Part shown: positions 1 to 64,000 of the stretch, one piece after another | How positions within the stretch are numbered: the first letter of the stretch is position 1 | Layout of the letters: the number at the start of each line of letters is the position of its first letter | NCBI RefSeq assembly: GCF_017312725.1 | Contig: NZ_BOPO01000088.1 | Span: 1 to 64,000 of the forward strand | Reading direction: 5' to 3' | Length of the DNA: 64,000 nt | DNA from: Actinocatenispora comari | Lineage (GTDB): Bacteria > Actinomycetota > Actinomycetes > Mycobacteriales > Micromonosporaceae | Made by a program: the position numbers and the translations under genes | The notes under the pieces: model-generated | What the model was told of the DNA's origin: nothing | What the model saw: only the letters and a program-made list of their open reading frames with translations | The model's database searches: none

Positions 1-1148
1 GGCGCGGCGGGCGGCGCGACCGGCAGATCCGGCGCCACCGGCGGCGGCGTCTGGGCGGCCGGTGGCGTGTCCGGCAGCGCCGGCGGATCGGCGACCGGCG
101 GCGGCGTGCTCGCCGGCCGGAACGAGCGGGGCGGCGGGGCGACGTTCGGCGCCGCTGCCGGGCCGGCCGGCGGCGCCGAGCCTGGCGGCGGACCACCCAG
201 ATCGAGGATCGGCATCCCCGGGGCGTCGATGATCGAGTTCCGGATGCCCTCGAAGGTGGTGGACCGGCCGGACTGCAAGCTGCCGATCGCGGTCTGGTAC
301 TCGACCGCCATCGAGTGCTCGATGTCCTGCGCCATCAGGTCGTAGATCGCACCGGCCTGCTTGACGCTCTGCATGAACCGCTGCTTGTCCTCCATCTGCC
401 CGTGCTTGAGGAAGTCGTCCAGCTCGGTGTACGTCTTGATCTCGTGGTGCCCGCCGCTGCGGGGCATGTTGTCCTTCATCCAGCGCTGCGCTTCCGCCGT
501 CACCGCCGACTTGTACTGGTCGTACAGGTCGGAGATCGCCTGCTGCTTGCCCGGCAGGACGCTGGCGATGTGCTGGAACGCCTCGATGTTGTACTGCGCG
601 GCGTCGATCCAGTCGTCCAGCGACTTGAGCGCGGCACCGGGCCCCTTCTGCAGGAACGCCTCGGCCGCGTCCCCGGTCCAGGCCTGCTTGGCGACCAGCG
701 CGTCGGTCGGCCGCTGCACGTCGGCGGCCATCGTCTCCAGCGACTGCTTGACCTGCTCCCAGGCGTGCTGGATGGCCAGGATCGGGCCCTGCTTCTGGCT
801 GTCGATGCGAGCCTTCACGTGCTCGATCGTGTTGCCTTCCATGATGTTCTTGTACTTGTCGTCGTCGCTGACGTAGATCCCGCCCGCCGCGTGCGCGTCC
901 CTGCCGTTCGGGTCCGGGTGCGGGTTGGACAGGTCGATGTCGCCGTCGTTGCCGCCGGGCATCTGCGACCGGTCCATCGTCGGCTTGTACTTGCCGAACA
1001 GGTCGCTGCCGGCGCCGTCGACGTAGTAGTGCGTCGGATCCGAGCCCGGATCGGTCTTGTACTGCATGTGCCGGCTCTGGATCAGCTCGGTGTTGAGGTT
1101 GGTGTCGTAGCCGTACCGATGGTGGCCCTGCGGCGCCTGGTGCCCCAT
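1..1148 (-). CDS. ESX-linked large WXG-like protein (C-terminus outside window)
   Basis: The reading frame is open from an ATG at 1148 to the window edge, giving at least 382 residues. A GAAGGAAGG ribosome site lies just upstream. The N-terminal third is hydrophilic. A helical region around residues 105-215 contains a W-T-G turn (WTGDAAEAF) like the turn of WXG100/PPE-type secretion substrates. The last 70 visible residues are almost pure proline and alanine, as in the tails of large ESX-secreted proteins. It follows the gene at 1192-2151 by 43 bp and lies downstream of eccC, so it is probably co-transcribed and exported by this system. No enzymatic motif is visible in the part present. The substrate role is inference from the W-x-G turn and position. 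A toxin or enzyme domain could lie beyond the edge. Confidence 0.75.
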   Translation of the reverse strand, partial: MGHQAPQGHHRYGYDTNLNTELIQSRHMQYKTDPGSDPTHYYVDGAGSDLFGKYKPTMDRSQMPGGNDGDIDLSNPHPDPNGRDAHAAGGIYVSDDDKYKNIMEGNTIEHVKARIDSQKQGPILAIQHAWEQVKQSLETMAADVQRPTDALVAKQAWTGDAAEAFLQKGPGAALKSLDDWIDAAQYNIEAFQHIASVLPGKQQAISDLYDQYKSAVTAEAQRWMKDNMPRSGGHHEIKTYTELDDFLKHGQMEDKQRFMQSVKQAGAIYDLMAQDIEHSMAVEYQTAIGSLQSGRSTTFEGIRNSIIDAPGMPILDLGGPPPGSAPPAGPAAAPNVAPPPRSFRPASTPPPVADPPALPDTPPAAQTPPPVAPDLPVAPPAA

Positions 1149-1191
1149 GACGGTGCCTTCCTTCGCGAACCGGTTGGCAGGTGCTGGTCGG

Positions 1192-2151
1192 TCAGTAGCC
1201 GCCGTAGGCGCCACCGAGGCTTCCGCTGCCGTCGACGTGGGTCTCGTCGTACCAGCCCTCGATCGGGCCCTTCTCCGGCTGGTCCTGCTCCTTCGGCGCG
1301 TCCTCGTGCTGGCTGGTGGTGACCTCGTGGCCCTGGCTGTCCTTCGTGGTCGTGGTGAGGTCGACCGCGCCGTCGTCGTGGATCGTGGTCTTGGCCGTGG
1401 TGCCGCCCTCGCTGCGGGTGGTGGTGCGGTAACCGTTGCCGTACTCGGTGTCCTCGGTCTGCGCGGAGTTCGCGATCTCCTTGCCGTCCGAGCCGTAGAA
1501 CCGCGTCGTCTGGTGCACGGTGGAGGACCCGTTCGGCCCGGGCACCATGTACGACTCGACCACCCGGTACGAGCCGTCGGAGTAGGTCGTGGTGGTCGTG
1601 TACTCGCCGGGGTAGTGCGTCGTCGTCGCGTTCGGATCGTTCGGGAACGCGATCGCGTCGAACTGGTTGCCGCCCTGGGACGCGTTCTCGACGTCCTGGT
1701 CGAGCTGGGTCTTGGTGCCCAGCGCCTGCTTCGGGATGCCGTCCGGCCGGTCGGCGCCCGGGTCGCCCATGGCGTAGGCCATCGCCTCGGCGACCTCGGT
1801 GGCGTCGAACTTCCCCGCGCTGTCCGCGTCGGTGTAGTGCAGGATCGTCGCGATCGCCTGCGCGGCCATCGCGGTGCACTGGATGCCCTTGCCGCACGCC
1901 TGGATGAACTGCTGGAACGACTTGGCGTTCACGGCCAGGTAGCCGCCCACCTGGTACGCCTCGGCGAAGACCTCCGGCCCGCTCAACATGCCGGTGGTGG
2001 CCAGCTCGCTCATGTGTGCCAGCGCCTGGCCACCGGTCGTCGAGGAGGACATGATGCTGTCCTTCCCGTGGTCGGTTCCGCTGGCGAAGCCGGAGATGCT
2101 CTTCGCATAGTCGATGATGTCCGGGACCTTCGCCACCACCCGGTCGGCCAT
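1192..2151 (-). CDS. ESX locus protein of unknown function, 319 aa
   Basis: The start is the ATG at 2151, because AGGAGG lies 7 nt before it; an upstream in-frame start at 2274 has no such site. Residues 1-140 are helical and small-residue rich. Residues about 175-290 form a threonine-rich stretch with recurring Y-x-D/G-G and TTT patterns that look like short beta-hairpin repeats. The C-terminus is glycine- and tyrosine-rich. There is no signal peptide or membrane segment and no W-x-G motif. It lies 165 bp after eccC and 43 bp before the WXG-like gene, so the three are probably one transcript. I do not recognise the family. The context suggests a secreted or secretion-assisting protein of this type VII system. 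Confidence 0.7.
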   Translation of the reverse strand: MADRVVAKVPDIIDYAKSISGFASGTDHGKDSIMSSSTTGGQALAHMSELATTGMLSGPEVFAEAYQVGGYLAVNAKSFQQFIQACGKGIQCTAMAAQAIATILHYTDADSAGKFDATEVAEAMAYAMGDPGADRPDGIPKQALGTKTQLDQDVENASQGGNQFDAIAFPNDPNATTTHYPGEYTTTTTYSDGSYRVVESYMVPGPNGSSTVHQTTRFYGSDGKEIANSAQTEDTEYGNGYRTTTRSEGGTTAKTTIHDDGAVDLTTTTKDSQGHEVTTSQHEDAPKEQDQPEKGPIEGWYDETHVDGSGSLGGAYGGY

Positions 2152-2316
2152 CGGCTCGCCTCCTCGCGTTCGTGCACCGGCGCAGGCACCACCGCGCGGG
2201 CCGCCCGATGACGACGGCTTCCAGCGCCGGTGTCCTCTTGCGGCCGAGCTTAATCGCGATGTCCAGTCCGGCACACCGGCGCCGGACCGCGAACGTCGAT
2301 ACGGACCGGCCGACGG

Positions 2317-5300
2317 TCAGACGACCGGGGGAAGCCAGGCGAGCTGGACCAGCCGGTTGCCGTGCCGGCGGGTGGTCAGCCAGCCACGGCCGGGCGGCAA
2401 CAACTGCGGCTTGACGTTGCCCAGCAGCGCACCCTCCTCCCGCGGCCCGGACATCGTGATGCCGGGCGACGCGAGCTCCCGGATCCGGGACATCATCGGC
2501 TCGTACAGCGCGCGGCTGGCGCCGCCGACCCGGCGGGCGAGGATCACGTGCAGGCCGATGTCGCGGCCCTGGGCGAGGAACTCGGTCAGCGGCGACAGCA
2601 CGTGCGACGGACCGGTGGCGACCAGGTCGTAGTCGTCGACCAGCACGAACAGCTCGGGGCCCTTCCACCAGCTGCGGTCGCGCAGCTGCTCGGGGGTGAC
2701 GTCCGGGCCGGGCAGCCGCTCCTTCATCACCTCGACCACCTGCCGGATCATGTCCTTCGCGACCTGGACGGAGTGCCCGTACCCGATCAGGTGCGGGCCC
2801 TCCAGCGAGCCGAGCAGGCTGCGCCGCAGGTCGATCATCATGATCTTGGCCTCGGCCGGCGTGTACCGCTCGCTGATCGAGCGCGCGAGGCTGCGCAGGA
2901 ACGTGCTCTTGCCCGCCTCGATGTCGCCGAACAGCAGGAAGTGCGGCTCCGACGCGAAGTCCAGGTAGACCGGCTGCAGGTCGTTCTCCGCGATGCCGAT
3001 CGGGATGCCGCGCTGGATGTCGTGCCCGGCCGCGGGCAGCGCCTCGTACGGCAGGCGATCGGGCAGCAGGCGCACCCGCGGGGCCGGCTCGCCGCGCCAC
3101 TCGTTGCGGACCGTCTGGACGAACTTGGCGATGCCGTCGGTGAGGTTGCCCGCGTCCTGCTGCCCGTCGATCCGCGGCAGGCCGGCGAGGAAGTGCAGCG
3201 CGTCGTGGGTGAGGCCGCGGCCCGGCGTACCGGTCGGCACGTTCAGCGCGGCGCGCCGGTTGATCTCGGAGTCGGCGGGGTCACCGAGCCGCAACTCCAG
3301 CCGGGTACCGAACATGTCCCGGACCGCCGGCCGCATCTCCATCCACCGGGTACAGGTGACGATCAGGTGGATGCCGTAGCCCAGGCCGCGGTTCGCCAGC
3401 TCGGTGACGCCCGGTTCCAGGTCCTCGAACTCGTTGCGCAGCGTCACCAGGCCGTCGATGACCAGGAACACGTCGCCGAACCGGTCCTCGGTGAACTTGC
3501 CGTCCCGCTTCATCCGCCGGTACGTCGACATGCTGTCGATGCCGTTGGCGGTGAACCTCGCCTCCCGCTCGGCGAGCAGGGTGCGCAGCTCGGCGATGGT
3601 GCGGCGGACCTGGTTGGTGTCCATCCGGCTCGCGGTACCGCCGACGTGCGGCAGGTCGCGCAGCGTGCTCAGCCCGCCGCCGCCGAAGTCGAGGCAGTAG
3701 AACTGCACCTCGCGCGGGGTGTGGGTGAGTGCGAGGCTGCCCATCAGGGTGCGGATGATGGTGCTCTTGCCGGTCTGCGGACCGCCCACCACGACCACGT
3801 TGCCGGTGGCGCCGGACAGGTCGGTCCAGAGCAGGTCGCGGCGCTGCTCGAACGGCTTGTCGATGATGCCGGCGACGCCGCGCAGGGTGCCCAGCAGCTC
3901 CGGGTCGGTGACGGTCAGGCCGCGGCGCGGGTCGGCGGACAGCGGCGGCAGGATCTGGTCCAGCGTCGGCGGCTCGGCCAGCGGCGGCAGCCAGACCTGG
4001 TGGGCCGGCACGCCCTGCCCCTCCAGCCGGGCGACCACCACGTCCAGCAGCGTCTCGCCCAGCACGTCGTCGTCCTGCTCCGGCGCGGCGACCTGCTTCT
4101 CCTCGGTGACCACCGGCGGCGTCGCGTACCAGGTGGAGTACGCCTGCACCGGGTCGGTCTGCCGGTCCTCCCGGCGCTGGTTGCCGACCCCGCGCCGGTA
4201 GCGACCCGACACGTACGCGGCGCGGAACCGGATGAGCCCCTCGGTGCCGGCCTTGAGGTAGCCGTGGCCGGGCGAGCGGGGCAGCTCGTACGCGTCCGGC
4301 ACGCCCAGCACGCTGCGGCTCTCCATCGAGGAGAACGTCCGCAGGCCGACCCGGTACGACAGGTGGGTGTCCAGGCCGCGCAGCCGGCCCTCCTCCAGCC
4401 GCTGGGAGGCCAGCAGCAGGTGCACCCCGAGCGACCGGCCGACCCGGCCGATCTGCACGAACATGTCGATGAAGTCGGGCTTCGCGGTGAGCAGCTCGGA
4501 GAACTCGTCACAGATGATCAGCAGGCTCGGCAACGGCGCCAGCGGCACGCCGGCGGCCCGGGCACGCTCGTAGTCACGCTGCGAGGCGTAGTTGCCGGCC
4601 GAGCGGAGCAGCTCCTGCCGGCGGATCAGCTCGCCCTGGATCGCGTCCAGCATGCGGTCGACCAGCGAGAGCTCGTCCTCCAGGTTGGTGATCACCGCGC
4701 TGGTGTGCGGCAACCGGTCCAGCGTGGTGAACGTCGCGCCGCCCTTGAAGTCGATGAGCACGAAGTTGAGCACCTCGGAGCTGTGCGTCACCGACAGCGC
4801 CAGGACCAGCGTGCGCAGCAGCTCGGACTTGCCGGAACCGGTCGCGCCGACCAGCAGGCCGTGCGGGCCCATGCCGTCCTGTGCCGACTCCTTCAGGTCG
4901 AGCTCGACCGGGCGGCCGTCCGGGCCGATGCCCAGCGGTACCCGCAGCCGGTCCCGGTTCGGCCGGGTCGCCCAGGTGCGGCCGAGATCGAACTCGTACG
5001 GGTCGCCGATGTTGAGCAGTTCGGCCAGGCCGAGCTCACCGGACATCGGCTGGTCGGTGAGCGACGCGGCGGACAGCCGCAGCGCGGACAGCTGCCGTAC
5101 CAGCGCCTCGCACTCGACCGGGTCCAGCGCGTCGGCGGTACCGATCTCGGCGGTGCCGTCCATCGTGGTACTGGTCATCGTGCCGTCGTTGGCGACATCG
5201 AGCACCAGTGAGGCCTGGTCCAGCAGCCGCGGCGGCGGGCTGGTCAGATCGATGATGGTGACGCCCTCGACGCCGCCCTCGGTCATCAGGTGGTCGGAAC

Positions 5301-6279
5301 CGGCGGTGTCCCCACCGTCGATCACCACCACCAGGTGGGTCGCCCCGGACGGCGGTGCGGTCGGGTCGAACCGCGGCCGGTTGACCAGGACGTCGTCCAG
5401 CATCGCCTCCAGCGCAGTGACCGTCGGGGCCACCAGCCGCAGCTGGCCGACCGCGTCGACCTTCGTCGGGTGCAGCGCGTGCGGCAGCCACTTGGCCCAG
5501 TCCCAGCTGGCCCGGCGGTCGTCCGACACGCACAGCCCGAGCAGCGCATCGTCCGGCGCGTGGAACGTGCCGTACTGACCGAGCATCGCCCGGACCAGGC
5601 TGCGGATCCGCTCGTCCGAGCCGCGCAGGTAGACCCGGGAGAAGCCGCGCAGGGCCATCGCGACCGGCAGGTCGGGGACGATCGAGTAGGTCGTCACGAA
5701 ACGCCGCAACGCCATCGCGCACAGCGGTTCCAGCTCGTCGACCGAGCGGGTCTGCGGTGGCACCAGCGGGGTCGCGATCTCCTGCGGGCCGAGCCCGATC
5801 CGGACCACCGCGAAGTCGCCGTCGGTGCTGCGGCGCTCCCAGAGCCGGCCGCTCGCCGCGGTGGACCACAGCGCACCCGGGTCGGGATGGCGGTAGTACA
5901 TCGCCTCGCGCTGCTTCTCGATCGTGTTGCGCACCTGCGCCCGCAGCTGGCTCAGCTTGCGCATGAACTGGCGGCGTGCCTCGATCATCTCCTTCTTGCT
6001 CTGCCCGCCGGACTGCTGGGTGAGCTGCACGGCGATCATGCCGAGGATGGAGACGCCGTACATCCCGCCGGCGACGTAGGCCATCGGGCCGCCCCGCTGG
6101 GTGCCCATCATCAGCCCCATCGCGGCCGCACCCGCGGCCATCGGCAGGATCATCATCATCCGTTGCCAGCCCTTGGCGTTGGGCTGCGGCGCCTCGGGTG
6201 GCGGATCGAGGATCACCTCGCCGGAGGGCAGCTCCGGCGAGGGGCGACGCGGCGGCCGCTTGACGATCTCGGTTCCCAC
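2317..6279 (-). CDS. eccC: Type VII secretion FtsK/SpoIIIE-type ATPase EccC
   Basis: EccC is the inner-membrane motor that recognises and drives export of WXG100 substrates. The start is the GTG at 6279, preceded by AGGAGG; it gives the usual EccC opening with a K-R-P-P-R-R motif. Two membrane segments lie near residues 40-85. Three ATPase domains follow. Walker A motifs GATGSGKS, GGPQTGKS and GDIEAGKS lie near residues 476, 831 and 1117. Walker B-like strands are LLIICDEF, VFLVIDG and LFVLVDD. The product is one 1320-residue chain rather than split EccCa/EccCb. It is divergent from eccD across 242 bp and heads the left-hand minus-strand block with the two ESX-linked genes. Confidence 0.97.
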   Translation of the reverse strand: MGTEIVKRPPRRPSPELPSGEVILDPPPEAPQPNAKGWQRMMMILPMAAGAAAMGLMMGTQRGGPMAYVAGGMYGVSILGMIAVQLTQQSGGQSKKEMIEARRQFMRKLSQLRAQVRNTIEKQREAMYYRHPDPGALWSTAASGRLWERRSTDGDFAVVRIGLGPQEIATPLVPPQTRSVDELEPLCAMALRRFVTTYSIVPDLPVAMALRGFSRVYLRGSDERIRSLVRAMLGQYGTFHAPDDALLGLCVSDDRRASWDWAKWLPHALHPTKVDAVGQLRLVAPTVTALEAMLDDVLVNRPRFDPTAPPSGATHLVVVIDGGDTAGSDHLMTEGGVEGVTIIDLTSPPPRLLDQASLVLDVANDGTMTSTTMDGTAEIGTADALDPVECEALVRQLSALRLSAASLTDQPMSGELGLAELLNIGDPYEFDLGRTWATRPNRDRLRVPLGIGPDGRPVELDLKESAQDGMGPHGLLVGATGSGKSELLRTLVLALSVTHSSEVLNFVLIDFKGGATFTTLDRLPHTSAVITNLEDELSLVDRMLDAIQGELIRRQELLRSAGNYASQRDYERARAAGVPLAPLPSLLIICDEFSELLTAKPDFIDMFVQIGRVGRSLGVHLLLASQRLEEGRLRGLDTHLSYRVGLRTFSSMESRSVLGVPDAYELPRSPGHGYLKAGTEGLIRFRAAYVSGRYRRGVGNQRREDRQTDPVQAYSTWYATPPVVTEEKQVAAPEQDDDVLGETLLDVVVARLEGQGVPAHQVWLPPLAEPPTLDQILPPLSADPRRGLTVTDPELLGTLRGVAGIIDKPFEQRRDLLWTDLSGATGNVVVVGGPQTGKSTIIRTLMGSLALTHTPREVQFYCLDFGGGGLSTLRDLPHVGGTASRMDTNQVRRTIAELRTLLAEREARFTANGIDSMSTYRRMKRDGKFTEDRFGDVFLVIDGLVTLRNEFEDLEPGVTELANRGLGYGIHLIVTCTRWMEMRPAVRDMFGTRLELRLGDPADSEINRRAALNVPTGTPGRGLTHDALHFLAGLPRIDGQQDAGNLTDGIAKFVQTVRNEWRGEPAPRVRLLPDRLPYEALPAAGHDIQRGIPIGIAENDLQPVYLDFASEPHFLLFGDIEAGKSTFLRSLARSISERYTPAEAKIMMIDLRRSLLGSLEGPHLIGYGHSVQVAKDMIRQVVEVMKERLPGPDVTPEQLRDRSWWKGPELFVLVDDYDLVATGPSHVLSPLTEFLAQGRDIGLHVILARRVGGASRALYEPMMSRIRELASPGITMSGPREEGALLGNVKPQLLPPGRGWLTTRRHGNRLVQLAWLPPVV

Positions 6280-6521
6280 CCGTGCACCTCCTGCTTCGGG
6301 ATGTCCGCCCCGCGCGACGCAAAGTCTCCGGAAGATCACTCTGAGCGAGGCGGATACGGGGGCACACCGGCCTCGACGGAACCCTACCTGCCGAGGAAAG
6401 CCTGTGTCGCAACGCAGGGATGTCTGAATCGCCGCGGTGCGCTCGGCTGCTACCTTGGGCACTCGTGACCACCGGCCCTCGCCGGTGTCCGCACCGTGTT
6501 TCCGCTCGGAGGTGACCTTCA

Positions 6522-7934
6522 GTGACGGCCCCAGTGGGCACCTCGGTGGGCATGGGTCTCGCCCGCGTCACCGTCTCGACGCCCAAGCGCCGCATCGACG
6601 TCGCCCTGCCGGAGGACATCCCGGTCGCCGAGTTGATCCCCAACCTGCTCCGGCACGCCGGGGAGAACGCCGCCGACGAGGGCGAGCTGCACGGCGGATG
6701 GGTGCTGCGCCGGGCCACCGGCGCGCTGCTGGTGCCGACCCGCAACCTGGCCGCCCAGGGGGTCCGCGACGGCGAGGTGCTGCATCTGGTCCCCCGGCGC
6801 ACCGAATGGCCGGAGCTCGAGTACGACGACGTGGTCGAGACGATCGCCAGCGGCGCCCGGCGGTACGGGCGGTCCTGGGGGGCCGCCGCCACCCGGCGCT
6901 GCGCGCTGGCGGTCAGTCCGGCGATCTTCCTGCTCGGCACCGCGATGGTGCTGTTCTCCGACCCGCCGTGGCAGGTGCCGGGCATCGTCTCCATCGGCCT
7001 CGCGCTGATCCTGACCGTCGTCGGCATCACGCTGGCGCGGGCGATGTCCGACGCGGTCGCCGGTGCCGTCGTCGCCGGCAGCGGGCTGCCGTTCGCCTTC
7101 CTGGGCGGTCTGCTGGTCGCCGCACCGAACGTCCGGCTCACCTCGCTCGGCCTGCCGCACCTGTTGCTCGGTTCGGTGTTGCTGCTGGTCTTCGGCGTGA
7201 TCGGGTACGTCGGGGTCGGTGCGTTCTCCCGGCTGTTCGCCGCCGCGGTGACGGTCGGGTTGCTCGGCGGCATCGCCGGCCTGCTCGGGTTCTCCTCGAT
7301 GCCCTCGGCCGGGATCGCCGCGGTGGTGCTGACGATCGGCATCGCGCTGATGCCGGGCTACCCGCTGATGTCGCTGCGGATCGGCAAGCTGCCGCTGCCG
7401 TCGCTGCCGCAGCGGGCCGAGGACATGCTGGCCGACCCGCCGATGCCGCAGCGCTCCACCGTGTACGCCGCGGTGGCCCGGTCCGACGAGGTGCTCACCG
7501 GCACCCTGCTCGGCGTCGGCATCACCGCGCTGGCCAGCATGGCCGCCCTGCTGCTCGACGGCACGGTGACCGGGGTGATCCTGGTGCTGGTCGCCTCGAT
7601 CGCGATGCTGCTGCGGGCCCGGTTGTTCCCGACCCCGCGGCAGCGCGTCTCGCTGCTGGTCGGTGGCATCGTCGGGATCGCCATGGTGGCCGTGGCCGGC
7701 GGCCTGGTCGCCGGCTCGAACCTGATGCGGTTCCTGCTCCTGCTCGGCGTGCTGGCCGCCGGCGCGCTGGTGCTGGTCGCCGGTGTGCTGTTCAGCAAGC
7801 GGCCGCCGTCGCCATACCTCGGGCGGTTCGCCGACATCTTCGACGTGATCGCGATCATCGCGCTGGTGCCGATCACCTGCAGCCTGGTCGGCCTGTACTC
7901 CTACATCCGAGGCGTGTTCGCCTCGTTCGGCTAG
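6522..7934 (+). CDS. eccD: Type VII secretion integral membrane protein EccD
   Basis: EccD forms the membrane pore scaffold of the ESX core complex. The start is the GTG at 6522, with GGAGGTGA about 8 nt upstream. Residues 1-95 form a ubiquitin-like cytosolic domain (it opens with an ARVTVSTP strand). About ten or eleven hydrophobic helices follow to the end at residue 470, with a loop rich in P and R near residues 285-310. Length and layout match actinobacterial EccD. It starts the rightward operon eccD-eccB-esx-esx. The eccB start follows 26 bp after its stop. Confidence 0.96.
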   Translation: MTAPVGTSVGMGLARVTVSTPKRRIDVALPEDIPVAELIPNLLRHAGENAADEGELHGGWVLRRATGALLVPTRNLAAQGVRDGEVLHLVPRRTEWPELEYDDVVETIASGARRYGRSWGAAATRRCALAVSPAIFLLGTAMVLFSDPPWQVPGIVSIGLALILTVVGITLARAMSDAVAGAVVAGSGLPFAFLGGLLVAAPNVRLTSLGLPHLLLGSVLLLVFGVIGYVGVGAFSRLFAAAVTVGLLGGIAGLLGFSSMPSAGIAAVVLTIGIALMPGYPLMSLRIGKLPLPSLPQRAEDMLADPPMPQRSTVYAAVARSDEVLTGTLLGVGITALASMAALLLDGTVTGVILVLVASIAMLLRARLFPTPRQRVSLLVGGIVGIAMVAVAGGLVAGSNLMRFLLLLGVLAAGALVLVAGVLFSKRPPSPYLGRFADIFDVIAIIALVPITCSLVGLYSYIRGVFASFG

Positions 7935-7960
7935 ACCGCTGAGGCTCGGAAGGACCGCGG

Positions 7961-9370
7961 ATGGCGTCCAGGAAGGACCAGCTTCACTCGTACCAGTTCC
8001 TGCTGCGGCGGGTGATCTCGGCCGTGGTGATGCGCGAGACCGATCCGGCGCAGGCACCGCTGCGGCGCGGCACCGGTGCGGCGTTCGCCGGGGTGATGAT
8101 CGCGGTGATCGTCGCGGCCGCGTTCGGCGTGATCGGCATCTTCACCAAGGTCGGCAGCACGTCCTGGAAGCAGGACGGCACGGTCGTGGTGGAGAAGGAG
8201 ACCGGCGCGACCTACGTCTACAACAACGAGTTGCTGACCCCGACCCTGAACTACGCGTCGGCCCTGCTGCTCGCGGGCAAGGAGACCCCGACGACGGTGA
8301 CGGTGCCGCGTGACTCGCTGGCCTCGGTCGGCCGCGGGATCATGCGCGGCATCCCGGATGCGCCGACCGCGCTGCCGGACGCGAAGCGGGTCACCGGGAT
8401 GCCCTGGACCCTGTGTTCGGTGCCGAGCCAGGACAGCAACGGCCATGCCGTCACCCGTACCAGCCTGGCCGTGGGCCGGGGCGCCAACGGTGGTGCCGAC
8501 CTGGGCGACAAGGGTCTGCTGGTGAAGGACTCGCAGAGCGGCGACACCTACCTGGTCTGGCACAGCACGCGCTACCGGATCCAGAGCCCGGACACGGTCG
8601 TGGCGTCGCTGTTCGGCGCACAGGTCAACCCCACGATGGTGGGCCTGGCCTGGCTCAACGGGCTGCCGGCCGGGATGGACATCGGCCCGATCGACGTGCC
8701 GGACCGGGGCAAGGCGTCCTCGGCGGTGTCCGGGCACACCGTCGGCGACGTCCTGTTCGACCGCACCGGCACCGGCGGCAAGCAGTACTACCTGGTTCTC
8801 TCGGACGGCGTCGCCGCGATCACCGACCTGCAACGGTCGGTGCTCGCCGGGCAGTACACGATGCATCCGCAGGAGGTGCCGGCCGCCGAGATCAATGGGA
8901 TGACCAAGAGCCACCAGCTCACTCCGCCGAGCAACACCGGGGTCCGCCCGCCCAGCTCCGCGCCCAAGCTGACCGACGCCGGCGCCACCAGCACCTGCGC
9001 GCTGTACCGCGGCGCGGCGCAGCCGCCGCAGATCGTGGTCGGCGCGCTCGAAAGCGCCGTCAGTACCCGGACGCAGCAGCAGACCGGGGACGGCAACGCG
9101 CTCGCCGACGCGGTGTGGGTGCCGTCCGCGCACATCGCGGTGGTCCGGGCGATGAGTTCGAGCAGCTCGGTCACCGGCACCTACGACCTGGTCACCGACA
9201 ACGGCGTGCGGTACGGCGTGCCCACCGTCGCCGCCCTGCACATGCTGGGGTACCAGGAGCAGCAGGCGGTGAGCATGCCGGCCGGTCTGGTCAGCCGGAT
9301 CCCGGCCGGGCCGACCCTCGATCCGAAGGCCGCGGCGGTGGCGGTCGACATGCAGAAATCCGGTAACTGA
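7961..9370 (+). CDS. eccB: Type VII secretion protein EccB
   Basis: EccB is a core component with a short cytosolic N-terminus, one membrane helix and a large extracytoplasmic domain. Here the N-terminus carries the typical M-x-S-R-x-D-Q motif with a YQFLLRR stretch. The helix spans roughly residues 38-60, and the rest of the 469 residues is exported-side sequence with the expected repeated R-I-P and G-V-P elements. It lies directly after eccD. The two WXG100 genes follow after a 156-bp gap that could hold a second promoter. No intact nucleotide-binding motif is seen. Confidence 0.96.
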   Translation: MASRKDQLHSYQFLLRRVISAVVMRETDPAQAPLRRGTGAAFAGVMIAVIVAAAFGVIGIFTKVGSTSWKQDGTVVVEKETGATYVYNNELLTPTLNYASALLLAGKETPTTVTVPRDSLASVGRGIMRGIPDAPTALPDAKRVTGMPWTLCSVPSQDSNGHAVTRTSLAVGRGANGGADLGDKGLLVKDSQSGDTYLVWHSTRYRIQSPDTVVASLFGAQVNPTMVGLAWLNGLPAGMDIGPIDVPDRGKASSAVSGHTVGDVLFDRTGTGGKQYYLVLSDGVAAITDLQRSVLAGQYTMHPQEVPAAEINGMTKSHQLTPPSNTGVRPPSSAPKLTDAGATSTCALYRGAAQPPQIVVGALESAVSTRTQQQTGDGNALADAVWVPSAHIAVVRAMSSSSSVTGTYDLVTDNGVRYGVPTVAALHMLGYQEQQAVSMPAGLVSRIPAGPTLDPKAAAVAVDMQKSGN

Positions 9371-9526
9371 GCGGTATCGGTCGGCATCAGCGAGCTCGGA
9401 CCGGCGCAGCGAGGTGGCTCGGGGTTGACCGTGCGGGTTATCGTCTGGGCTGGCCGGCCATCAGGTCGGCACCACACTACTCGCCCCGCGGCTGGGGGGC
9501 ACGCTCAGAGAATGAGGTGACACACC

Positions 9527-9868
9527 TTGGGAGATCGCGCTCATGTGGGGCAGGCCCAGATCACCGCTGCCGCCAAGAAGGCGGACGACGTCGGTGAGGG
9601 CATTGCCGGGAACCTCAACGTCCTCATGCAGCAGATCGAGGCGGCGGAGGCCGGCTTCAAGGGCGGCGGTGGCCGAGCCTTCCAGCAGAAGTCGCTGGAG
9701 ATCCACAACGACCTGAAGACCATTCTGCAGAACCTCAACAAGCTGGCCAACGCGGCCGACTCGTCGGTCACCGACTACGGCAGCACCGACGCCGACATCG
9801 AACAGGAAATCAACCAGGTCGGCGCCGCCTACGGCGGCGGCTCGGTCGCCGACGGCCTTCGCGCCTGA
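9527..9868 (+). CDS. WXG100-family protein with F-x-G in place of W-x-G
   Basis: The start is a TTG at 9527, chosen because GAGGTG lies 7-8 nt upstream and no other in-frame start keeps the first helix. The 113-residue protein has the helix-turn-helix size and pattern of ESAT-6/CFP-10 proteins. The turn reads GFKGGGGRAF, so phenylalanine replaces the usual tryptophan. The C-terminal helix ends in a flexible glycine-rich tail (AAYGGGSVAD) that may carry the export signal. It is paired with the canonical WXG100 gene 23 bp downstream, so a heterodimer is the likely form. This resembles other WXG100 pairs in which one partner has a degenerate turn. Confidence 0.88.
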   Translation: MGDRAHVGQAQITAAAKKADDVGEGIAGNLNVLMQQIEAAEAGFKGGGGRAFQQKSLEIHNDLKTILQNLNKLANAADSSVTDYGSTDADIEQEINQVGAAYGGGSVADGLRA

Positions 9869-9891
9869 GCCCGGTCGAAAGGTAGCCACAC

Positions 9892-10200
9892 ATGGGGTAC
9901 AGCGACGACGATCTCGTCTACCACTTCTCCGGCATCACCGACGTCGCCGATGCGATCAACCGGTTCTGCTCGGAGATGCAGAGCAACCTCGACGAGGTGG
10001 ACTCCCAGTTCAAGGCGCTGCTCGCCGGTGACTGGAACGGCATGGGTGCCGATGCGTTCAACAGCGTCAGCGCCAAGATCCACAGCGCGGCGAACGACCT
10101 GGAAGCCACCCTGCAGAGCCTGTCCCAGAAGGTGGGCGACGCGGCGTTCAAGTTCAAGGACGCCGACGCACGCGCCGCCTCGCGCATCTACCAGGGCTGA
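9892..10200 (+). CDS. WXG100-family type VII secretion substrate
   Basis: The product is a 102-residue helical hairpin with a canonical turn, DWNGMGADAF, near residue 47. The C-terminal helix ends in ARAASRIYQ, which fits the Y-x-x-x-D/E-like export region only loosely. The ATG start lies 23 bp after the first esx gene, and the two are surely co-transcribed. Loss of W in the partner gene and its presence here suggest a fixed heterodimer. A strong hairpin terminator follows 17 bp after the stop. Confidence 0.93.
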   Translation: MGYSDDDLVYHFSGITDVADAINRFCSEMQSNLDEVDSQFKALLAGDWNGMGADAFNSVSAKIHSAANDLEATLQSLSQKVGDAAFKFKDADARAASRIYQG

Positions 10201-10216
10201 CTCGTTCCGCCTGACC

Positions 10217-10247
10217 AACGGGCCTCGGACCTCGTCCGGGGCCCGTT
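10217..10247. terminator. Bidirectional hairpin between esx and mycP genes
   Basis: The inverted repeat AACGGGCCTCGGAC / GTCCGGGGCCCGTT has a 3-base loop and one T-G pair. It lies between the convergent ends of the esx operon and the mycosin gene, so it can stop transcription from both sides. There is no U-tract, as is common in actinobacteria. Confidence 0.75.
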
Positions 10248-10258
10248 GTCGTACCCGT

Positions 10259-11554
10259 TCAGGGCATCTTGTCGAACAGCTCGACCGGCGGCGCCGGCAG
10301 GTCGTCCTCCGGGCGGTCCCGGGGCGGCGTGGCCAGCCGGACCGACCAGCGGCGGCGCCGGCCCCGCGGGATCGCCACCGCGGCACCGAGCACGACGAGC
10401 CCGGCGAGCACGCTGAGCGCCGCGATGAGCAGCGCCAGCCGGCTGCTGCCGGACCAGATCCGGCCGCGCTCGACGTCGGCGGCGCTGCGGTGCGCCTGCT
10501 GGTACCCGGGCAGCGCGGCCGGGCTGTGCTCGGACATGGTCTCGGTGACCGCCCGGTGCGGGTTCACCATGCCGGCGCCGTACTCGTGGCTGTTCGGACC
10601 GCCCGGGGTCGGCGACGCGGTGGCCTTGAGCCGGCGCTCGATCTGCTCCGGCCCGAGCTGCGGCCACCGCGCCCGGATGAGCGCCACGGTGGCGCTGACC
10701 TGCGCTGCGGCGACGTCGCTGCCGCCCGCCGTGGTCAGCCCCTTCTTCCGGGCGGTCGTCGTCACGCCGGCACCCGGCGCGACCAGGTCCACGTACGGTC
10801 CGGTCGCCGAGCCCTCCTCCAGCGTCTCGTCCGGGCCGACCGCGCCGACTCCGACCACCCCCGGGTAGGCGGCCGGGTACGGGGTCTTCTTCTTCGGATC
10901 GCTGGCCTCGGTGCCGACCGCGGCGACCACGACCCGCCCCTTGTCCACCGCGTACGCGACGGCCGACTTCAGCGCGCTGTCGTCGGTGTGCACGACGATC
11001 GACACGTTGACGACCGAGGCACCGTGGTCCACCGCGTACCGGATGCCCTTCGCGATGGTGGCCGGGTCGGGCGTTCCGTCGTCGCTCTGCGTCGTGTCAT
11101 CGATCTGCTTGGTGACGGCCACCGGGAGCACCGTGGCACCCGGCGCGATGCCGTAGAAACCGACGCTGTCGCTCTGCTGCGCCACGATGACGCCGGCCAT
11201 CCCGGTGCCGTGGCCGACACAGTCGGTGTCGCCGGCGCCGCCGCCCTTGAGGAAGCTGGTGCCCTTGTCGACGTGCCCGCCGAGCTGCCCGTTCGAGGCG
11301 TCCACCCCGGTGTCGACGACGCCCACCAGCACGCCGGCCCCGGTCGTGAACGGCCACACCGACTGCGGGTCCAGCGCGAGCTGCGCCCAGGAGACGCCCT
11401 TGGCGGACTTGCCCGGCGGCGCGCACTGGTCCTCGGCCAGCGCCGGCGTGCCCGGCACGAACGTCCCGCTCAACGCCGCGACGCAGGCGGCGACCAGCAG
11501 CGCCACCGGCCGACCCGCACCGGCGCGTCGCACCCACCGCGGACGAGCCACCAT
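10259..11554 (-). CDS. mycP: Mycosin, subtilisin-like type VII secretion protease MycP
   Basis: Mycosins are membrane-anchored serine proteases that stabilise and tune the ESX complex. From the ATG at 11554 the protein has a secretion signal (hydrophobic residues about 17-40 ending in PALA), then the subtilase triad: Asp81 (VGVVDTGV), His115 (GHGTGMAG) and Ser279 (GGSDVAAAQV). A C-terminal membrane helix is followed by a basic tail. The Ser motif reads G-G-S-D rather than the common G-T-S. A GTG at 11611 overlaps the stop of the upstream gene as GTGA and would add 19 residues before the signal; either start is possible. Length, 431 residues, is normal. Confidence 0.95.
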   Translation of the reverse strand: MVARPRWVRRAGAGRPVALLVAACVAALSGTFVPGTPALAEDQCAPPGKSAKGVSWAQLALDPQSVWPFTTGAGVLVGVVDTGVDASNGQLGGHVDKGTSFLKGGGAGDTDCVGHGTGMAGVIVAQQSDSVGFYGIAPGATVLPVAVTKQIDDTTQSDDGTPDPATIAKGIRYAVDHGASVVNVSIVVHTDDSALKSAVAYAVDKGRVVVAAVGTEASDPKKKTPYPAAYPGVVGVGAVGPDETLEEGSATGPYVDLVAPGAGVTTTARKKGLTTAGGSDVAAAQVSATVALIRARWPQLGPEQIERRLKATASPTPGGPNSHEYGAGMVNPHRAVTETMSEHSPAALPGYQQAHRSAADVERGRIWSGSSRLALLIAALSVLAGLVVLGAAVAIPRGRRRRWSVRLATPPRDRPEDDLPAPPVELFDKMP

Positions 11555-11607
11555 GGCTGCCAGCCTACGGTGGCGCGACCCGGTCGCGATCGCGGCATCG
11601 GTCGGGT

Positions 11608-12756
11608 TCACCGGCGGCTCGGCGCGCCGAAACGTTGCTGCTCCACCGATGTCGGGGTCACCCACACGTACCGGTCGGCTCCCCCGCCGACCAGCGCGAA
11701 CATGTCGTCGCGCAGCGCGGTGAGCAGCTGGATCGCGCTGCCGTCGAGCCGCAGCACCGAACCCAGCGAGTACGACTCCTCCTTGCCGAGGCGCTGCAGC
11801 ATCACCAGGTTGGACTCCTGCACCGCCGGGAAGCCGTACGCGGTGAGCTGGTGCAGCACCGTCAGCTGGGTCTGCCACGGACCGAGGTCGGGCCGCCGGG
11901 CGGCGCCCAGCAACCCCATGTCGTAGATCAGCAGCGCCGGGCGCAACGAGTTGGAGGCGACGGTGACCGGCCGCTCCTCGGGCATCACGGCCATCCGGTC
12001 GGACCGGCCGGTCGCCCACTGGCCGAAGCCGTTCCAGTGCTCGGGCCGGCGGGAGAACACGACCACCCGGGCGCCGAGCGCGAGCGCCCGGAACGCGAGC
12101 AGCCGGGCGCCCCACAGACCACCGACGAAGGTGAGCCGGGTCGGCTCGGGCCGGAAGGTGCGGATCTGCACCGGCTTGCGGTCCCGGTCGTGCCCCAGCA
12201 GCATGCCGACCGCCGGCGTGCCGAACCGGATCTCGTCCAGCGCGGCATCGGACGCCAGGTGCGAACCGATCCGCAGCGGCGGCAGCGGCCGGACCCGCCC
12301 GATCAGCCGGGACTGGTCCTCGCCCGGGCCGTAGCCGCCGCCGTACACGGTGCCGTGGCTGGGGTCCGGCGGGACCAGCGTGCCGGTCGCGCTGGGCGTG
12401 CGCGACCCGGCCGAGCTGCCCTGCGTCGCGGTCGTCGACTGCGTGACACCGCCGGCGTTTCCGGTCGGCGCGAGCAGCAGCGTGCCGCCCGTCTCGCCGA
12501 CGATCTTGCTGGTCGCCGCGGTGTCCGGCGCCCCGCCGGGCGCCGGCTCGACGGCCGTGCGTTCGGCCGGCTGAACCTGCGGCTGCGGGGCCGGCTCGGG
12601 CGCCGACGCCGGTGGCGGCAGCGCACCGAGCACCGGGCCGGCGGACTGCTGGGCAGGCCACATCGGTCTGGCCGGCACGGGGGCGGCCGGTGGCATCGAC
12701 CGCGCGACGGCGGGCCCGTCCTGGGCCTGATCGCGCGGCGTGTCCTGACCGCTCAC
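11608..12756 (-). CDS. Unknown protein in the eccE-mycP operon, 382 aa
   Basis: The start is the GTG at 12756, since GGAAGGAG lies 6 nt before it; a GTG at 12801 overlapping eccE has no such site. Residues 1-150 are proline-, alanine- and glutamine-rich with no predicted fold. Residues about 150-382 are compact and mixed alpha/beta, starting near a RLIGRVRP stretch and including a G-G-L-W-G-A-R segment followed by a VVVFSRR strand, which looks like a nucleotide-binding-like fold without a P-loop. There is no signal or membrane helix. It lies 31 bp after eccE and ends at the mycP start region. I do not recognise the family. Its fixed position between eccE and mycP suggests a cytosolic accessory of the secretion complex. 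Confidence 0.7.
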   Translation of the reverse strand: MSGQDTPRDQAQDGPAVARSMPPAAPVPARPMWPAQQSAGPVLGALPPPASAPEPAPQPQVQPAERTAVEPAPGGAPDTAATSKIVGETGGTLLLAPTGNAGGVTQSTTATQGSSAGSRTPSATGTLVPPDPSHGTVYGGGYGPGEDQSRLIGRVRPLPPLRIGSHLASDAALDEIRFGTPAVGMLLGHDRDRKPVQIRTFRPEPTRLTFVGGLWGARLLAFRALALGARVVVFSRRPEHWNGFGQWATGRSDRMAVMPEERPVTVASNSLRPALLIYDMGLLGAARRPDLGPWQTQLTVLHQLTAYGFPAVQESNLVMLQRLGKEESYSLGSVLRLDGSAIQLLTALRDDMFALVGGGADRYVWVTPTSVEQQRFGAPSRR

Positions 12757-12787
12757 GCCGACTCCTTCCCGCGTCGTCGGGTGGCCA

Positions 12788-14026
12788 TCATCGCGCACCA
12801 CCGCCAGTGGGTGCGGTCGCGTACACCGCGGGCGCCTGCTCGCCGTCGAGCCGGAACACGTTGCCGCCGGCCCGGGAGACCGCCTGCTTCACCGCCGTGC
12901 AGGTCTGGGCGAGCAGTTCCGGCTCGGCCGCCACCCGCAGCAGGCAGCGCACCTCGATCAACTCCTCGTACGGGGCGAGGACGACGGACAGGCTGGTCAG
13001 CGCGGCCGGCACCCGGCTCATCGCGTCCAGGAACGGGCCGCTGTCGCGCAGCCCGGGCCACGAGCTGACCCAGAAACACGCGTGCGCCAGGCTGGTCGAC
13101 TGCCACGCCGTCCAGCGCTCCTTGACCGCGGGCGTCGGCCCGCCGGCGGCGGACTGGCTCAGCTCGCAGGAGCGGGTCAACGCATCCAGCAGGCCGTCGC
13201 TGTTGAGCACCTGGAAGTCGAGGCCGGCCCGGCGCAGCGCCTTGCCGACCCGGCGGACCAGGGCGCCCAGCATGACCGGGACCTGCTCGGACTCGTCCGC
13301 GCCACCGACCGACGCCTCCGCCACCGCCCGGGCGTCGAACCGGATCGCCACCCAGGTGGCCTGGTCGGCCGCGCTGGTCAGGCCGAACTTCGCGACGAGC
13401 TCCCGGTACGACTCGCCGGCCGCGCCGCTGGCCCGGACCGGCAGGGTGTGCCGGACCACCTGGACCACCGCGCCCGGCTGTTCGGCGTCCTGGGCCAGGC
13501 TGGCGAGCTTGGTCAGCGGCATCTGCCCGAGCGCGTCGCCGTTCACACCCTGGGGCGGGACGACGGCGACCACCGCGAACGAGCCGGCACCGTCCCGGCC
13601 GATCCCGACATCGATGCCGTTCGGGCCCTCGACGGAACGGACCGTCAGGTCGGGGACGAGCCGCCGGAGCGCGACCAGCCGCTTGTCGTCGGCGGCCAGC
13701 TGCCGCCCGGTCTTGCGGCGCAGGTACTGGCGGCGCAGCAGCATGCGCTCCACCCACCAGCGGCCACCCGACCGGGCGAACGTGATCACCACGATCGCGA
13801 CGCTCAGCACGACGCCGCCGATGAGCGCGTACATCGACTGGCCGAGCAGCAGCAGGATGCCGATGATCAGCACTTCGATCAGGACGAGCTGCAGCACGTT
13901 GACCGGGCCGAGGTAGCCGTGTCGCCGGCGGCGCAGGAACGTCACCGGCCTGCTCGCGGCGGCGGCGGGCTCGGCGCTGATCCGCGCCACCGCGCGCACC
14001 CGCGACGGAGGCTCGTTCATCGTCAT
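12788..14026 (-). CDS. eccE: Type VII secretion protein EccE
   Basis: EccE is the peripheral subunit of the ESX membrane complex. The ATG at 14026 is chosen over one at 14020 because AAAGGG lies about 8 nt upstream. Two adjacent membrane helices (roughly residues 40-90) are followed by a basic loop with RRQYLRRK, then a soluble domain of about 300 residues. Length, 412 residues, and layout match actinobacterial EccE. It is the first gene of the leftward eccE-unknown-mycP block and faces no other promoter for about 370 bp. Confidence 0.9.
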   Translation of the reverse strand: MTMNEPPSRVRAVARISAEPAAAASRPVTFLRRRRHGYLGPVNVLQLVLIEVLIIGILLLLGQSMYALIGGVVLSVAIVVITFARSGGRWWVERMLLRRQYLRRKTGRQLAADDKRLVALRRLVPDLTVRSVEGPNGIDVGIGRDGAGSFAVVAVVPPQGVNGDALGQMPLTKLASLAQDAEQPGAVVQVVRHTLPVRASGAAGESYRELVAKFGLTSAADQATWVAIRFDARAVAEASVGGADESEQVPVMLGALVRRVGKALRRAGLDFQVLNSDGLLDALTRSCELSQSAAGGPTPAVKERWTAWQSTSLAHACFWVSSWPGLRDSGPFLDAMSRVPAALTSLSVVLAPYEELIEVRCLLRVAAEPELLAQTCTAVKQAVSRAGGNVFRLDGEQAPAVYATAPTGGGAR

Positions 14027-14395
14027 CCGCAGACCCTTTCCGCCACGTGCTCGTGCGACCAGACCGATCCCCCGCCATCCTAAGGATCGCCGCACGGTCC
14101 ATGCCATGTGTGGCCGCCCGGACCGCAACAAGATCAAGTAGTCGTCCGACCACGTACGGCAATGCCGGCGCCCGGCCTGGTGCGGTACCGCGGTGGCCGC
14201 GCCCTGGCGTCCCGGCGCAGCGCCCCACCGGCACAGCACGAGACGCGACGCGAGCGGGGCCCACGTCGCGTCTCGGGTCGGTCCGGCCCGGCGCGTCGGT
14301 CCGGTCCCGCGGCGAGTCGGTCCGATCCGGCCCGACGATCCAGGCCAGGCGGGTCAGGTCAGGCGGGTCAGGCCCGGCGGGTCAGGTCAGGCGGG
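14027..14395. other. Intergenic gap between eccE and sulP
   Basis: These 369 bp hold the eccE promoter side and the end of the sulP transcript. The left part has no clear gene. From about 14254 rightwards the sequence is dense in GGTCCG/GATCCG steps, and it ends in the tandem repeat listed separately. I see no RNA gene. Confidence 0.6.
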
Positions 14396-14402
14396 TCAGG
14401 CT
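14341..14402. repeat. Tandem 13-15 bp repeat at the sulP 3' end
   Basis: Four copies of a CAGGCGGGTCAGG-like unit lie head to tail. The last copies run up to the sulP stop codon region. The units do not keep a codon period, so this part is untranslated. Confidence 0.8.
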
Positions 14403-16258
14403 TGGCCCTGCGGCGGGCCGGGTCGATCCGGTGGCGGGGCAGGCCCGTCCGGTGCAGCGGGTCGATCCGGTGGCGGGGCGGGCCCGTCCGGTGGTGCGGT
14501 GGCCCGATCCGGCGGGGCCGGTCGGTCCGGCGACTGCTCGGCCCCGGTCGGGGGCGGGGCGGCGAGGGCGGTGCCGATGTCGCGGTAGACGTGCACCTCG
14601 ACCGTCCTGGTACGGCGGAGCACGTCGCGCGCCTGCCCGACGTTGCGGGCGAACCGCAGGTCCACACCGGAGCGGGCCAGCTCGGCGTGCAGCTGGCTGA
14701 ACATCTGGGCCGCGGTGACGTCGAGGAACGGTACGGTCTCCGCGTCGACGACGACCACCCGCACCGGCCGGTGCGCCGCGAGCGTCCGGATCCTGGTGCG
14801 CACGAAGTCGGCGTTGGCGAAGTACAGGCCGGACTCGACCCGGCACACCAGCGCGTCGTCCGGCGGTACCGCATGCGGGTCGCGCTCGACGTCCACCCAC
14901 ACGTCGAGCCGGTCCGGGCGCCGGCCGAGCACCGCGATGTGGGGCCGCGAGGAGCGGTACAGCAACAGCAACAGCGCCACCGCGATCCCGATGAACAGGC
15001 CGGGCAGCGTGTCGAACACGACGACGCCGGCGAGTGCCGCCAGCGCGGCGACGAAGTCGGCCCGTGCCGCCTTGCCGTAGATGCGGCCGAGCCCGCGGGT
15101 CGACACCCGCCACAGCTCGCGCAGCGCACCGAAGTCGACCAGCTCGACGACCGCGGCGATCACCACCGCGGCCAGCGTCGCCTCCGGCAGCTTCTCGAAC
15201 AGCCCGGTCAGGAACAGCAGCGTGATCAGGGTCAGGCAGGCGACGGTGGCGCCGGACAGCTGCGAGCGCGCGCCGGCGCCGCCGTTCACCGCGGTCTTCG
15301 AGAGGCTGCCGTTGACCACCATCCCGGACGCCAGGCCGCTGCCGAGGTTGGCCGCGCCGAGCCCGATCAGCTCGGCGTTCGGATCCACCTCGTACCCGTG
15401 CTGCGCCGCGTACGTCTTCGCCGCGCCGAGGCCCTCGGCGAACCCGACCAGCAGTACGCCGATGGCCGGCCCGGCCAGGTCGACGTAGCTGTGCGGGCCC
15501 GGAAGGTGTTGCGGCATCCCGAGATGCGGCAGCCCGGAGTCGACCTTGCCGACGATCTCGACGCCGTGCCGGTCCAACCCCAGCGCCGCCACCAGCACGA
15601 TCCCGGCGACCACGACCACCAGCGCACCCGGTACCAGCGGCAGCCACCGCTTCAACACCAGGAGTACGGCGAGCGATCCCAACCCGATCGCCACCGTCGC
15701 CGGCTTCGCGTGCCCGAGCTGGCCGAGCACGTGGCCCAGCTTGCGGAAGAAGTCCCCCTGCCCCTTGCCGACGCCGAACAGCGCCGGCAGCTGGCCGACC
15801 ATGATGGTCAGCGCCAGGCCGATGATGAACCCCTTCAACACCGGCTCGGAGATGAACGACGCGACGAACCCGAACCGCAGCAGCCCGGCGACGACACCGA
15901 CCACGCCGACCATCAGCGCCAGCGCCGCGGTCAGCCCGACGTAGCTCGCGGTACCGCCCTTCGCCATCCCGCCGACGATCCCCGCGGACAGCGCCGCCGT
16001 CGCCGACATCGGCCCGACGATCAGGTGCCGGGACGAGCCGAACACCAGGTACAGCACCAGCGCCGGCACCGCCGCGTACAGGCCGACGACCGGCGAGACG
16101 CCGGCGATCCCCGCGTACGCCAGCGATTCCGGTACCAGCACCGCCCAGACCGTGACGCCGGCGATCAGGTCGGCGCGCAACCACGCCGGCCGGTACCCGG
16201 CGAACGACGGAAACAGGAACCCCCACCGCCGCCCGTCACCCCGGCTGCCCGCGGTCAC
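14396..16258 (-). CDS. SulP-family anion transporter with STAS domain
   Basis: SulP proteins carry sulfate, bicarbonate or dicarboxylate across the membrane. The start is the GTG at 16258, with GGAG 8-9 nt upstream. The N-terminal 400 residues hold 11-14 hydrophobic helices with the family signature region near YAGIAGVSPVVGLYA (residues about 48-62). A STAS domain follows at about 430-560 (VVVVDAETVPFLD). The last 50 residues are low-complexity P, A and D in a 13-residue repeat and are not part of the family. The substrate cannot be read from the sequence. No carbonic anhydrase or sulfate gene lies nearby. Confidence 0.93.
   Translation of the reverse strand: MTAGSRGDGRRWGFLFPSFAGYRPAWLRADLIAGVTVWAVLVPESLAYAGIAGVSPVVGLYAAVPALVLYLVFGSSRHLIVGPMSATAALSAGIVGGMAKGGTASYVGLTAALALMVGVVGVVAGLLRFGFVASFISEPVLKGFIIGLALTIMVGQLPALFGVGKGQGDFFRKLGHVLGQLGHAKPATVAIGLGSLAVLLVLKRWLPLVPGALVVVVAGIVLVAALGLDRHGVEIVGKVDSGLPHLGMPQHLPGPHSYVDLAGPAIGVLLVGFAEGLGAAKTYAAQHGYEVDPNAELIGLGAANLGSGLASGMVVNGSLSKTAVNGGAGARSQLSGATVACLTLITLLFLTGLFEKLPEATLAAVVIAAVVELVDFGALRELWRVSTRGLGRIYGKAARADFVAALAALAGVVVFDTLPGLFIGIAVALLLLLYRSSRPHIAVLGRRPDRLDVWVDVERDPHAVPPDDALVCRVESGLYFANADFVRTRIRTLAAHRPVRVVVVDAETVPFLDVTAAQMFSQLHAELARSGVDLRFARNVGQARDVLRRTRTVEVHVYRDIGTALAAPPPTGAEQSPDRPAPPDRATAPPDGPAPPPDRPAAPDGPAPPPDRPGPPQGQA
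14421..14498. repeat. 39-bp tandem repeat coding the SulP tail
   Basis: Two copies of a 39-bp unit start at 14421 and 14460 and differ at a few bases. They encode a repeated 13-residue proline-rich unit (GPAPPPDRP core) at the SulP C-terminus, in frame. Confidence 0.8.
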
Positions 16259-16391
16259 CGCTCACCGCTCCGGCCTCGTCGCACGCCCCGCCAACACGCC
16301 CATCCGTCCCCCCGGACGCCGCACCGCGCCTGACCCGATGCTAGGGCCGCAGCGGTACGAAGTCCGGCGATCCGGTCTTCTCGCCGGGCGC

Positions 16392-16769
16392 TCACCTGCC
16401 CGGTACGGCGGCGGCCAGTTCCTCGTCGGCCGGCCAGCCGGCGAGCCCGGCGCGGTCCGGATCGGGGGCCGGCCAGTGCAGCCGCAGGTCGCGGCGGCGA
16501 CCGAACAGGCGCAGCAACGCGGCCGGCGAGCTGAGTGAGGCGTACGTCGGGCGCGCGTCCCGGCAGCCGACGAAGAACGTCCGGGTGGCGAACGCCAGCC
16601 CCCAGCCGAACGCCACCACGTCGGACCGGCCGGGCGCCACCTCGTACACGGCGAACATCCGCGGCGCCTCCACCACCGCCAGCCGCGCCACCAACTCCTC
16701 GAACTCGGCCTCGCTCAACGCCCGCAACCCCGCGCTGATCTCCTCGTCCGACATCTCGTCGTCCCCCAT
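16392..16769 (-). CDS. Small uncharacterised protein, 125 aa
   Basis: The ATG at 16769 is chosen because GAGG lies about 8 nt upstream; a GTG at 16778 has its purine stretch too close. The protein is acidic at its N-terminus (SDEEISAGLRALSE) and has a hydrophobic middle (FGWGLAFATRTFFVG) and a W-P-rich end. No known motif is seen. It is divergent from the XRE regulator across 186 bp of unusually AT-rich DNA that carries a perfect 14-bp palindrome, so the two may be co-regulated. Confidence 0.6.
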   Translation of the reverse strand: MGDDEMSDEEISAGLRALSEAEFEELVARLAVVEAPRMFAVYEVAPGRSDVVAFGWGLAFATRTFFVGCRDARPTYASLSSPAALLRLFGRRRDLRLHWPAPDPDRAGLAGWPADEELAAAVPGR

Positions 16770-16815
16770 GCCCCTCACCTCTCCGGATCGGCTCGATTAA
16801 GAACGTGAGGATATA

Positions 16816-16829
16816 GCTAAACGTTTAGC
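16816..16829. promoter_or_regulatory. Perfect 14-bp palindrome, likely operator
   Basis: GCTAAACGTTTAGC lies in a locally AT-rich gap between divergent genes. It is 47 bp from the small unknown gene and 127 bp from the XRE regulator. A dimeric repressor, possibly the XRE protein itself, is the natural reader. This is inference from symmetry and position. Confidence 0.5.
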
Positions 16830-16955
16830 GAGCGACATACCTTTCGGCATGGCTGTACTGTCTTCAATCCGACCGCAAGTACCCATAGCCGGGACGACTG
16901 TCGATCGTTGGCGCGCATGCGGGGGTCATCTATAGGACCGGAGGGGAGCCACACC

Positions 16956-17801
16956 ATGGAGCGCAACGACCCGTCGGCACTGCGCTGGCTGATCGGCGTG
17001 GAGTTGATCAACTACCGCAAGGAGTCGACGCTCACCCAGGCCGAGGCGACCCGGCGTACCGGCATCGGCAAGGCGAAGTTGTCGAGCATGGAGAGTGGCC
17101 GCTACCAGCAACATCCCGACGACGTGACGGCGCTGCTCAATGCGTACGGCGTGGCGCAGCGCGACATCGACCGCATCACGTCACTCACCGGCCGCGCCGA
17201 GTCCCGTTCCTGGCTCGCCCCCTGGAGCCACGTCGTCCCCGACTGGTTCCGCACCTTCGTCGGCCTCGAAGGACTCGCCACCGCCGAGTTCGCCTACGAC
17301 CCGTTGATCATTCCCGGACTGCTCCAAACGATGGAGTACGCGGAGGAACTGACCCGAGCTACCGGCTTCGTACGCCCCGATCACAGCGAACGGTTCGTCT
17401 CGTTCCGGTTGGCGCGTGCTCGCCGCCTGACCGCTGATACGCCACTGGCGCTACATGCCGTCATCGGCGATGCCGCGCTGAGGCTCACCGTTGGTGACGT
17501 CGAGCTGCGCAGAGCGCAGTATCAGCATCTCGTAGAGCTCGCGAAGCAACCCAACATCACGATCCAGGTGATCCGCCCGGAGGACGGCCCGCACGGCGCC
17601 GGTACCGGCCAGTTCGTGATCCTGGAGTTCGACAAGGCCCGACCGATCGCGTACTCGGAACTACTCGATGGCGCCAGTTACGTGCAGGACCAGGATCAGG
17701 TCGCCACGTATAGGATGGCGGCTGACAGTGCACGCACCGTGGCGCTGTCTCCTGAAAAGTCCATGGCGTTGCTCCGTTCCATGATCAACGCAAGTACGTG
17801 A
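16956..17801 (+). CDS. XRE-family regulator with DUF5753 (WhiJ-like)
   Basis: The ATG at 16956 follows GAGGGGAG by 7 nt. Residues about 10-65 form a helix-turn-helix with LTQAEATRRTGIGKAKLSSMESG. The rest, to residue 281, is the DUF5753 domain (a LIIPGLLQTMEYAE segment and IQVIRPEDGPH). In actinobacteria this architecture is nearly always paired with a DUF397 gene and acts in development or antibiotic control. Here two DUF397 genes follow at once, the first almost overlapping. Ligand and targets are unknown. Confidence 0.93.
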   Translation: MERNDPSALRWLIGVELINYRKESTLTQAEATRRTGIGKAKLSSMESGRYQQHPDDVTALLNAYGVAQRDIDRITSLTGRAESRSWLAPWSHVVPDWFRTFVGLEGLATAEFAYDPLIIPGLLQTMEYAEELTRATGFVRPDHSERFVSFRLARARRLTADTPLALHAVIGDAALRLTVGDVELRRAQYQHLVELAKQPNITIQVIRPEDGPHGAGTGQFVILEFDKARPIAYSELLDGASYVQDQDQVATYRMAADSARTVALSPEKSMALLRSMINAST

Positions 17802-17812
17802 TGGAGGCCGTC

Positions 17813-18001
17813 GTGGCCACGCCCGATCTCACCAACGCCCGGTGGCGCAAGTCCACCCGCAGCACCAACAATGGCAACTGCGTCGAGGTCGCCTTCTTCG
17901 GCGACGCCGTGGCGACCCGCGACAGCAAGGACCCGGCCGGCCCGGCCCTCGTCGTTACCCCCTCCGCCTGGACCGCCTTCCTGGCGTCGGTTCGCGGCTG
18001 A
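17813..18001 (+). CDS. DUF397 protein, partner of the XRE regulator
   Basis: This 62-residue protein carries the DUF397 pattern DLTNARWRKSTRS, NGNCVEVA, V-A-T-R-D-S-K and PALVVTP. I chose the GTG at 17813 because GGAGG lies 5-6 nt upstream. An ATG at 17801 overlaps the regulator stop as TGATG and would add four residues. DUF397 proteins are thought to bind or antagonise the adjacent XRE protein. It is strongly similar to the next gene. Confidence 0.88.
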   Translation: MATPDLTNARWRKSTRSTNNGNCVEVAFFGDAVATRDSKDPAGPALVVTPSAWTAFLASVRG

Positions 18002-18096
18002 CGGGTCACCGCAGCGGCGGTCACGGCGTAGCAACCCGACAGCGCGCGACCACCTGCGCTGGCAGGCTGGCGAGTACATCCGAACGGAGGCTCGCC

Positions 18097-18282
18097 ATGC
18101 GCGCATCAGACCTCAACGCCCGCTGGTTCAAGTCCACCCGCAGCGGCAACAACGGCAACTGCGTCGAAGTCGCCTTCCTCAGCGACGCCGTGGCCACCCG
18201 CGACAGCAAGAACCCGTCCGGCCCGGCGCTCGTCGTCACCCCGGCCGCCTGGACGGCCTTCCTCGCGACCATCGAGCGCTGA
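18097..18282 (+). CDS. Second DUF397 protein, tandem duplicate
   Basis: This 61-residue protein starts at the ATG at 18097 with CGGAGG upstream. It matches the preceding DUF397 protein at most positions, including NGNCVEVAF, DAVATRDSK and PALVVTP. The two differ mainly at the N-terminus and in FLSD versus FFGD. The intervening 95 bp is not obviously duplicated. The pair looks like a local gene duplication under one regulator. Confidence 0.87.
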   Translation: MRASDLNARWFKSTRSGNNGNCVEVAFLSDAVATRDSKNPSGPALVVTPAAWTAFLATIER

Positions 18283-18478
18283 CCGTCGCCGGACGGGCGG
18301 TCGCAGCAGGGATCCGGCAGGTCACCGCGGCCGCGGTGCGCGCCAGATCATCTCCAGGTCCGTTGCCGCCGAGCCACGTCCGCCGCCGCGAACGCCGCCA
18401 GGATGCCGGCCACGATCGGTGCCCGGGCGCCGGCTCGAATTCCGGTGCTCGCTGGCGGCGGCACAGGTACCGTGCGGC

Positions 18479-18913
18479 ATGGCTGTGATTCGGGACGTAC
18501 AGGTCACCTTCGACTGCGAGTCGCCACGACGGGTGGCGCGGTTCTGGTGCGAGGTGATGGGCTACGAGCTGGCGGCGCCGCCGGACGGGTTCTCCTCGTG
18601 GGAGGAGTTCGATCGCACGCTGCCGGAGGCGGACCGCGACTCCTGGGCCGCCGCGCAGGATCCCACCGGCAACCGGCCGCGGCTGTTCTTCCAGCGAGTG
18701 CCGGAGACCAAGGTCGTGAAGAACCGGGTACACCTGGATGTCCGCGCCGGCGCCGGGTTGGTCGGCGAGGAGCGGCTGGCCGCGCTGCTGGCGGAGGAGC
18801 AGCGACTGATCCCGCTCGGCGCCAAGCGGGTGCTGCTGCAGTATGCCGATGACGAGAACGAGTCGTGCCTGACCATGCAGGACCCCGAAGGCAACGAGTT
18901 CTGCCTGGACTGA
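18479..18913 (+). CDS. VOC-family (glyoxalase-like) protein
   Basis: The 144-residue product has two beta-alpha-beta-beta-beta units of the vicinal oxygen chelate fold, with the opening VQVTFDCESPRRVARFW and the closing DPEGNEFCLD. The ending matches actinobacterial VOC proteins of unknown substrate. There is no ribosome site. A TACCGT -10-like hexamer ends 5 nt before the ATG, so the mRNA is probably leaderless. Neighbours give no pathway. Confidence 0.88.
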   Translation: MAVIRDVQVTFDCESPRRVARFWCEVMGYELAAPPDGFSSWEEFDRTLPEADRDSWAAAQDPTGNRPRLFFQRVPETKVVKNRVHLDVRAGAGLVGEERLAALLAEEQRLIPLGAKRVLLQYADDENESCLTMQDPEGNEFCLD

Positions 18914-18928
18914 GGGGTGCGTGCGCTC

Positions 18929-19363
18929 TCAACCCACCTTGGGTTGCTCGGTTCGCCCCATGTCGTTTCCGACCGCGGCACCGAGGTCCGGGCGGTACTG
19001 GTGGGTGAGGAAGGTGTTGCAGTCGGGGCAGTCGGCGAGGATGGTGTGGCGGCAGCTCAGGATGTGGGCCAGGAAGCCGTCCGCGGCCTGCAGCAGCGTG
19101 ACCCGGTCATGGAGCTCGGTCCGCTTGCCGTCGATCAACGCCTTCCGGTCGTCGTGGTCGGCACCCGCCAGCCGGCGGATCTGGCCCAGCGACAGCCCGG
19201 CGCGCTGCAGGGTCCTGATCATCCGGGCCTGGTTCAGCGTCTGCTCGTCGTAGCTGCGGTGGCCGGACGAGCCGCGCGCCGGCGTGAGCAACCCCAGCGA
19301 CTCCCAGTGCCGCAGTACGTGCGCGGCGATGCCCAGCGCCGCCGCAGCATCGCCGATCTTCAC
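18929..19363 (-). CDS. MerR-family transcriptional regulator
   Basis: The GTG at 19363 follows AAAGGGG by 6 nt. The N-terminus is a winged helix with AHVLRHWESLGLL-type recognition sequence (residues about 12-24). A coiled region follows, and then a C-terminal part with C-x-x-x-H and CPDC near residues 104-115 that could bind a metal or sense thiol stress. It is divergent from a metallo-beta-lactamase gene. A perfect 20-bp palindrome lies immediately upstream, so it probably controls both itself and the hydrolase. Confidence 0.92.
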   Translation of the reverse strand: MKIGDAAAALGIAAHVLRHWESLGLLTPARGSSGHRSYDEQTLNQARMIRTLQRAGLSLGQIRRLAGADHDDRKALIDGKRTELHDRVTLLQAADGFLAHILSCRHTILADCPDCNTFLTHQYRPDLGAAVGNDMGRTEQPKVG

Positions 19364-19373
19364 TCCGTACCCC

Positions 19374-19404
19374 TTTACTTCAGGTCGACCTGAAGTTCTA
19401 CGGT
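19374..19404 (+). promoter_or_regulatory. MerR-type operator-promoter
   Basis: A perfect 20-bp palindrome (19377-19396, ACTTCAGGTC and its complement) lies between a TTTACT -35-like box (19374) and a TACGGT -10-like box (19399). The spacer is 19 bp, the long spacer typical of MerR-activated promoters. The palindrome also lies 14 bp before the merR start. Confidence 0.7.
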
Positions 19405-19551
19405 AGCGCCGCCATCGCCGCGGCGGTCCCGCCGCGCAAGCCGTGCGGCGGTCGCCGCGGAACCGTGGCGTGTCGCGCCGCCGGAGCCGGTGGCAGGCCC
19501 GCCGCCGAAGCCGGTGGCAGCACCTGCCGCACAGGAGTCTGGAGTGATGTC

Positions 19552-20487
19552 ATGCCTGATCCGGTCGCCACACCGAACCTGCTCGACTGCTGCGCCGCCG
19601 CCGCGGGCCTGGCCGCCGGGATGGTACGGCCGCGCCGCCGCGACGAGCGGCTGCTCGCCTCGATCACCGACGCCGGCCTGCCGAGCCCTCGCCGTACCGT
19701 GCGGGTCACCGCGCTGCCGCAGGTGGTGCGGCAGGTGCCGACCGCGGTGATCGTGGAGGGCACGTTCGCCCCTCGACGGGTGCCCAACGCGTTGACCTCG
19801 TTCGTCGTCGAGCATCCGGACGCGACGTTCCTGGTCGACCCGAGCGTGTGCCGGGACGCCGAGCACCGGGCGATCGCGCAACTGCCCGCCGTGCTGCGGG
19901 TCGCGGTACGGGCGCCGGCCGGCACCACGGCCACCGTCGACGCGCTGGATTCCCTGCCACAGCTACCGAAGCCGGACTTCGCGCTGCCCACCCACGCGCA
20001 CTGGGACCACGTGTGCGGCCTGCTGGACCTGCCCGGGATGCCGGTGCACCTGCACCGCACCGAACGCGAGTGGGTACTCACCGGGCCGGTCGCACCGGTC
20101 GGCGGGGTGCGGGACGGGCTGCGCGACCGTACCCTCGTCGACTACGAACTGGACGGGCCGTCGGTGTCCACGTTCACCCGCAGCCACGACCTGTTCGGCG
20201 ACGGCACCGTCGTGCTGGTCGACCTCGCCGGCCACACCCCGGGCAGCGTCGGCGTGCTCGCGCACACCGAGCGCGGCTGGCTGCTGCTCGCCGGCGACGC
20301 CGCCTGGCACCAGTTGCAGATCGACACCGTCCGGCAGAAGGCCAGCTACCCCGGCAACTTCGCGGACGCCGACCGCGACGCCACCTTCCGCACCCTGCAC
20401 CGCCTCCACCTCGCCCGCCACCACCTCACCATCGTCCCCACCCACGACCCCACCGCCACCGACCCGCTGCTCCCCACCGCCCGCTGA
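19552..20487 (+). CDS. MBL-fold metallo-hydrolase
   Basis: The ATG at 19552 follows GGAGTGATGTC. The 311-residue protein has the metallo-beta-lactamase ligands THAHWDH (residues about 144-150), GHTPGS, LLAGDAAW and a late T-H-D. The first motif is H-A-H-W-D-H, as in lactonase-like and other MBL hydrolases. There is no signal peptide, so it acts in the cytosol. The long 5' part (about 150 nt after the MerR-type promoter) is untranslated. The substrate is unknown; a lactone or a thiol-stress product are both plausible. Confidence 0.9.
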   Translation: MPDPVATPNLLDCCAAAAGLAAGMVRPRRRDERLLASITDAGLPSPRRTVRVTALPQVVRQVPTAVIVEGTFAPRRVPNALTSFVVEHPDATFLVDPSVCRDAEHRAIAQLPAVLRVAVRAPAGTTATVDALDSLPQLPKPDFALPTHAHWDHVCGLLDLPGMPVHLHRTEREWVLTGPVAPVGGVRDGLRDRTLVDYELDGPSVSTFTRSHDLFGDGTVVLVDLAGHTPGSVGVLAHTERGWLLLAGDAAWHQLQIDTVRQKASYPGNFADADRDATFRTLHRLHLARHHLTIVPTHDPTATDPLLPTAR

Positions 20488-20507
20488 ACCGGCGGATACT
20501 CGTACCG

Positions 20508-20948
20508 GTGGATCTCGACGCGCTGTTACCTCGTTCCCGCACCCCGCGCGACTACCTGGACGCCGCCACCGACCCGCGTCTCGACCCGGCCGGGCTGCGC
20601 GAGCTGGCCGGCAGCCCGTACTCCTTCGTCCGGCTGGCGGTCGCCCGCCAACCGCGAGCCGACGCGGCGGTGCTGGCCGAACTGCTCACCGAACCCCTGG
20701 ACCCGTGGGACGCCAACCGCCTGTACCGCCTCCTCGCCGAACATCCCAACGCCGACCGCGCCGTCCTGCTCCGCGTACTCGCTCGCACCGAGGACCTGCT
20801 GCGGTCCGGTTCACGCCCGTACGGCGCCGCGATCGCCCTCGCCGCCCGCCCCGAACTGACCCCCGACGAGGTCGACCGCCTCCGCCACCTCCCCGGCGCC
20901 TCCCGCCGCCTACGCCGCGGCCTCACCCGCACCCCACCGCCCACCTGA
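20508..20948 (+). CDS. LRV/HEAT-like repeat protein, 146 aa
   Basis: The GTG at 20508 begins 20 nt after the MBL stop. The protein is built of helical units such as SPYSFVRLAVARQP and HPNADRAVLLRVLA, the pattern of leucine-rich variant repeats, with A-x-R-P-E-L-T-P-D-E as a third unit. It ends in an arginine-rich tail. Such proteins act as binding scaffolds. Operon linkage to the MBL gene is likely from the spacing. Confidence 0.75.
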   Translation: MDLDALLPRSRTPRDYLDAATDPRLDPAGLRELAGSPYSFVRLAVARQPRADAAVLAELLTEPLDPWDANRLYRLLAEHPNADRAVLLRVLARTEDLLRSGSRPYGAAIALAARPELTPDEVDRLRHLPGASRRLRRGLTRTPPPT

Positions 20949-21180
20949 ACAACCCTGACCCGAGCCGGTCGAACCGCCAGGCTCCGTCGCGGGATCCCGT
21001 GGACGTGGGTCCTGTCGGCGGGCGGAGGAGGCCGGGGCGGGCGCCCGCTCTCGGATGGGCGGCGGATCCCGCCGTGGCTGCTGGACGTCCACGATGCCAA
21101 CGCCGGCCCGGCACCCGCGTCCGCTGTCTGTCCGACTGACCAGCCGGGGGCTCCGTTGAGCTGCCGCTTAGGATGGCGCG

Positions 21181-21591
21181 ATGTCGTTCTCGGTGCGGTG
21201 GATTCGGCTGACGTTGGTGGTGCTGGCAGTCGTCTTCGCGACTGCCGCCTACGGGATTCGCGCGGTCATGGACGGGCCGATCGAGCAGTACTCCGGTGCC
21301 GCGCTGTCGGGGGCCATCGTGTACGCGATCGTGCTGTTCATCAGGCCGTCGATCACTCCGTGGATCGCCGGCGTCATCGCGGTCGCGTACTGCTGGTTCA
21401 TCGAGTTCGCGCAGCTCACCCCCATCCCCGCGACGATCTTCCAACACAGCTGGTTCGCAGGCCAGCTGGTCGGCGCCCAGTTCGATCTCGTCGACGTCAC
21501 CTGGTACCCGATCGGCATCCTCCTGTTCGTCGCCGCCCACTGGTACCTCCGCACCCGTTCCCGTTCCCGAGCGGAGGCCAGCGTCCGCTGA
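21181..21591 (+). CDS. DUF2809 membrane protein
   Basis: The 136-residue product has four hydrophobic helices and the family pattern W-F-I-E-F-A-Q-L followed by F-D-L-V-D-V-T-W-Y-P-I-G. The ATG lies 6 nt after a TAGGAT hexamer, so a leaderless transcript is likely. The 232 bp before it holds no gene. The function of the family is not known. Confidence 0.85.
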   Translation: MSFSVRWIRLTLVVLAVVFATAAYGIRAVMDGPIEQYSGAALSGAIVYAIVLFIRPSITPWIAGVIAVAYCWFIEFAQLTPIPATIFQHSWFAGQLVGAQFDLVDVTWYPIGILLFVAAHWYLRTRSRSRAEASVR

Positions 21592-21730
21592 ACCGGTACC
21601 GCCAACCGAGCTCCGAGGCGACCGGCCCGTCGACGCCGGCAACTCTTCCTTGCATACCGCCCCAGATGCGAAGACTGCGGCGGCGGTCTGTCGGCGGTTG
21701 ACGCTTGTGCGCGGTACCTATCGTGGCGAC

Positions 21731-22294
21731 GTGAGAGCCGGGCCGTCGCAACGGAAGACGTGGTACGTCTGCGTGGTGCTGTGCTCCTTGTTCGGGGCAG
21801 GGATCGCCACGATCATCTTTGTGAACGCACTGACGCCACCGTCCGGGCCGATCGTGACGGCGCACGCCGAGGTGTGCTGGAAGGGAGCTGGCCGCAACTC
21901 CTCTGGCGGATGCAACGGAACGTACAGCGATGCGCAGGGGAACAAGCGGCCGGTCTTCATCGATGGCGGAGGCAGCGCAGAAGAGGGCAAGGATGTCCAG
22001 GTACGCATCATCGGTCGGGGCAGCGAGAGGGACCACGGCACCACCGATCTGGGCTGGCACCCGCTGCCCGGGGTGATCGCCGGAATCGTGGTACTGCCCG
22101 TACTGATCGGCGGCCCGCTGGCGATCTGCTGGCGGATTCTGCGGGCCAACGATCGACGGCGCCGATACGCCGCCTGGCAGCTGTCCACCGCGTACCAGGC
22201 GCGCCGGTGGGCGCCGGGGCCGCGACGCTCGCAACCACCGCCCCAGGGCTGGCAGCCACCGCCCCGCAACTCGCGGCCACCACCCCAGCGCTGA
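21731..22294 (+). CDS. Uncharacterised two-helix membrane protein
   Basis: The GTG at 21731 lies 6 nt after TATCGT, with a TTGACG -35-like box upstream, which suggests a leaderless mRNA. The 187-residue protein has a membrane helix at about 10-34, an extracytoplasmic loop with two cysteines (EVCWKG and GGCNGT), a second helix at about 115-138, then a basic, proline-rich cytosolic tail with repeated QPPPQ/QPPPR units. The layout resembles actinobacterial DUF3592-type envelope proteins, but I cannot assign it firmly. Confidence 0.75.
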   Translation: MRAGPSQRKTWYVCVVLCSLFGAGIATIIFVNALTPPSGPIVTAHAEVCWKGAGRNSSGGCNGTYSDAQGNKRPVFIDGGGSAEEGKDVQVRIIGRGSERDHGTTDLGWHPLPGVIAGIVVLPVLIGGPLAICWRILRANDRRRRYAAWQLSTAYQARRWAPGPRRSQPPPQGWQPPPRNSRPPPQR

Positions 22295-22688
22295 CAAGCA
22301 ACAGCCGGTGCCCTGAGTGCCGACCCGCGCGCCTCCACGTTCCCGCCGAGCTTGACCACAGTGTTTCCGCAGGTCAAGCGGCGATCGGTAGCACAGTGGC
22401 ACCGCTGTTTGCGGTGTCACCGGCGTTTGTGCGGGTCAGCGGGTACCAGCGACCGGAACGACCCGCACGGGTCGAAGCATCGCCGGACAACGACGCGATC
22501 AACAAGCGGATCGAGGATCAGCTCGGCGGAGCCGGCGTGATCTGAGCCGAGCCCCGAATCTCTCTCGCTGCTCTATCGCGAACAGCGGCACACAACGAGA
22601 CCAAGCGGGACTCCATGGGACACGGAGTATCTGCCCGGGCTTGATGTTTGTGCAGGTCAGCGGCTGTTTACGCTGGTGATGTTCTGGG
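22295..22688. other. Gene-free gap before the tRNA with an 18-bp repeat
   Basis: This 394-bp stretch has mixed, lower-GC composition and no ORF with good support. It holds two copies of GTTTGTGC(G/A)GGTCAGCGG at 22425-22442 and 22646-22663, the second 26 bp from the tRNA 3' end. The region could be the remains of an element that once used the tRNA end, but no integrase is left to support this. Confidence 0.5.
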
Positions 22689-22760
22689 TGCCCCCGGCAG
22701 GATTCGAACCTGCGCACACGGCTCCGGAGGCCGATGCTCTATCCCCTGAGCTACGGGGGC
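22689..22760 (-). tRNA. tRNA-Arg (anticodon CCG)
   Basis: On the minus strand the 7-bp acceptor stem GCCCCCG/CGGGGGC, a 4-bp D stem (GCTC/GAGC), an anticodon arm with loop CTCCGGA, and a T arm with GGTTCGAATCC all fold. Anticodon positions 34-36 read CCG, for arginine. The discriminator is A, and CCA is not encoded. One U-U mismatch lies at the outer end of the anticodon stem. Confidence 0.97.
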
Positions 22761-22891
22761 TCGGGACGGTGTGAAGAGTAGCAGGTGGGTCCGGCGGCGG
22801 CCCGCGGCGGGTGGGCGTACCACGGTGGGAGTAGGCGGCGGGTCGATCCGGGGACGATGTGCCGGGCGGGGTCGCGGCCTACCGTGGGCAC

Positions 22892-24178
22892 GTGCGGTGG
22901 GGTGTGGTGGGGCGGGTACGCCGCGGTACGGCCGACGATCCGGTCGACCGCAGCGACGTGTCGTGCCCGCCGGCGCAGCGGCTGAGTGGCTGGCCGGCGC
23001 GCGGCTGGACGGTACCGATGGTCGCGTTGCTGGTGGCGGCGGTGTCGGTGGTGGGCACCCACTACGCGGCGAAGCAGGTGCACCAGCCGTTGGACGCGCC
23101 GACGCTGCTGTTGCTGTTCGTCGGGCCGGTGGCGTTGCTGTTCAGCCGGCGGTGGCCGGCGCCGGCGTTGGTGGTGACGACGGCCGCCACGGTCGGCTAC
23201 TACGGCCTCGGCTTCCCGTACGGGCCGCAGTTCACCGCGTTCGCGGTGGTGCTGGTGATGGCGGTGGTGGCCGGGTACCGGGTGCTGGCCTGGCTGTGCG
23301 GCATCGGCGCGCTGGTGGTGTACTTCCTGCTCTACTGGGCGATCGAGCACGGCACGATGGGCTGGACCTGGGTGCTCGGGCACGTCGCCGCGGTGGCCGC
23401 GATCCTCGCCCTGTCCGAGCTGTACCGGGTGCACCGGCAGCGGGTGGCGGTGCAGCGCCGGATCCGGGCGGAGCGGGAGCGGCGGCAGGCGAACGAGGAG
23501 CGGCTGCGCATCGCCCAGGAGCTGCACGACGTGCTGGCGCACAACATCTCGCTGATCAACGTGCAGGCCGGGGTGGCGCTGCACCTGATGGACCAGCGGC
23601 CGGAGCAGGCGCGTACCGCGTTGACGGTGATCAAGCAGGCGAGCAAGGAGGCGCTGGGCGAGATGCGCTCGGCGCTCGCGGTGCTGCGCGCCGAGACGTA
23701 CGCGGCGCACTCCCCCACGCCGGGCCTGGACGGGCTGGACGAGCTGACCGGCCGGCTGGTGTCGGCGGGACTGCCGGTGCGCACCACGGTGACCGGGGCG
23801 CAGCGCCCGCTGCCGGTCGAGGTCGATCTCGCCGCGTACCGGATCGTGCAGGAGGCGCTGACCAACGTGTACCGGCACGCGCACGCCACCGAGGCGGTGG
23901 TGTCGCTGGCGTACCGGCCGCAGCTGCTCACCGTGCTGGTGACCGACGACGGTACGGGCGGGCCGGGCCCGACGCGGTCCGGCGAGGCCTGGCCCGATCC
24001 CGACGCTGCGGACCCGGCGGCGGACGGCGACGACCCGATCGGCGCCGGCGGCGGGAACGGCATCCCGGGCATGCGGGAACGGGCGACCGCGCTGGGCGGT
24101 AGCCTGACCGCCGGCCCGCTGCCGGGCGGCGGTTTCCGGGTCGTGGCGACGTTCCCGCTGGACCGGGAGGCCCCGTGA
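22892..24178 (+). CDS. NarL-type sensor histidine kinase
   Basis: The start is taken as the GTG at 22892, which lies 6 nt after TACCGT (probable leaderless mRNA). A GTG at 22859 is also in frame. Five or six membrane helices (about residues 40-170) lead to a HisKA_3 domain with RIAQELHDVLAHN, where His is the phosphoacceptor, and then a HATPase domain with N-box EALTNVYRHA. The ATP lid between DDGTGG and GGGNGIPGM is stretched by about 30 acidic, proline-rich residues. Its stop overlaps a repeat ORF as GTGA, and the cognate response regulator follows. Confidence 0.93.
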   Translation: MRWGVVGRVRRGTADDPVDRSDVSCPPAQRLSGWPARGWTVPMVALLVAAVSVVGTHYAAKQVHQPLDAPTLLLLFVGPVALLFSRRWPAPALVVTTAATVGYYGLGFPYGPQFTAFAVVLVMAVVAGYRVLAWLCGIGALVVYFLLYWAIEHGTMGWTWVLGHVAAVAAILALSELYRVHRQRVAVQRRIRAERERRQANEERLRIAQELHDVLAHNISLINVQAGVALHLMDQRPEQARTALTVIKQASKEALGEMRSALAVLRAETYAAHSPTPGLDGLDELTGRLVSAGLPVRTTVTGAQRPLPVEVDLAAYRIVQEALTNVYRHAHATEAVVSLAYRPQLLTVLVTDDGTGGPGPTRSGEAWPDPDAADPAADGDDPIGAGGGNGIPGMRERATALGGSLTAGPLPGGGFRVVATFPLDREAP

Positions 24179-24423
24179 CCCGGACCATCCGACCGGGCAC
24201 GGCGAGCCGGTCCATCCGAGCGGGCACCGCGGTCCGGACCGCCCGAACCGGCACCGCGATCCCGACCACCTCAGCGGGCACCACGATCCGGACCGCCCGA
24301 GCTGGGACCGCGGTCCGGACCGCCCGAGCTGGGACCGCGGTCCGGGCGGCCCGAACCGGGACCGCGATCCGGAGCCGGGCAGGGGACGTGAGCCGGGTAC
24401 GGCGGGACGGGGAGGCATCGTGA
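24175..24423 (+). CDS. Nonapeptide-repeat ORF between kinase and regulator
   Basis: This 82-codon frame starts at a GTG that overlaps the kinase stop (GTGA), with GGGAGG just before it. It ends in a TGA that overlaps the regulator GTG start (GTGA again). Residues 12-65 are six nine-residue units of the form R-T-A-R-A-G-T-A-V. The product would be highly basic, lacks hydrophobic segments and resembles no family I know. It could be a real coupling peptide that keeps ribosomes moving from kinase to regulator. It could also be a chance open frame in a repeat expansion whose period is a multiple of three. Confidence 0.45.
   Translation: MTRTIRPGTASRSIRAGTAVRTARTGTAIPTTSAGTTIRTARAGTAVRTARAGTAVRAARTGTAIRSRAGDVSRVRRDGEAS
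24208..24369. repeat. 27-bp tandem repeat, six copies
   Basis: Six imperfect head-to-tail 27-bp units with a core CCGAGCTGGGACCGCGGTCC lie between the kinase and regulator genes. Units 4 and 5 are nearly identical. The period equals nine codons and keeps one frame open. Confidence 0.85.
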
Positions 24424-25085
24424 TCCGGGTACTGCTGGCCGACGACCAGGCGCTGGTACGGGCCGGGTTCCGCGCGTTGCTGGACGCCGAGGACGACGTC
24501 GAGGTGGTCGGCGAGGCCGCCGACGGCGACGAGGCGGTCACCGAGATCCGCCGGCTGGTGCCCGACGTCGTGCTGATGGACATCCGGATGCCCGGCGCGG
24601 ACGGGCTCGACGCCACCCGCCGGATCGTCGCGGACGAGCGACTGGCCGCGGTCCGGGTGGTCATCCTGACCACGTTCGAGCTGGACGAGTACGTGTTCGA
24701 GGCGATCCGCTCGGGCGCGTCCGGGTTCCTGGTCAAGGACACCGAGCCGGCCGAACTGGTCGCCGCGGTACGGGCGGTGGCGCGCGGCGACGCGCTGCTG
24801 TCGCCGAGCGTGACGCGGCGGTTGATCGCCGAGTTCGCGCTGCGCGCCCAGCAGCCCCGGCAGTACCCGCAGCTCGCGGCGCTGACCGACCGGGAGCGGG
24901 AGGTGCTGACGCTCGCCGGGCAGGGGCTGTCCAACGAGGAGATCGCCGCGAAGCTGGTGGTCAGCCCGGCGACGGCGAAGACGCACGTGTCCCGCGCGAT
25001 GGTGAAGCTCGCCGCCCGGGACCGCGCCCAGCTGGTCGTCATCGCGTACGAGTCGGGTCTGGTGCGGCCCGGCTGGCTGACCTGA
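24420..25085 (+). CDS. NarL/FixJ-family response regulator
   Basis: The GTG at 24420 has GGGGAGG 4-5 nt upstream. The receiver domain shows the acidic pair ADDQ, the phosphorylated Asp in VVLMDIRMP (about residue 53) and the Lys in FLVKDTEP. A LuxR helix-turn-helix follows, with LTDREREVLTLAGQGLSN and TAKTHVSR. It is the partner of the upstream kinase. Targets are unknown; no efflux or ABC genes follow directly. Confidence 0.96.
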   Translation: MIRVLLADDQALVRAGFRALLDAEDDVEVVGEAADGDEAVTEIRRLVPDVVLMDIRMPGADGLDATRRIVADERLAAVRVVILTTFELDEYVFEAIRSGASGFLVKDTEPAELVAAVRAVARGDALLSPSVTRRLIAEFALRAQQPRQYPQLAALTDREREVLTLAGQGLSNEEIAAKLVVSPATAKTHVSRAMVKLAARDRAQLVVIAYESGLVRPGWLT

Positions 25086-25184
25086 GCCGCGGCCGACGCG
25101 AAGCCAGCGGCGGCGAGCGGCGGGCGGTCTGCGGCGGGAGAAATTGCCGGTCGGCTCGGCGGGGCGGTTGGCATGATGGCGGCC

Positions 25185-25802
25185 ATGGCAGAAGATCGAC
25201 GGCTCGAGTTGCATCCGACCTATCCGGTTCGCACGCCGCGGCTGTTGCTGCGGCCGGTGACGGCCGACGACGTGGACGCGGTCCTGGCGTACCGGGGGCG
25301 GGCGGATGTCTGTCGTTATCTGCCGTTCGAGCCGATGGACCGGGCCGAGGTGGTGGAGTCGATCGCCAGCCGGTGGACCACGACCGCGCTCACCGATGCC
25401 GGCCAGGCGCTGCTGCTCGGTGTCGAGCTGGTCGCGACCGGCGAACTGATCGGCGACCTGGTGCTGTTCTTCCACAGCCGGGAGCACCGGGGCGGCGAAC
25501 TCGGGTACGTGATCAATCCCGACTTCGCCGGCCGGGGGTACGCGACCGAGGCGGCTGCGGCCCTGCTCGACCTGGCGTTCGACGGGCTCGGGTTGCACCG
25601 GGTCGTCGCCCGGCTGGACGAGCGCAACGACGCGTCGGCGCGGATGGCTCGCCGGCTCGGCATGCGGCCGGAGGCGCGGCTGGTGCAGAGCGAGTTCTTC
25701 AAGGGCGAGTGGGCGACCGAACTGGACTTCGCGCTGCTCGCCGACGAATGGCCGGCACACCGCGACCGCCTGGCCGCCGCGGTCTCCGCCGGCCCTCGAT
25801 GA
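25185..25802 (+). CDS. GNAT-family N-acetyltransferase (RimJ/RimL type)
   Basis: The 205-residue protein opens with VRTPRLLLRPVTADD and carries the acetyl-CoA loop PDFAGRGYATEAA with LDERNDASARMARRLGM, as in ribosomal or small-molecule acetyltransferases of the RimJ type. The ATG at 25185 is 7 nt after a CATGAT hexamer, so the transcript is probably leaderless; ATGs at 25173 and 25176 are alternatives. The substrate cannot be told. Confidence 0.92.
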   Translation: MAEDRRLELHPTYPVRTPRLLLRPVTADDVDAVLAYRGRADVCRYLPFEPMDRAEVVESIASRWTTTALTDAGQALLLGVELVATGELIGDLVLFFHSREHRGGELGYVINPDFAGRGYATEAAAALLDLAFDGLGLHRVVARLDERNDASARMARRLGMRPEARLVQSEFFKGEWATELDFALLADEWPAHRDRLAAAVSAGPR

Positions 25803-25916
25803 CCCGGCTCCTCGGTGACCGCCGCCGGCGACGGCACGTTGTCGATCATCGTGTGGCGTAGCCGGTAACCGCGTCGCGACCGGATCGGCGCCATGATCAA
25901 CCGGGCGGCGGGACCG

Positions 25917-26345
25917 CTACACCCGGTCGCGGGGGCGGGCGGATGGCGCGTCGAGGCTGTGCCGGACGCCGGTGAGCGGCAGTTCGGCCCAGACGACCTT
26001 GCCGCCGTCGACCGGCCGGGCGCCCCAGCGTACCGACAGCAGCTCGACGATCATCAGGCCGCGGCCGGAGGTGCGCACCAGGCTGGGTACCAGCGTCGGG
26101 CAGGGCAGCCGGGGGTCGGTGTCGGCGACCTCGACCACCAGCGACTCGGAACGCCGGCGCAGCCGGAGCAGCGCGGCGGAGCGGGCGTGCAGGAACGCGT
26201 TCGCGATCAGTTCGTGGCTGACCAGGGTGATCTCGCGGGCGCGGGCGCCGAGCCGCCAGTCGCGGACGGCGTCCTCGACGAACCGCCGGGCCGCCCGCGC
26301 GGCGCCCCGGTACGGCTCGATCCGTAGCTCCCGATCCACGTCCAT
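25917..26345 (-). CDS. RsbW/SpoIIAB-like ATP-binding protein
   Basis: The 142-residue protein is a single HATPase_c_2 domain with N-box LVSHELIANAFLHA, G1 VADTDPRLP and G2 GRGLMIVELL. Such proteins are anti-sigma kinases or orphan regulators that are very common in actinobacteria. No sigma factor or anti-anti-sigma gene lies next to it. There is no ribosome site before the ATG, which suggests a leaderless mRNA. Confidence 0.9.
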   Translation of the reverse strand: MDVDRELRIEPYRGAARAARRFVEDAVRDWRLGARAREITLVSHELIANAFLHARSAALLRLRRRSESLVVEVADTDPRLPCPTLVPSLVRTSGRGLMIVELLSVRWGARPVDGGKVVWAELPLTGVRHSLDAPSARPRDRV

Positions 26346-26487
26346 CGTTCGATCTGGTACCCAGGGGCCGGTGTTTTCATGCCGTCGAGCGCGGGATTCC
26401 CGCTCTGTTGCGGGGAACTGGGGAGGGACTACGCGTTCGACCAGACATTTCGCACGAAACTCTCACTGCATAGCTTGATTCAGCGCC

Positions 26488-26517
26488 TTGACCGATGAAA
26501 GCATCCATGCATAGGCT
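26488..26517 (+). promoter_or_regulatory. Promoter of the hut regulator gene
   Basis: A TTGACC -35 box (26488-26493) and a TAGGCT -10 box (26512-26517) are 18 bp apart. The GTG start lies 6 nt after the -10 box, so the transcript should be leaderless. A small inverted repeat GCATCCATGC (26501-26510) lies in the spacer, a likely repressor contact. Confidence 0.75.
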
Positions 26518-26523
26518 GCGGGC

Positions 26524-27390
26524 GTGGTGGAGTCGGTACCGGAAAGCCCGTCGTCGCGGCTGCTCGCCCTGTTCGCCGGGCAGCGGCTGACGCCGACGCA
26601 GCGGCGCATCGCGCAGTCGCTCGTCGAGCACGCGCCCCGCGCCGGCTACCTGTCCGCCAGCGAGGTCGCCGAACTGGCCGGGGTCAGCCAGCCGTCGGTC
26701 ACCCGGTTCGCCACCGCGCTCGGCCACGACGGCTACCCCGCGCTGCGGCAGCGGATCCGGGAACTGATCGGGCTCGACGCCACCGGTGCCGCCGAGACCA
26801 CCGACGAGGCGCGCCGCAACGAGTGGCAGCGCGCGGTCGCCGCCGAGCGCGACAACCTCGCCAGCCTGTCGGACTTCCTCGCCGACCCGAAGCCGGTACT
26901 GGCCGCCGCCGCGGCGCTGTCCGCCTCCCGGCCGCTGCCGGTGCTCGGGCTGCGCGCGGCGCGGCCGATCGCCGAGTACTTCGGTTACTTCGCCGCGAAG
27001 GTGCAGCCGGACGTGCGGGTGCTCGGCGGCGGTGGCAGTCAGCTGGTGGACCAGATCGAGCAGGCACGCGACGCCGGGGCGGCGGCGCTGCTGACGTTCG
27101 TGCTGCCGCGCTACCCGGCCGAGGCGCTGGCCGCGATCCGGGCCGCCCGGGACGCCGGACTGACCGTGGTGACGGTGACCGACAGCCCGATGAGCCCGGC
27201 CGCGGCCGAGTCCGACCTGGTGCTGCCGGCGCCGGTCGGCTCGCAGCTGGTGTTCGACGTGCACGGCGCACCGATGGTGCTCGCGATGGTGCTGCTGCAG
27301 GCGATCTGCGACGCCGAGCCGGCGCGCACCCAGGACCGGCTGGAGCAGTTCGAGGCGTCCGCGGCCCGCCGCGGACTGTTCGTGCCATGA
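26524..27390 (+). CDS. MurR/RpiR-family regulator of the hut operon
   Basis: Residues 1-80 form an HTH_6 domain with ASEVAELAGVSQPSVTRF. Residues about 125-250 form a SIS sugar-isomerase-type sensor domain. The 288-residue length is normal. RpiR proteins usually sense phosphosugars, but this one stands at the head of a histidine-utilisation operon, where related regulators sense urocanate or a derivative; that role is inference. It is the first gene of the rightward run and the permease starts 24 bp after it. Confidence 0.9.
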   Translation: MVESVPESPSSRLLALFAGQRLTPTQRRIAQSLVEHAPRAGYLSASEVAELAGVSQPSVTRFATALGHDGYPALRQRIRELIGLDATGAAETTDEARRNEWQRAVAAERDNLASLSDFLADPKPVLAAAAALSASRPLPVLGLRAARPIAEYFGYFAAKVQPDVRVLGGGGSQLVDQIEQARDAGAAALLTFVLPRYPAEALAAIRAARDAGLTVVTVTDSPMSPAAAESDLVLPAPVGSQLVFDVHGAPMVLAMVLLQAICDAEPARTQDRLEQFEASAARRGLFVP

Positions 27391-27414
27391 GGAGGCATCC
27401 TGTGTGGACGGTCC

Positions 27415-28818
27415 ATGATGGACGGTGAGCGCACCGCCGTGGAGCGGCGGTCGATCGACATCGTCCCCCAGGCCGAGCGGCACGGGTCGGTGCGCAGCCT
27501 GTTCACCGTCTGGTTCGCCGGCAACATGCAGATCACCACGGTGGTCACCGGTGCGCTCGGCATCGCGCTGGGGCTGTCGCTCGGCTGGGCGCTGGTGGCG
27601 CTCGCGATCGGCAACCTGTTCGGCGCGGTGTTCATGGCGCTGCACTCGGCGCAGGGGCCGAAACTCGGCATCCCGCAGATGATCCAGAGCCGGGCCCAGT
27701 TCGGCTTCCGCGGCGCGATCCTGCCGCTGATCCTGGTCCTGCTGATGTACGTCGGGTTCTTCGCCTCGTCCGCGGTGCTCGGCGGCGACGCGCTGCACGC
27801 GGTCACCGGCTGGCCCGACGTGCTGTGCATCGTGCTGGTGTCGATCGTCTGCACGGTACTCGCCGCGTACGGTTACCGGCTGATCCACAGCTACGAGCGG
27901 TGGATCAGCCTGGTCAGCGGGATCACCTTCGTGGTGCTGACGGTGCTGTTGCTGGTGCACCACCCGGTCGGCTCGTCCATCCACTTCGGACACACCAGCT
28001 TCGGCAGCTTCCTCGCCGTAGTCGCGGTCGCGGCGACCTGGCAGATCACGTTCGCCCCGTACGTGGCGGACTACTCCCGCTACCTGCCGCGCCGCACGTC
28101 GAGGACGGCGGCGTTCTGGTGGACGTACGCCGGCAGCGCGATCGGTGCGATCTGGATGATGTGGCTGGGTGCGGCGATCACCGCGGTCATCGTGCCGAAG
28201 GGCGCCGACGTCGCGTCGGTGGTCGGCCTGGCCCCGGCGCACACCGGCGACGTCGTCTCGGTGGTGCTGATCCTCGGCGTGATCGCCATCAACGTCCTGA
28301 ACCTGTACGGCATGTTCATGTCCGCCACGACCACGCTCACCGCGATCCGGCCGTTCGGCGTGACGTCCCGGCTGCGGGTGTCGTTCGTGGTCGGCGCCGC
28401 GGTGGTCGGCACCGCGGTGGCGCTCGCCGGCCGCGGCGACTTCCTCGCCAACTACGAGAACTTCATCCTGTTCCTCGCCTACTTCCTGATCCCGTGGACG
28501 GCGATCAACCTGGCCGACTTCTACCTGCTGCGCAAGGAACGCTACGACCTGGCCGCGATCTTCGACCCGAACGGCAGGTACGGCAACGTCAACTGGCGGG
28601 CGATGGCCGCGTACCTGATCGGCGTCGCGGTCGAGATCCCGTTCATCTCCTCCAGCTTCTACACCGGCCCGATGGTGAAACACCTCGGCGACGCGGACAT
28701 CTCCTGGATACTTGGCCTGATCGTGTCCGCGGTCCTCTACTACGTACTGATGCGCCCGGTGGTACGCGCCGAGCAGGCGGCCGGGCTGTTCCGAGAAGAA
28801 AGCGAGGCGCTCACGTGA
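27415..28818 (+). CDS. NCS1-family (cytosine/purine-type) permease
   Basis: The 467-residue protein has 12 hydrophobic helices and NCS1 features: FAGNMQITT near residue 35, SRAQFGFRG near 90, and a [13 protein letters not shown] motif near 360. The ATG at 27415 has no near ribosome site. AGGAGG lies 20 nt earlier, in better spacing to an in-frame CTG at 27400, so the start is not settled. Position inside the hut operon suggests it imports histidine, urocanate or an imidazole compound rather than cytosine. CodB-like permeases are also known in Pseudomonas hut loci. Confidence 0.9.
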
Positions 28819-30482
28819 CCGCACCGACCGAACCGATCCGCGCCCCGCGCGGCACCACCCTGTCGGCGCGGAGCTGGCAGACCGAGGCGCCGCTGCGGAT
28901 GCTGATGAACAACCTCGATCCGGAGGTGGCCGAGCGCCCCGAGGATCTGGTGGTGTACGGCGGATCCGGCCGCGCGGCACGCTCCTGGCCGGCGTATCAC
29001 GCCATCGTGCGCACCCTGCGTACGCTCGGGCCGGAGGAGACGCTGCTGGTGCAGTCCGGCAAGCCGGTCGGGGTGTTGCAGACGCACGAGTGGGCGCCGC
29101 GGGTGCTGATCGCGAACTCCAACCTGGTCGGCGACTGGGCCAGCTGGCCGGAGTTCCGCAAGCTGGAGCACCTCGGCCTGATGATGTACGGCCAGATGAC
29201 CGCCGGTTCCTGGATCTACATCGGCACCCAGGGCATCCTGCAGGGCACCTACGAGACGTTCGCCGCGGTCGCGGCCAAGCGGTTCCACGGCACCCTCGCC
29301 GGCACGCTGACCCTCACCGCCGGCTGCGGCGGCATGGGCGGCGCGCAACCGCTTGCGGTGACGATGAACGACGGCGTCTGCCTGATCATCGACGTGGACC
29401 GCACCCGGCTGCAGCGCCGCGTCGACACCCGCTACCTGGACACCATCGCGTCCGACCTGGACGAGGGCATCTCCCTTGCGGTACAGGCGAAGAAGGAGCG
29501 GCGCGCGCTGTCGGTCGGGGTGGTCGGCAACGCCGCCACGCTGGTGCCGGAGATCCTGCGCCGCGGCGTACCGGTGGACATCGTCACCGACCAGACCTCC
29601 GCGCACGACCCGCTGTCGTACCTGCCGGAGGGCATCGATCCCGGCGACGCGCCCGACTACGCGGCGAAGAAGCCGGAGGAGTTCACCGACCGGGCCCGCG
29701 CGGCGATGACCAAGCACGTCGAGGCGATGGTGGGCTTCCTGGACGCCGGCGCGGAGGTGTTCGACTACGGCAACTCGATCCGCGGCGAGGCACAGCTCGG
29801 CGGGTACGAGCGCGCGTTCGCGTTCCCCGGTTTCGTACCCGCCTACATCCGGCCGCTGTTCTGTGAGGGCAAGGGCCCGTTCCGGTGGGCGGCGCTGTCC
29901 GGCGACCCGGCCGACATCCACGCCACCGACGAGGCGATCCTGGACCTGTTCCCGGACAACGAACAGCTCGCCCGGTGGATCCGGATGGCCGGCGAGCGGG
30001 TCGCGTTCCAGGGGCTGCCGGCGCGGATCTGCTGGCTCGGCTACGGCGAGCGGGCGCAGGCGGGCGCCCGGTTCAACGAGATGGTCGCCGACGGCCGGCT
30101 GTCCGCGCCGGTGGTGATCGGCCGCGACCACCTGGACTCCGGTTCGGTCGCCTCGCCGTACCGGGAGACCGAGGGGATGGCCGACGGCTCCGACGCGATC
30201 GCCGACTGGCCGCTGCTCAACGCGCTGGTGAACACCTCGTCCGGGGCGACATGGGTGTCGATCCACCACGGCGGTGGGGTCGGCATGGGCCGCTCGATCC
30301 ATGCCGGCCAGGTCACCGTCGCCGACGGGACCGCGCTCGCCGCCGCGAAGCTCGACCGGGTGCTGACCAACGACCCGGCGATGGGCGTGATCCGGCACGT
30401 GGACGCCGGGTACGAGCTGGCCGAGCACGTCGCCGAGCGAGACGGGCTGCGGATCCCGATGCGCGAGGGCGATGCGCAGTGA
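28815..30482 (+). CDS. hutU: Urocanate hydratase HutU
   Basis: HutU adds water to urocanate to give imidazolone propionate, with tightly bound NAD. The GTG at 28815 overlaps the permease stop as GTGA. The 555-residue protein shows the urocanase signatures [17 protein letters not shown] (about residues 130-146), [12 protein letters not shown], and the late [16 protein letters not shown] stretch with the conserved cysteine. It is full length. It is followed by a second GTGA overlap to the M20 gene. Confidence 0.97.
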
Positions 30483-31726
30483 CCACTGTGGACGAACGGG
30501 ACGCCTTCCGCACGCTGTGGGAGCAGCTGCTGCCGATCGGCGCCGCGTCCGACGGTGGGTACCTGCGGCACGGGTACACCGACGCGGAGCTGGCCTGCCG
30601 GGGCTGGTTCACCGACCAGGCGAAGTCGCGCGGGATGGCGGTCGAGACCGACGGCAACGGCAACCTGTGGGCCTGGTGGGGTGACCCGGCCGCGGGCGAC
30701 GCGCTGGTGACCGGCAGCCACCTCGACTCGGTGCCGCACGGCGGCGCGTACGACGGTCCGCTCGGCGTGGTGTCCGCGTTCCTCGCCGTGGACGCCCTGC
30801 GGGCGCAGGGCGTGACCCCGTCCCGGCCGATCGGCGTGGTCGCGTTCTGCGAGGAGGAGGGGTCCCGGTTCGGGGTCGCCTGCCTGGGCTCCCGGCTGCT
30901 GACCGGCGCGCTGCCGGTCGAGCGCGGTGCGGCGCTGACCGACCCGGCCGGTACCACCCTGGTCGACGCGATGGCCGCGGCCGGTGCCGACGTCTCCCGG
31001 CTCGGGCCGGATCCGGCCCGGCTGAGCCGGATCGGCCACTACGTCGAGCTGCACATCGAGCAGGGCAAGGGGCTGGTGGACACCGGCGCGCCGGTCGGAG
31101 TCGGTACCGGCATCTGGCCGCACGGCCGGTGGCGGTTCGACTTCACCGGCACCGCCGACCACGCCGGTACCACCGCGATGGCCGACCGGCACGACCCGAT
31201 GCTCAGCTACGCGATGACCGCGCTCGCGGCGAACAAGCAGGCCCGGCTGCACGACGCGCGGGCCACCTTCGGCCGCGTCGCGGTGCGACCCAACGGGACC
31301 AACGCGATCCCGTCCGCGGTGACCGGCTGGCTGGACGCCCGCGCTGCGGACGCCACCACCCTGGAGTCGATGCTGATCGAGCTGGAACGGCAGGCCCGGG
31401 ACCGGGTCGGCCGGGACGGCACGACCCTGACGGTGACCGCCGAGTCGGTCACCCCGCCGATCCGGTTCGACGACGCGCTGGCCCGGCGGCTCGCGACCAG
31501 CCTCGGCAACGCGGGCATCACGGTGGGCAGCACCGATCCGCTGCCGCTGCTCGGTACCGGCGCCGGGCACGACGCGGGCATCCTGTCCGACGCCGGCGTA
31601 CCGACCGCGATGCTGTTCGTCCGCAACCCGACGGGCGTCTCGCACTCCCCCGCCGAGACCACCGACGACGTCGACTGCCTGGCCGGGGTACGGGCGCTGA
31701 CCGCGGCGCTGCGGGAGCTCGCGTGA
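30479..31726 (+). CDS. M20-family amidohydrolase (allantoate/carbamoyl-amidase type)
   Basis: The 415-residue protein matches Zn-dependent hydrolases that open allantoate or N-carbamoyl amino acids. Metal ligands are visible in [36 protein letters not shown] and the late GVSHSPAE; the dimer-domain motif GTADHAGTT is also present. It sits in frame between hutU and hutF with GTGA overlaps at both ends. No HutG-type formylglutamate hydrolase is in the operon. I infer that this enzyme removes the formyl group from N-formylglutamate, or otherwise completes the hut pathway. Confidence 0.93.
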
Positions 31727-33063
31727 GCGAATACTGGTGCGAGTACGCCTGGCTCGGCGATCCGGCCCGGCCGGCCGAGCCCGGCGTGCTGATCGAGGAG
31801 TCCGGCGGTGTGGTCACCGCCGTGACGTCCACGGTGGACGAACCGCCCGCCGGGTCGAGGCGGCTCGGCGGGCTCACCGTGCCCGGGTTCGCCGACGCGC
31901 ACTCGCACGCGTTCCACCGGGCGCTGCGCGGCCGTACCCACGACGGCGGCGGCACGTTCTGGACCTGGCGGGACCGGATGTACCAGGTGGCGTCGCGGCT
32001 CGACCCCGACTCGTACCTGCGGCTGGCCCGGGCGGTCTACGCCGAGATGGCGCTGGCCGGCATCACCGCGGTCGGCGAGTTCCACTACCTGCACCACGGC
32101 CCGAACGGCGCCGGCTACGCGAACCCGAACGCGATGGGCGAGGCACTGGTCGAGGCGGCTCGGCAGGCCGGCATCCGGATCTGCCTGCTCGACACGCTCT
32201 ACCGGACCGGCGGCCTCACCGACCGCGGCTACCAGCCGCTCTCGCCGGTACAGCAACGGTTCGCCGACGCCGACGCGGACGCCTGGCAGCGCCGGTACGA
32301 GAAGATCGAGCTCGGTCCGCACGCCACCCGCGGCGCCGCGATCCACTCGGTCCGGGCGGTGCCGGAGACCGCGCTGCGGGGCTTCGCCGAGCGGGTCGGC
32401 GACGCACCGCTGCACGTGCACCTGTCCGAGCAACGGGCCGAGAACGAGGCGTGCCAGGCGTTCCACGGGCGTACGCCGACGCAGCTGCTCGCCGAGCACG
32501 GGCTGCTCGGGCCGAACCTCACCGCGGTACACGCCACCCATCCGGCCGCCGACGACGTCACCGCGCTGGGCGCGGCCGGCGTCGGGGTCTGCCTGTGCCC
32601 GACCACCGAACGGGAACTGGCCGACGGGATCGGCCCGGCGCGCGCGCTGGTCGACGCCGGCTGCCGGCTCAGCCTCGGCAGCGACAGCCACGCGGTGATC
32701 GACCCGCTCGCCGAGGCACGCGCGGTCGAGATGCACGAACGGCTCGCCACCGAACGGCGCGGCCACTTCACCGCCGGCGAGCTGCTCGCCGCCGCCACCG
32801 GTGCCGGCCATGCCGCGCTCGGCCGCCCGGATGCCGGCCGGCTCGCCGCCGGTGCACCGGCCGACCTGGTCACCGTGGCCCTCGACTCGGTGCGTACCGC
32901 CGGGGCGGACGAGCCGCTCGCCGCGGCCGTGTTCGCCGCCACCGCAACGGATGTCCGTTCGGTCATCGTGGACGGTCGCCCGGTCGTCGAGGACGGCCGG
33001 CACCTGCTCGTCGACGACGTCGCCGGCGAGCTGTCCGCCACCATCCGGGAGGTACTGGCATGA
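31723..33063 (+). CDS. hutF: Formimidoylglutamate deiminase HutF
   Basis: HutF deaminates N-formimino-glutamate to N-formylglutamate and ammonia. The 446-residue amidohydrolase-fold protein has PGFADAHSHAFHRALRG (metal-binding HxH near residue 63), HVHLSEQRAENE, VHATH and SLGSDSHAVIDPLAEAR, all HutF signatures. The GTG start overlaps the M20 stop as GTGA. Its presence defines the five-step histidine route. After its stop, 111 bp hold the MSER leader element before hutI. Confidence 0.95.
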   Translation: MSEYWCEYAWLGDPARPAEPGVLIEESGGVVTAVTSTVDEPPAGSRRLGGLTVPGFADAHSHAFHRALRGRTHDGGGTFWTWRDRMYQVASRLDPDSYLRLARAVYAEMALAGITAVGEFHYLHHGPNGAGYANPNAMGEALVEAARQAGIRICLLDTLYRTGGLTDRGYQPLSPVQQRFADADADAWQRRYEKIELGPHATRGAAIHSVRAVPETALRGFAERVGDAPLHVHLSEQRAENEACQAFHGRTPTQLLAEHGLLGPNLTAVHATHPAADDVTALGAAGVGVCLCPTTERELADGIGPARALVDAGCRLSLGSDSHAVIDPLAEARAVEMHERLATERRGHFTAGELLAAATGAGHAALGRPDAGRLAAGAPADLVTVALDSVRTAGADEPLAAAVFAATATDVRSVIVDGRPVVEDGRHLLVDDVAGELSATIREVLA

Positions 33064-33089
33064 CCGGGATCGCACGGCCACGGAAGGAA

Positions 33090-33179
33090 GGTTCATGAGC
33101 GAGCGTGCGCGAGCGAGTCACGGGTGTCGCGTGACGTGGCGCCTGCTGGGCGTTCCGACGCGGGGGGACGGTTCATGAG
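33090..33179. repeat. 80-bp insertion flanked by GGTTCATGAG before hutI
   Basis: The 10-mer GGTTCATGAG occurs at 33090-33099 and again at 33170-33179, exactly 80 bp apart. The second copy contains the hutI start codon. The first follows a strong GGAAGGAAGG ribosome site at a distance that would suit hutI itself. The simplest reading is an insertion that duplicated the start-codon region. The inserted DNA opens with GAGCGAGCG steps, as at 52197. Confidence 0.65.
33095..33178 (+). CDS. 27-aa leader ORF (MSER) coupled to hutI
   Basis: An ATG at 33095 with GGAAGGAAGG upstream opens a 27-codon frame starting [10 protein letters not shown] and ending in TGA at 33176-33178, which overlaps the hutI ATG as ATGA. 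HutI has no good ribosome site of its own at 33175, so its translation probably depends on this leader. The peptide has one histidine only, which argues against a classical his-type attenuator. A second ORF of the same type lies before htrA. Confidence 0.5.
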
Positions 33180-34356
33180 TTCGCTGCTGGTGGACCGGAT
33201 CGGCGAGCTGGTCACGAACGAGCCCGGTGGCCGGGATCGGCTGGCGATCCGGCGCGATGCCGCGGTGGTCGCGGTGGACGGGCAGATCGCCTGGATCGGC
33301 CCGACCGGCGGCGCACCGGCGTGCGACGTGCGGGTCGACGCGTCGAACCGCGCCGTGATCCCCGGTTTCGTGGACAGCCACACCCACCTGGTGTTCGCCG
33401 GTGACCGGTCCGGTGAGTTCGCCGCCCGGATGGCCGGTGAGCGCTACACCGGCGGCGGGATCCGGCGCACCGTGGCCGCGACCAACGCGGCGGCGGACAC
33501 CGAGCTGTCGGCGAACCTCGCCTACCTGCAACGGGAGCTGACCCGGCAGGGTACGACGACGTTCGAGACGAAGTCCGGGTACGGGCTGGGCGTGGACGCC
33601 GAGGCGCGGCTGCTGCGCATCGCGCGCCGCGTCACGCCGGAGACCACGTTCCTCGGCGCGCACGTGGTACCGGAAGAGTACGCGGACCGCCCGGACGACT
33701 ACGTGGCGCTGGTGTGCGGTCCGATGCTCGACGCCTGCGCGCCGCACGCCCGCTGGGTGGACGCGTTCTGCGAGCGCGGCGCGTTCGACGCCGACCAGTC
33801 CCGCGCGGTGCTGACCGCGGGCATCGCGAAGGGGCTTTCCCCGCGGCTGCACGCGAACCAGCTCGGCGAGGGCCCCGGCGTACGGCTCGGGGTCGAGCTC
33901 GGCGCCGCCGCGGTGGACCACTGCACCCACCTGTCCGACGCGGACGTCGACGCGCTGGCGGGCGGCGGCACGGTGGCCACGCTGCTGCCCGGCGTCGAGT
34001 TCTCCACCCGCTCGCCGTACCCGCCGGCCCGCCGGTTGCTGGACGCCGGCGTCACCGTGGCGCTCGCCACCGACTGCAACCCGGGGTCGTCGTTCACCTC
34101 GTCGATGCCGTTCTGCCTCGCGCTGGCGGTACGGGAGATGCACCTGACGCCCGCGGAGGCGCTGTGGTGCGCGACCGCGGGCGGTGCCGCGGCGCTGCGC
34201 CGTACCGACGTCGGCACGATCACCACCGGCGCGTCGGCCGACCTGGTCGTGCTCGATGCGCCCAGCCATGTCCACCTGGCCTACCGGCCGGGAGTCCCGC
34301 TCGTCCACACCGTCGTGGCGAACGGGGAAATCGCTTACCAGCAAGGGAACTCGTGA
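33175..34356 (+). CDS. hutI: Imidazolonepropionase HutI
   Basis: HutI opens the imidazolone ring to give formiminoglutamate. The 393-residue protein carries [16 protein letters not shown] (metal-binding HTH near residue 70), [28 protein letters not shown] and [16 protein letters not shown], all family motifs. The ATG at 33175 is the start that gives the expected N-terminus; it is reached through the MSER leader. Its stop overlaps hutH as TGATG. Confidence 0.97.
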
Positions 34357-35894
34357 TGAAGAAGGTGACCGTCGGCCCCGACTCGGTGACGCCGGAGCAG
34401 GTGATCGCGGTGGCCCGGCACGGTGCCCGGGTCGAGCTGTCCGAGGCGGCGCTGGCCGCGATGCGGGCCAGCCGGTCCATCGTGGACTCGATCGAGCGGG
34501 ACGAGCGCGCCGTGTACGGCGTGTCCACCGGGTTCGGCGCGCTCGCCAACACGTTCATCGAGCCGGCGCGGCGGGCCGAACTGCAGCACGCGCTGATCCG
34601 GTCGCACTCGGCCGGGATGGGCGACGCGATGCCCACCGAGGTGGTCCGGGCGATGATGCTGCTGCGCATCCGGTCGCTCGCGATGGGCCGCTCCGGCGTC
34701 CGGCCGCTGGTGGCGCAGTCGCTGGTCGAGCTGCTCAACGCGGACGTCACGCCGTGGGTGCCGCGGCACGGTTCGCTCGGCGCGTCAGGCGACCTCGCCC
34801 CGCTCGCGCACTGCGCGCTGGTGCTGCTCGGTGAGGGCTGGGTACGCACCGCGGACGGTCGCCGCATCCCCGGCGCCGAGGCGCTGGCCGCCGCCGGCCT
34901 GAGCCCGATCGCGCTGGCCAGCAAGGAGGGCCTGGCGCTGATCAACGGTACCGACGGCATGCTCGGCATGCTGCTGCTCGCGATCGCCGACGCCCGGCAC
35001 CTGTTCACCATGGCCGACGTGACCGCCGCGCTCGCGGTCGAGGCGATGCTCGGCTCGGACCGGCCGTTCCTGCCGGAGCTGCACGAGATCCGGCCGCATC
35101 CCGGCCAGGCCGCGTCCGCGGCGAACATCCACCGGCTGCTGGCCGGATCGTCCATCATGGACTCGCACCGCGACGACCTGACGCACGCGGTACAGGACGC
35201 GTACTCGATGCGGTGCGCGCCGCAGGTCGCCGGCGCGGCGCGGGACACCCTGGAGTTCGCGGTCCAGGTGGCCGCGCGCGAGCTGGTGTCGGTGGTGGAC
35301 AACCCGGTGGTGCTGCCGGACGGCCGGGTCGAGTCGACCGGAAACTTCCACGGCGCACCGCTCGGCTTCGCCGCCGACTACCTGGCGATCGCGGCGAGCG
35401 AGGTCGGCTCGATCTCCGAGCGCCGGGTCGACCGGCTGCTCGACGTGGCCCGCTCGCGCGAGCTGCCCGCGTTCCTGTCTCCCGACCCGGGGGTCAACTC
35501 CGGCCTGATGATCGCGCAGTACACCGCGGCCGGCGTGGTGGCGGAGAACCGGCGGCTGTCCGTACCGGCGTCGACCGACTCGATCCCGACCTCGGGCATG
35601 CAGGAGGACCACGTCTCGATGGGCTGGTCGGCGGCGCACAAGCTGCGCACCGTACTGGCGAACCTGTCGCACCTGCTGTCGGTCGAGCTGCTCGCCGCCT
35701 GCCGCGGCCTGCAACTGCGGGCGCCGCTGACGCCGAGCCCGGCCGGTGCCATCGCGGTACGCCGGATCGCCGAGGTGGCTGGGGAGCCCGGGCCGGACGA
35801 GTTCCTCGCGCCGATCCTGGAGCACAGCCGCGCGCTGCTGGTCGGTACCGAGCTGCGTACCGAGATCGAGGCCGCCATCGGCACCCTCGCCTAG
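34356..35894 (+). CDS. hutH: Histidine ammonia-lyase HutH
   Basis: HutH removes ammonia from L-histidine to give urocanate, the first step of the pathway. The 512-residue protein contains Ala143-Ser144-Gly145 in GSLGASGDLAP, which cyclises to the MIO group, and YGVSTGFGALANT with the catalytic tyrosine near 54. The late motifs SIPTSGMQEDHVSMG are intact. The ATG overlaps the hutI stop; a GTG 3 nt earlier is possible. It is the last gene of the operon and is followed by a strong hairpin. Confidence 0.97.
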   Translation: MKKVTVGPDSVTPEQVIAVARHGARVELSEAALAAMRASRSIVDSIERDERAVYGVSTGFGALANTFIEPARRAELQHALIRSHSAGMGDAMPTEVVRAMMLLRIRSLAMGRSGVRPLVAQSLVELLNADVTPWVPRHGSLGASGDLAPLAHCALVLLGEGWVRTADGRRIPGAEALAAAGLSPIALASKEGLALINGTDGMLGMLLLAIADARHLFTMADVTAALAVEAMLGSDRPFLPELHEIRPHPGQAASAANIHRLLAGSSIMDSHRDDLTHAVQDAYSMRCAPQVAGAARDTLEFAVQVAARELVSVVDNPVVLPDGRVESTGNFHGAPLGFAADYLAIAASEVGSISERRVDRLLDVARSRELPAFLSPDPGVNSGLMIAQYTAAGVVAENRRLSVPASTDSIPTSGMQEDHVSMGWSAAHKLRTVLANLSHLLSVELLAACRGLQLRAPLTPSPAGAIAVRRIAEVAGEPGPDEFLAPILEHSRALLVGTELRTEIEAAIGTLA

Positions 35895-35906
35895 GGTCTG
35901 TCTCGG

Positions 35907-35946
35907 CCCGCCCGGAACTCCGGGAATCACGAGAGTTCCGGGCGGG
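35907..35946 (+). terminator. Terminator hairpin of the hut operon
   Basis: A perfect 14-bp stem, CCCGCCCGGAACTC / GAGTTCCGGGCGGG, with a 12-base loop begins 13 bp after the hutH stop. There is no U-tract. It closes the hut transcript before the next gene. Confidence 0.85.
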
Positions 35947-36042
35947 TGGGCTCGGCCGCCGGCCGGCATCCGGACGGCCGGGCTCGGGTGCATCGCCCGA
36001 ATCGGGTGGCCACCCGGCGGCGTGGCTGGCAGGATGCGGGGG

Positions 36043-36549
36043 ATGATCGAGGTACCGGATCGGCGGGATCCGCCGCACCAGGCCGACGAGCTCGGCATGC
36101 TGACGGCGTTCCTGACCTACCAGCGGCAGACGTTCGCGATCAAGTGCGCCGGGCTGAGCACCGAACAGCTGCGTACCAGGGCGGTGCCGCCGTCGGACCT
36201 GTCACTGCTCGGCCTGGCCCGGCATCTGTCCGATGTGGAGCGAAGCTGGTTCCGGTTCGTCTTCGACGGCGAGGACATCCCGCCCCGGTGGGATCCGCAG
36301 GCCCGGCCCGAGGTCGAGTTCGCGGTCGAGGACGCCGATCCGGACGAGGCGTTCGCCGCCTGGAACGAGGAGTGCGCGCTCGCCGACGAGATCATCGCCG
36401 CGGCCGGCTCGCTCGACGACACCGGCAGCTACCAGGACCAGGTCTACTCGCTGCGCTACATCCTCACCCACCTGATCGAGGAGTACGCCCGGCACAACGG
36501 CCACGCCGACCTGCTCCGGGAACGCCTCGACGGCCGCACCGGCGACTGA
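36043..36549 (+). CDS. DinB-family protein (DUF664, mycothiol-transferase type)
   Basis: The 168-residue protein is a four-helix DinB fold with metal-ligand histidines in LGLARHLSDVERSWF (about residue 60) and LTHLIEEYARHNGHADLLRE (about 146-165). Actinobacterial members act as mycothiol-dependent S-transferases or detoxifying enzymes. The ATG lies 7 nt after CAGGAT, so the mRNA is probably leaderless. It is a single-gene unit facing the response regulator gene. Confidence 0.93.
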   Translation: MIEVPDRRDPPHQADELGMLTAFLTYQRQTFAIKCAGLSTEQLRTRAVPPSDLSLLGLARHLSDVERSWFRFVFDGEDIPPRWDPQARPEVEFAVEDADPDEAFAAWNEECALADEIIAAAGSLDDTGSYQDQVYSLRYILTHLIEEYARHNGHADLLRERLDGRTGD

Positions 36550-36579
36550 TCCCCGCCCGCCGCCGGTCCCGAGCCGGGG

Positions 36580-37203
36580 TCAGGTGCGGAGCAGACCGCG
36601 GGAGAAGGCGGTGGCCACGGCGGCGGCGCGGTCGTTGACGCCGAGCTTCGCGTAGATGTGCAGCAGGTGCGTCTTGACCGTCGCCTCGCTGATGAACAGC
36701 CGGCCGGCGGCGTCGCGGTTGGTGCAGCCCTGCGCGATCAGCCCGAGTACCTCCAGCTCGCGGTTGCTGAGCGGTTCGGTGGCCGGCTCCCGCATCCGGC
36801 CCATCAACCGCCCCGCGACCGACGGGGACAGCACCGCCTCCCCGCGGGCCGCGGCCCGGATCGCCTGGCACAGCTGGTCTCGCGGGGTGTCCTTGAGCAG
36901 GTATCCGGTGGCGCCGGCCTCGATCGCTGGTACCACGTCCTGATCGGTGTCGTAGGTGGTGAGCACCAGCACCCTGGCCGGCAGGCCGCGCGCGGCGAGC
37001 CGGCGGATCGCAGCGACCCCGTCGACCCGGGGCATCCGCAGGTCCATCAGCACCACGTCGGGCGAGCGCACCGCGGCCACGTCCACCGCCTCGGCGCCGT
37101 CACCGGCCTCGCCGACCACCTCGATGTCGTCGGCGTCGGCGAGCATGCCGCGCAGCCCGTCCCGTACCACCGGGTGGTCGTCGACCAGCAGCACCCGGAT
37201 CAT
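36580..37203 (-). CDS. NarL/FixJ-family response regulator
   Basis: The 207-residue protein has a receiver with LLVDDHP, the phospho-Asp in VVLMDLRMP (about residue 54) and Lys in YLLKDTP, and a LuxR-type DNA-binding domain with LSNRELEVLGLIAQGCTNRD and ATVKTHLLHIY. Its ATG overlaps the kinase stop as ATGA. It is the last gene of an ABC-ATPase, permease, kinase, regulator operon, a common arrangement for self-resistance or envelope-stress exporters. Confidence 0.96.
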   Translation of the reverse strand: MIRVLLVDDHPVVRDGLRGMLADADDIEVVGEAGDGAEAVDVAAVRSPDVVLMDLRMPRVDGVAAIRRLAARGLPARVLVLTTYDTDQDVVPAIEAGATGYLLKDTPRDQLCQAIRAAARGEAVLSPSVAGRLMGRMREPATEPLSNRELEVLGLIAQGCTNRDAAGRLFISEATVKTHLLHIYAKLGVNDRAAAVATAFSRGLLRT

Positions 37204-38630
37204 GCCGCGGCACCCGCCGGCACCGCCGGTACCGTCGCCGACACCGCGGTGCCGTTGCCCGGCTCGGACTCGACGGTCAGCTCGCCGGCCAGCCGGGAGA
37301 CCCGCTGCCGCATCCCGATCAACCCGAACCCACCATCCGCCCGGTCGGCGCCGTCCGCCGGACCGCCGCCGGCGGAGCGGGCGCCGGCCGTCGCGCCACT
37401 GGCCGGGTCCTGATCGCCGGGGCCGGCGAAGGCCGCGTCCGGGTGGCCGCCGTCGGCGGGCAGCGCGGCGGGGTCGAACCCGACACCGTCGTCCCGCACG
37501 TCCAGGCTGATCACGTCCTCCATGTACGACAGTGTGACGCCCACCCGTGCCGCCCGCGCGTGCCGGGCGACGTTGGCCAGCGCCTCCTGCGCGACCCGCA
37601 GCAGCGTCGCCTCGATCTCCGGGTGCAGCGGCCGGGCGGTACCGGTGGTGACCAGGGTGGCGCTCGGCGCCTCCCGCCGGGCCCACGCCTCGATGGTCCG
37701 TTGCAGCGCGACCGGCAGCGTCGCGTCCTCCAGTTGCAGCGGGCGCAGCGCCTGGACCGAACGGCGCGCCTCGCCCAGGCTGTCCCGGGCCAGTCCGAGC
37801 GCCGTCTGCACGTACCCGGTCGAGTCCGGTACCCGTTGCGCCGCCTGCAACTGGGTGATGATCCCGGCCAGCCCCTGCGCGATGGTGTCGTGGATCTCCC
37901 GGGCCAGCCGGGCCCGCTCGTCACGTACCCCGGCCTCCCGGGCCTGGGTGAGCAGCTGGGCGTGCAGCCCGGCGTTCTCCCGCAGCGTCTCGGACAGCTT
38001 CCGGTTCGCCTCGGCCAGCTCCACCAGCGCCACCCGACGCTGCTCGTTGCGCACCGCGACGTACGAGAAGGAAGCGCCCAGCGTTCCGGCCAGCACCAGG
38101 TTCAGCAGCAGCATGACCAGGTAGGCACCGACGAACGCGCCGGAGAGGTTCTGGAACCCGCCGATCTGGGTACCGGCGAGCAGCGCGGCGGTGGCCGCGA
38201 CCCCGATGCCGGTGGTGATCCGGCCACCGAGCAGGTTCGCCCGGAAGAAGTCGATGTAGCCGAGCCAGGCGAACAGCCCCCACCACGGGTCGAGCACGAC
38301 CAGCACGGCGGTCAGCGCCAACCGGACGAGCAGGTAGAACGTGGTCAGCGCGGGCCGCTCGTGCTCCCACTCGGGATGCAGGGTCTCGAACCAGCCGACC
38401 CAGGCCACGGTGACCAGCGCGCCGGCTCCGATCCACCACATCCGGGCCGGGTCGAACCCGCTGAACGCGGCGAGCACCACCGCGGCGGCCGCCAGCCCGT
38501 ACGGCAGGAACCGGTAGACGGTCGCGAACCGGTCCTCCCAGGACACCGGCCGGGACCGGTCGCGCCGGTGCGGCACACCGTCCGGTTCGGTGATCGACCG
38601 GGGCTGCTCGAACGCCACCACGACCCCCAT
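37200..38630 (-). CDS. Sensor histidine kinase with ABC-2 exporter
   Basis: The ATG at 38630 lies 5 bp after the permease stop. The 476-residue protein has five or six membrane helices (residues about 35-175), a coiled linker, a HisKA_3 box RLAREIHDTIAQG and a HATPase domain with N-box EALANVARHA. Between DDGVGFDP and GGFGLIGMRQR the ATP lid carries about 45 extra glycine-, alanine- and aspartate-rich residues, unusual for the family. It probably senses the exporter's substrate and signals to the coupled regulator. Confidence 0.94.
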   Translation of the reverse strand: MGVVVAFEQPRSITEPDGVPHRRDRSRPVSWEDRFATVYRFLPYGLAAAAVVLAAFSGFDPARMWWIGAGALVTVAWVGWFETLHPEWEHERPALTTFYLLVRLALTAVLVVLDPWWGLFAWLGYIDFFRANLLGGRITTGIGVAATAALLAGTQIGGFQNLSGAFVGAYLVMLLLNLVLAGTLGASFSYVAVRNEQRRVALVELAEANRKLSETLRENAGLHAQLLTQAREAGVRDERARLAREIHDTIAQGLAGIITQLQAAQRVPDSTGYVQTALGLARDSLGEARRSVQALRPLQLEDATLPVALQRTIEAWARREAPSATLVTTGTARPLHPEIEATLLRVAQEALANVARHARAARVGVTLSYMEDVISLDVRDDGVGFDPAALPADGGHPDAAFAGPGDQDPASGATAGARSAGGGPADGADRADGGFGLIGMRQRVSRLAGELTVESEPGNGTAVSATVPAVPAGAAA

Positions 38631-38635
38631 CCCGC

Positions 38636-39379
38636 TCAGCTGTCCCACCGGAACGAACGCACCGCCACGGTACCGAACACCACCGCGTACCCGGCCAGTA
38701 CGACCAGGTGGACCCAGCCCGGCCAGGAGCCGGCGGCCGCGTCGCCGAGCGCCTGGGTGGCCGCACCGGACGGGGTGAACTCGGCGATGTGGCGCAGCGT
38801 GGCCGGCATCGCGGCGACCGGCAGCCACAGCCCGGCGAAGAACATCAGCGGGAAGAACAGGATCATCCCCAGCGCGTTGCTCACCTTCGTGTTCGGCGCG
38901 ACCGCGGCGACCATCATGCCCAGCGCCAGCATCGCGCACAGCACCAGCAGGAACGCCACCAGGTAGCCGAGCGGCGCTCGCGGCAGCGCCACCCCGAACC
39001 CGATCCGGCCGATGGCCACCACCAGCAGCAGCACCAGCACCTCGACTGCGACGTTGACGACGACCTGGGCGAGCAGCAGCCGGGACGCCGGCATCGGCGT
39101 GGTCGCCAGCCGGCGCAGCACGCCGCGCTCCCGGTACAGGCTGATCGCGCCGGGCAGCGTGTTGACCGCCGTCATCGCCACCACGAACAGGATCATGATC
39201 GGCACGTACAGGTCGATCACCCGCAGGCCGCCCAGCTCGTGCTGATGCACCCGGAACGCCGGTACGCAGCCCAGGATGACCAGCAGCAGCGGCGGGAACG
39301 CGATCGCCCACAACACCGCCATCGGCTCGCGCAGGAACAGCTTCGCCTCGGTCCGGACGAGTACGGCGAACGACGACAT
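38636..39379 (-). CDS. ABC-2 type exporter permease
   Basis: The 247-residue protein has six hydrophobic helices and the ABC-2 pattern, with an initial amphipathic VLVRTEAKLFLREP and the LYRERGVLRRLATTPM loop near residue 82. Its ATG overlaps the ATPase stop as ATGA. Such half-transporters export drugs, lipids or peptides. The substrate cannot be read from the sequence. Confidence 0.95.
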   Translation of the reverse strand: MSSFAVLVRTEAKLFLREPMAVLWAIAFPPLLLVILGCVPAFRVHQHELGGLRVIDLYVPIMILFVVAMTAVNTLPGAISLYRERGVLRRLATTPMPASRLLLAQVVVNVAVEVLVLLLVVAIGRIGFGVALPRAPLGYLVAFLLVLCAMLALGMMVAAVAPNTKVSNALGMILFFPLMFFAGLWLPVAAMPATLRHIAEFTPSGAATQALGDAAAGSWPGWVHLVVLAGYAVVFGTVAVRSFRWDS

Positions 39380-40290
39380 CACTGCTCTCCCTCGGTGTTC
39401 GACGTCAACGCCAGGTAGGCGTCGTCCAGGCTGGCGCTGTCCATCCGCAGGTGCTCGGCGAGGATGCCGGCCGCGGCGAGGGTGCCGACCACCTCGGCCA
39501 GCACGTTGCCGGTACCGCTGACGAGCAGTTCGGCGCCGTCGCGGCGGATGGACGTGACGCCGGGCAGCGCGGCCAGCAGCGCGGTGTCGACCGGCTTCGA
39601 CGGCCGGAACCTGATCTGCTGGCTGTCGTCCACTGTGGACACCAGACCGTCCGGGGTGTCGAGCGCGGCGAGCCGGCCGGCGTTGATCACCGCGACCCGG
39701 TCGCACAGCCGCGCCGCCTCCTCCATGAAGTGGGTGACGAGCAGGATGGTCACCCCGTCGGCGCGGATCTCCTCGATCAGGTTCCAGGTGTCCCGGCGGG
39801 CCTGCGGGTCCAGCCCGGTGGTCAGCTCGTCGAGTACCGCGATCCGGGGCCGGCCGATCAGCGCCAGCGCGATCGCCAGCCGCTGCTTCTGCCCGCCCGA
39901 CAGCTTCTGGTACCGGGTGCGCAGCCGGTCGGTGAGCCCGAGCCGCTCGACCAGCGCGCGCCAGTCGGCCGGTTCCCGGTAGCAGGACGCGTACAGCTTC
40001 AGCGCCTCGACCACGGTGATCTTGTCCGGCAGCGCCGACTCCTGCAGCTGCGCGCCGAGCACCCGGCGGACCTGGTCGCGCTCGGCGCGCGGGTCTGCCC
40101 CCAGTACCCGAATGGTGCCGGCGTCGCGGGAGCGCAGCCCGCTGACGCACTCGACGGTGGTGGTCTTGCCGGCCCCGTTGGGCCCGAGGATGCCGAAGAT
40201 CTCGCCCTGCGCCACGTCGAACGACACGTCGTCGACGGCGACCTTCTCCCCGTACGTCTTGCGTAGCCCGCGCACCTCGATGACCGGCAC
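39379..40290 (-). CDS. ABC exporter ATP-binding protein
   Basis: The GTG at 40290 follows GGGAGGGAGG by 7 nt; longer in-frame upstream sequence has no such site. The 303-residue protein has Walker A GPNGAGKTTT (about residues 35-44), signature LSGGQKQRLAIA, Walker B RIAVLDELTTGLD and an H-loop LLVTHFMEEA. The second half is the DrrA-type C-terminal extension. The signature and D-loop start with DELTTGLD where DEPT is more usual: the proline is missing. It heads the exporter and two-component operon. Confidence 0.95.
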   Translation of the reverse strand: MPVIEVRGLRKTYGEKVAVDDVSFDVAQGEIFGILGPNGAGKTTTVECVSGLRSRDAGTIRVLGADPRAERDQVRRVLGAQLQESALPDKITVVEALKLYASCYREPADWRALVERLGLTDRLRTRYQKLSGGQKQRLAIALALIGRPRIAVLDELTTGLDPQARRDTWNLIEEIRADGVTILLVTHFMEEAARLCDRVAVINAGRLAALDTPDGLVSTVDDSQQIRFRPSKPVDTALLAALPGVTSIRRDGAELLVSGTGNVLAEVVGTLAAAGILAEHLRMDSASLDDAYLALTSNTEGEQ

Positions 40291-40396
40291 GGCCGGCCTC
40301 CCTCCCGACAGCGTTCGGTGTCGGGTACGAGGGTTCCAGCGCCGCGGCGCGACCGGATCGACCACGAGACGGCACCGGTACCGGCAGGCCGGTGGA

Positions 40397-40430
40397 GGCC
40401 GGCCATCCACCGATCGGTGGATGACCGGCC
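40397..40430. promoter_or_regulatory. 34-bp palindrome upstream of the exporter operon
   Basis: A perfect 20-bp core (40404-40423, CATCCACCGA and its complement) is extended on each side by GGCCGG/CCGGCC with one mismatch. It lies 106 bp before the ATPase start, with the divIVA-type gene ending 6 bp before it when read on the minus strand. It could be the terminator of the globin operon, with no loop beyond four bases, or a regulator operator for the exporter. I cannot decide. Confidence 0.55.
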
Positions 40431-40435
40431 CCGGT

Positions 40436-41035
40436 TCACGGCTTGGGTACGTCGCCCAGCTTGTCCACCTCGCGGGTCAGCGCCTCCAGCACCGAGCGCA
40501 GCTGTACCTCGGTGACCTCGGCGAAGGTACGCAGGTAGGTGACCTTCTGCTCCAGCGCGGCGCGGTCGGCCTCGGTGGCGTGCGCGGGCAACGCATCCGC
40601 CGCCCGCTGCGCCTCCGATGCCGCCTGCTTCGCCTGGTCCTGGGCGTGCTGCAGCAGGTCCTCGTAGCGCTGCCGGGCCTGCGCCACCAGCTTGCGGGCG
40701 TACTCCTCCGCCTGCGCGACGTGCGAGTCGGCGGCCTGCTGCGCCTGGCTCATCAGGTTGACCGCCTCGACGCTGACCCGGGACCGCTGCGCCTCGGCGT
40801 CCGGATCCTGACCGTGCTCCCGGTAGTAGTTGGTCAGCCGGCCGATCTCGGCGCGCAGCGCCGCCTTCTCCGCGTCGGCCGCCGCGAGGTCGTCGGCGAC
40901 CCGGTTGAGGAACATCCGTACCTCGTCCTCGTGGAAGCCGCGGCGGCCGAACGGCGGCCGGGAGAACGTGGTGGTCCGCACCCGTTCCGCGCTGAGCGGC
41001 ACCCGCCTCGGGGCGCCCTGGTCGGTCACGGTCAC
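40436..41035 (-). CDS. DivIVA-domain coiled-coil protein
   Basis: The GTG at 41035 overlaps the flavohaemoprotein stop as GTGA and has GGAAGG upstream. Residues about 20-55 hold the DivIVA membrane-binding region (FSRPPFGRRGFHEDEVRMFLNRV). The rest of the 199 residues is coiled coil rich in Ala, Gln and Glu. Wag31/DivIVA proteins mark curved membranes and poles. It is shorter than the main Wag31 and is placed in a globin operon, so it is probably a paralogue rather than the essential copy. Confidence 0.9.
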   Translation of the reverse strand: MTVTDQGAPRRVPLSAERVRTTTFSRPPFGRRGFHEDEVRMFLNRVADDLAAADAEKAALRAEIGRLTNYYREHGQDPDAEAQRSRVSVEAVNLMSQAQQAADSHVAQAEEYARKLVAQARQRYEDLLQHAQDQAKQAASEAQRAADALPAHATEADRAALEQKVTYLRTFAEVTEVQLRSVLEALTREVDKLGDVPKP

Positions 41036-42219
41036 TGTCCCCACCTTCCCCCAGCGATACCGGCCGGCGCGGCCACCGCCGGTTCCGGCGTCGGTTCCGC
41101 GCCCGCCGTGAACTCGTCGTAGCGCACCTGCTCGGCCGGCACCCCGGCCGAGGTCAGCGCGGACACGGTGTGCCGCACCATGTTCGGCGACCCGCACACC
41201 AGGCAACGCCGGTCGGACCAACCGCCGGTACCCGCGGCGACGTCACCGACCAGGCCACGCTGGCCGGAGAAACTCGCGTCGTGCGAGACCACCGGTACGT
41301 ACCGGAACCACGGTCGGGCCGCGGCCAGCTCGCCGAGCAGCTGGTGCTCGTACAGGTCGGCCTCGGTGCGCGCGCCGTGGAACAGGTCGACCCGCCGCTG
41401 CGTCCGGTCCGCCTGCCACTGCCGGTCGATCTGCTCCAGCAGCGCCCGCAGCGGCGCCAGGCCGGTGGCTCCGGCGACCATCAGCAGGTCGGTACCGTCC
41501 TCGGGCAGCAGCAGCGCCGCCCCGACCGGGGCGCCGATGCGCAGCGTGTCGCCCAGCGCGGCCGACTGCACCAGCGCGGTGCTCACCTGCCCGCCGTCCA
41601 CGATCTTGACGTGCAGTTCGAGCGTGTCGTCCGCGCGCGGCGCGTTCGCCGGCGTCAGGTACCGCCAGAGCCGCGGCCGGCGGGAGAACTCGACCGCCGC
41701 CGACTGCCCCGGCTGGTACGGGTAGGGGTGGTCGGTGCGGGCCTGCAGCACCGCGACGTCCAGGCCGCGCCGTTCGATGCCGACGATCTCGGCGTTCCAC
41801 CACGGCGGCGTGTGCTTCGCCGACTCCGCCGCGGCCTCGATCATCACCTGCGCGACCAGCCCGTACGCCTCGGCCCACTGCCCCGCGAGCGATTCTGTCC
41901 ACTGTGGACCGGAGAAGTGCGCCAGGGTGGCGAGCAGCGACTCGCCGACCGCCGGGTAGTGCTCGGCCAGTACCGCGAAGCGCCGGTGGTCGCGGCCCAG
42001 CTGCTGGACGAACGGCAACACCTCGTCCAGCCGGTCCACGTCACTGACGATCCGGCCCAGCGCCGCCACCAGCTTGTCGCGCTGCCCGGCCATCGACATC
42101 GGAAACATGCTGCGCGTCTCCGGATGGGTCAGGAACAGGTGCGAGTAGAAGAACAGCGGCACCTCGTCGCCGTGCCGCGCCGTGTTGGCCCAACTGTCCT
42201 TGAGTGCCTGCGGATCCAT
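41032..42219 (-). CDS. Flavohaemoprotein (globin plus FAD/NAD reductase)
   Basis: The 395-residue protein starts with a globin domain (residues 1-135) with Tyr25 (B10), Gln46 (E7) and proximal His87 in FAVLAEHYPA. An FAD-binding part (about 140-245) and an NAD-binding part (MVAGATGLAPLRALLE, about 250-265) follow. This matches nitric oxide dioxygenases or related hydrogen-peroxide-active flavohaemoglobins. The FAD motif reads W-R-Y-L-T rather than R-x-Y-S. It starts 5 bp after the truncated globin gene and overlaps the DivIVA-type gene. Confidence 0.92.
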   Translation of the reverse strand: MDPQALKDSWANTARHGDEVPLFFYSHLFLTHPETRSMFPMSMAGQRDKLVAALGRIVSDVDRLDEVLPFVQQLGRDHRRFAVLAEHYPAVGESLLATLAHFSGPQWTESLAGQWAEAYGLVAQVMIEAAAESAKHTPPWWNAEIVGIERRGLDVAVLQARTDHPYPYQPGQSAAVEFSRRPRLWRYLTPANAPRADDTLELHVKIVDGGQVSTALVQSAALGDTLRIGAPVGAALLLPEDGTDLLMVAGATGLAPLRALLEQIDRQWQADRTQRRVDLFHGARTEADLYEHQLLGELAAARPWFRYVPVVSHDASFSGQRGLVGDVAAGTGGWSDRRCLVCGSPNMVRHTVSALTSAGVPAEQVRYDEFTAGAEPTPEPAVAAPAGIAGGRWGQ

Positions 42220-42224
42220 CCGGC

Positions 42225-42590
42225 TCAGGCCTCGACGATCTCCGCCTTGGTACCGCCGAGCACGTCACCGACCCGGCCGATGATGTCCTCCGCGACGCGC
42301 GCCTCGCGCAACGCGCTGACCAGGTGCACCACCACCCGACCGAAGTCGTCGGAGCTGATGCCCATGCCGCGGTGCGCGGCGCCGAGCGCGCGCCCGTCGT
42401 ACTCTGCGGGGCCGCCGAGTACCTGGGAGATCAGCAGCGCCTGGTGTCGTTTGAGCCGGACCAGGTCGGATCCGACGAAGTAGTCGGCCAGCTCCGGGTC
42501 GGCCAGCACCAGTTCGTAGAACCGGCCCACCACCTGCCGGACCGCGTCGCCGCCGCCGATTCGTTCGTAGTCGCTCGTGTGCTCGCCCAC
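42225..42590 (-). CDS. glbN: Group I truncated haemoglobin
   Basis: The 121-residue protein has B10 Tyr in RFYELVL (about residue 25) and F8 His in LGAAHRGMGIS. Its length is that of TrHbN, which in mycobacteria oxidises nitric oxide. I start at the GTG at 42590, because GGAGG ends 6 nt before it; two ATGs (42593, 42596) lie too close to that site but remain possible. It is the first gene of a three-gene operon with the flavohaemoprotein and the DivIVA protein. Confidence 0.9.
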   Translation of the reverse strand: MGEHTSDYERIGGGDAVRQVVGRFYELVLADPELADYFVGSDLVRLKRHQALLISQVLGGPAEYDGRALGAAHRGMGISSDDFGRVVVHLVSALREARVAEDIIGRVGDVLGGTKAEIVEA

Positions 42591-42772
42591 CATCATCCTC
42601 CATGTCGTTGTTTATCGACGATGGTCGATGGAGTGTAGTGAGCGGGCAGGGCCGGCGATACCCCGAAACCACCCCACATGCGGATCGGGTGAGATAACTC
42701 AAGAATCGGTAACGTCCCCGGATCACCTGCCAGAACGTGCCGAGCACGGACCGGCTGGTCCAAAGTGGACGT

Positions 42773-43474
42773 TCAGGAGTCGGGGTGTTCCGGCAGGCCG
42801 GCCCGGCGCCGCAACGCGGCGAGGTCGGTCAGCACGATCGAGCGCCCCTCGGTGCGCAGCCACCCGCGGTGGGCGAACGTCCGGATCACCTGGTTGACGC
42901 TCTGCCGCGAACCGCCCACCAGCTCGGCCACCCGGCTCTGACTCAATCCGAGCGGATCGTGTTCGTCCTCGACCGAGGCGAGCAGCCGCACCAGCGTCTT
43001 CGCCACCCGGCCGGGCAGGTCCAGGAAGATGTGGTCGGCCTTCTGCTCGGTCAGCCGCCGGGCCATCGCGCCCATCGCCCGGAACACCTCGTCCATCAAC
43101 CGCCGATCGGTGTGCACCAGGTCCAGGAACGCGGTGCGCGGCAGCACCAGCGCCTCGGTCGGCGCGATCGCCTCCACCGAGGCCGACCGCGGCGCCCCGT
43201 CGAGCAGCGAGATCTCCCCCAGCACGTTCGGGGCGCGCACCAGCGTCAGCACGGCACGGTCGCCGCCCGGCCCCGACCGGTACACCGCGACGGCGCCGTG
43301 CCGGAGCACGAACAGCACGTCGCCCGGGTCGCCCTCGCGGAACAGCACCTGCCCCTCCCGGTACACCCGGGACTCGGCGCTCGCGGCAAGGCGGCGCCGG
43401 CTGCGCAGGTCGAGCCCGGCGAACAAGGCGACCCCGCGCAACGGGTCGTTCGGAACAGCGCGCCAGCGATCCAA
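42773..43474 (-). CDS. CRP/FNR-family transcriptional regulator
   Basis: The TTG at 43474 is chosen because GGGAGG lies 8-9 nt upstream; no ATG or GTG fits better. Residues about 15-130 form a cyclic-nucleotide-binding-type beta-barrel (FREGDPGDVLFVLR, GEISLLDGAPRSASVEA). A winged helix follows (LSQSRVAELVGGSRQSVNQVI). There are no cysteines for an iron-sulfur cluster. The 233-residue length is normal. It lies on the same strand just before the globin operon (176 bp gap) and is a candidate regulator of it. Confidence 0.9.
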   Translation of the reverse strand: MDRWRAVPNDPLRGVALFAGLDLRSRRRLAASAESRVYREGQVLFREGDPGDVLFVLRHGAVAVYRSGPGGDRAVLTLVRAPNVLGEISLLDGAPRSASVEAIAPTEALVLPRTAFLDLVHTDRRLMDEVFRAMGAMARRLTEQKADHIFLDLPGRVAKTLVRLLASVEDEHDPLGLSQSRVAELVGGSRQSVNQVIRTFAHRGWLRTEGRSIVLTDLAALRRRAGLPEHPDS

Positions 43475-43781
43475 CCGTCCCGACCTCCCCCCGAAAGGGT
43501 CACCTTCCTCCAAAAGGCTAGCGTGTACCCCCCGCAACCCAGAGTTCAACGGAATGAACCCAGGACGAACCCGCCATTCGGCGGCTTCGTCCAGTACCGC
43601 TCGTCGCGTTGACGGTTCGAGACCTGACCGCCAGGTACGGGGTGCAGGTCCGGGTTCGCTGGCGTGCCGTGGCCGGAGACGCGGCTCGGGACCGGTCCGG
43701 GCGTCCCGGTGTGTTGTGTTTCGGGACGTGGCACGATGCACGTACGGATTCGGGCGAGGGGGTGGGCCGGACGTGGCGGCC
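43475..43781. other. Divergent intergenic region
   Basis: This 307-bp gap lies between the CRP-type gene and the DUF4235 gene. It holds both promoters. I see no ORF with support and no strong palindrome or RNA fold in it. Confidence 0.5.
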
Positions 43782-44075
43782 ATGGGCAAGGTGGGCTGGA
43801 AGCTGACCGGGTTGGCGTTCGCGCTGCCGCTCGGGTTCGTCGCGCGCAAGGCGGTCGCCGTCGGCTGGCGCGCGATACGACACGAAGATCCGCCGCGGCC
43901 GTCCAACGACTTCGAGGCCAGCTGGGGCGAGACGCTCACCTGGGCGGCGCTGTCCGGGGTCGCGATGGCCGCCGCCGAGCTGCTCGCGGCGCGCGGTGCG
44001 GCGCGCGTGTGGCGCCAGGTCACCGGCAACGAACCCCCAGGTCACGAGCGCGAACCGGCCGAGATCGAGGCCTGA
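43782..44075 (+). CDS. DUF4235 membrane protein
   Basis: The 97-residue protein has the family order KVGWKLTG, a first helix (about residues 7-25), the short WGETLTWAALSGVAMA second helix, and ARVWRQVTG. The ATG at 43782 gives the usual DUF4235 N-terminus; a GTG at 43773 has the better purine stretch upstream. The function of the family is unknown. It stands alone 57 bp before glyA. Confidence 0.82.
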   Translation: MGKVGWKLTGLAFALPLGFVARKAVAVGWRAIRHEDPPRPSNDFEASWGETLTWAALSGVAMAAAELLAARGAARVWRQVTGNEPPGHEREPAEIEA

Positions 44076-44132
44076 GCGGGCAACCGGTCACCCGGCTTTC
44101 GGCGGCCTGCCCGCTGCGGGGAGGATGGGGGC

Positions 44133-45407
44133 ATGACCGACCTGCTGAACCGTTCCCTCGCCGACACCGACCCCGAGGTCGCGGCGGCCATCGGCGCCGA
44201 GCTGCACCGGCAGCAGTCGACGCTGGAGATGATCGCCTCGGAGAACTTCGCCCCGGTCTCGGTGCTGTCCGCGCAGGGCTCCGTGCTGACCAACAAGTAC
44301 GCCGAGGGCTACCCCGGCCGCCGCTACTACGGCGGCTGCGAACACGTCGACGTGATCGAGCGGCTGGCGATCGAGCGGGTCAAGGGCCTGTTCGGCGCCG
44401 GGTACGCGAACGTCCAGCCGCACTCCGGCGCGCAGGCCAACGCCGCCGCCATGTTCGCCACGCTGACCCCCGGCGACACCATCCTCGGCCTGGACCTCGC
44501 GCACGGCGGCCACCTGACCCACGGGATGAAGATCAACTTCTCCGGCAAGCTGTACCACGTGGTCGCCTACCACGTCGCCGAGACCGACCACCGGGTCGAC
44601 ATGGCCGAGGTGCGTCGGCTCGCCGTCGAGCACAAGCCGAAGATGATCGTCGCCGGCTGGTCGGCGTACCCGCGGCAGCTCGACTTCGCCGCCTTCCGCC
44701 AGATCGCCGACGAGGTCGGCGCGCTGCTGCTGGTCGACATGGCGCACTTCGCCGGGCTGGTCGCGGCCGGCCTGCACCCGAACCCGGTCGAGTACGCCGA
44801 CATCGTCACGACCACGACCCACAAGACGCTGGGTGGGCCGCGCGGCGGCGTCATCCTGACCAACAGCCCCGAGCTGGCCAAGAAGATCAACTCCGCGGTG
44901 TTCCCCGGCCAGCAGGGCGGGCCGCTGGAGCACGTGATCGCGGCCAAGGCGGTCTCGTTCAAGGTCGCCGCGTCCGACGAGTTCGCCGACCGGCAGCGGC
45001 GCACCCTGGCCGGCGCCAAGATCCTCGCCGAGCGGCTGAGCGCCCCCGAGCTCGCCGCCGCCGGCGTACGGGTGCTCACCGGCGGCACCGAGGTGCACCT
45101 GGTGCTGGTCGACCTGCGCGACTCCGAACTGGACGGCAAGCAGGCCGAGGACCGGCTGCACGACCTCGGCATCACCGTCAACCGCAACGCGGTGCCGTTC
45201 GACCCGCGCCCGCCGATGGTCACCTCCGGCCTGCGCATCGGTACCCCGGCGCTCGCCACCCGCGGCTTCGACACCGACGCGTTCACCGAGGTCGCCGACA
45301 TCATCGCCGGCGCGCTGTCGGCCGACTTCGACGACGCCCGCGCCGCCGCGCTGCGCGACCGGGTCACCGCCCTCGCCGACAAGTACCCGCTGTACCCGTC
45401 GCTGTGA
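44133..45407 (+). CDS. glyA: Serine hydroxymethyltransferase GlyA
   Basis: GlyA converts serine and tetrahydrofolate to glycine and methylene-tetrahydrofolate. The 424-residue protein has the N-terminal [19 protein letters not shown], and the PLP-binding lysine in [15 protein letters not shown] (near residue 231). All signature stretches are intact. GGGGAGG lies about 9 nt before the ATG. It is a single-gene unit. It is also the main one-carbon enzyme of the window, but I see no sign that it is tied to the hut genes. Confidence 0.97.
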
Positions 45408-45442
45408 CCCCGGCGTGCCGGCCGGTCCACCCGGCCGGCACG

Positions 45443-45535
45443 CGCTCAGCGGGCCGCCCGCTCCCGCTCCGGTTCCGGTTGCGGCCGGTGGCCGCTCAGC
45501 GGGTCGCCCGCTCCCGCTCCGGTTCCGGTTGCGGC
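45443..45535. repeat. 50-bp tandem duplication at the MFS gene 3' end
   Basis: Two 43-bp copies, starting at 45443 and 45493, differ by one base (C/T). The right copy includes the last codons and the stop of the MFS gene; the left copy lies just beyond the stop. This is a recent duplication of a gene end. Confidence 0.85.
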
Positions 45536-46746
45536 TGGCGGGCGGGCGGCCGTCGGCGGTGCGCGACCAGCAGCGCCGCCGGTACCACGACCAGCGCGCC
45601 GGCGCCGAGCGCGAGCGGCGGGTAGCCGGCGGCCCCGAGCACCGCGGTCGAGCCGAGCGTCGCGGCACCACCGCCGGCCCACGACCAGCTCTCCACCAGC
45701 CCCTGCACCCGGGCCTCCACCGCGCCGGGCAGCCCCCGTACCAGCAGGGAACTCGCGCCGACGAAGGCCAGGTTCCAGCCGTAGCCGAGCACGAACAGCG
45801 CCACCGGTAGCCCAGGGCCGGTCGACCCGGCGGTACCGGTGACGAGCACGCCGGCGAGCGCCAGCGTGGCCAGGCCGGCCGCGACGACCGTACGGCCACC
45901 GAACCGGTCGGCCAGCCGGCCGGACACCGGCGCGAGCGCGAACATCCCCAGCGTGTGCGTCGACACCACCAGCCCGACCATCCCCATCGGCTGCCCGTGC
46001 TGGTGCATCGACAGCGGCGCCGCGGTCATCACCGCGGTCATCACCACCTGCGCGGTCAGCATCGCGGTCAGCGCGAGCCGGATGTCGGGCCGGGCCAGCA
46101 GCGCCCGCAGCGGCCACGCCGCCGCGAGCCCGGCCTCGTCCCGGTCGGCCGGTGGGCGCCGCGCCACCAGCGCGAACGCCACCACGGCGGCCGCCAGGCA
46201 GGCCAGCGCCAGGGCGAAGGCACCGGTCAGCGGCGGCCACCCGGACCGGCCCGCCCAGCCGGTCGCCGGCCCGAGCAGCAGCGGGCCACCGACCGCGCCG
46301 ACGGTACCGGCCCACACCACCGCACCGAGCGCCGTCGCCCGCCGGCCCGCGGTGAACTCGTCGGCCGCCGCGTACCGGGCGAGCTGCGCCGCGGCATTGC
46401 CCACGCCGAGCAGCAGCATGCCGGCCAGCAGCACCGCCACCGAACCGGCGGCGGCACCGGCGGTCGCCACCGCAGCGCCCCCGGTACCGGTGAGGGCACC
46501 GGCGCGCAGGCCGGTCCGCCGGCCGTGGCGGGCCATCACCCGGCTCAGCAGCAGCACGCCGGCGGCGGTGCCGGCGACCCCGGCGGTACTGCCGAGGCCG
46601 GCCCAGCCGGTGCCGAGCCGGTCGGCGACGAGCAGCGTCGCGGCCGTACCGGCCACGGTCATCGCGGCGTTGACGCAGGCCGCGCCGAGGAACAGGGAGC
46701 CCATCGTGCGCCGGCGCGCCGGCGGGGGTACCGGGTAGGTTGCCAT
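45496..46746 (-). CDS. Major facilitator superfamily transporter
   Basis: The 416-residue protein has 12 hydrophobic helices, the loop motif G-R-R-T-G-L-R-A near residue 75 and a second-half G-R-L-A-D-R-F-G-G-R-T loop typical of MFS drug or metabolite exporters. The ATG at 46746 gives a normal N-terminus. It is divergent from an Lrp/AsnC-type regulator across about 95 bp, an arrangement seen for amino-acid exporters. The C-terminus is a PQPEPERERATR-like charged tail. Confidence 0.92.
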   Translation of the reverse strand: MATYPVPPPARRRTMGSLFLGAACVNAAMTVAGTAATLLVADRLGTGWAGLGSTAGVAGTAAGVLLLSRVMARHGRRTGLRAGALTGTGGAAVATAGAAAGSVAVLLAGMLLLGVGNAAAQLARYAAADEFTAGRRATALGAVVWAGTVGAVGGPLLLGPATGWAGRSGWPPLTGAFALALACLAAAVVAFALVARRPPADRDEAGLAAAWPLRALLARPDIRLALTAMLTAQVVMTAVMTAAPLSMHQHGQPMGMVGLVVSTHTLGMFALAPVSGRLADRFGGRTVVAAGLATLALAGVLVTGTAGSTGPGLPVALFVLGYGWNLAFVGASSLLVRGLPGAVEARVQGLVESWSWAGGGAATLGSTAVLGAAGYPPLALGAGALVVVPAALLVAHRRRPPARQPQPEPERERATR

Positions 46747-46840
46747 GCGAAGCAGGCTAGGAAAGTCGCGCCGGCAACTGAATGGCCGAGGCGCGGAGTT
46801 CGGGGCCGTTGACCTGACGTACGGAAGGAGATTGCCGGCG

Positions 46841-47341
46841 ATGACCTTTCGTTCGAACGTCACGCTCGACGACCTCGACTGGCGCATCCTGCACGAGTTG
46901 CAGACCGACGGCCGCCAGTCGTACAAGTCGCTCGCCCGGAAGGTGAACCTGTCGGCGCCGGCGGTCGCCGACCGGGTCCGCCGGTTGCAGGACACCGGTG
47001 TCGTCACCGGCTACCAGGCCCGGGTCGACCCGGCCCGGGCCGGGCTGCCGCTCACCGCGTTCCTGATGCTGCGGTGCGCGCCCGGTCGGTGCCTGCTGCG
47101 CACCGCGCGCGCCGCCGACTACCCGGAGATCGTCGAGGTGCACAAGCTCGCCAGCGAGTCGTGCACCCTGCTCAAGGTGCGGGTCGCGTCGATGGCGCAC
47201 CTGGAGGGATTCCTGGAACAGCTCGGCGAGCGGCACGGCGAGGCACGGTCGCACATCGTGCTGTCCACCCAGTACGAACGGCACGAGGTCGAGCCGCCGC
47301 CCAGCGCGCCGGGCGAGATCACCGCCGCGGACGGCTGGTGA
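46841..47341 (+). CDS. Lrp/AsnC-family regulator
   Basis: The ATG at 46841 follows AAGGAG by 11-12 nt. Residues about 5-60 form the helix-turn-helix (LDDLDWRILHELQTDGRQSY, SAPAVADRVRRLQ), and residues 65-145 form the RAM ligand domain with EVHKLASESCTLLKV and MAHLEGFLEQL. It is divergent from the MFS transporter and probably controls it in response to an amino acid. Confidence 0.94.
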   Translation: MTFRSNVTLDDLDWRILHELQTDGRQSYKSLARKVNLSAPAVADRVRRLQDTGVVTGYQARVDPARAGLPLTAFLMLRCAPGRCLLRTARAADYPEIVEVHKLASESCTLLKVRVASMAHLEGFLEQLGERHGEARSHIVLSTQYERHEVEPPPSAPGEITAADGW

Positions 47342-47512
47342 CACGGCGTTGCAGCACGGCGGCACGGTACGCGGCGGAACTGCGACACGGCGCGGCACCG
47401 CGGCACGGCGGCGCGGCGGCACGGCGCCGGCGGTGGGACGCGGCCGTGCGGCGCGGCGGCACGGCAGGGCGGCAGGGTGCGGCGGGCACGGTGAGCCCGC
47501 CGCACCGCCCGC
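47342..47512. repeat. Degenerate CGGCACGGCGG low-complexity stretch
   Basis: About 170 bp between the Lrp and mgtC stops are built of imperfect CGGCACGG and GCGGCGCGG steps. No gene or stable single hairpin stands out. Confidence 0.6.
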
Positions 47513-48235
47513 TCAGTCGGTACTGCGTTCCTCGTCGCCGGCGCGCACGGTGACCACGCCGTCGATCTCGGACAGGCTGGCGGCAAGATCGCCGGGGTCG
47601 CGCACGCCGCGCAGCGTCAGCGCGACCTGCACCCGCCCGCCGGTACCCTCCTCGACCTGCTCGGTGGAGATCTCGGCGACGGTGACGCCGCGGTCGGTGC
47701 AGGCGGCGAGCGCGTTGCGCAGCACGCCCTGGCCACCCCGGTAGGTCATCGTCAGGTTCGACGGCGCCCACTTCGAGCGGGGCAGCAGCCGGCCGATCGC
47801 CGGGTAGCCGTACAGGACGAGGAAGTGGCCGGCGGTCACCACGATCGCGAGCAGCCACAGCCCGGCGCCGCAGGCCATGCCGACCGCGGCCGACATCCAG
47901 ATCACCGCGGCGGTGGTCAGGCCGCGGACCGCGTCGCGGCGGACGAAGATCAGCCCGCCGCCGATGAAGCCGATGCCGGACACGATCTGCGCCGCGATCC
48001 GGGACGGGTCGAGCCCGACGTGCGGGCCGACCACGTCGCTGAACCCGTACTTGGAGATCAGCATGATCAGCGCCGCGCCGACCCCGACCAGGGTGTGCGT
48101 GCGCAGCCCGGCCGCCTTCTGCGCCAGCTCGCGCTCCAGCCCGATGACCGTACAGAGCACCAACGCCAGGGCGAGCTCGCCGATCTGCGTCCAGCCCTGC
48201 CCGATGGGCTCACCGAACGCCACTATATTGGTCAT
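47513..48235 (-). CDS. MgtC/SapB-family membrane protein
   Basis: The 240-residue protein has five membrane helices with the MgtC signature GLERELAQKAAGLRTHTLVGVGAAL (residues about 33-57 in part), a second SGIGFIGGGLIF motif and a soluble C-terminal ACT-like domain (residues about 160-240). MgtC proteins act in growth under low magnesium and modulate the F-type ATPase or phosphate uptake. GGAAGGAGG lies about 10 nt upstream, after a 7-bp hairpin. Confidence 0.93.
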   Translation of the reverse strand: MTNIVAFGEPIGQGWTQIGELALALVLCTVIGLERELAQKAAGLRTHTLVGVGAALIMLISKYGFSDVVGPHVGLDPSRIAAQIVSGIGFIGGGLIFVRRDAVRGLTTAAVIWMSAAVGMACGAGLWLLAIVVTAGHFLVLYGYPAIGRLLPRSKWAPSNLTMTYRGGQGVLRNALAACTDRGVTVAEISTEQVEEGTGGRVQVALTLRGVRDPGDLAASLSEIDGVVTVRAGDEERSTD

Positions 48236-48257
48236 ACCGGTTGAGGATCCTCCTTCC

Positions 48258-48275
48258 TCTCGCGGTATCGCGAGA
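48258..48275 (-). promoter_or_regulatory. Hairpin in the mgtC 5' untranslated region
   Basis: TCTCGCG and CGCGAGA form a perfect 7-bp stem with a four-base loop just before the mgtC ribosome site (GGAAGGAGG). It could tune initiation. The gap upstream of mgtC is only 108 bp, too short for a standard M-box riboswitch, and no M-box core is seen. Confidence 0.45.
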
Positions 48276-48343
48276 CGGGTAACAGTAGCGGAAGATCCCC
48301 GAAGATCGCGTTAAATGAATCGTAAGATCACAGCGATCGGCGA

Positions 48344-50026
48344 CTATTTCGCATCTGCATAACACTCGACGGTCGCCACGTCGAGCGGGAAGTGCACCGG
48401 CGTCGGGCCGAACAGCAGCTCCGTCGCCGCCTGCGCCGACGCCGTCACGGCCGCCGCCACCTCACCCGCCACCTCGCGCCGGCAGTGCACCATCACCTCG
48501 TCGTGCTGGAAGAACACCAGCTCGGTGCCGGCCATCGAGGTCAACCGCCGACGCAACTCGGCCAGCAGCAACAACGCCCACTCCGCCGCCGTCGCCTGGA
48601 TGACGAAGTTGCGGGTGAACCGGCCCCGGGCCCGCGCCGACGACGCCGACACCGGCTCCGCCGCCTCGGCCGGCTCGCCCGGCCCGGCGACCGGCGTCGA
48701 TGCCGGCGGGCAGGTGCGACCCAGCAACGACCGCACCAGCCCGCCCTGCTCACCGACCCGGGCCGCCGCCTCCACGTACCCCACCGCGTCCGGGAACCGG
48801 CGCCGCAACGTGCCGAGCAGCGCGCCACCGGCCCCGCTGGTCCCCCCGTACATCGCGGCGAGCAGGGCGATCTTCGCCTTGCCCCGGTCGCCGTCGAACG
48901 CCGAGGCGGCGAGCGCGCCGTACAGGTCGCCGGGGCCGGCCGCGGCCGCCATGCCGCGGTCGCCGGACAGCGCCGCCAGCACCCGCGGCTCCAGCTGACC
49001 GGCGTCGGCCACCACCAGCGTCCAGCCCGGATCGGCCACCACCGCGCGACGCACCGCCTTCGGGATCTGCAGCGCGCCGCCGCCGCGGGTGCCCCACCGC
49101 CCCGACACCACCGCACCGGCCACGTACTCCGGGCGGAACCGGCCACCGACCACCCAGTCGGCGAGGAACTGCCAGCCGTTCGCCACGTGCAGCCGGGACA
49201 GCTCCTTGTACCGCAGCAGCGGCGCCACCGCCGGATGCTCCACCTCGCGCAGCACGTACGCCCGGGTCGAGGTCACCGTGATCCCCACCTTGCGGAACGC
49301 GGCCACCACGTCCGCCGGCGAGTCGGGGTTGAGCCGGAACCCGAACGCCGCGTCGATCTGCGCCGCCAGCCCGGCCAGCACCGGCGGCCGGCCGCCACCG
49401 ACCGGCCGGGCGCCGAGCGCCTCGGTCAGCAGCCGGTCGTGCACGTCGGCCCGCCACGGCAGGCCCACCGCGCCCAGCTCCGCCGCGGCCAGCGCGCCCG
49501 CCGACTCCACCGCGACCAGCAACCGGAACCGGCCCGGGTCGGGCAGCGCGGCGATCCGGGCCAGCTGGTCGGCGTGCACCTCGGCCACCGCGGCCAGCGG
49601 GGACGGCGCCCCGGGCAGCGGTTCCCGGGCCGGCGCGAACAGCGCCGGCTGGCTCGGCCGGCCCGGCTGCGGAGCGCCGGTCAGCGGCTCGTCGTCCGGC
49701 ACCGGCAGGTCGTGCAGCCGGGCCCAGGCGGCGGGCAGCGCGCGCGGCTCACCCCAGCGCCCGGCATGGCCCAGCAGCAGGCCCTCGGTCAGGGCGAGAT
49801 CGTGGCACCGAGCCACCCGAGCACCGGCCTCCAGCAGGCTCGGATAGCAGCGGGCGGTGTCCGGCCAGACCCACCGGACGTCGGCGGCCTCACCCGCGGC
49901 GACCGCCGCGGCCAGCACCGGCGCCGCCGTCGGGGCGCCGAGCGCACCGGACGGGTCGAGGCCGGCGAGCGCACCGCCGCCGGACTCGTCGTCGTACACC
50001 GCCCATCGCACCCCCCGATCCTGCAC
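48344..50026 (-). CDS. Family-A DNA polymerase-like protein (bifunctional exonuclease/polymerase type)
   Basis: The 560-residue protein matches the small actinobacterial PolA-like proteins. Polymerase motifs are seen as A (DAGQLEPRVLAALSGD, where DYSQIE is usual), B (R-G-K-A-K-I-A-L-L-A-A-M-Y-G-G) and C (FFQHDEVMVHC). The two carboxylates of motifs A and C are present. The N-terminal exonuclease domain is degenerate: I see no clear D-x-E. The start is the GTG at 50026. There is no 5' nuclease domain. The role is probably in repair or lagging-strand processing. Confidence 0.88.
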   Translation of the reverse strand: MQDRGVRWAVYDDESGGGALAGLDPSGALGAPTAAPVLAAAVAAGEAADVRWVWPDTARCYPSLLEAGARVARCHDLALTEGLLLGHAGRWGEPRALPAAWARLHDLPVPDDEPLTGAPQPGRPSQPALFAPAREPLPGAPSPLAAVAEVHADQLARIAALPDPGRFRLLVAVESAGALAAAELGAVGLPWRADVHDRLLTEALGARPVGGGRPPVLAGLAAQIDAAFGFRLNPDSPADVVAAFRKVGITVTSTRAYVLREVEHPAVAPLLRYKELSRLHVANGWQFLADWVVGGRFRPEYVAGAVVSGRWGTRGGGALQIPKAVRRAVVADPGWTLVVADAGQLEPRVLAALSGDRGMAAAAGPGDLYGALAASAFDGDRGKAKIALLAAMYGGTSGAGGALLGTLRRRFPDAVGYVEAAARVGEQGGLVRSLLGRTCPPASTPVAGPGEPAEAAEPVSASSARARGRFTRNFVIQATAAEWALLLLAELRRRLTSMAGTELVFFQHDEVMVHCRREVAGEVAAAVTASAQAATELLFGPTPVHFPLDVATVECYADAK

Positions 50027-50054
50027 CCACCCACCGACAGGATCCGGGTACGCG

Positions 50055-50083
50055 ACGGGGCCCGCCGGATCGGCGGGCCCCGT
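50055..50083 (-). terminator. Terminator hairpin after htrA
   Basis: ACGGGGCCCGCC and GGCGGGCCCCGT form a perfect 12-bp stem with a five-base loop, 43 bp after the htrA stop and 29 bp before the polymerase-like start. Confidence 0.8.
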
Positions 50084-50100
50084 CGGATCGTCCCTCGGTA

Positions 50101-50153
50101 CTTCGCTGCCGCGAGGGTCGCGGTGTTACTTTGCTGCCGCGAGGGTCGCGGTG
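50101..50153. repeat. 28-bp tandem duplication of the htrA gene end
   Basis: Two 25-bp copies (50101-50125 and 50129-50153) share CTGCCGCGAGGGTCGCGGTG with one C/T change. The right copy codes the last htrA residues; the left lies beyond the stop. Confidence 0.85.
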
Positions 50154-52129
50154 GCGGTGTGCGTCTTACCGTCCCGGGTGTAGGTGACCTTCACCTTGTC
50201 GCCGGGCTGGTGCTGGGCCACCACCGAGACCAGCGTGTCGGAGTCCGGCACCTTGGTGTCGTCGACCTTGGTGATCACGTCACCCTTCTTCAGCCCCGCC
50301 TTGTCCGCCGGACCGCCCTTGGTGACCGCCGCGACCAGTGCACCGCTCCCGTTGCCGTTCGAGTCGCTGGCCGTCGCCACCGACACCCCGAACAGCGGGT
50401 GCTGCACCTTCTCACCCTTGATCAGCTTGTCCGCGGTGGCCTTCGCGACGTTGATCGGGATCGCGAAGCCGATCCCGATGCTGCCGCCCTGGCCGCTGCC
50501 CGAGCTGTCCGACGAGCGGATCGCGCTGTTGATCCCGATGACCTGACCGGACATGTTCAGCAGCGGGCCGCCGGAGTTGCCGGGGTTGATCGCCGCATCG
50601 GTCTGGATCGCGTTCGGGATGGTGATCGTGCTGCTGCCCTGCTGCTGTTGCTGCTGCTGCTTCCGCGGGTCCAGGAACGGGTTCTGCTGCTGCGGCTGCT
50701 GCTGCTCGGTGGACACCGTGTAGCTGCGGTTGAGCGCCGACACGATGCCCTGCGTGACCGTGCCCTCCAGGCCGAGCGGGCTGCCGATGGCCACCACGCC
50801 GTCGCCCGGCGCCAGCTTGTCGCTGTTGCCGATGGTCGCCGGCTTCAGATCCGACTTGCCCTGCGCCTGCACCACCGCGAGGTCACCGGACGGGTCCCGC
50901 CCGACGATCTTCGCCGGCGCCGTGGTCCCGTCGTCGAAGGTGACCTGGATCGACCCGTTCCCGCCCGCGGCCGCCTCGACCACGTGGTTGTTGGTCACGA
51001 TCATGCCGTTGGTCGAGATGATGACGCCGGAACCCTCGTCACCCGACTGGCCGGCCTGCACCTTCAGCGACACCACGCTCGGCCGGACCTGCTTGACCAT
51101 GTCGGCGAGCGAGCCGCCCTTGGTCGAGACCGGGCTCGACACGACCGTCGACTCCATCGGCGTGTTCCCGTCCAGCGCGTGCACGGTGACCCCACCGACC
51201 ACCCCGCCGGCGAGCACCAGGATGACCGCGGCGGCACCGCCGGCGAGCCACCGGCGCGCCTTGCTCGGCGGCTTCGGCCCGTACGGCCCGGGCTGCTGCC
51301 AGCCGGGCATGCCGTACCCGGCCTGGCCGTACGCCGGGATCTGTTGGGTGGCACCGAACTGACCGGTCGCGTCGGCCGGCCCACCGACCGGCTGCCCCGG
51401 GATCGGCTGGCCCGGCGCCGGTTGACCCGGCACCGGCTGGCCCGGGGCGGGCTGGCCGGGCATGGGCTGGCCGGCGACCGGCTGGTACGGGTCGGGCTGC
51501 TGACCGTACGGCGCCGCGGCGGGCTGCTGCGGCGCGCCAGGCTGTGGCGGCGCGGCAGGCTGTGGCGGCGCGGCAGGCTGTTGCGGCGCGGCAGGCTGTT
51601 GCGGCGCGGCCGGCTGGCCGTACGTGTCGGTGGCGTAGCCGGACGGCGCCGCGAGCTGGCCGGTCTGGTCGGTCGGCGTACCCGCGGCCGCCGGTCGGTC
51701 GGCGGCGGCCCATCCGGCTGGCGCGGCGTCGCCGGGCGGCACGGGAGAACCCGCGGCAGGCTGCTGCGGGGTGACAGCCTCTGGTCGACCAGGCGCGCCC
51801 GCGGCCCACTGCTGCTCGGCGCCCGGCGCGTTGGCGGGCGCCGCGTCGGAGGTGCTCGGTGCGGTCGCGCCGGCCGCCGGGACCACCTGCGTCACGTCCT
51901 CGCCCGGCGGCGTGTCCACCGGCTCCGCCGACGCGGCGGGCTCGGGCTGCGCGGCGGGGGCGTCGTCGGCACCGGCAGCGGGCGGCGGCACGGTCGAGCC
52001 GGGTGCTGCCTGATCGGCACCGGGCCGGTCGGCGGCGGACGGGCCGGCCTCGGCCGGCGTGGTCGGCTGGTCTGACCCGACGGCGGGCCGCTCGTCGGCG
52101 TGGCCGGGCTCCCGGTCCTGAGAACTCAT
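50126..52129 (-). CDS. HtrA/DegP-type membrane serine protease with PDZ domain
   Basis: The 667-residue protein has a long cytosolic N-terminus (about 285 residues) of low-complexity P, A, Q and G, including QQPAAP and GQP-type repeats. One membrane helix follows (about 292-318), then a trypsin-like domain with His near 381 (TNNHVVE), Asp near 414 (GDLAVV) and Ser near 517 (GNSGGPLL). A PDZ domain ends the chain. A glutamine-rich insert (QQQQPQQQ and a run of seven Q) lies between Asp and Ser. It is a quality-control protease of the cell surface. Translation is probably coupled to a short MSER leader (52197). Confidence 0.95.
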   Translation of the reverse strand: MSSQDREPGHADERPAVGSDQPTTPAEAGPSAADRPGADQAAPGSTVPPPAAGADDAPAAQPEPAASAEPVDTPPGEDVTQVVPAAGATAPSTSDAAPANAPGAEQQWAAGAPGRPEAVTPQQPAAGSPVPPGDAAPAGWAAADRPAAAGTPTDQTGQLAAPSGYATDTYGQPAAPQQPAAPQQPAAPPQPAAPPQPGAPQQPAAAPYGQQPDPYQPVAGQPMPGQPAPGQPVPGQPAPGQPIPGQPVGGPADATGQFGATQQIPAYGQAGYGMPGWQQPGPYGPKPPSKARRWLAGGAAAVILVLAGGVVGGVTVHALDGNTPMESTVVSSPVSTKGGSLADMVKQVRPSVVSLKVQAGQSGDEGSGVIISTNGMIVTNNHVVEAAAGGNGSIQVTFDDGTTAPAKIVGRDPSGDLAVVQAQGKSDLKPATIGNSDKLAPGDGVVAIGSPLGLEGTVTQGIVSALNRSYTVSTEQQQPQQQNPFLDPRKQQQQQQQGSSTITIPNAIQTDAAINPGNSGGPLLNMSGQVIGINSAIRSSDSSGSGQGGSIGIGFAIPINVAKATADKLIKGEKVQHPLFGVSVATASDSNGNGSGALVAAVTKGGPADKAGLKKGDVITKVDDTKVPDSDTLVSVVAQHQPGDKVKVTYTRDGKTHTATATLAAAK

Positions 52130-52197
52130 GGCCGGCCTCCGCTTCGCCGCATCCGGCCAGCGCCGTGCCGCTGGGTCGCTCGCTGTCGCTCGCTCAT
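52126..52197 (-). CDS. 23-aa leader ORF (MSER) coupled to htrA
   Basis: An ATG at 52197 opens a 23-codon frame starting MSERQRATQR and ending in TGA at 52128-52126, which overlaps the htrA ATG as ATGA. The first bases (ATGAGCGAGCG, then AGCGAGCGA) match the leader before hutI. CCATGAG occurs at both the leader and the htrA start, 68 bp apart. HtrA also has its own GCGGAGG site, so the leader is not required. No clear ribosome site is seen before the leader. Confidence 0.45.
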   Translation of the reverse strand: MSERQRATQRHGAGRMRRSGGRP

Positions 52198-52274
52198 GGG
52201 GTCAGATTTGCTCGATACCCTGCGGTCGGCCTGGGGTCTCCCTGAGAATCCCCTGGGAGCGTGAATCCCGTCTG

Positions 52275-52309
52275 GGGATCACTGTCCGAATCGTTCGGAC
52301 AGTGATCCC
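52275..52309 (-). terminator. Terminator hairpin after the M60-like gene
   Basis: A perfect 16-bp stem, GGGATCACTGTCCGAA and its complement, with a three-base loop, lies 38 bp after the stop of the peptidase gene. It ends the glycan locus transcript before htrA. Confidence 0.87.
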
Positions 52310-52346
52310 GCAGTCGCTCGTGTCGATGCGTTCCGGCACGCAGCGG

Positions 52347-53672
52347 TCACTCGTGCAGGGTGCTCGGGTCCACCGTCGGCGCCGGCAGGCCCAGCGCGGC
52401 GACGGCGGCGCGCGCGTCGTCGGTGAGCGGTACGCCCCACCGATCGTAGAACGCGGTCAGGTCGGCCCCGGCGACCCGGCTGGTGTACACCGCGAGGTAA
52501 CCGAACCGCACCTCGGTCGCGTCCGGCGCGTCCCACTCCGTCGGCGGGTTCTCCCGCCGGATCAACCGGTGCAGCCGCGGCCAGAAGTCGGCACCGAAGC
52601 CGAGCGTCAGCTGGTTGAGCATCACCAGCTTCTCGTACGCGCCGAACGTGCTCGCGTAGTCCACCCCGGCGGTGCCGAGCTTCGGCAGCGCACTCTGGTA
52701 CGGGGTGAGCCCGGTCTTGCTGTCCGGCACCGTCAACCGCGGCTGGTCGCCCAGTGCCCTGCCGACCGCGAGCGCGTACAGGTTGACGCTGACCTCGGTG
52801 AGCACCGCCGGCTTGTAGGCGAACTGCTGGTGCTCGTGACCGAGCTCGTGCCACATGCCCCACCCGTTGGTACGCAACGCATCCAGCACCAACAGCCGGT
52901 CCAGGTACGAGTTCGGGAAGGCCATGTAGCCGTGCGAGGTGTAGGCGGCCACGCCCGGCCCGGTCGCGGTGATGTTGACGAAGTGGTACGGGTGGGCGTT
53001 GCGCCGGTCGATCGGGTGCCGGCCGTCGAGCCCGCTGGTGGCGTCCTCGACCGCCACGATGCGCGCGAACAGCGCCAGCAACCCCGACTGGTCCTGGTCG
53101 GCGTACTGCCGGGCCGAGTCGAGTTGCACGGTGAGGATCACGTGGTCGGCGGTCAGCTCGGCCCACGGCGTGATCCGCTGGTCGAGCTGCCGGCGGAACT
53201 CCGCGTTGCTGGTGTGCCCGAGCCGGAAGTACGGCACCGGCTGCGCCGCGCCGCCCAGCGTCACCGCCACCGGCTCACCGTGCCCGACCGCGGACAGGTA
53301 CACCATGCCGCCGTGCGGGTCGGACACGGTGTTCGCACCGACGGCCAGGGGGTAGCTGCGGGGCGCCTTCGCGGCGTCGTCCGCGTCCGGCGCGCCGATG
53401 TGCAGCGCCGGTACCACCGGTCCACGGTGGACGGTCACCGCCAACGGCGTGTTCGGTGGCAGGTAGTAGCCGGTGGACTCGAAATCGGTGGCGCGCAACG
53501 CCTGCGCCAGCCGCAGCCGTTCCGCCTCGGCGGACGGCTTGGCGGTGAACGTGACGGTGCGGTCAGCGGTCGGGCCGGGTGCAGAGGCGGCCGTACCGGA
53601 CCGGATGCCGGTCGCCGCGACGGCGGCGACCGCCGCGACCGAACCGAGCAGTGCCCGTCTGGACAGAGACAT
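52347..53672 (-). CDS. Secreted M60-like metallopeptidase (enhancin type)
   Basis: The ATG at 53672 follows GGAGG by about 5 nt. A Tat signal with SRRALLG and a hydrophobic stretch occupies residues 1-32. The zinc motif HELGHEHQ (HExxH near residue 273) with a downstream glutamate in LTEVSVN defines a gluzincin of the M60/enhancin group. Family members cut mucin-like O-glycoproteins. The 441-residue length is typical. It is the last gene of a run with a PL8 lyase, a beta-helix protein and a fucosidase, which suggests glycoprotein breakdown outside the cell. Confidence 0.9.
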   Translation of the reverse strand: MSLSRRALLGSVAAVAAVAATGIRSGTAASAPGPTADRTVTFTAKPSAEAERLRLAQALRATDFESTGYYLPPNTPLAVTVHRGPVVPALHIGAPDADDAAKAPRSYPLAVGANTVSDPHGGMVYLSAVGHGEPVAVTLGGAAQPVPYFRLGHTSNAEFRRQLDQRITPWAELTADHVILTVQLDSARQYADQDQSGLLALFARIVAVEDATSGLDGRHPIDRRNAHPYHFVNITATGPGVAAYTSHGYMAFPNSYLDRLLVLDALRTNGWGMWHELGHEHQQFAYKPAVLTEVSVNLYALAVGRALGDQPRLTVPDSKTGLTPYQSALPKLGTAGVDYASTFGAYEKLVMLNQLTLGFGADFWPRLHRLIRRENPPTEWDAPDATEVRFGYLAVYTSRVAGADLTAFYDRWGVPLTDDARAAVAALGLPAPTVDPSTLHE

Positions 53673-53783
53673 GGGAACCTCCACAGTGGACAACAGCGCG
53701 CCGCGACGACGGCGCACGGGACTGTCGCGCGTCGCGACGCGCGGGTGATGGACGGCGAAGCGTCGGCCGACGGCCGGGTCGGG

Positions 53784-56186
53784 TCAGCGTTCGAGCGTCG
53801 CGGTGTGGGTGGCGCCGCCGGAGCCGCCGACCGTGACGGCCAGCACCGCCTGCGGCCGGGACGACTCCAGCCGTACCGTGGGGCCCGCGTCGACCAGCCG
53901 GCGCGCCGGGAACGGCAGCGTCACCCGGACCGTGTCGGCGGTGCGGCTCGGATCGCTGACCGCGACGGTGATCCGGTCGCCCGCCACGGCGACCAGGACG
54001 GCGGCGGGTCCGTCGGTGGCCAGCCGTCCGGCCCGGCCGGCGGCCTGGAACGCGGCCATGGTCAGCTGCGGCCGGGCCACCTGGATCGCCTGCACCGCGG
54101 CGGTGTTGGCGAGCACCCGGACCGGCGGGTCGGCCGCCCAGCGCGCGGTGGCCGCGGCCGAGGCGGTGGGCAGCAGTACGTAGCGGTAGCTCGCATCCGT
54201 CGGCGTCGTGCCGTGGTCGAACCACAGGCTCAGGTACCGGCGGGTCAGTTCGTCGCCATCGCCCGCGGTGTCCGAGCCGGTGTTGACGTCGTGCCAGGCG
54301 CCGGTGCGTTCGGCCCGCTCGGCGTGCAGCACCGCGTCGCCGCCGAACACGTACCCGCCGACGCCATCCAGGTGTGCCCACCGGGCGCGGGCGAACCGTG
54401 ACTGCCAGCCGAGATCGCCGGGCTGCCGGTGCCCGTCGACCAGCAACCGGTTGGTACCGGCGGCATGCAGGTTCCGGTTCTCCACGATGGACAGCACCGG
54501 ATGATCGTCGCCGGCGCGGCCGATCCCGGCGCCGAGCGCGACCACCGCGTCGTCGAGCAGGAACCACGACTTGCGCGCGGTGATGGTCCTGTCGTAGGAC
54601 GTGAACGCCATCCCGACGACGCCGTACCGGTCCAGGCTGGTACCGCCGACCCAGGCATCGAAGGCCAGCGGGCCGGACGTACCGTTGCTGACCGCGTCGG
54701 ACCGCGGCTCGGTGCCGACCGTGACGCCGGGCAGCCGGTACGGGTCGACGGTCGGCCAGAACCCGTCGGAGAACTGCGCCAGGTCGTCGGCGAGGTAGAG
54801 GTAGCTCATCCCGTCGCCGGTGTACCAGCCGTGCAGGTTCTCACCGTTGCCGCACTCGTACCGGAAGATCCGGTCGGAGCTGAGCCCGAGCGTGAACGAC
54901 CAGTCCCGGCGCCGGTGCACGATCCGGTCCTGGTGCGGGAACTGCCGGTGGTACTCCGGTTCCGGCGCCGGCGTGACGCCGCGGTCGGCGAGCACCGCCT
55001 TGGCCGCCGCCAGTTCCGGCAGTGTGGCGGTGGCGAGGAACGGGCGGGCGGTGTCGCGGCGCAGCCAGCCCTTCGCCAGCGCGCGGAAGCGGGCCGGGTA
55101 GGACGCCGGTGCGCCCTGGGCGAGCAGCAGCACGCTGTTGACGATGCCGTGCCCCGCGTCGTGGTCGGAGGATGCCTGCCGGGACACCGCCCGGCCGCGC
55201 ACGCAGTCCATCATCGCGCCGTTGGTCACGAACGGCGCGTAGCTCGCGGACACCGCGTCCAGCACCACGTTCTGGTTCGGGTCGGTGATCGCCCAGCTCG
55301 ATCCCGCCAGCAGCAACAGCAGCCGGGAGATGTCGTCGAGCAGCACCGCACCGTACGAGCCGACGTACGGGATGGCGTCGTGCTGGATGAACGACCCGTC
55401 CCGGTAGAACCCGTCGCCGCTGGTGACGTACTGGAAGATGCTGTACCGGCCGTCGTCGCGGACGTCCGACACGCCGTCGCGGGCGAGCGCGATCCGGTCG
55501 CCGTCCCGGGCGACGATCCCGGACAGCGCGACGATCACCGCCTTGTCCATCCGGTTCGCACCGGTCTCGGCGAGGCTCGGATAGTTGGTCCGCCGGTAAG
55601 CGTTCGGCACGAAGTGGCCGATGACCCGCAGGTGGCCGGCGAGCTGGTCGGCGGGCACCTGCCCCGACAGCAGCACCAGGATCTGCACCAGCGTCTTCGG
55701 GCAGCCGATCTCCCAGTTCCACCAGTTGCCGACCTCGCGCGCGTTCTCGTTGAACCGCTTGCGATACACCAGATCCAGCGCACCGACCACCGCGGCGAGC
55801 ACGTCGTCGTCGCCGTACCGGGCGGCGCCCTCGGTCGCCCACGCGACGGCGAGCGTCAGCAGCCGGTTGAGGCAGGCGTTCGCGTTGACACCGTCGGTGG
55901 CGGTCAGCGGCAGGTCGGGCCACGGCGTCGCCGCGCCAGCCGCGGTGTCCATGGTCTGCCAGACCTGGTCGGCAGCGTCGTCCACAGCGGACAGTGCGCG
56001 GGCCACGTCCGGGTCGCTCGGATCGACGGTACCGCCGGTGAGCAGCGCGGCCCACCGGGCCCGCAGCGTCTCGAACTCGTCGGCGTCCCCGGCGCTGGCC
56101 GGGCGGGGCACGAGGAGCGACGCACCGCCGACCGCACCGACGGCCGCGGCACCGAGGGCCAACGCCCGTCTCCGGCTGAGCTCCAT
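53784..56186 (-). CDS. Polysaccharide lyase family 8 (hyaluronate/chondroitin/xanthan lyase type)
   Basis: The ATG at 56186 follows AAGGAG. The 800-residue protein has a Tat signal (SRRRALALG), an alpha/alpha toroid with NWWNWEIG (catalytic Asn region, near residue 155) and SFIQHDAIPYVGSYG (catalytic His and Tyr, near 268-280), and then the central and C-terminal beta-sandwiches of PL8. The second motif is intact. The usual NWWDWEIG reads N instead of D at its fourth position. It is secreted and depolymerises an anionic polysaccharide; which one cannot be read from the sequence. Confidence 0.92.
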   Translation of the reverse strand: MELSRRRALALGAAAVGAVGGASLLVPRPASAGDADEFETLRARWAALLTGGTVDPSDPDVARALSAVDDAADQVWQTMDTAAGAATPWPDLPLTATDGVNANACLNRLLTLAVAWATEGAARYGDDDVLAAVVGALDLVYRKRFNENAREVGNWWNWEIGCPKTLVQILVLLSGQVPADQLAGHLRVIGHFVPNAYRRTNYPSLAETGANRMDKAVIVALSGIVARDGDRIALARDGVSDVRDDGRYSIFQYVTSGDGFYRDGSFIQHDAIPYVGSYGAVLLDDISRLLLLLAGSSWAITDPNQNVVLDAVSASYAPFVTNGAMMDCVRGRAVSRQASSDHDAGHGIVNSVLLLAQGAPASYPARFRALAKGWLRRDTARPFLATATLPELAAAKAVLADRGVTPAPEPEYHRQFPHQDRIVHRRRDWSFTLGLSSDRIFRYECGNGENLHGWYTGDGMSYLYLADDLAQFSDGFWPTVDPYRLPGVTVGTEPRSDAVSNGTSGPLAFDAWVGGTSLDRYGVVGMAFTSYDRTITARKSWFLLDDAVVALGAGIGRAGDDHPVLSIVENRNLHAAGTNRLLVDGHRQPGDLGWQSRFARARWAHLDGVGGYVFGGDAVLHAERAERTGAWHDVNTGSDTAGDGDELTRRYLSLWFDHGTTPTDASYRYVLLPTASAAATARWAADPPVRVLANTAAVQAIQVARPQLTMAAFQAAGRAGRLATDGPAAVLVAVAGDRITVAVSDPSRTADTVRVTLPFPARRLVDAGPTVRLESSRPQAVLAVTVGGSGGATHTATLER

Positions 56187-56328
56187 ACCGGTCTCCTTCA
56201 CTGGTCGTAGGACGGCTGTGGTGTCCGAGCTGCCCGTGCCTGCCGCGAGGCCGGCCCGCGGCTAGCCGGACGGTGGCCCTCGCGACCCCCGAAACCGAAC
56301 CGCCGCAGCGCGGGCTTCGAGACAGGCC

Positions 56329-58206
56329 CTAGAGCGGTTCGACCTGGCCGGGCGGGTTCGCGCCGGCGGCACGGGCGACCGCGACCGCCTCGGGCGGCAG
56401 GGCGGTCAGGCCCTCCTGGTTGTCGACCAGCGTGCTGCCGGTGCCGGACAGCGGTGGCGCGGTGGTCGAGGACCAGTTGTGGGTGACGGTGTTCTCGATG
56501 CCGTAACCGGCCCAGTTCGACACCCACTTGTAGCTGATCCGGGTCAGCACGTTGCGTTCCACCAGGATGTACGAGCTCTGCTCGTCCAGGTAGATTCCGT
56601 TCGCACCCTCGCCGTCGGTCTTCGGATAGTCGGACCGGTCGACGTAGTTGCCGCTGATCACGGTGCCGGGTTGGGCGCCCTGGGTGTAGATGGCGCCGCC
56701 GTCGTGCTGACCGTCCTCCGGTCGCATCACGTCGATCAGCCGGTTGTTCGTGATCCTGTTGCCCCGCAACGGAGTGTCCTGCGCCTGCGGCTGGTTCCAG
56801 CCCCAGCCGACGCTGATCGCGCTGTACGGCAGGTGTTCCAGCGTGTTGTGGTCGATGGTGAGGTAGGCGTCGTACGGCGACCAGATGCCCACCGCGTCGG
56901 TGAACTCGGTGCCGATGCCGTGGAAGGTACTGCCGGACACGGTGTTGTGCGCCGAGGTCGCCGCCGCGCTCGGATGCGGGTCGGTGTCCCCGACGTACAC
57001 CCCGCCGCTGGACAGGTCGTCGAACACGCCGCGAGTCACCGTGCAGTACTGGCAACCGTGTTCCAGGACCACGCCCGCGCCGGCCAGGTGGGTGAACGTG
57101 TCGCCGGCCAGCGTGACGCGGTGCCCGGCCCGTACCGTCACGGCGGCCTGCGGCTTGGTGTAGTAGCGGCCGGAGTGGTCGGTGGGGCCGGTGCCGGTCA
57201 GCGACAGGCCGGCCTGCATCCCGTCGTACCCGGTGCCGGTGCCCGGCTGATCCCAGGCGGCGTAGGCGAACGAGATCCCCCGCACCGTGACGTCGTGCAC
57301 CGGCGCCGCCGGGGTGCCGTCGACGAGCAGCAGCTGCTCGGTCACCGGTACCTCGATGTCGGCGGTGCGCGGATCCTCGCCCGGCCGGGCCAGGTAGGTG
57401 AGCGTGCCGTTCGACGAGGACACGAACTCACCGGGCCGGTCCAGCAGCTCGGGCGCGTTCTCGAAGTACTGCACCCCGTGGTACGAGCTGCCGCCGAGCG
57501 CGGAGGCGTCCCAGCCGGGGCCGATCCGCCCGGTGCCCGGCCGCCCGTTGCGCCAGCAGGGTTGCGCCATCACCAGGTCGCCGCCGGCCACCCCGGCCAC
57601 GTCGCAGTGGAACGAGCGCCACCGCGACTGCGCGACCATCGTGACGTCGGCGGGGTCGCTCCAACCGGTGACGGTCGCGGCACCGGTACCGGTCAGGCCG
57701 GTCGCGGTGACCGCGCAGTCGGTCCTGGCGCAGGCGTCGCCGCGGGCGAGTTCGGCCCGCGTGCCGTCGACGAACAGTTGCCGCGGCCGGTCGGCGCGGC
57801 CGGTCTGGCCGCGCCAGGTCGCCTGCCACCGGCCGGTCGCCGGGTCGACGAGGTGCCAGCCGCCGATCCGCGCTCCGCCGCTGAGTACCGGGCGGGCGCC
57901 CGGTTCCGCGGCGAGGGTGACCGGCCAGTCGGGGGTGCCGGACATCGCCCTGGTGAGCCGGATCGGTGCGGTGCGCCGGTAGGTACCGCCGGCCAGCCGG
58001 ACGGTGACCGTACGGCCGCGGGCGATCCAGCCGGCGATGTCGTCGATCGCGGTCGACAGCGAGCAGGGATGTCCGGGGCTGCAGGCGATGCCGGCGCCGT
58101 GCGGCGCGGCGTGCAGCACCTTCGCCGCCGGCGCCCCGTGGGCACCGCCGACCGGTACGAGGGCGACCGTGGCCGCGACGATGGTTGCTGGCAGGGGGAT
58201 CCGCAT
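56329..58206 (-). CDS. Secreted right-handed beta-helix protein (GH141-like)
   Basis: The ATG at 58206 follows TAGGAG by 8 nt. A Sec signal (residues 1-28, ending in HGAPAAK) leads to a 625-residue protein. The N-terminal half has the CSPGHPCSL opening and PVLSGGARIGGW, found in beta-helix glycosidases such as GH141. The C-terminal half has stacked coils (HNTVSGSTFHG, DHNTLEHLPYSAISVGWGWN, GGAIYTQG). GH141 includes fucosidase and xylanase activity, so the enzyme fits a fucosylated-glycan locus. The family call is inference. Confidence 0.85.
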   Translation of the reverse strand: MRIPLPATIVAATVALVPVGGAHGAPAAKVLHAAPHGAGIACSPGHPCSLSTAIDDIAGWIARGRTVTVRLAGGTYRRTAPIRLTRAMSGTPDWPVTLAAEPGARPVLSGGARIGGWHLVDPATGRWQATWRGQTGRADRPRQLFVDGTRAELARGDACARTDCAVTATGLTGTGAATVTGWSDPADVTMVAQSRWRSFHCDVAGVAGGDLVMAQPCWRNGRPGTGRIGPGWDASALGGSSYHGVQYFENAPELLDRPGEFVSSSNGTLTYLARPGEDPRTADIEVPVTEQLLLVDGTPAAPVHDVTVRGISFAYAAWDQPGTGTGYDGMQAGLSLTGTGPTDHSGRYYTKPQAAVTVRAGHRVTLAGDTFTHLAGAGVVLEHGCQYCTVTRGVFDDLSSGGVYVGDTDPHPSAAATSAHNTVSGSTFHGIGTEFTDAVGIWSPYDAYLTIDHNTLEHLPYSAISVGWGWNQPQAQDTPLRGNRITNNRLIDVMRPEDGQHDGGAIYTQGAQPGTVISGNYVDRSDYPKTDGEGANGIYLDEQSSYILVERNVLTRISYKWVSNWAGYGIENTVTHNWSSTTAPPLSGTGSTLVDNQEGLTALPPEAVAVARAAGANPPGQVEPL

Positions 58207-58476
58207 GTTCACACTCCTACCGGAGCCGGCTCGGAGCCGGCGAACGGTGCGGGCAAGGCGGATGGTTGCGACAGGACGTGCGATTCGCCCGCTACGCCAC
58301 ACAGTTTGGTAAACGCTTACCCGTCCGTCAAGAGGCAATCCTGGCTCAATACAACGAATATGGATTGGATCTGTGAATCAATAGAAAGCCAGACAGAAAG
58401 CGATTACTACACTGTGCAAGCACGGCGGCCCCGGCACCGTCGCCGGTGCCGGGGCCGCGGTCGCACCCTGGTCAGG
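58207..58476. other. Intergenic region with a LacI-type operator
   Basis: This 270-bp gap between the oxidoreductase gene and the beta-helix gene contains the lowest-GC stretch of the locus (58320-58420) and the operator listed separately. The sequence suggests an internal promoter for the beta-helix, PL8 and peptidase genes. Confidence 0.6.
58308..58321 (-). promoter_or_regulatory. LacI-family operator
   Basis: GGTAAACGCTTACC (on the minus strand GGTAAGCGTTTACC) has the central CG and symmetric arms of LacI/CcpA/MalR-type operators. It lies about 100 bp before the beta-helix gene start. No lacI gene is in the window; it may lie to the right. Confidence 0.7.
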
Positions 58477-59658
58477 TCAGCGTTCGACCTGCCCGCGGGC
58501 GAAGTAGTCCACCAGGTCCGCGTCCAGCGGCGGCACCTCGTACGGCATCCCGTTGTCGCGCAACGACTTCGTCGCCTGAACGCCGGCCGCCACGCTCATC
58601 CGGGCCGCCACCGGCGAGGTGTCGGTCGGCCCGCCCTCCCGGACGAACCGGCAGAACTCCGCGATGATCTTCGGATCGGCGCCGCCGTGCGAGCCGCCCG
58701 AATCCGGCACCCGGTACTCGATGTCCGCCTCGGGCCGGTAACCGGATCGCTTGGCGTTCCACACCTTCACCACGTCGCCCGGCCCGTCGCCGAAGTTCTC
58801 CAGCCGGCCGGCGTCGCCGATGACCGTGTAGTTGCGCCAGTAGTCCGGCGTGAAGTGGCACTGCTGGTAGGCGGCGAGCACGCCGTTGTCCAGCCGCATG
58901 TTGACCAGCGACACGTCCTCCACGTCGACCACGTCGTGGAGATCGTGCTGCGAGCGCGGCGGCCAGTTCGTCGCCGGATCGAGCCAGTCGTCGGTCTTCG
59001 GCTCACCGGCGGCACGGCGCGGCAGGTCGCCGTACACCTTGAGGTCGCCCAGCGCCTGCACCTGCCGCGCGTACCCGCCGGCGATCCAGTGCAGCACGTC
59101 GATGTCGTGCGCCGCCTTCTGCAGCAGCAGGCCGGTGGTGTTGCGCCGGTCCGCGTGCCAGTCCTTGAAGTAGAAGTCGCCGCCGTGCCCGACGAAGTGC
59201 CGCACCCAGACCGTCTGCGGGGTACCGATGTCGCCCCGCGCCACGATGTCGCGCATCAGCCGCACCACGCCCATGTGCCGCATGTTGTGCCCGACGTAGA
59301 TCCTGGTACCGGTCTCGCGCGCGGTCCGCAGCATCGTGTCGCACTGCTCGATGGTGATGCCGAGCGGCTTCTCCACGTACACCGGCTTGTGGCCGCGCAG
59401 CACGTCCAGCGCGATCGCCTCGTGCGTGTGGTCCGGCGTGTTGACGATGATCGCGTCGACCTCGGGCGACGCGATCAGGTCGTGGTGGTCGGCGGTCACC
59501 AGCTCGGCGTCGAACGTCGCCGCCTCCCGCGCCCGCACCTGCTCGTCCAGATCGCAGACCGCGACCACCCGCGAGCCGGCCCCCGGCCGGTGTGCCGCCA
59601 CGGCGAGGCTGCGGCGCAGCCCGAACCCGATCACGCCCAACCGTACGTCGTCGCTCAT
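58477..59658 (-). CDS. Gfo/Idh/MocA-family oxidoreductase
   Basis: The ATG at 59658 is chosen over an ORF start at 59739 because GAGG and AGGGGAG lie before it. The 393-residue protein has an N-terminal Rossmann domain (GVIGFGLRR, V-C-D-L-D-E), the family EKP motif in VYVEKPLG (near residue 93) and a C-terminal alpha/beta domain with RRNTTGLLLQKAAHDIDVLHW. There is no signal peptide. It probably oxidises or epimerises a sugar released by the locus. Confidence 0.92.
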   Translation of the reverse strand: MSDDVRLGVIGFGLRRSLAVAAHRPGAGSRVVAVCDLDEQVRAREAATFDAELVTADHHDLIASPEVDAIIVNTPDHTHEAIALDVLRGHKPVYVEKPLGITIEQCDTMLRTARETGTRIYVGHNMRHMGVVRLMRDIVARGDIGTPQTVWVRHFVGHGGDFYFKDWHADRRNTTGLLLQKAAHDIDVLHWIAGGYARQVQALGDLKVYGDLPRRAAGEPKTDDWLDPATNWPPRSQHDLHDVVDVEDVSLVNMRLDNGVLAAYQQCHFTPDYWRNYTVIGDAGRLENFGDGPGDVVKVWNAKRSGYRPEADIEYRVPDSGGSHGGADPKIIAEFCRFVREGGPTDTSPVAARMSVAAGVQATKSLRDNGMPYEVPPLDADLVDYFARGQVER

Positions 59659-59749
59659 CGCTCCCCTATCCTCGTTTGCCTCGACCGCATCCTGCCCCGG
59701 CCCGGCGATGCCGCGGCGACCGGGCACACGCCGTCCCACCGGTACGGGG

Positions 59750-61030
59750 TCACTGCTCGGTGAGGAACAGCTCGATCACCGGGACCGCCACGTCCGGCCG
59801 CTGTACCGGCAGCTGCAGCGTCAGCGTGCCGTCCGGCGCGCCGAGGTACTCGTGCCCGGGTTCGGCGTCGTCCAGCGCCAGTGGCCGCACCTCGGACGCG
59901 TCGTGCAGCAGCTGCGCGTACTCCACCCGGCCGGCGAGGCCGGGCAGCCGCAGGTGCCGCATCGGCCAGGCGAACAGGTGCACGTACAGCCGGTTCCCCA
60001 CCTGGGTGTACCGGCAGTCCGGCGGCGCGGTGAACCCGCTCGGCCCGGCACCGCGGATGGACCGCTCGTGCCGGCGCAGCCACTCGCCGATGCCGGCCAG
60101 CCGCTCCACCGCCCGCGGTTCGAACTCGCCGCGCGCCGTCGGGCCGACGTTGAGCAGCAGGTTGCCGCCCTTGGCGACACCGTCGATCAGCATCCGCAGC
60201 AACAGATCCGTCGGCTTCCAGTCCAGGTTGTCCCGGTCGTAGCCCCACGATCCGTTGAGCGTCTGGCACGCCTCCCACGGCACGCCCGGGGCGCCGGCGG
60301 TGGTGACCGCGGCCGCCGGCTGCACCTGTTCCGGGGTGAGCAGGTCACCCGCGCCGAGGTCGAGCCGGTTGTTCACGATGATGTCCGGCTGCAGTTCGCG
60401 CACCATCGCGAGCAACTGCTCGGACCGCCACTCGTCGCGACCCTTCGCGTTGAACCCGCGCCCCGGGTACGAGAAGTCGAACCACAGGACGTCGATCCGG
60501 CCGAAGTTCGTCAGCAGCTCGCGTACCTGGCCGTGCAGCTGGTCGGCGTACTTCGCGACGTCCCGGCCGGCGTGCGCCGCGATGAAGTCGGCGTCGTCGC
60601 GCTGCGGGTGGTACAGGTCGACCGGGAACTCGGGATGGTGCCAGTCGAGCAGCGAGTGGTAGAAGCCGATCCGGAAGCCGCGCTCTCGGAACGCCGACAC
60701 CAGCGGGCCGAGCAGATCCCTGCCGTACGGCGTGTTCGTGACCTTGTAGTCGGTGAGCGCCGAGTCCCACAGGCAGAAGCCGTCGTGGTGCTTGGTGGTG
60801 ACCACCACGTAGCGCATGCCGGCCGCCCAGGCAGTCTCCGCCCACTCGGCCGGGTCGTACAGGTCCGGATCGAAGTGGTCGAAATACCGCTGGTACTGCT
60901 CGTCGGTGAGCTTCTCGCGCGACTTGACCCATTCGTGCCGCGCCGCCGAGGCGTAGATGCCCCAGTGGATGAACAGGCCGAACCGGTCCTGCACCAGCCA
61001 CCGGGTGCGCGCCGCCACGTCGTCGCTCAT
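59750..61030 (-). CDS. Alpha-L-fucosidase, glycoside hydrolase family 29
   Basis: The 426-residue protein shows GH29 motifs: FGLFIHWGIYA (residues about 17-27), VVTTKHHDGFCLWDS and the nucleophile Asp in DVLWFDFS (near residue 184). There is no signal peptide, so it acts on imported oligosaccharides. GGAAGGTGACAG precedes the ATG. The C-terminal beta-sandwich is short. It fits with the beta-helix protein to point to a fucosylated substrate. Confidence 0.94.
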   Translation of the reverse strand: MSDDVAARTRWLVQDRFGLFIHWGIYASAARHEWVKSREKLTDEQYQRYFDHFDPDLYDPAEWAETAWAAGMRYVVVTTKHHDGFCLWDSALTDYKVTNTPYGRDLLGPLVSAFRERGFRIGFYHSLLDWHHPEFPVDLYHPQRDDADFIAAHAGRDVAKYADQLHGQVRELLTNFGRIDVLWFDFSYPGRGFNAKGRDEWRSEQLLAMVRELQPDIIVNNRLDLGAGDLLTPEQVQPAAAVTTAGAPGVPWEACQTLNGSWGYDRDNLDWKPTDLLLRMLIDGVAKGGNLLLNVGPTARGEFEPRAVERLAGIGEWLRRHERSIRGAGPSGFTAPPDCRYTQVGNRLYVHLFAWPMRHLRLPGLAGRVEYAQLLHDASEVRPLALDDAEPGHEYLGAPDGTLTLQLPVQRPDVAVPVIELFLTEQ

Positions 61031-61111
61031 CTGTCACCTTCCCGCCGTGCTTCCCGCGCACCGTACCGCGCCCGGTCCCGCCCGCAGCCGTCGTCCGTTC
61101 GACCGGGTGGG

Positions 61112-62787
61112 TCACTTCCTGCCCAGCGCCTGCTCGTACTCCTTGCGGATCGCGTCACCGCCGCCGGAGCGCCACTTCTTCACGGCGTCGTCGAACGCGG
61201 ACAGCGGTGTGCGGCCGGCGATGATGGAGGTGATCGTGTCGGACATGGTCTGGCTCAGCGTCGCGCCCTGCTTGCCCTCGGTGGGTGCGTAGAGCGTCGC
61301 GGTGGGATCCGGCACCGAGTTCGGGATCAGCGCCGCGTACGCGCCGTGCAGGATGTCGACGTAGTCCCGCGAGGTCGGGTCGGGTCGTACACCACCTGGG
61401 ACGGTGCGGACAGGAACTTCCACGGTACGAGCGTGTCCTGGTTGCCCTGCGCGGTCAGGGTCGGGTTGCCCTTCGGGTCGAGCTTGTAGTCGGCGCCCTC
61501 GACGCCGTAGTTGAGCAGCAGGTACTCGGCGGTGCCGAACGGCGAGGCGAGGAAGTCGCACGCCTTGAGCACCGTCCGCAGCCGCTTCTCGTCCGCCTTG
61601 GCCAGCATGATCCAGCCGAACGCGATGTTGTCCTGCCACGTCACCGGCTTGCCGCCGTCGTGCCCGAACGGCAGGAACGGCTTGGCCTCGTTGCCCTGGT
61701 GGGTCTGCGGCAGGGTACGGAAGTAGCCGGTCGGGCCGGCATAGGCGGGCAGCCCGTCGTAGATCATCGCCACCTTGCCGGCCGCGAACCCGTTCTGCAT
61801 CTGCTGCTTGGTCCAGCCCTCCGAGCCGGGCACGAAGCAGCCCGCCCTGTGCAGCTCGACCAGGAACTCCAGCGTCGCCTTGTACTCGTCGGTCTCGTAG
61901 TTCTTGACCAGCTTGCCGCCGTCGAGCGTCCAGTTGTTCGGGCTACCGAAGATGTGGTGGAACGGGGTGGTGCCGAAGTTGGTACTGCCCAACGCCCACT
62001 GGTTCTGCTTCGGCCGGGTCAACTCCTTCAGTACGCCGAGGAAGTCGTCGGCGTTCCTGATGGCGCTGGTGTCGGTGACGCCGACCTTGCCGAACAGGGT
62101 CGAGTTGTAGAACCCCGACCCGCCGACGATGTTGCGCGGGATCGGCAGCAGGTACAGCTTGCCGGCCTGGGTGCAGGTCTCCCACACCGTCTTGGGGATC
62201 ATCGCCAGGTGCGGAAAGTCCTTCGCCCTGTCGCCGCCGAGCAGCGGGGTCAGGTCGGCGCAGGCCGACTGGAGGAACCGCGGCAGGTTGTTGATGCCGG
62301 CACCGTCGTAGAGCATGATGTCCGGCAGCTTGCCGCCGGCGATCACCGTGTTCAGCTTGGTCTCGTAGTCGGCCGAGGAGACCGAGGTGATGTCGACCTG
62401 CGCACCGAGCCGCTTCTCGATCTCCTGCCACGCCGGGTTCTTCGACCGGCCGGGCGGCGGCGGACCGAACACGTTGGTGATCGCGGTGATCTTCTCGTTC
62501 TTCAGCGGCGGCGTCGGGAACGCCCGCTCCGGCTTCGGGTAGGTGTAGAACGCCGCCGGCACACCGTCCGCGGTCGCCGCGATGTCCGGCTTCGGGCCCT
62601 GGTACGGGATGGTGGTCGGCAGCGTGACGTCGGCGGCACTGGACACCTTGCTCGCGCCACCGTCCGAGCCACAACCGGCCACTGTGGACAGTACGCCGGT
62701 GCCGAACGCGCCGGCGAGCACCGCACCGGCACCGGTACGCAGGAAGCCGCGCCGGTTCATCGCGAGCGACGATTCGTCGAGTCCCAC
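61112..62787 (-). pseudogene. Sugar ABC solute-binding lipoprotein, frameshifted
   Basis: The GTG at 62787 follows GAGGAGAG. A Tat-type lipoprotein signal (NRRGFLRTG, lipobox TVAGC) leads to an extracellular solute-binding protein of the large LipO/YtcQ-like group. The frame is good through residue about 468 (QVVYDPT). Then TCGGG is doubled on the plus strand (61375-61379 and 61380-61384), adding 5 bp and shifting the frame to an early stop at 61327. With one copy removed the frame runs on to TSRDYVDILHG, an ALIPNSVPDPTATLY stretch and a normal C-terminus ending at 61112. It is either a true recent mutation or a read error. Confidence 0.9.
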
Positions 62788-62825
62788 GGATCTCTCCTCG
62801 GGGTCTTGGGGTCGGTCTTGGGGGG

Positions 62826-63716
62826 TCAACCCTTGATGGCGCCGGTCAGGACGCCCTTGGTGAAGTAGCGCTGCAGGAACGGGTAGACGAGCAGGATCGG
62901 CACCAGACTCACGATCACGACCGCCATCTGGATCGCCTGCGCCGGTGCGGCCGCCTCGCTTCCGGTCACGGTGTCCGACAGCGACTGTCCCTGCAGGACG
63001 AACTGGCGCAGCACCATGGACAGCGGCCACTTGTCGTCGTTCACGTACAGCATCGCGTTGAAGAAGGCGTTCCAGTAGCCGACCGCGTAGAACAGCGTGA
63101 CGACGGCGAGGACTCCCTTGGACAGCGGCAGCACGATCCGCGCCAGGACCCGGAAGTCGCCGGCTCCGTCGATGCGCGCCGCCTCGTACAGCTCGCTCGG
63201 CAGGGTCATGAAGAACGACCGCAGCACGACCAGGTTGAACGCACTCACCAGCGTCGGCAACACCAGCGAGGCGTACGTGTCGAGCAGCCCGAGCTGCTTG
63301 ACCACCAGGAAGTTGGGGATCACGCCCGGGCTGAACAGCATCGTGAACAACGCCACCAGCAGGAAGAACCGGCCGCCGACCACGTTGCGCCGGCTCAGCC
63401 CGTACGCCATGCCGACGGTCGCCGCGACCGAGCAGAACGTGCCCACCGCGGTGATGAGAATGCTGCGCAGCAGGGCATCCGTGACCACCCCGCCGGCGAA
63501 GATGGTCCGGTACGCGGCCAGCGTCGGGTGGTCGGGGATCAGCACCAGCCCGCCGTGCCGGGAGATGTCCGCCTCGGTGGACAGGCTGGTCGCCAGCACC
63601 GACACGAACGGGTACAGCACGAGCACCGAGATGACCGCGAGCACGGCGACCTTGCCGCCGGTGCCGAGCGCGGACGGTTTCTCCATCCACACCGGACGGG
63701 CCGAGCTACCTGCCAC
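62826..63716 (-). CDS. Carbohydrate ABC transporter permease (MalG/LplC type)
   Basis: The GTG at 63716 follows AGGAGG and overlaps the upstream permease gene by 11 nt. The 296-residue protein has six membrane helices and the EAA loop ELYEAARIDGAGDFRVLARIVLP in parts near residues 180-200. It pairs with the partial LplB-type permease to the right and with the frameshifted binding protein. No ATPase gene is seen; such systems often share MsiK. Confidence 0.95.
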   Translation of the reverse strand: MAGSSARPVWMEKPSALGTGGKVAVLAVISVLVLYPFVSVLATSLSTEADISRHGGLVLIPDHPTLAAYRTIFAGGVVTDALLRSILITAVGTFCSVAATVGMAYGLSRRNVVGGRFFLLVALFTMLFSPGVIPNFLVVKQLGLLDTYASLVLPTLVSAFNLVVLRSFFMTLPSELYEAARIDGAGDFRVLARIVLPLSKGVLAVVTLFYAVGYWNAFFNAMLYVNDDKWPLSMVLRQFVLQGQSLSDTVTGSEAAAPAQAIQMAVVIVSLVPILLVYPFLQRYFTKGVLTGAIKG

Positions 63717-64000
63717 CGGAGTACACCCCCTCCTGGCCGAACAGGTGCGCGAGCTTGTTCGCGCCGAGCACCAGGCCGAGCCCGACGAACCCCTTCACCA
63801 GCCCGACCGCCGCGGAGGGCCCCCACTGGCTGTCGACGATGCCGTGGAAGTAGACGTACGTGTCGAGCACCTCGCCGTGTTCCGGCCCGACACTGTTGCG
63901 CTGCAACACGATCTGCTCGAACCCGACCGACAGGATGCTGCCCAGGTTGAGGATCAGCAGCAGCACCACGACCGGCATCAGGCCGGGCAGGGTGATCCGC
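63706..64000 (-). CDS. Carbohydrate ABC permease (LplB/UgpA type), C-terminal part
   Basis: The frame runs from the window edge to a stop at 63706 and encodes the last 97 residues of a first-permease subunit. The typical post-EAA segment (ITLPGLMPVVVLLLILNLGSIL), the F-E-Q-I motif and VLDTYVYFHGI follow, as in LplB-type permeases. The N-terminal two thirds lie outside the window. Confidence 0.93.
   Translation of the reverse strand, partial: RITLPGLMPVVVLLLILNLGSILSVGFEQIVLQRNSVGPEHGEVLDTYVYFHGIVDSQWGPSAAVGLVKGFVGLGLVLGANKLAHLFGQEGVYSGGR

Follow-up and report, generated by a model that had tools for sequence, protein, structure and literature searches.

A dispersed and apparently mobile mini-element of the Actinomycetota, ∼80 bp in length, quite probably inserts at the RTGA of start codons and turns each invaded gene start into a two-cistron start. 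Two copies of it lie in the window (i.e., the whole 64-kb stretch of DNA that was analyzed), one before htrA and one before hutI. The copy number, sense-strand position, frame rule, covarying hairpin, empty sites, and tandem differences that point to this reading were taken directly from the sequences of this genome (G000) and its relatives.

The coordinates of the window copies and their coupled genes are collected in Table 1. The first-pass annotation had described a 23-aa ORF upstream of htrA that ends in an ATGA overlap with the gene, and we found exactly this arrangement, with the leader TGA (52128-52126) overlapping the htrA ATG (52129-52127); the hutI leader likewise ends in an ATGA overlap with the hutI ATG, and the gene name hutI fits the family match of the encoded protein. 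The reported near identity of the two leader starts was also correct, as ATGAGCGAGCG occurs exactly twice in the window (0.08 expected; two occurrences in 0 of 100 shuffles), and the two-part core TGAGCGAGCGNNAGCGAGCGA located the same two sites when up to three mismatches were allowed (0.12 expected). The htrA leader ORF opens with ATGAGCGAGCGACAGCGAGCGA, and the hutI leader start differs at one fixed core position. A CCATGAG repeat had been assigned to both starts; it is indeed present at both ends of the htrA unit, whereas the repeat at hutI is GGTTCATGAG. The htrA copy, matched by covariance model R1 at 52128-52197 (30.8 bits, E 1.3e-4), is a degenerate relative of the class that carries GAGCGAAGCGGAGG near its 3' end, and it occupies the same site in the sister genomes G002 and G003 and thus in all three species. 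Both window copies look decayed because they scored 30.8 (htrA) and 73.6 bits (hutI) compared to 108.6 bits for the best match, and their predicted folds were no better than those of shuffled sequences (z of -0.37 for hutI and 0.12 for htrA). The inverted repeat at the htrA start reads as a degenerate form of the start-codon hairpin of the family; the evidence for a hairpin in this copy comes from the family, since its own fold is no stronger than shuffles.

Table 1. Positions of the two element copies in the window and of the features associated with them
Feature	Position	Strand	Evidence
Element copy before htrA, 68 bp	52130..52197	-	Alignment row; R1 match
htrA leader ORF, MSERQRATQRHGAGRMRRSGGRP plus stop, TGA over htrA ATG	52126..52197	-	Read from sequence
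SD-like GGAGG, from element, putatively for htrA	52136..52140	-	Sequence; role inferred from position
Inverted repeat TGGCCGG ... CCGGCCA, takes in A of htrA ATG	52129..52159	-	Read from sequence
htrA-type protein, coupled gene	50126..52129	-	Trypsin_2 8e-33, PDZ_2 5.7e-21
Element copy before hutI, 80 bp	33095..33174	+	R1 73.6 bits, E 6.2e-16
hutI leader, overlaps hutI ATG	33095..33178	+	Read from sequence
hutI, imidazolonepropionase-type amidohydrolase, coupled gene	33175..34356	+	Amidohydro_1 2.4e-21

The surroundings of the two copies were also inspected. No clear SD precedes the htrA leader in the interval 52198-52225 (AGCAAATCTGACCCCATGAG), which is nearly identical in G002 and G003, and this leader might begin a leaderless transcript. 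The interval before the hutI unit (33075-33094, GGAAGGAAGGTTC) looks like the 3' terminus of a further unit (cf. L104) and was probably left behind by a tandem copy that has since been lost. For hutI, one match apiece was obtained in 36 of 41 genomes. The sister genomes G002 and G003 lack the element before hutI, although their intergenic sequence is not cleanly alignable there and the exact join not readable.

When the complete genome (7.96 Mb, 151 contigs) was scanned, exact two-part cores outnumbered the reversed control (21 versus 2 for AGCGAGCGNNAGCGAGCGA), and the exact head pattern was found 18 times versus 0. The longer core with up to three mismatches gave 67 places versus 46 in the reversed control, and the 10-mer TGAGCGAGCG by itself was not enriched (68 versus 65 places), which led us to reject this single 10-mer as the element. 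The latter two comparisons are what one would anticipate if MSER-like starts in SD-rich, GC-rich DNA had yielded look-alikes at two genes by chance, but the probability of that explanation is practically nil: it is already refuted by the two-part core counts, by the 44 units that can be aligned, and by the exact-head counts, the control for which also remained at 0 in 396 genomes. Covariance model R1, built from 35 units, detected 71 copies in the genome at E≤0.01 with stricter filters and 98 at E≤1 with permissive filters, many of those in the tail being degenerate. The view that the two leaders are copies of one dispersed short element was thereby borne out.

The 44 aligned units, all of one family, were obtained from 55 pattern places. 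Five were left out at the start (L078 plus strand, L102 minus strand, and L091 minus strand as chance matches inside genes, along with two overlapping places at a contig end, L090), followed by six more (L092 and L101, without an RTGAG end; L105 and L081:4022, of odd length; and two that were duplicates or contained N). Most typical is ATGAGCGAGCGTCAGCGAGCGAATCATGGGCATCGCGCG..TCGTGCCTCATCGGCGTTCCGACGAAGGAGGAACGCCG, directly succeeded by the ATGAG of the gene; a unit begins with ATGAGCGAGCG, ends with its own SD and RTGAG, and has a leader TGA overlapping the gene start, with a length of mostly 74, 77, 80, or 83 bp. Conservation drops outside the unit, leaving a weak SD-like signal upstream and little past the sixth downstream base; the right end was located via RTGAG in this alignment, so the RTGAG frequency there is no evidence. 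A known RNA family was set aside, as Rfam returned 0 matches at the gathering score for nine element-bearing loci (78,609 bases), and so was a carrier plasmid or phage, as blastn of one consensus-like 83-bp copy returned no match from either of two collections, in which records of nearby genomes may be absent. A literature search with little subscription coverage found no paper on the element.

Many copies, nearly all in sense orientation and coupled to a gene, were anticipated for such an element by the first-pass annotation, and the 158 copies that we inspected conform to this, the coupling being predicted from their position. They come from three genomes of the genus (70, 38, and 50 per genome, with only part of the G002 and G003 copies included; 168 profile matches before the removal of duplicates and of those near a locus edge). 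With a codon-usage gene caller that rewards an SD, 112 copies were at most 10 nt from a called start, and another 34, mostly inner units of tandem arrays, were no more than 200 nt away. The other 12 had no gene assignment (array units, contig ends, and uncalled genes), and none of the 158 was called antisense or inside a gene. RTGAG was present at all 112 called starts next to units compared to 34 of 347 control starts, a result that is partly built in because the profile contains this motif. The upstream gene ends exactly at the RTGA of the leader in 51 of the 158 copies; for G000 this was true of 26 of the 59 copies that have an upstream gene close by, versus 50 of 211 control gene pairs, a modest excess. 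An SD-like tetramer precedes the leader start in 42 of 57 copies (36 of 51 first or single units) versus 16 of 228 control windows. Units adjoin gatA-, gatB-, adk-, and carA-type genes on their upstream side, so expression presumably survives insertion; the invaded gene is probably still translatable. Copy number in tandem arrays differs between species (a comparison of species, not strains), with seven units at L175 versus one at L228, two at L170 versus one at L088, and three at L191 versus one at L086. On the minus strand of L069 (G000 C8, ∼73,900-74,430), three or more arrayed units surround an N run in the assembly, and this site has one unit in G003 and none in G002.

The unit length is 2 mod 3, as had been proposed for the distance to the start codon, in 54 of 67 matches from this genome and in 95 of 112 matches from nine other genera, both obtained with a model lacking any frame rule. 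This is the length that the leader TGA needs to overlap the gene start. The 67 matches (units of 58-80 bp, mostly 74, 77, or 80) are the 68 with E up to 1.1e-6 minus C42, which is cut by a contig end, and the htrA copy falls outside them because of that limit; the matches from other genera have E up to 8.6e-4. Those with a length of 2 mod 3 are spread over the classes 65, 68, 71, 74, 77, 80, and 83. The rule is broken in 13 of the 67 and 17 of the 112 matches (e.g., L087, L104, and L080:9628), including L080, one of the five empty-site cases described below.

The amino acid sequence of the leader is a different matter. The conserved block translates as SERIMG, (A)NHG, or ESW in different genera, and copies of the underlying DNA block GCGAGCGAA.. 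occur in each of the three reading frames (7, 17, and 4 in other genera, counted for units that passed the ORF filter, 67 of 87 candidates), with the ORF end kept at RTGA. Of the other 20 candidates, 15 failed this filter and the remainder were duplicates; among those that failed are fusions of the head to a gene (seven Nocardia genomes, L261, and L281) and units that are cut by contig ends or enter the next unit. Within G000 the block is in one frame in 38 of 40 copies. Given these different frames, it is the coupling and the ending that are conserved and not the peptide. This result bears on the rival reading of the ORF as a regulatory leader acting by attenuation or ribosome stalling, in which the peptide would sense an amino acid, an antibiotic, or stress and control the downstream gene. 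Such a leader would be consistent with a short upstream ORF directly before genes and with a hairpin able to hide the start, but the peptide is not conserved, the downstream genes seem functionally unrelated, and tandem copy number differs between species; we consider it very unlikely, and peptide-specific regulation was set aside on the basis of the three reading frames.

In the seven Nocardia genomes (L307, L308, L310, L333, L336, L339, and L343), the head is fused in frame to what is apparently one orthologous gene, providing an N-terminal extension (MSERSERIMDTA...) next to ATGAGCACATCGGCC; the element apparently was absorbed here as a protein N-terminus. At L261:1580 and L281:1580, the downstream genes themselves start with a truncated head (MSERSERPD... 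and MSERQRVNRSCG...), and these annotated N-termini may be element-derived.

The start codon of the gene participates in a predicted hairpin. In class-1 units, CTCAT and the following 9 nt pair with 9 nt and ATGAG to form a 14-bp stem. Among 35 copies of this class, 91.0% of the cells are paired and 40 cells show double changes compared to 12.9 in shuffled alignments (0 of 500 reached this number), with 7 of the 14 pairs changing on both sides (reached by 4 of 500 shuffles). Across genera (27 copies), the stem sequences are different, and yet 86.8% of the cells are paired, with 49 double-change cells versus 14.9 (0 of 500) and double changes at 9 of the 14 pairs. The start codon is located wholly within the 3' arm in 83 of 108 copies (32 of 44, 28 of 29, and 23 of 35 in three sets). 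We propose that the old SD of the gene would drive translation of the leader (21-28 codons in most copies), beginning at the old start position, while the SD of the element (GAAGGAGG or GAGCGNAGCGGAGG) and the RTG, situated in the hairpin loop and 3' arm, would serve as the new start. The leader-translating ribosome would melt the hairpin, terminate at the TGA, and re-initiate at the overlapping start codon. The peptide itself would be irrelevant, and an open frame ending at RTGA would be what counts.

Sister genomes, mostly 86-96% identical in DNA where element loci align, provided five clean empty sites at which ∼72-80 bp are inserted exactly at the start codon. At the gatA/gatB junction, an 80-bp unit in G000 corresponds to empty sites in G002 (GCATGACC) and G003 (GCGTGAGT); the leader start keeps the gatA stop, and the leader stop keeps the gatB start. 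The other four pairs are L198 (filled, G003) versus L208 (empty, ATGACA, G002), L080 (filled, G000) versus L210 (empty, ATGACC, G002), L070 and L169 (filled, G000 and G002) versus L241 (empty, ATGACC, G003), and L076 (filled, G000) versus L249 (empty, GTGAGC, G002). At every clean site, the unit replaces the plain start codon of the sister, with ATGAG on the left and RTGAG on the right. We did not count as clean hutI (intergenic sequence not alignable), gatC/gatA (relic of an element on the left side), L091/L244 (a relic in part), or L087/L239 (degenerate copy). Insertion at ATGAG start codons had been suggested from the two window copies; the position exactly at start codons stood, but the target looks like RTGA because the six empty alleles comprise four ATGAC and two GTGAG, and the G of ATGAG seems to belong mainly to the element.

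The idea of flanking duplications was supported for the first one or two bases only. The base before the left ATG agrees with that before the right ATG at 78% of 37 sites in G000 versus 46% expected (p 0.0003), with similar agreement in G002 (p 0.008) and G003 (p <0.0003), the sites being partly common to the species; for the second base, agreement was seen in G000 and G003, not in G002. Positions -3 to -6 do not agree beyond chance, and a longer flanking duplication was rejected on that ground. Possible readings of the one- or two-base agreement are a longer target duplication, conversion, or target choice.

Whether such sites arise by transposition is a separate issue. Most of the data would also fit a spread through recombination or gene conversion among short repeats, or selection of a coupling cassette after rare copying; selection explains the sense-only and start-only placement more easily than DNA target choice does, element-like bases seem to be present just outside the RTGA core at both joins, and no mobilizing enzyme or larger parent element was found, the transposase search having covered Y1_Tnp. 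We regard such non-transposing spread as possible, if somewhat doubtful, given the filled and empty sister sites together with the loss of similarity outside the unit, which indicate the exact gain or loss of one unit. As for the enzyme, the short repeat and the hairpin adjoining one end are reminiscent of a REP/REPIN-type element moved by a hairpin-reading Y1 (RAYT/TnpA-REP) transposase, and G000 and G002 each have one Y1_Tnp match. No Y1_Tnp (PF01797) match at E≤1e-5 was obtained, in contrast, for G003, G001, G009, G024, and G026, which contain 72, 25, 22, 18, and 28 element copies, respectively; with several element-rich genomes lacking a match, the Y1 transposase was rejected as the mover, and an element of this type appears extremely unlikely.

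A mini-element transposing into start codons, our preferred reading, can be elaborated into an actinobacterial class that would lack its own mobility gene, would use its hairpin as a target guide by base pairing, and would include as a mycobacterial branch the MIRUs, i.e., the mycobacterial interspersed repetitive units reportedly described by Supply et al. in 1997. In this elaboration, which we think unlikely as a whole, the 5' arm (CTCAT and the next base) would complement both the 3' end of the element and the target start codon together with its preceding base, and the sequence of the element would thereby set the choice of target. Of 23 scorable single sites in G000, 19 have a base before the target ATG that agrees with the arm (Fisher p 0.006), and the 78% agreement given above for G000 is agreement of this base with the 3' end of the element. 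The arm test was not significant for G002 (12 sites, p 1.0) or G003 (11 sites, p 0.06).

The distribution of the element was assessed with R1 at E≤0.01 and with the exact head. R1 identified 25, 67, and 72 copies in three other same-genus genomes. In the family, represented by one genome for each of 33 other genera, 20 genomes gave weaker matches, with as many as 28 copies, and in the order 6 of 24 genomes gave one weak match apiece. The exact head was found in 47 stretches of named genomes, some MAGs among them, from Catellatospora, Planosporangium, Rugosimonospora, Virgisporangium, Micromonospora, and Actinocatenispora rupis, as well as Nocardia, Nocardioides, Aeromicrobium, Kitasatospora, Streptomyces, Pseudonocardia, and Mycolicibacterium; the A. 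rupis copy is of the ANHGHR type, as in this genome. When 396 genomes were sampled evenly across the phylum, just 3 had the exact head, our own genome included; the element is patchy.

Several consequences follow from an element of this kind. It would represent a set of natural bicistronic cassettes before core genes such as gatA, gatB, adk, and carA, and many predicted MSERSER small ORFs or N-termini may be inserted element rather than real proteins. The frame rule, the covarying start-codon hairpin, and the empty sites make its working directly testable, and its placement draws attention to the way in which a short DNA segment could reach start codons in a single orientation.

Parts of this design are familiar. 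Synthetic bicistronic cassettes and natural termination-reinitiation pairs have a second SD inside a short leader and a stop-start overlap, and in bicistronic designs the translating ribosome clears RNA structure at the second start. The layout is common to those systems and the element; what sets the element apart is that it is dispersed and apparently mobile, with copies at dozens of unrelated genes. REP/REPIN and Rickettsia palindromic elements are also short, dispersed, and equipped with hairpins, and the Rickettsia elements tolerate insertion in coding sequence by keeping the frame; the element described here differs by residing at start codons in one orientation and by supplying a complete, predicted coupled start.

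The closest likeness is to MIRUs. According to a 2025 review (PMC12548453), MIRUs appear mobile, go in at start codons, and carry a gene-coupled ORF with a -4 nt spacing, and a short ribosome-delivering ORF has been exploited in biotechnology. Other papers give a size of 40-100 bp and place MIRUs at 41 locations of the M. tuberculosis H37Rv genome, with a copy number that is polymorphic between isolates at 12 of these (PMC2734929), and mention a stem-loop family of M. tuberculosis that contains MIRU repeats (PMC2267715). Going by these accounts, the element resembles MIRUs in its tens of dispersed copies, its units within 40-100 bp, its sense position at gene starts, its unit ORF with a 4-nt (RTGA) overlap and predicted coupling, and its tandem arrays of variable copy number, here between species; it also inserts at start codons, including start/stop overlaps (gatA/gatB). 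Model R2 yielded weak matches in 7 of 98 genomes of a genus taken, by inference, to be Mycobacterium. The element is of the same kind as MIRUs by its predicted working; sequence kinship is unproven. Its covarying 14-bp start-codon hairpin, its conserved GAGCGAGCGNAGCGAGCGAATCATGG head, and its occurrence in several actinobacterial families may set it apart from MIRUs. The findings suggest that the mycobacterial MIRU is one case of an Actinomycetota-wide kind of element.
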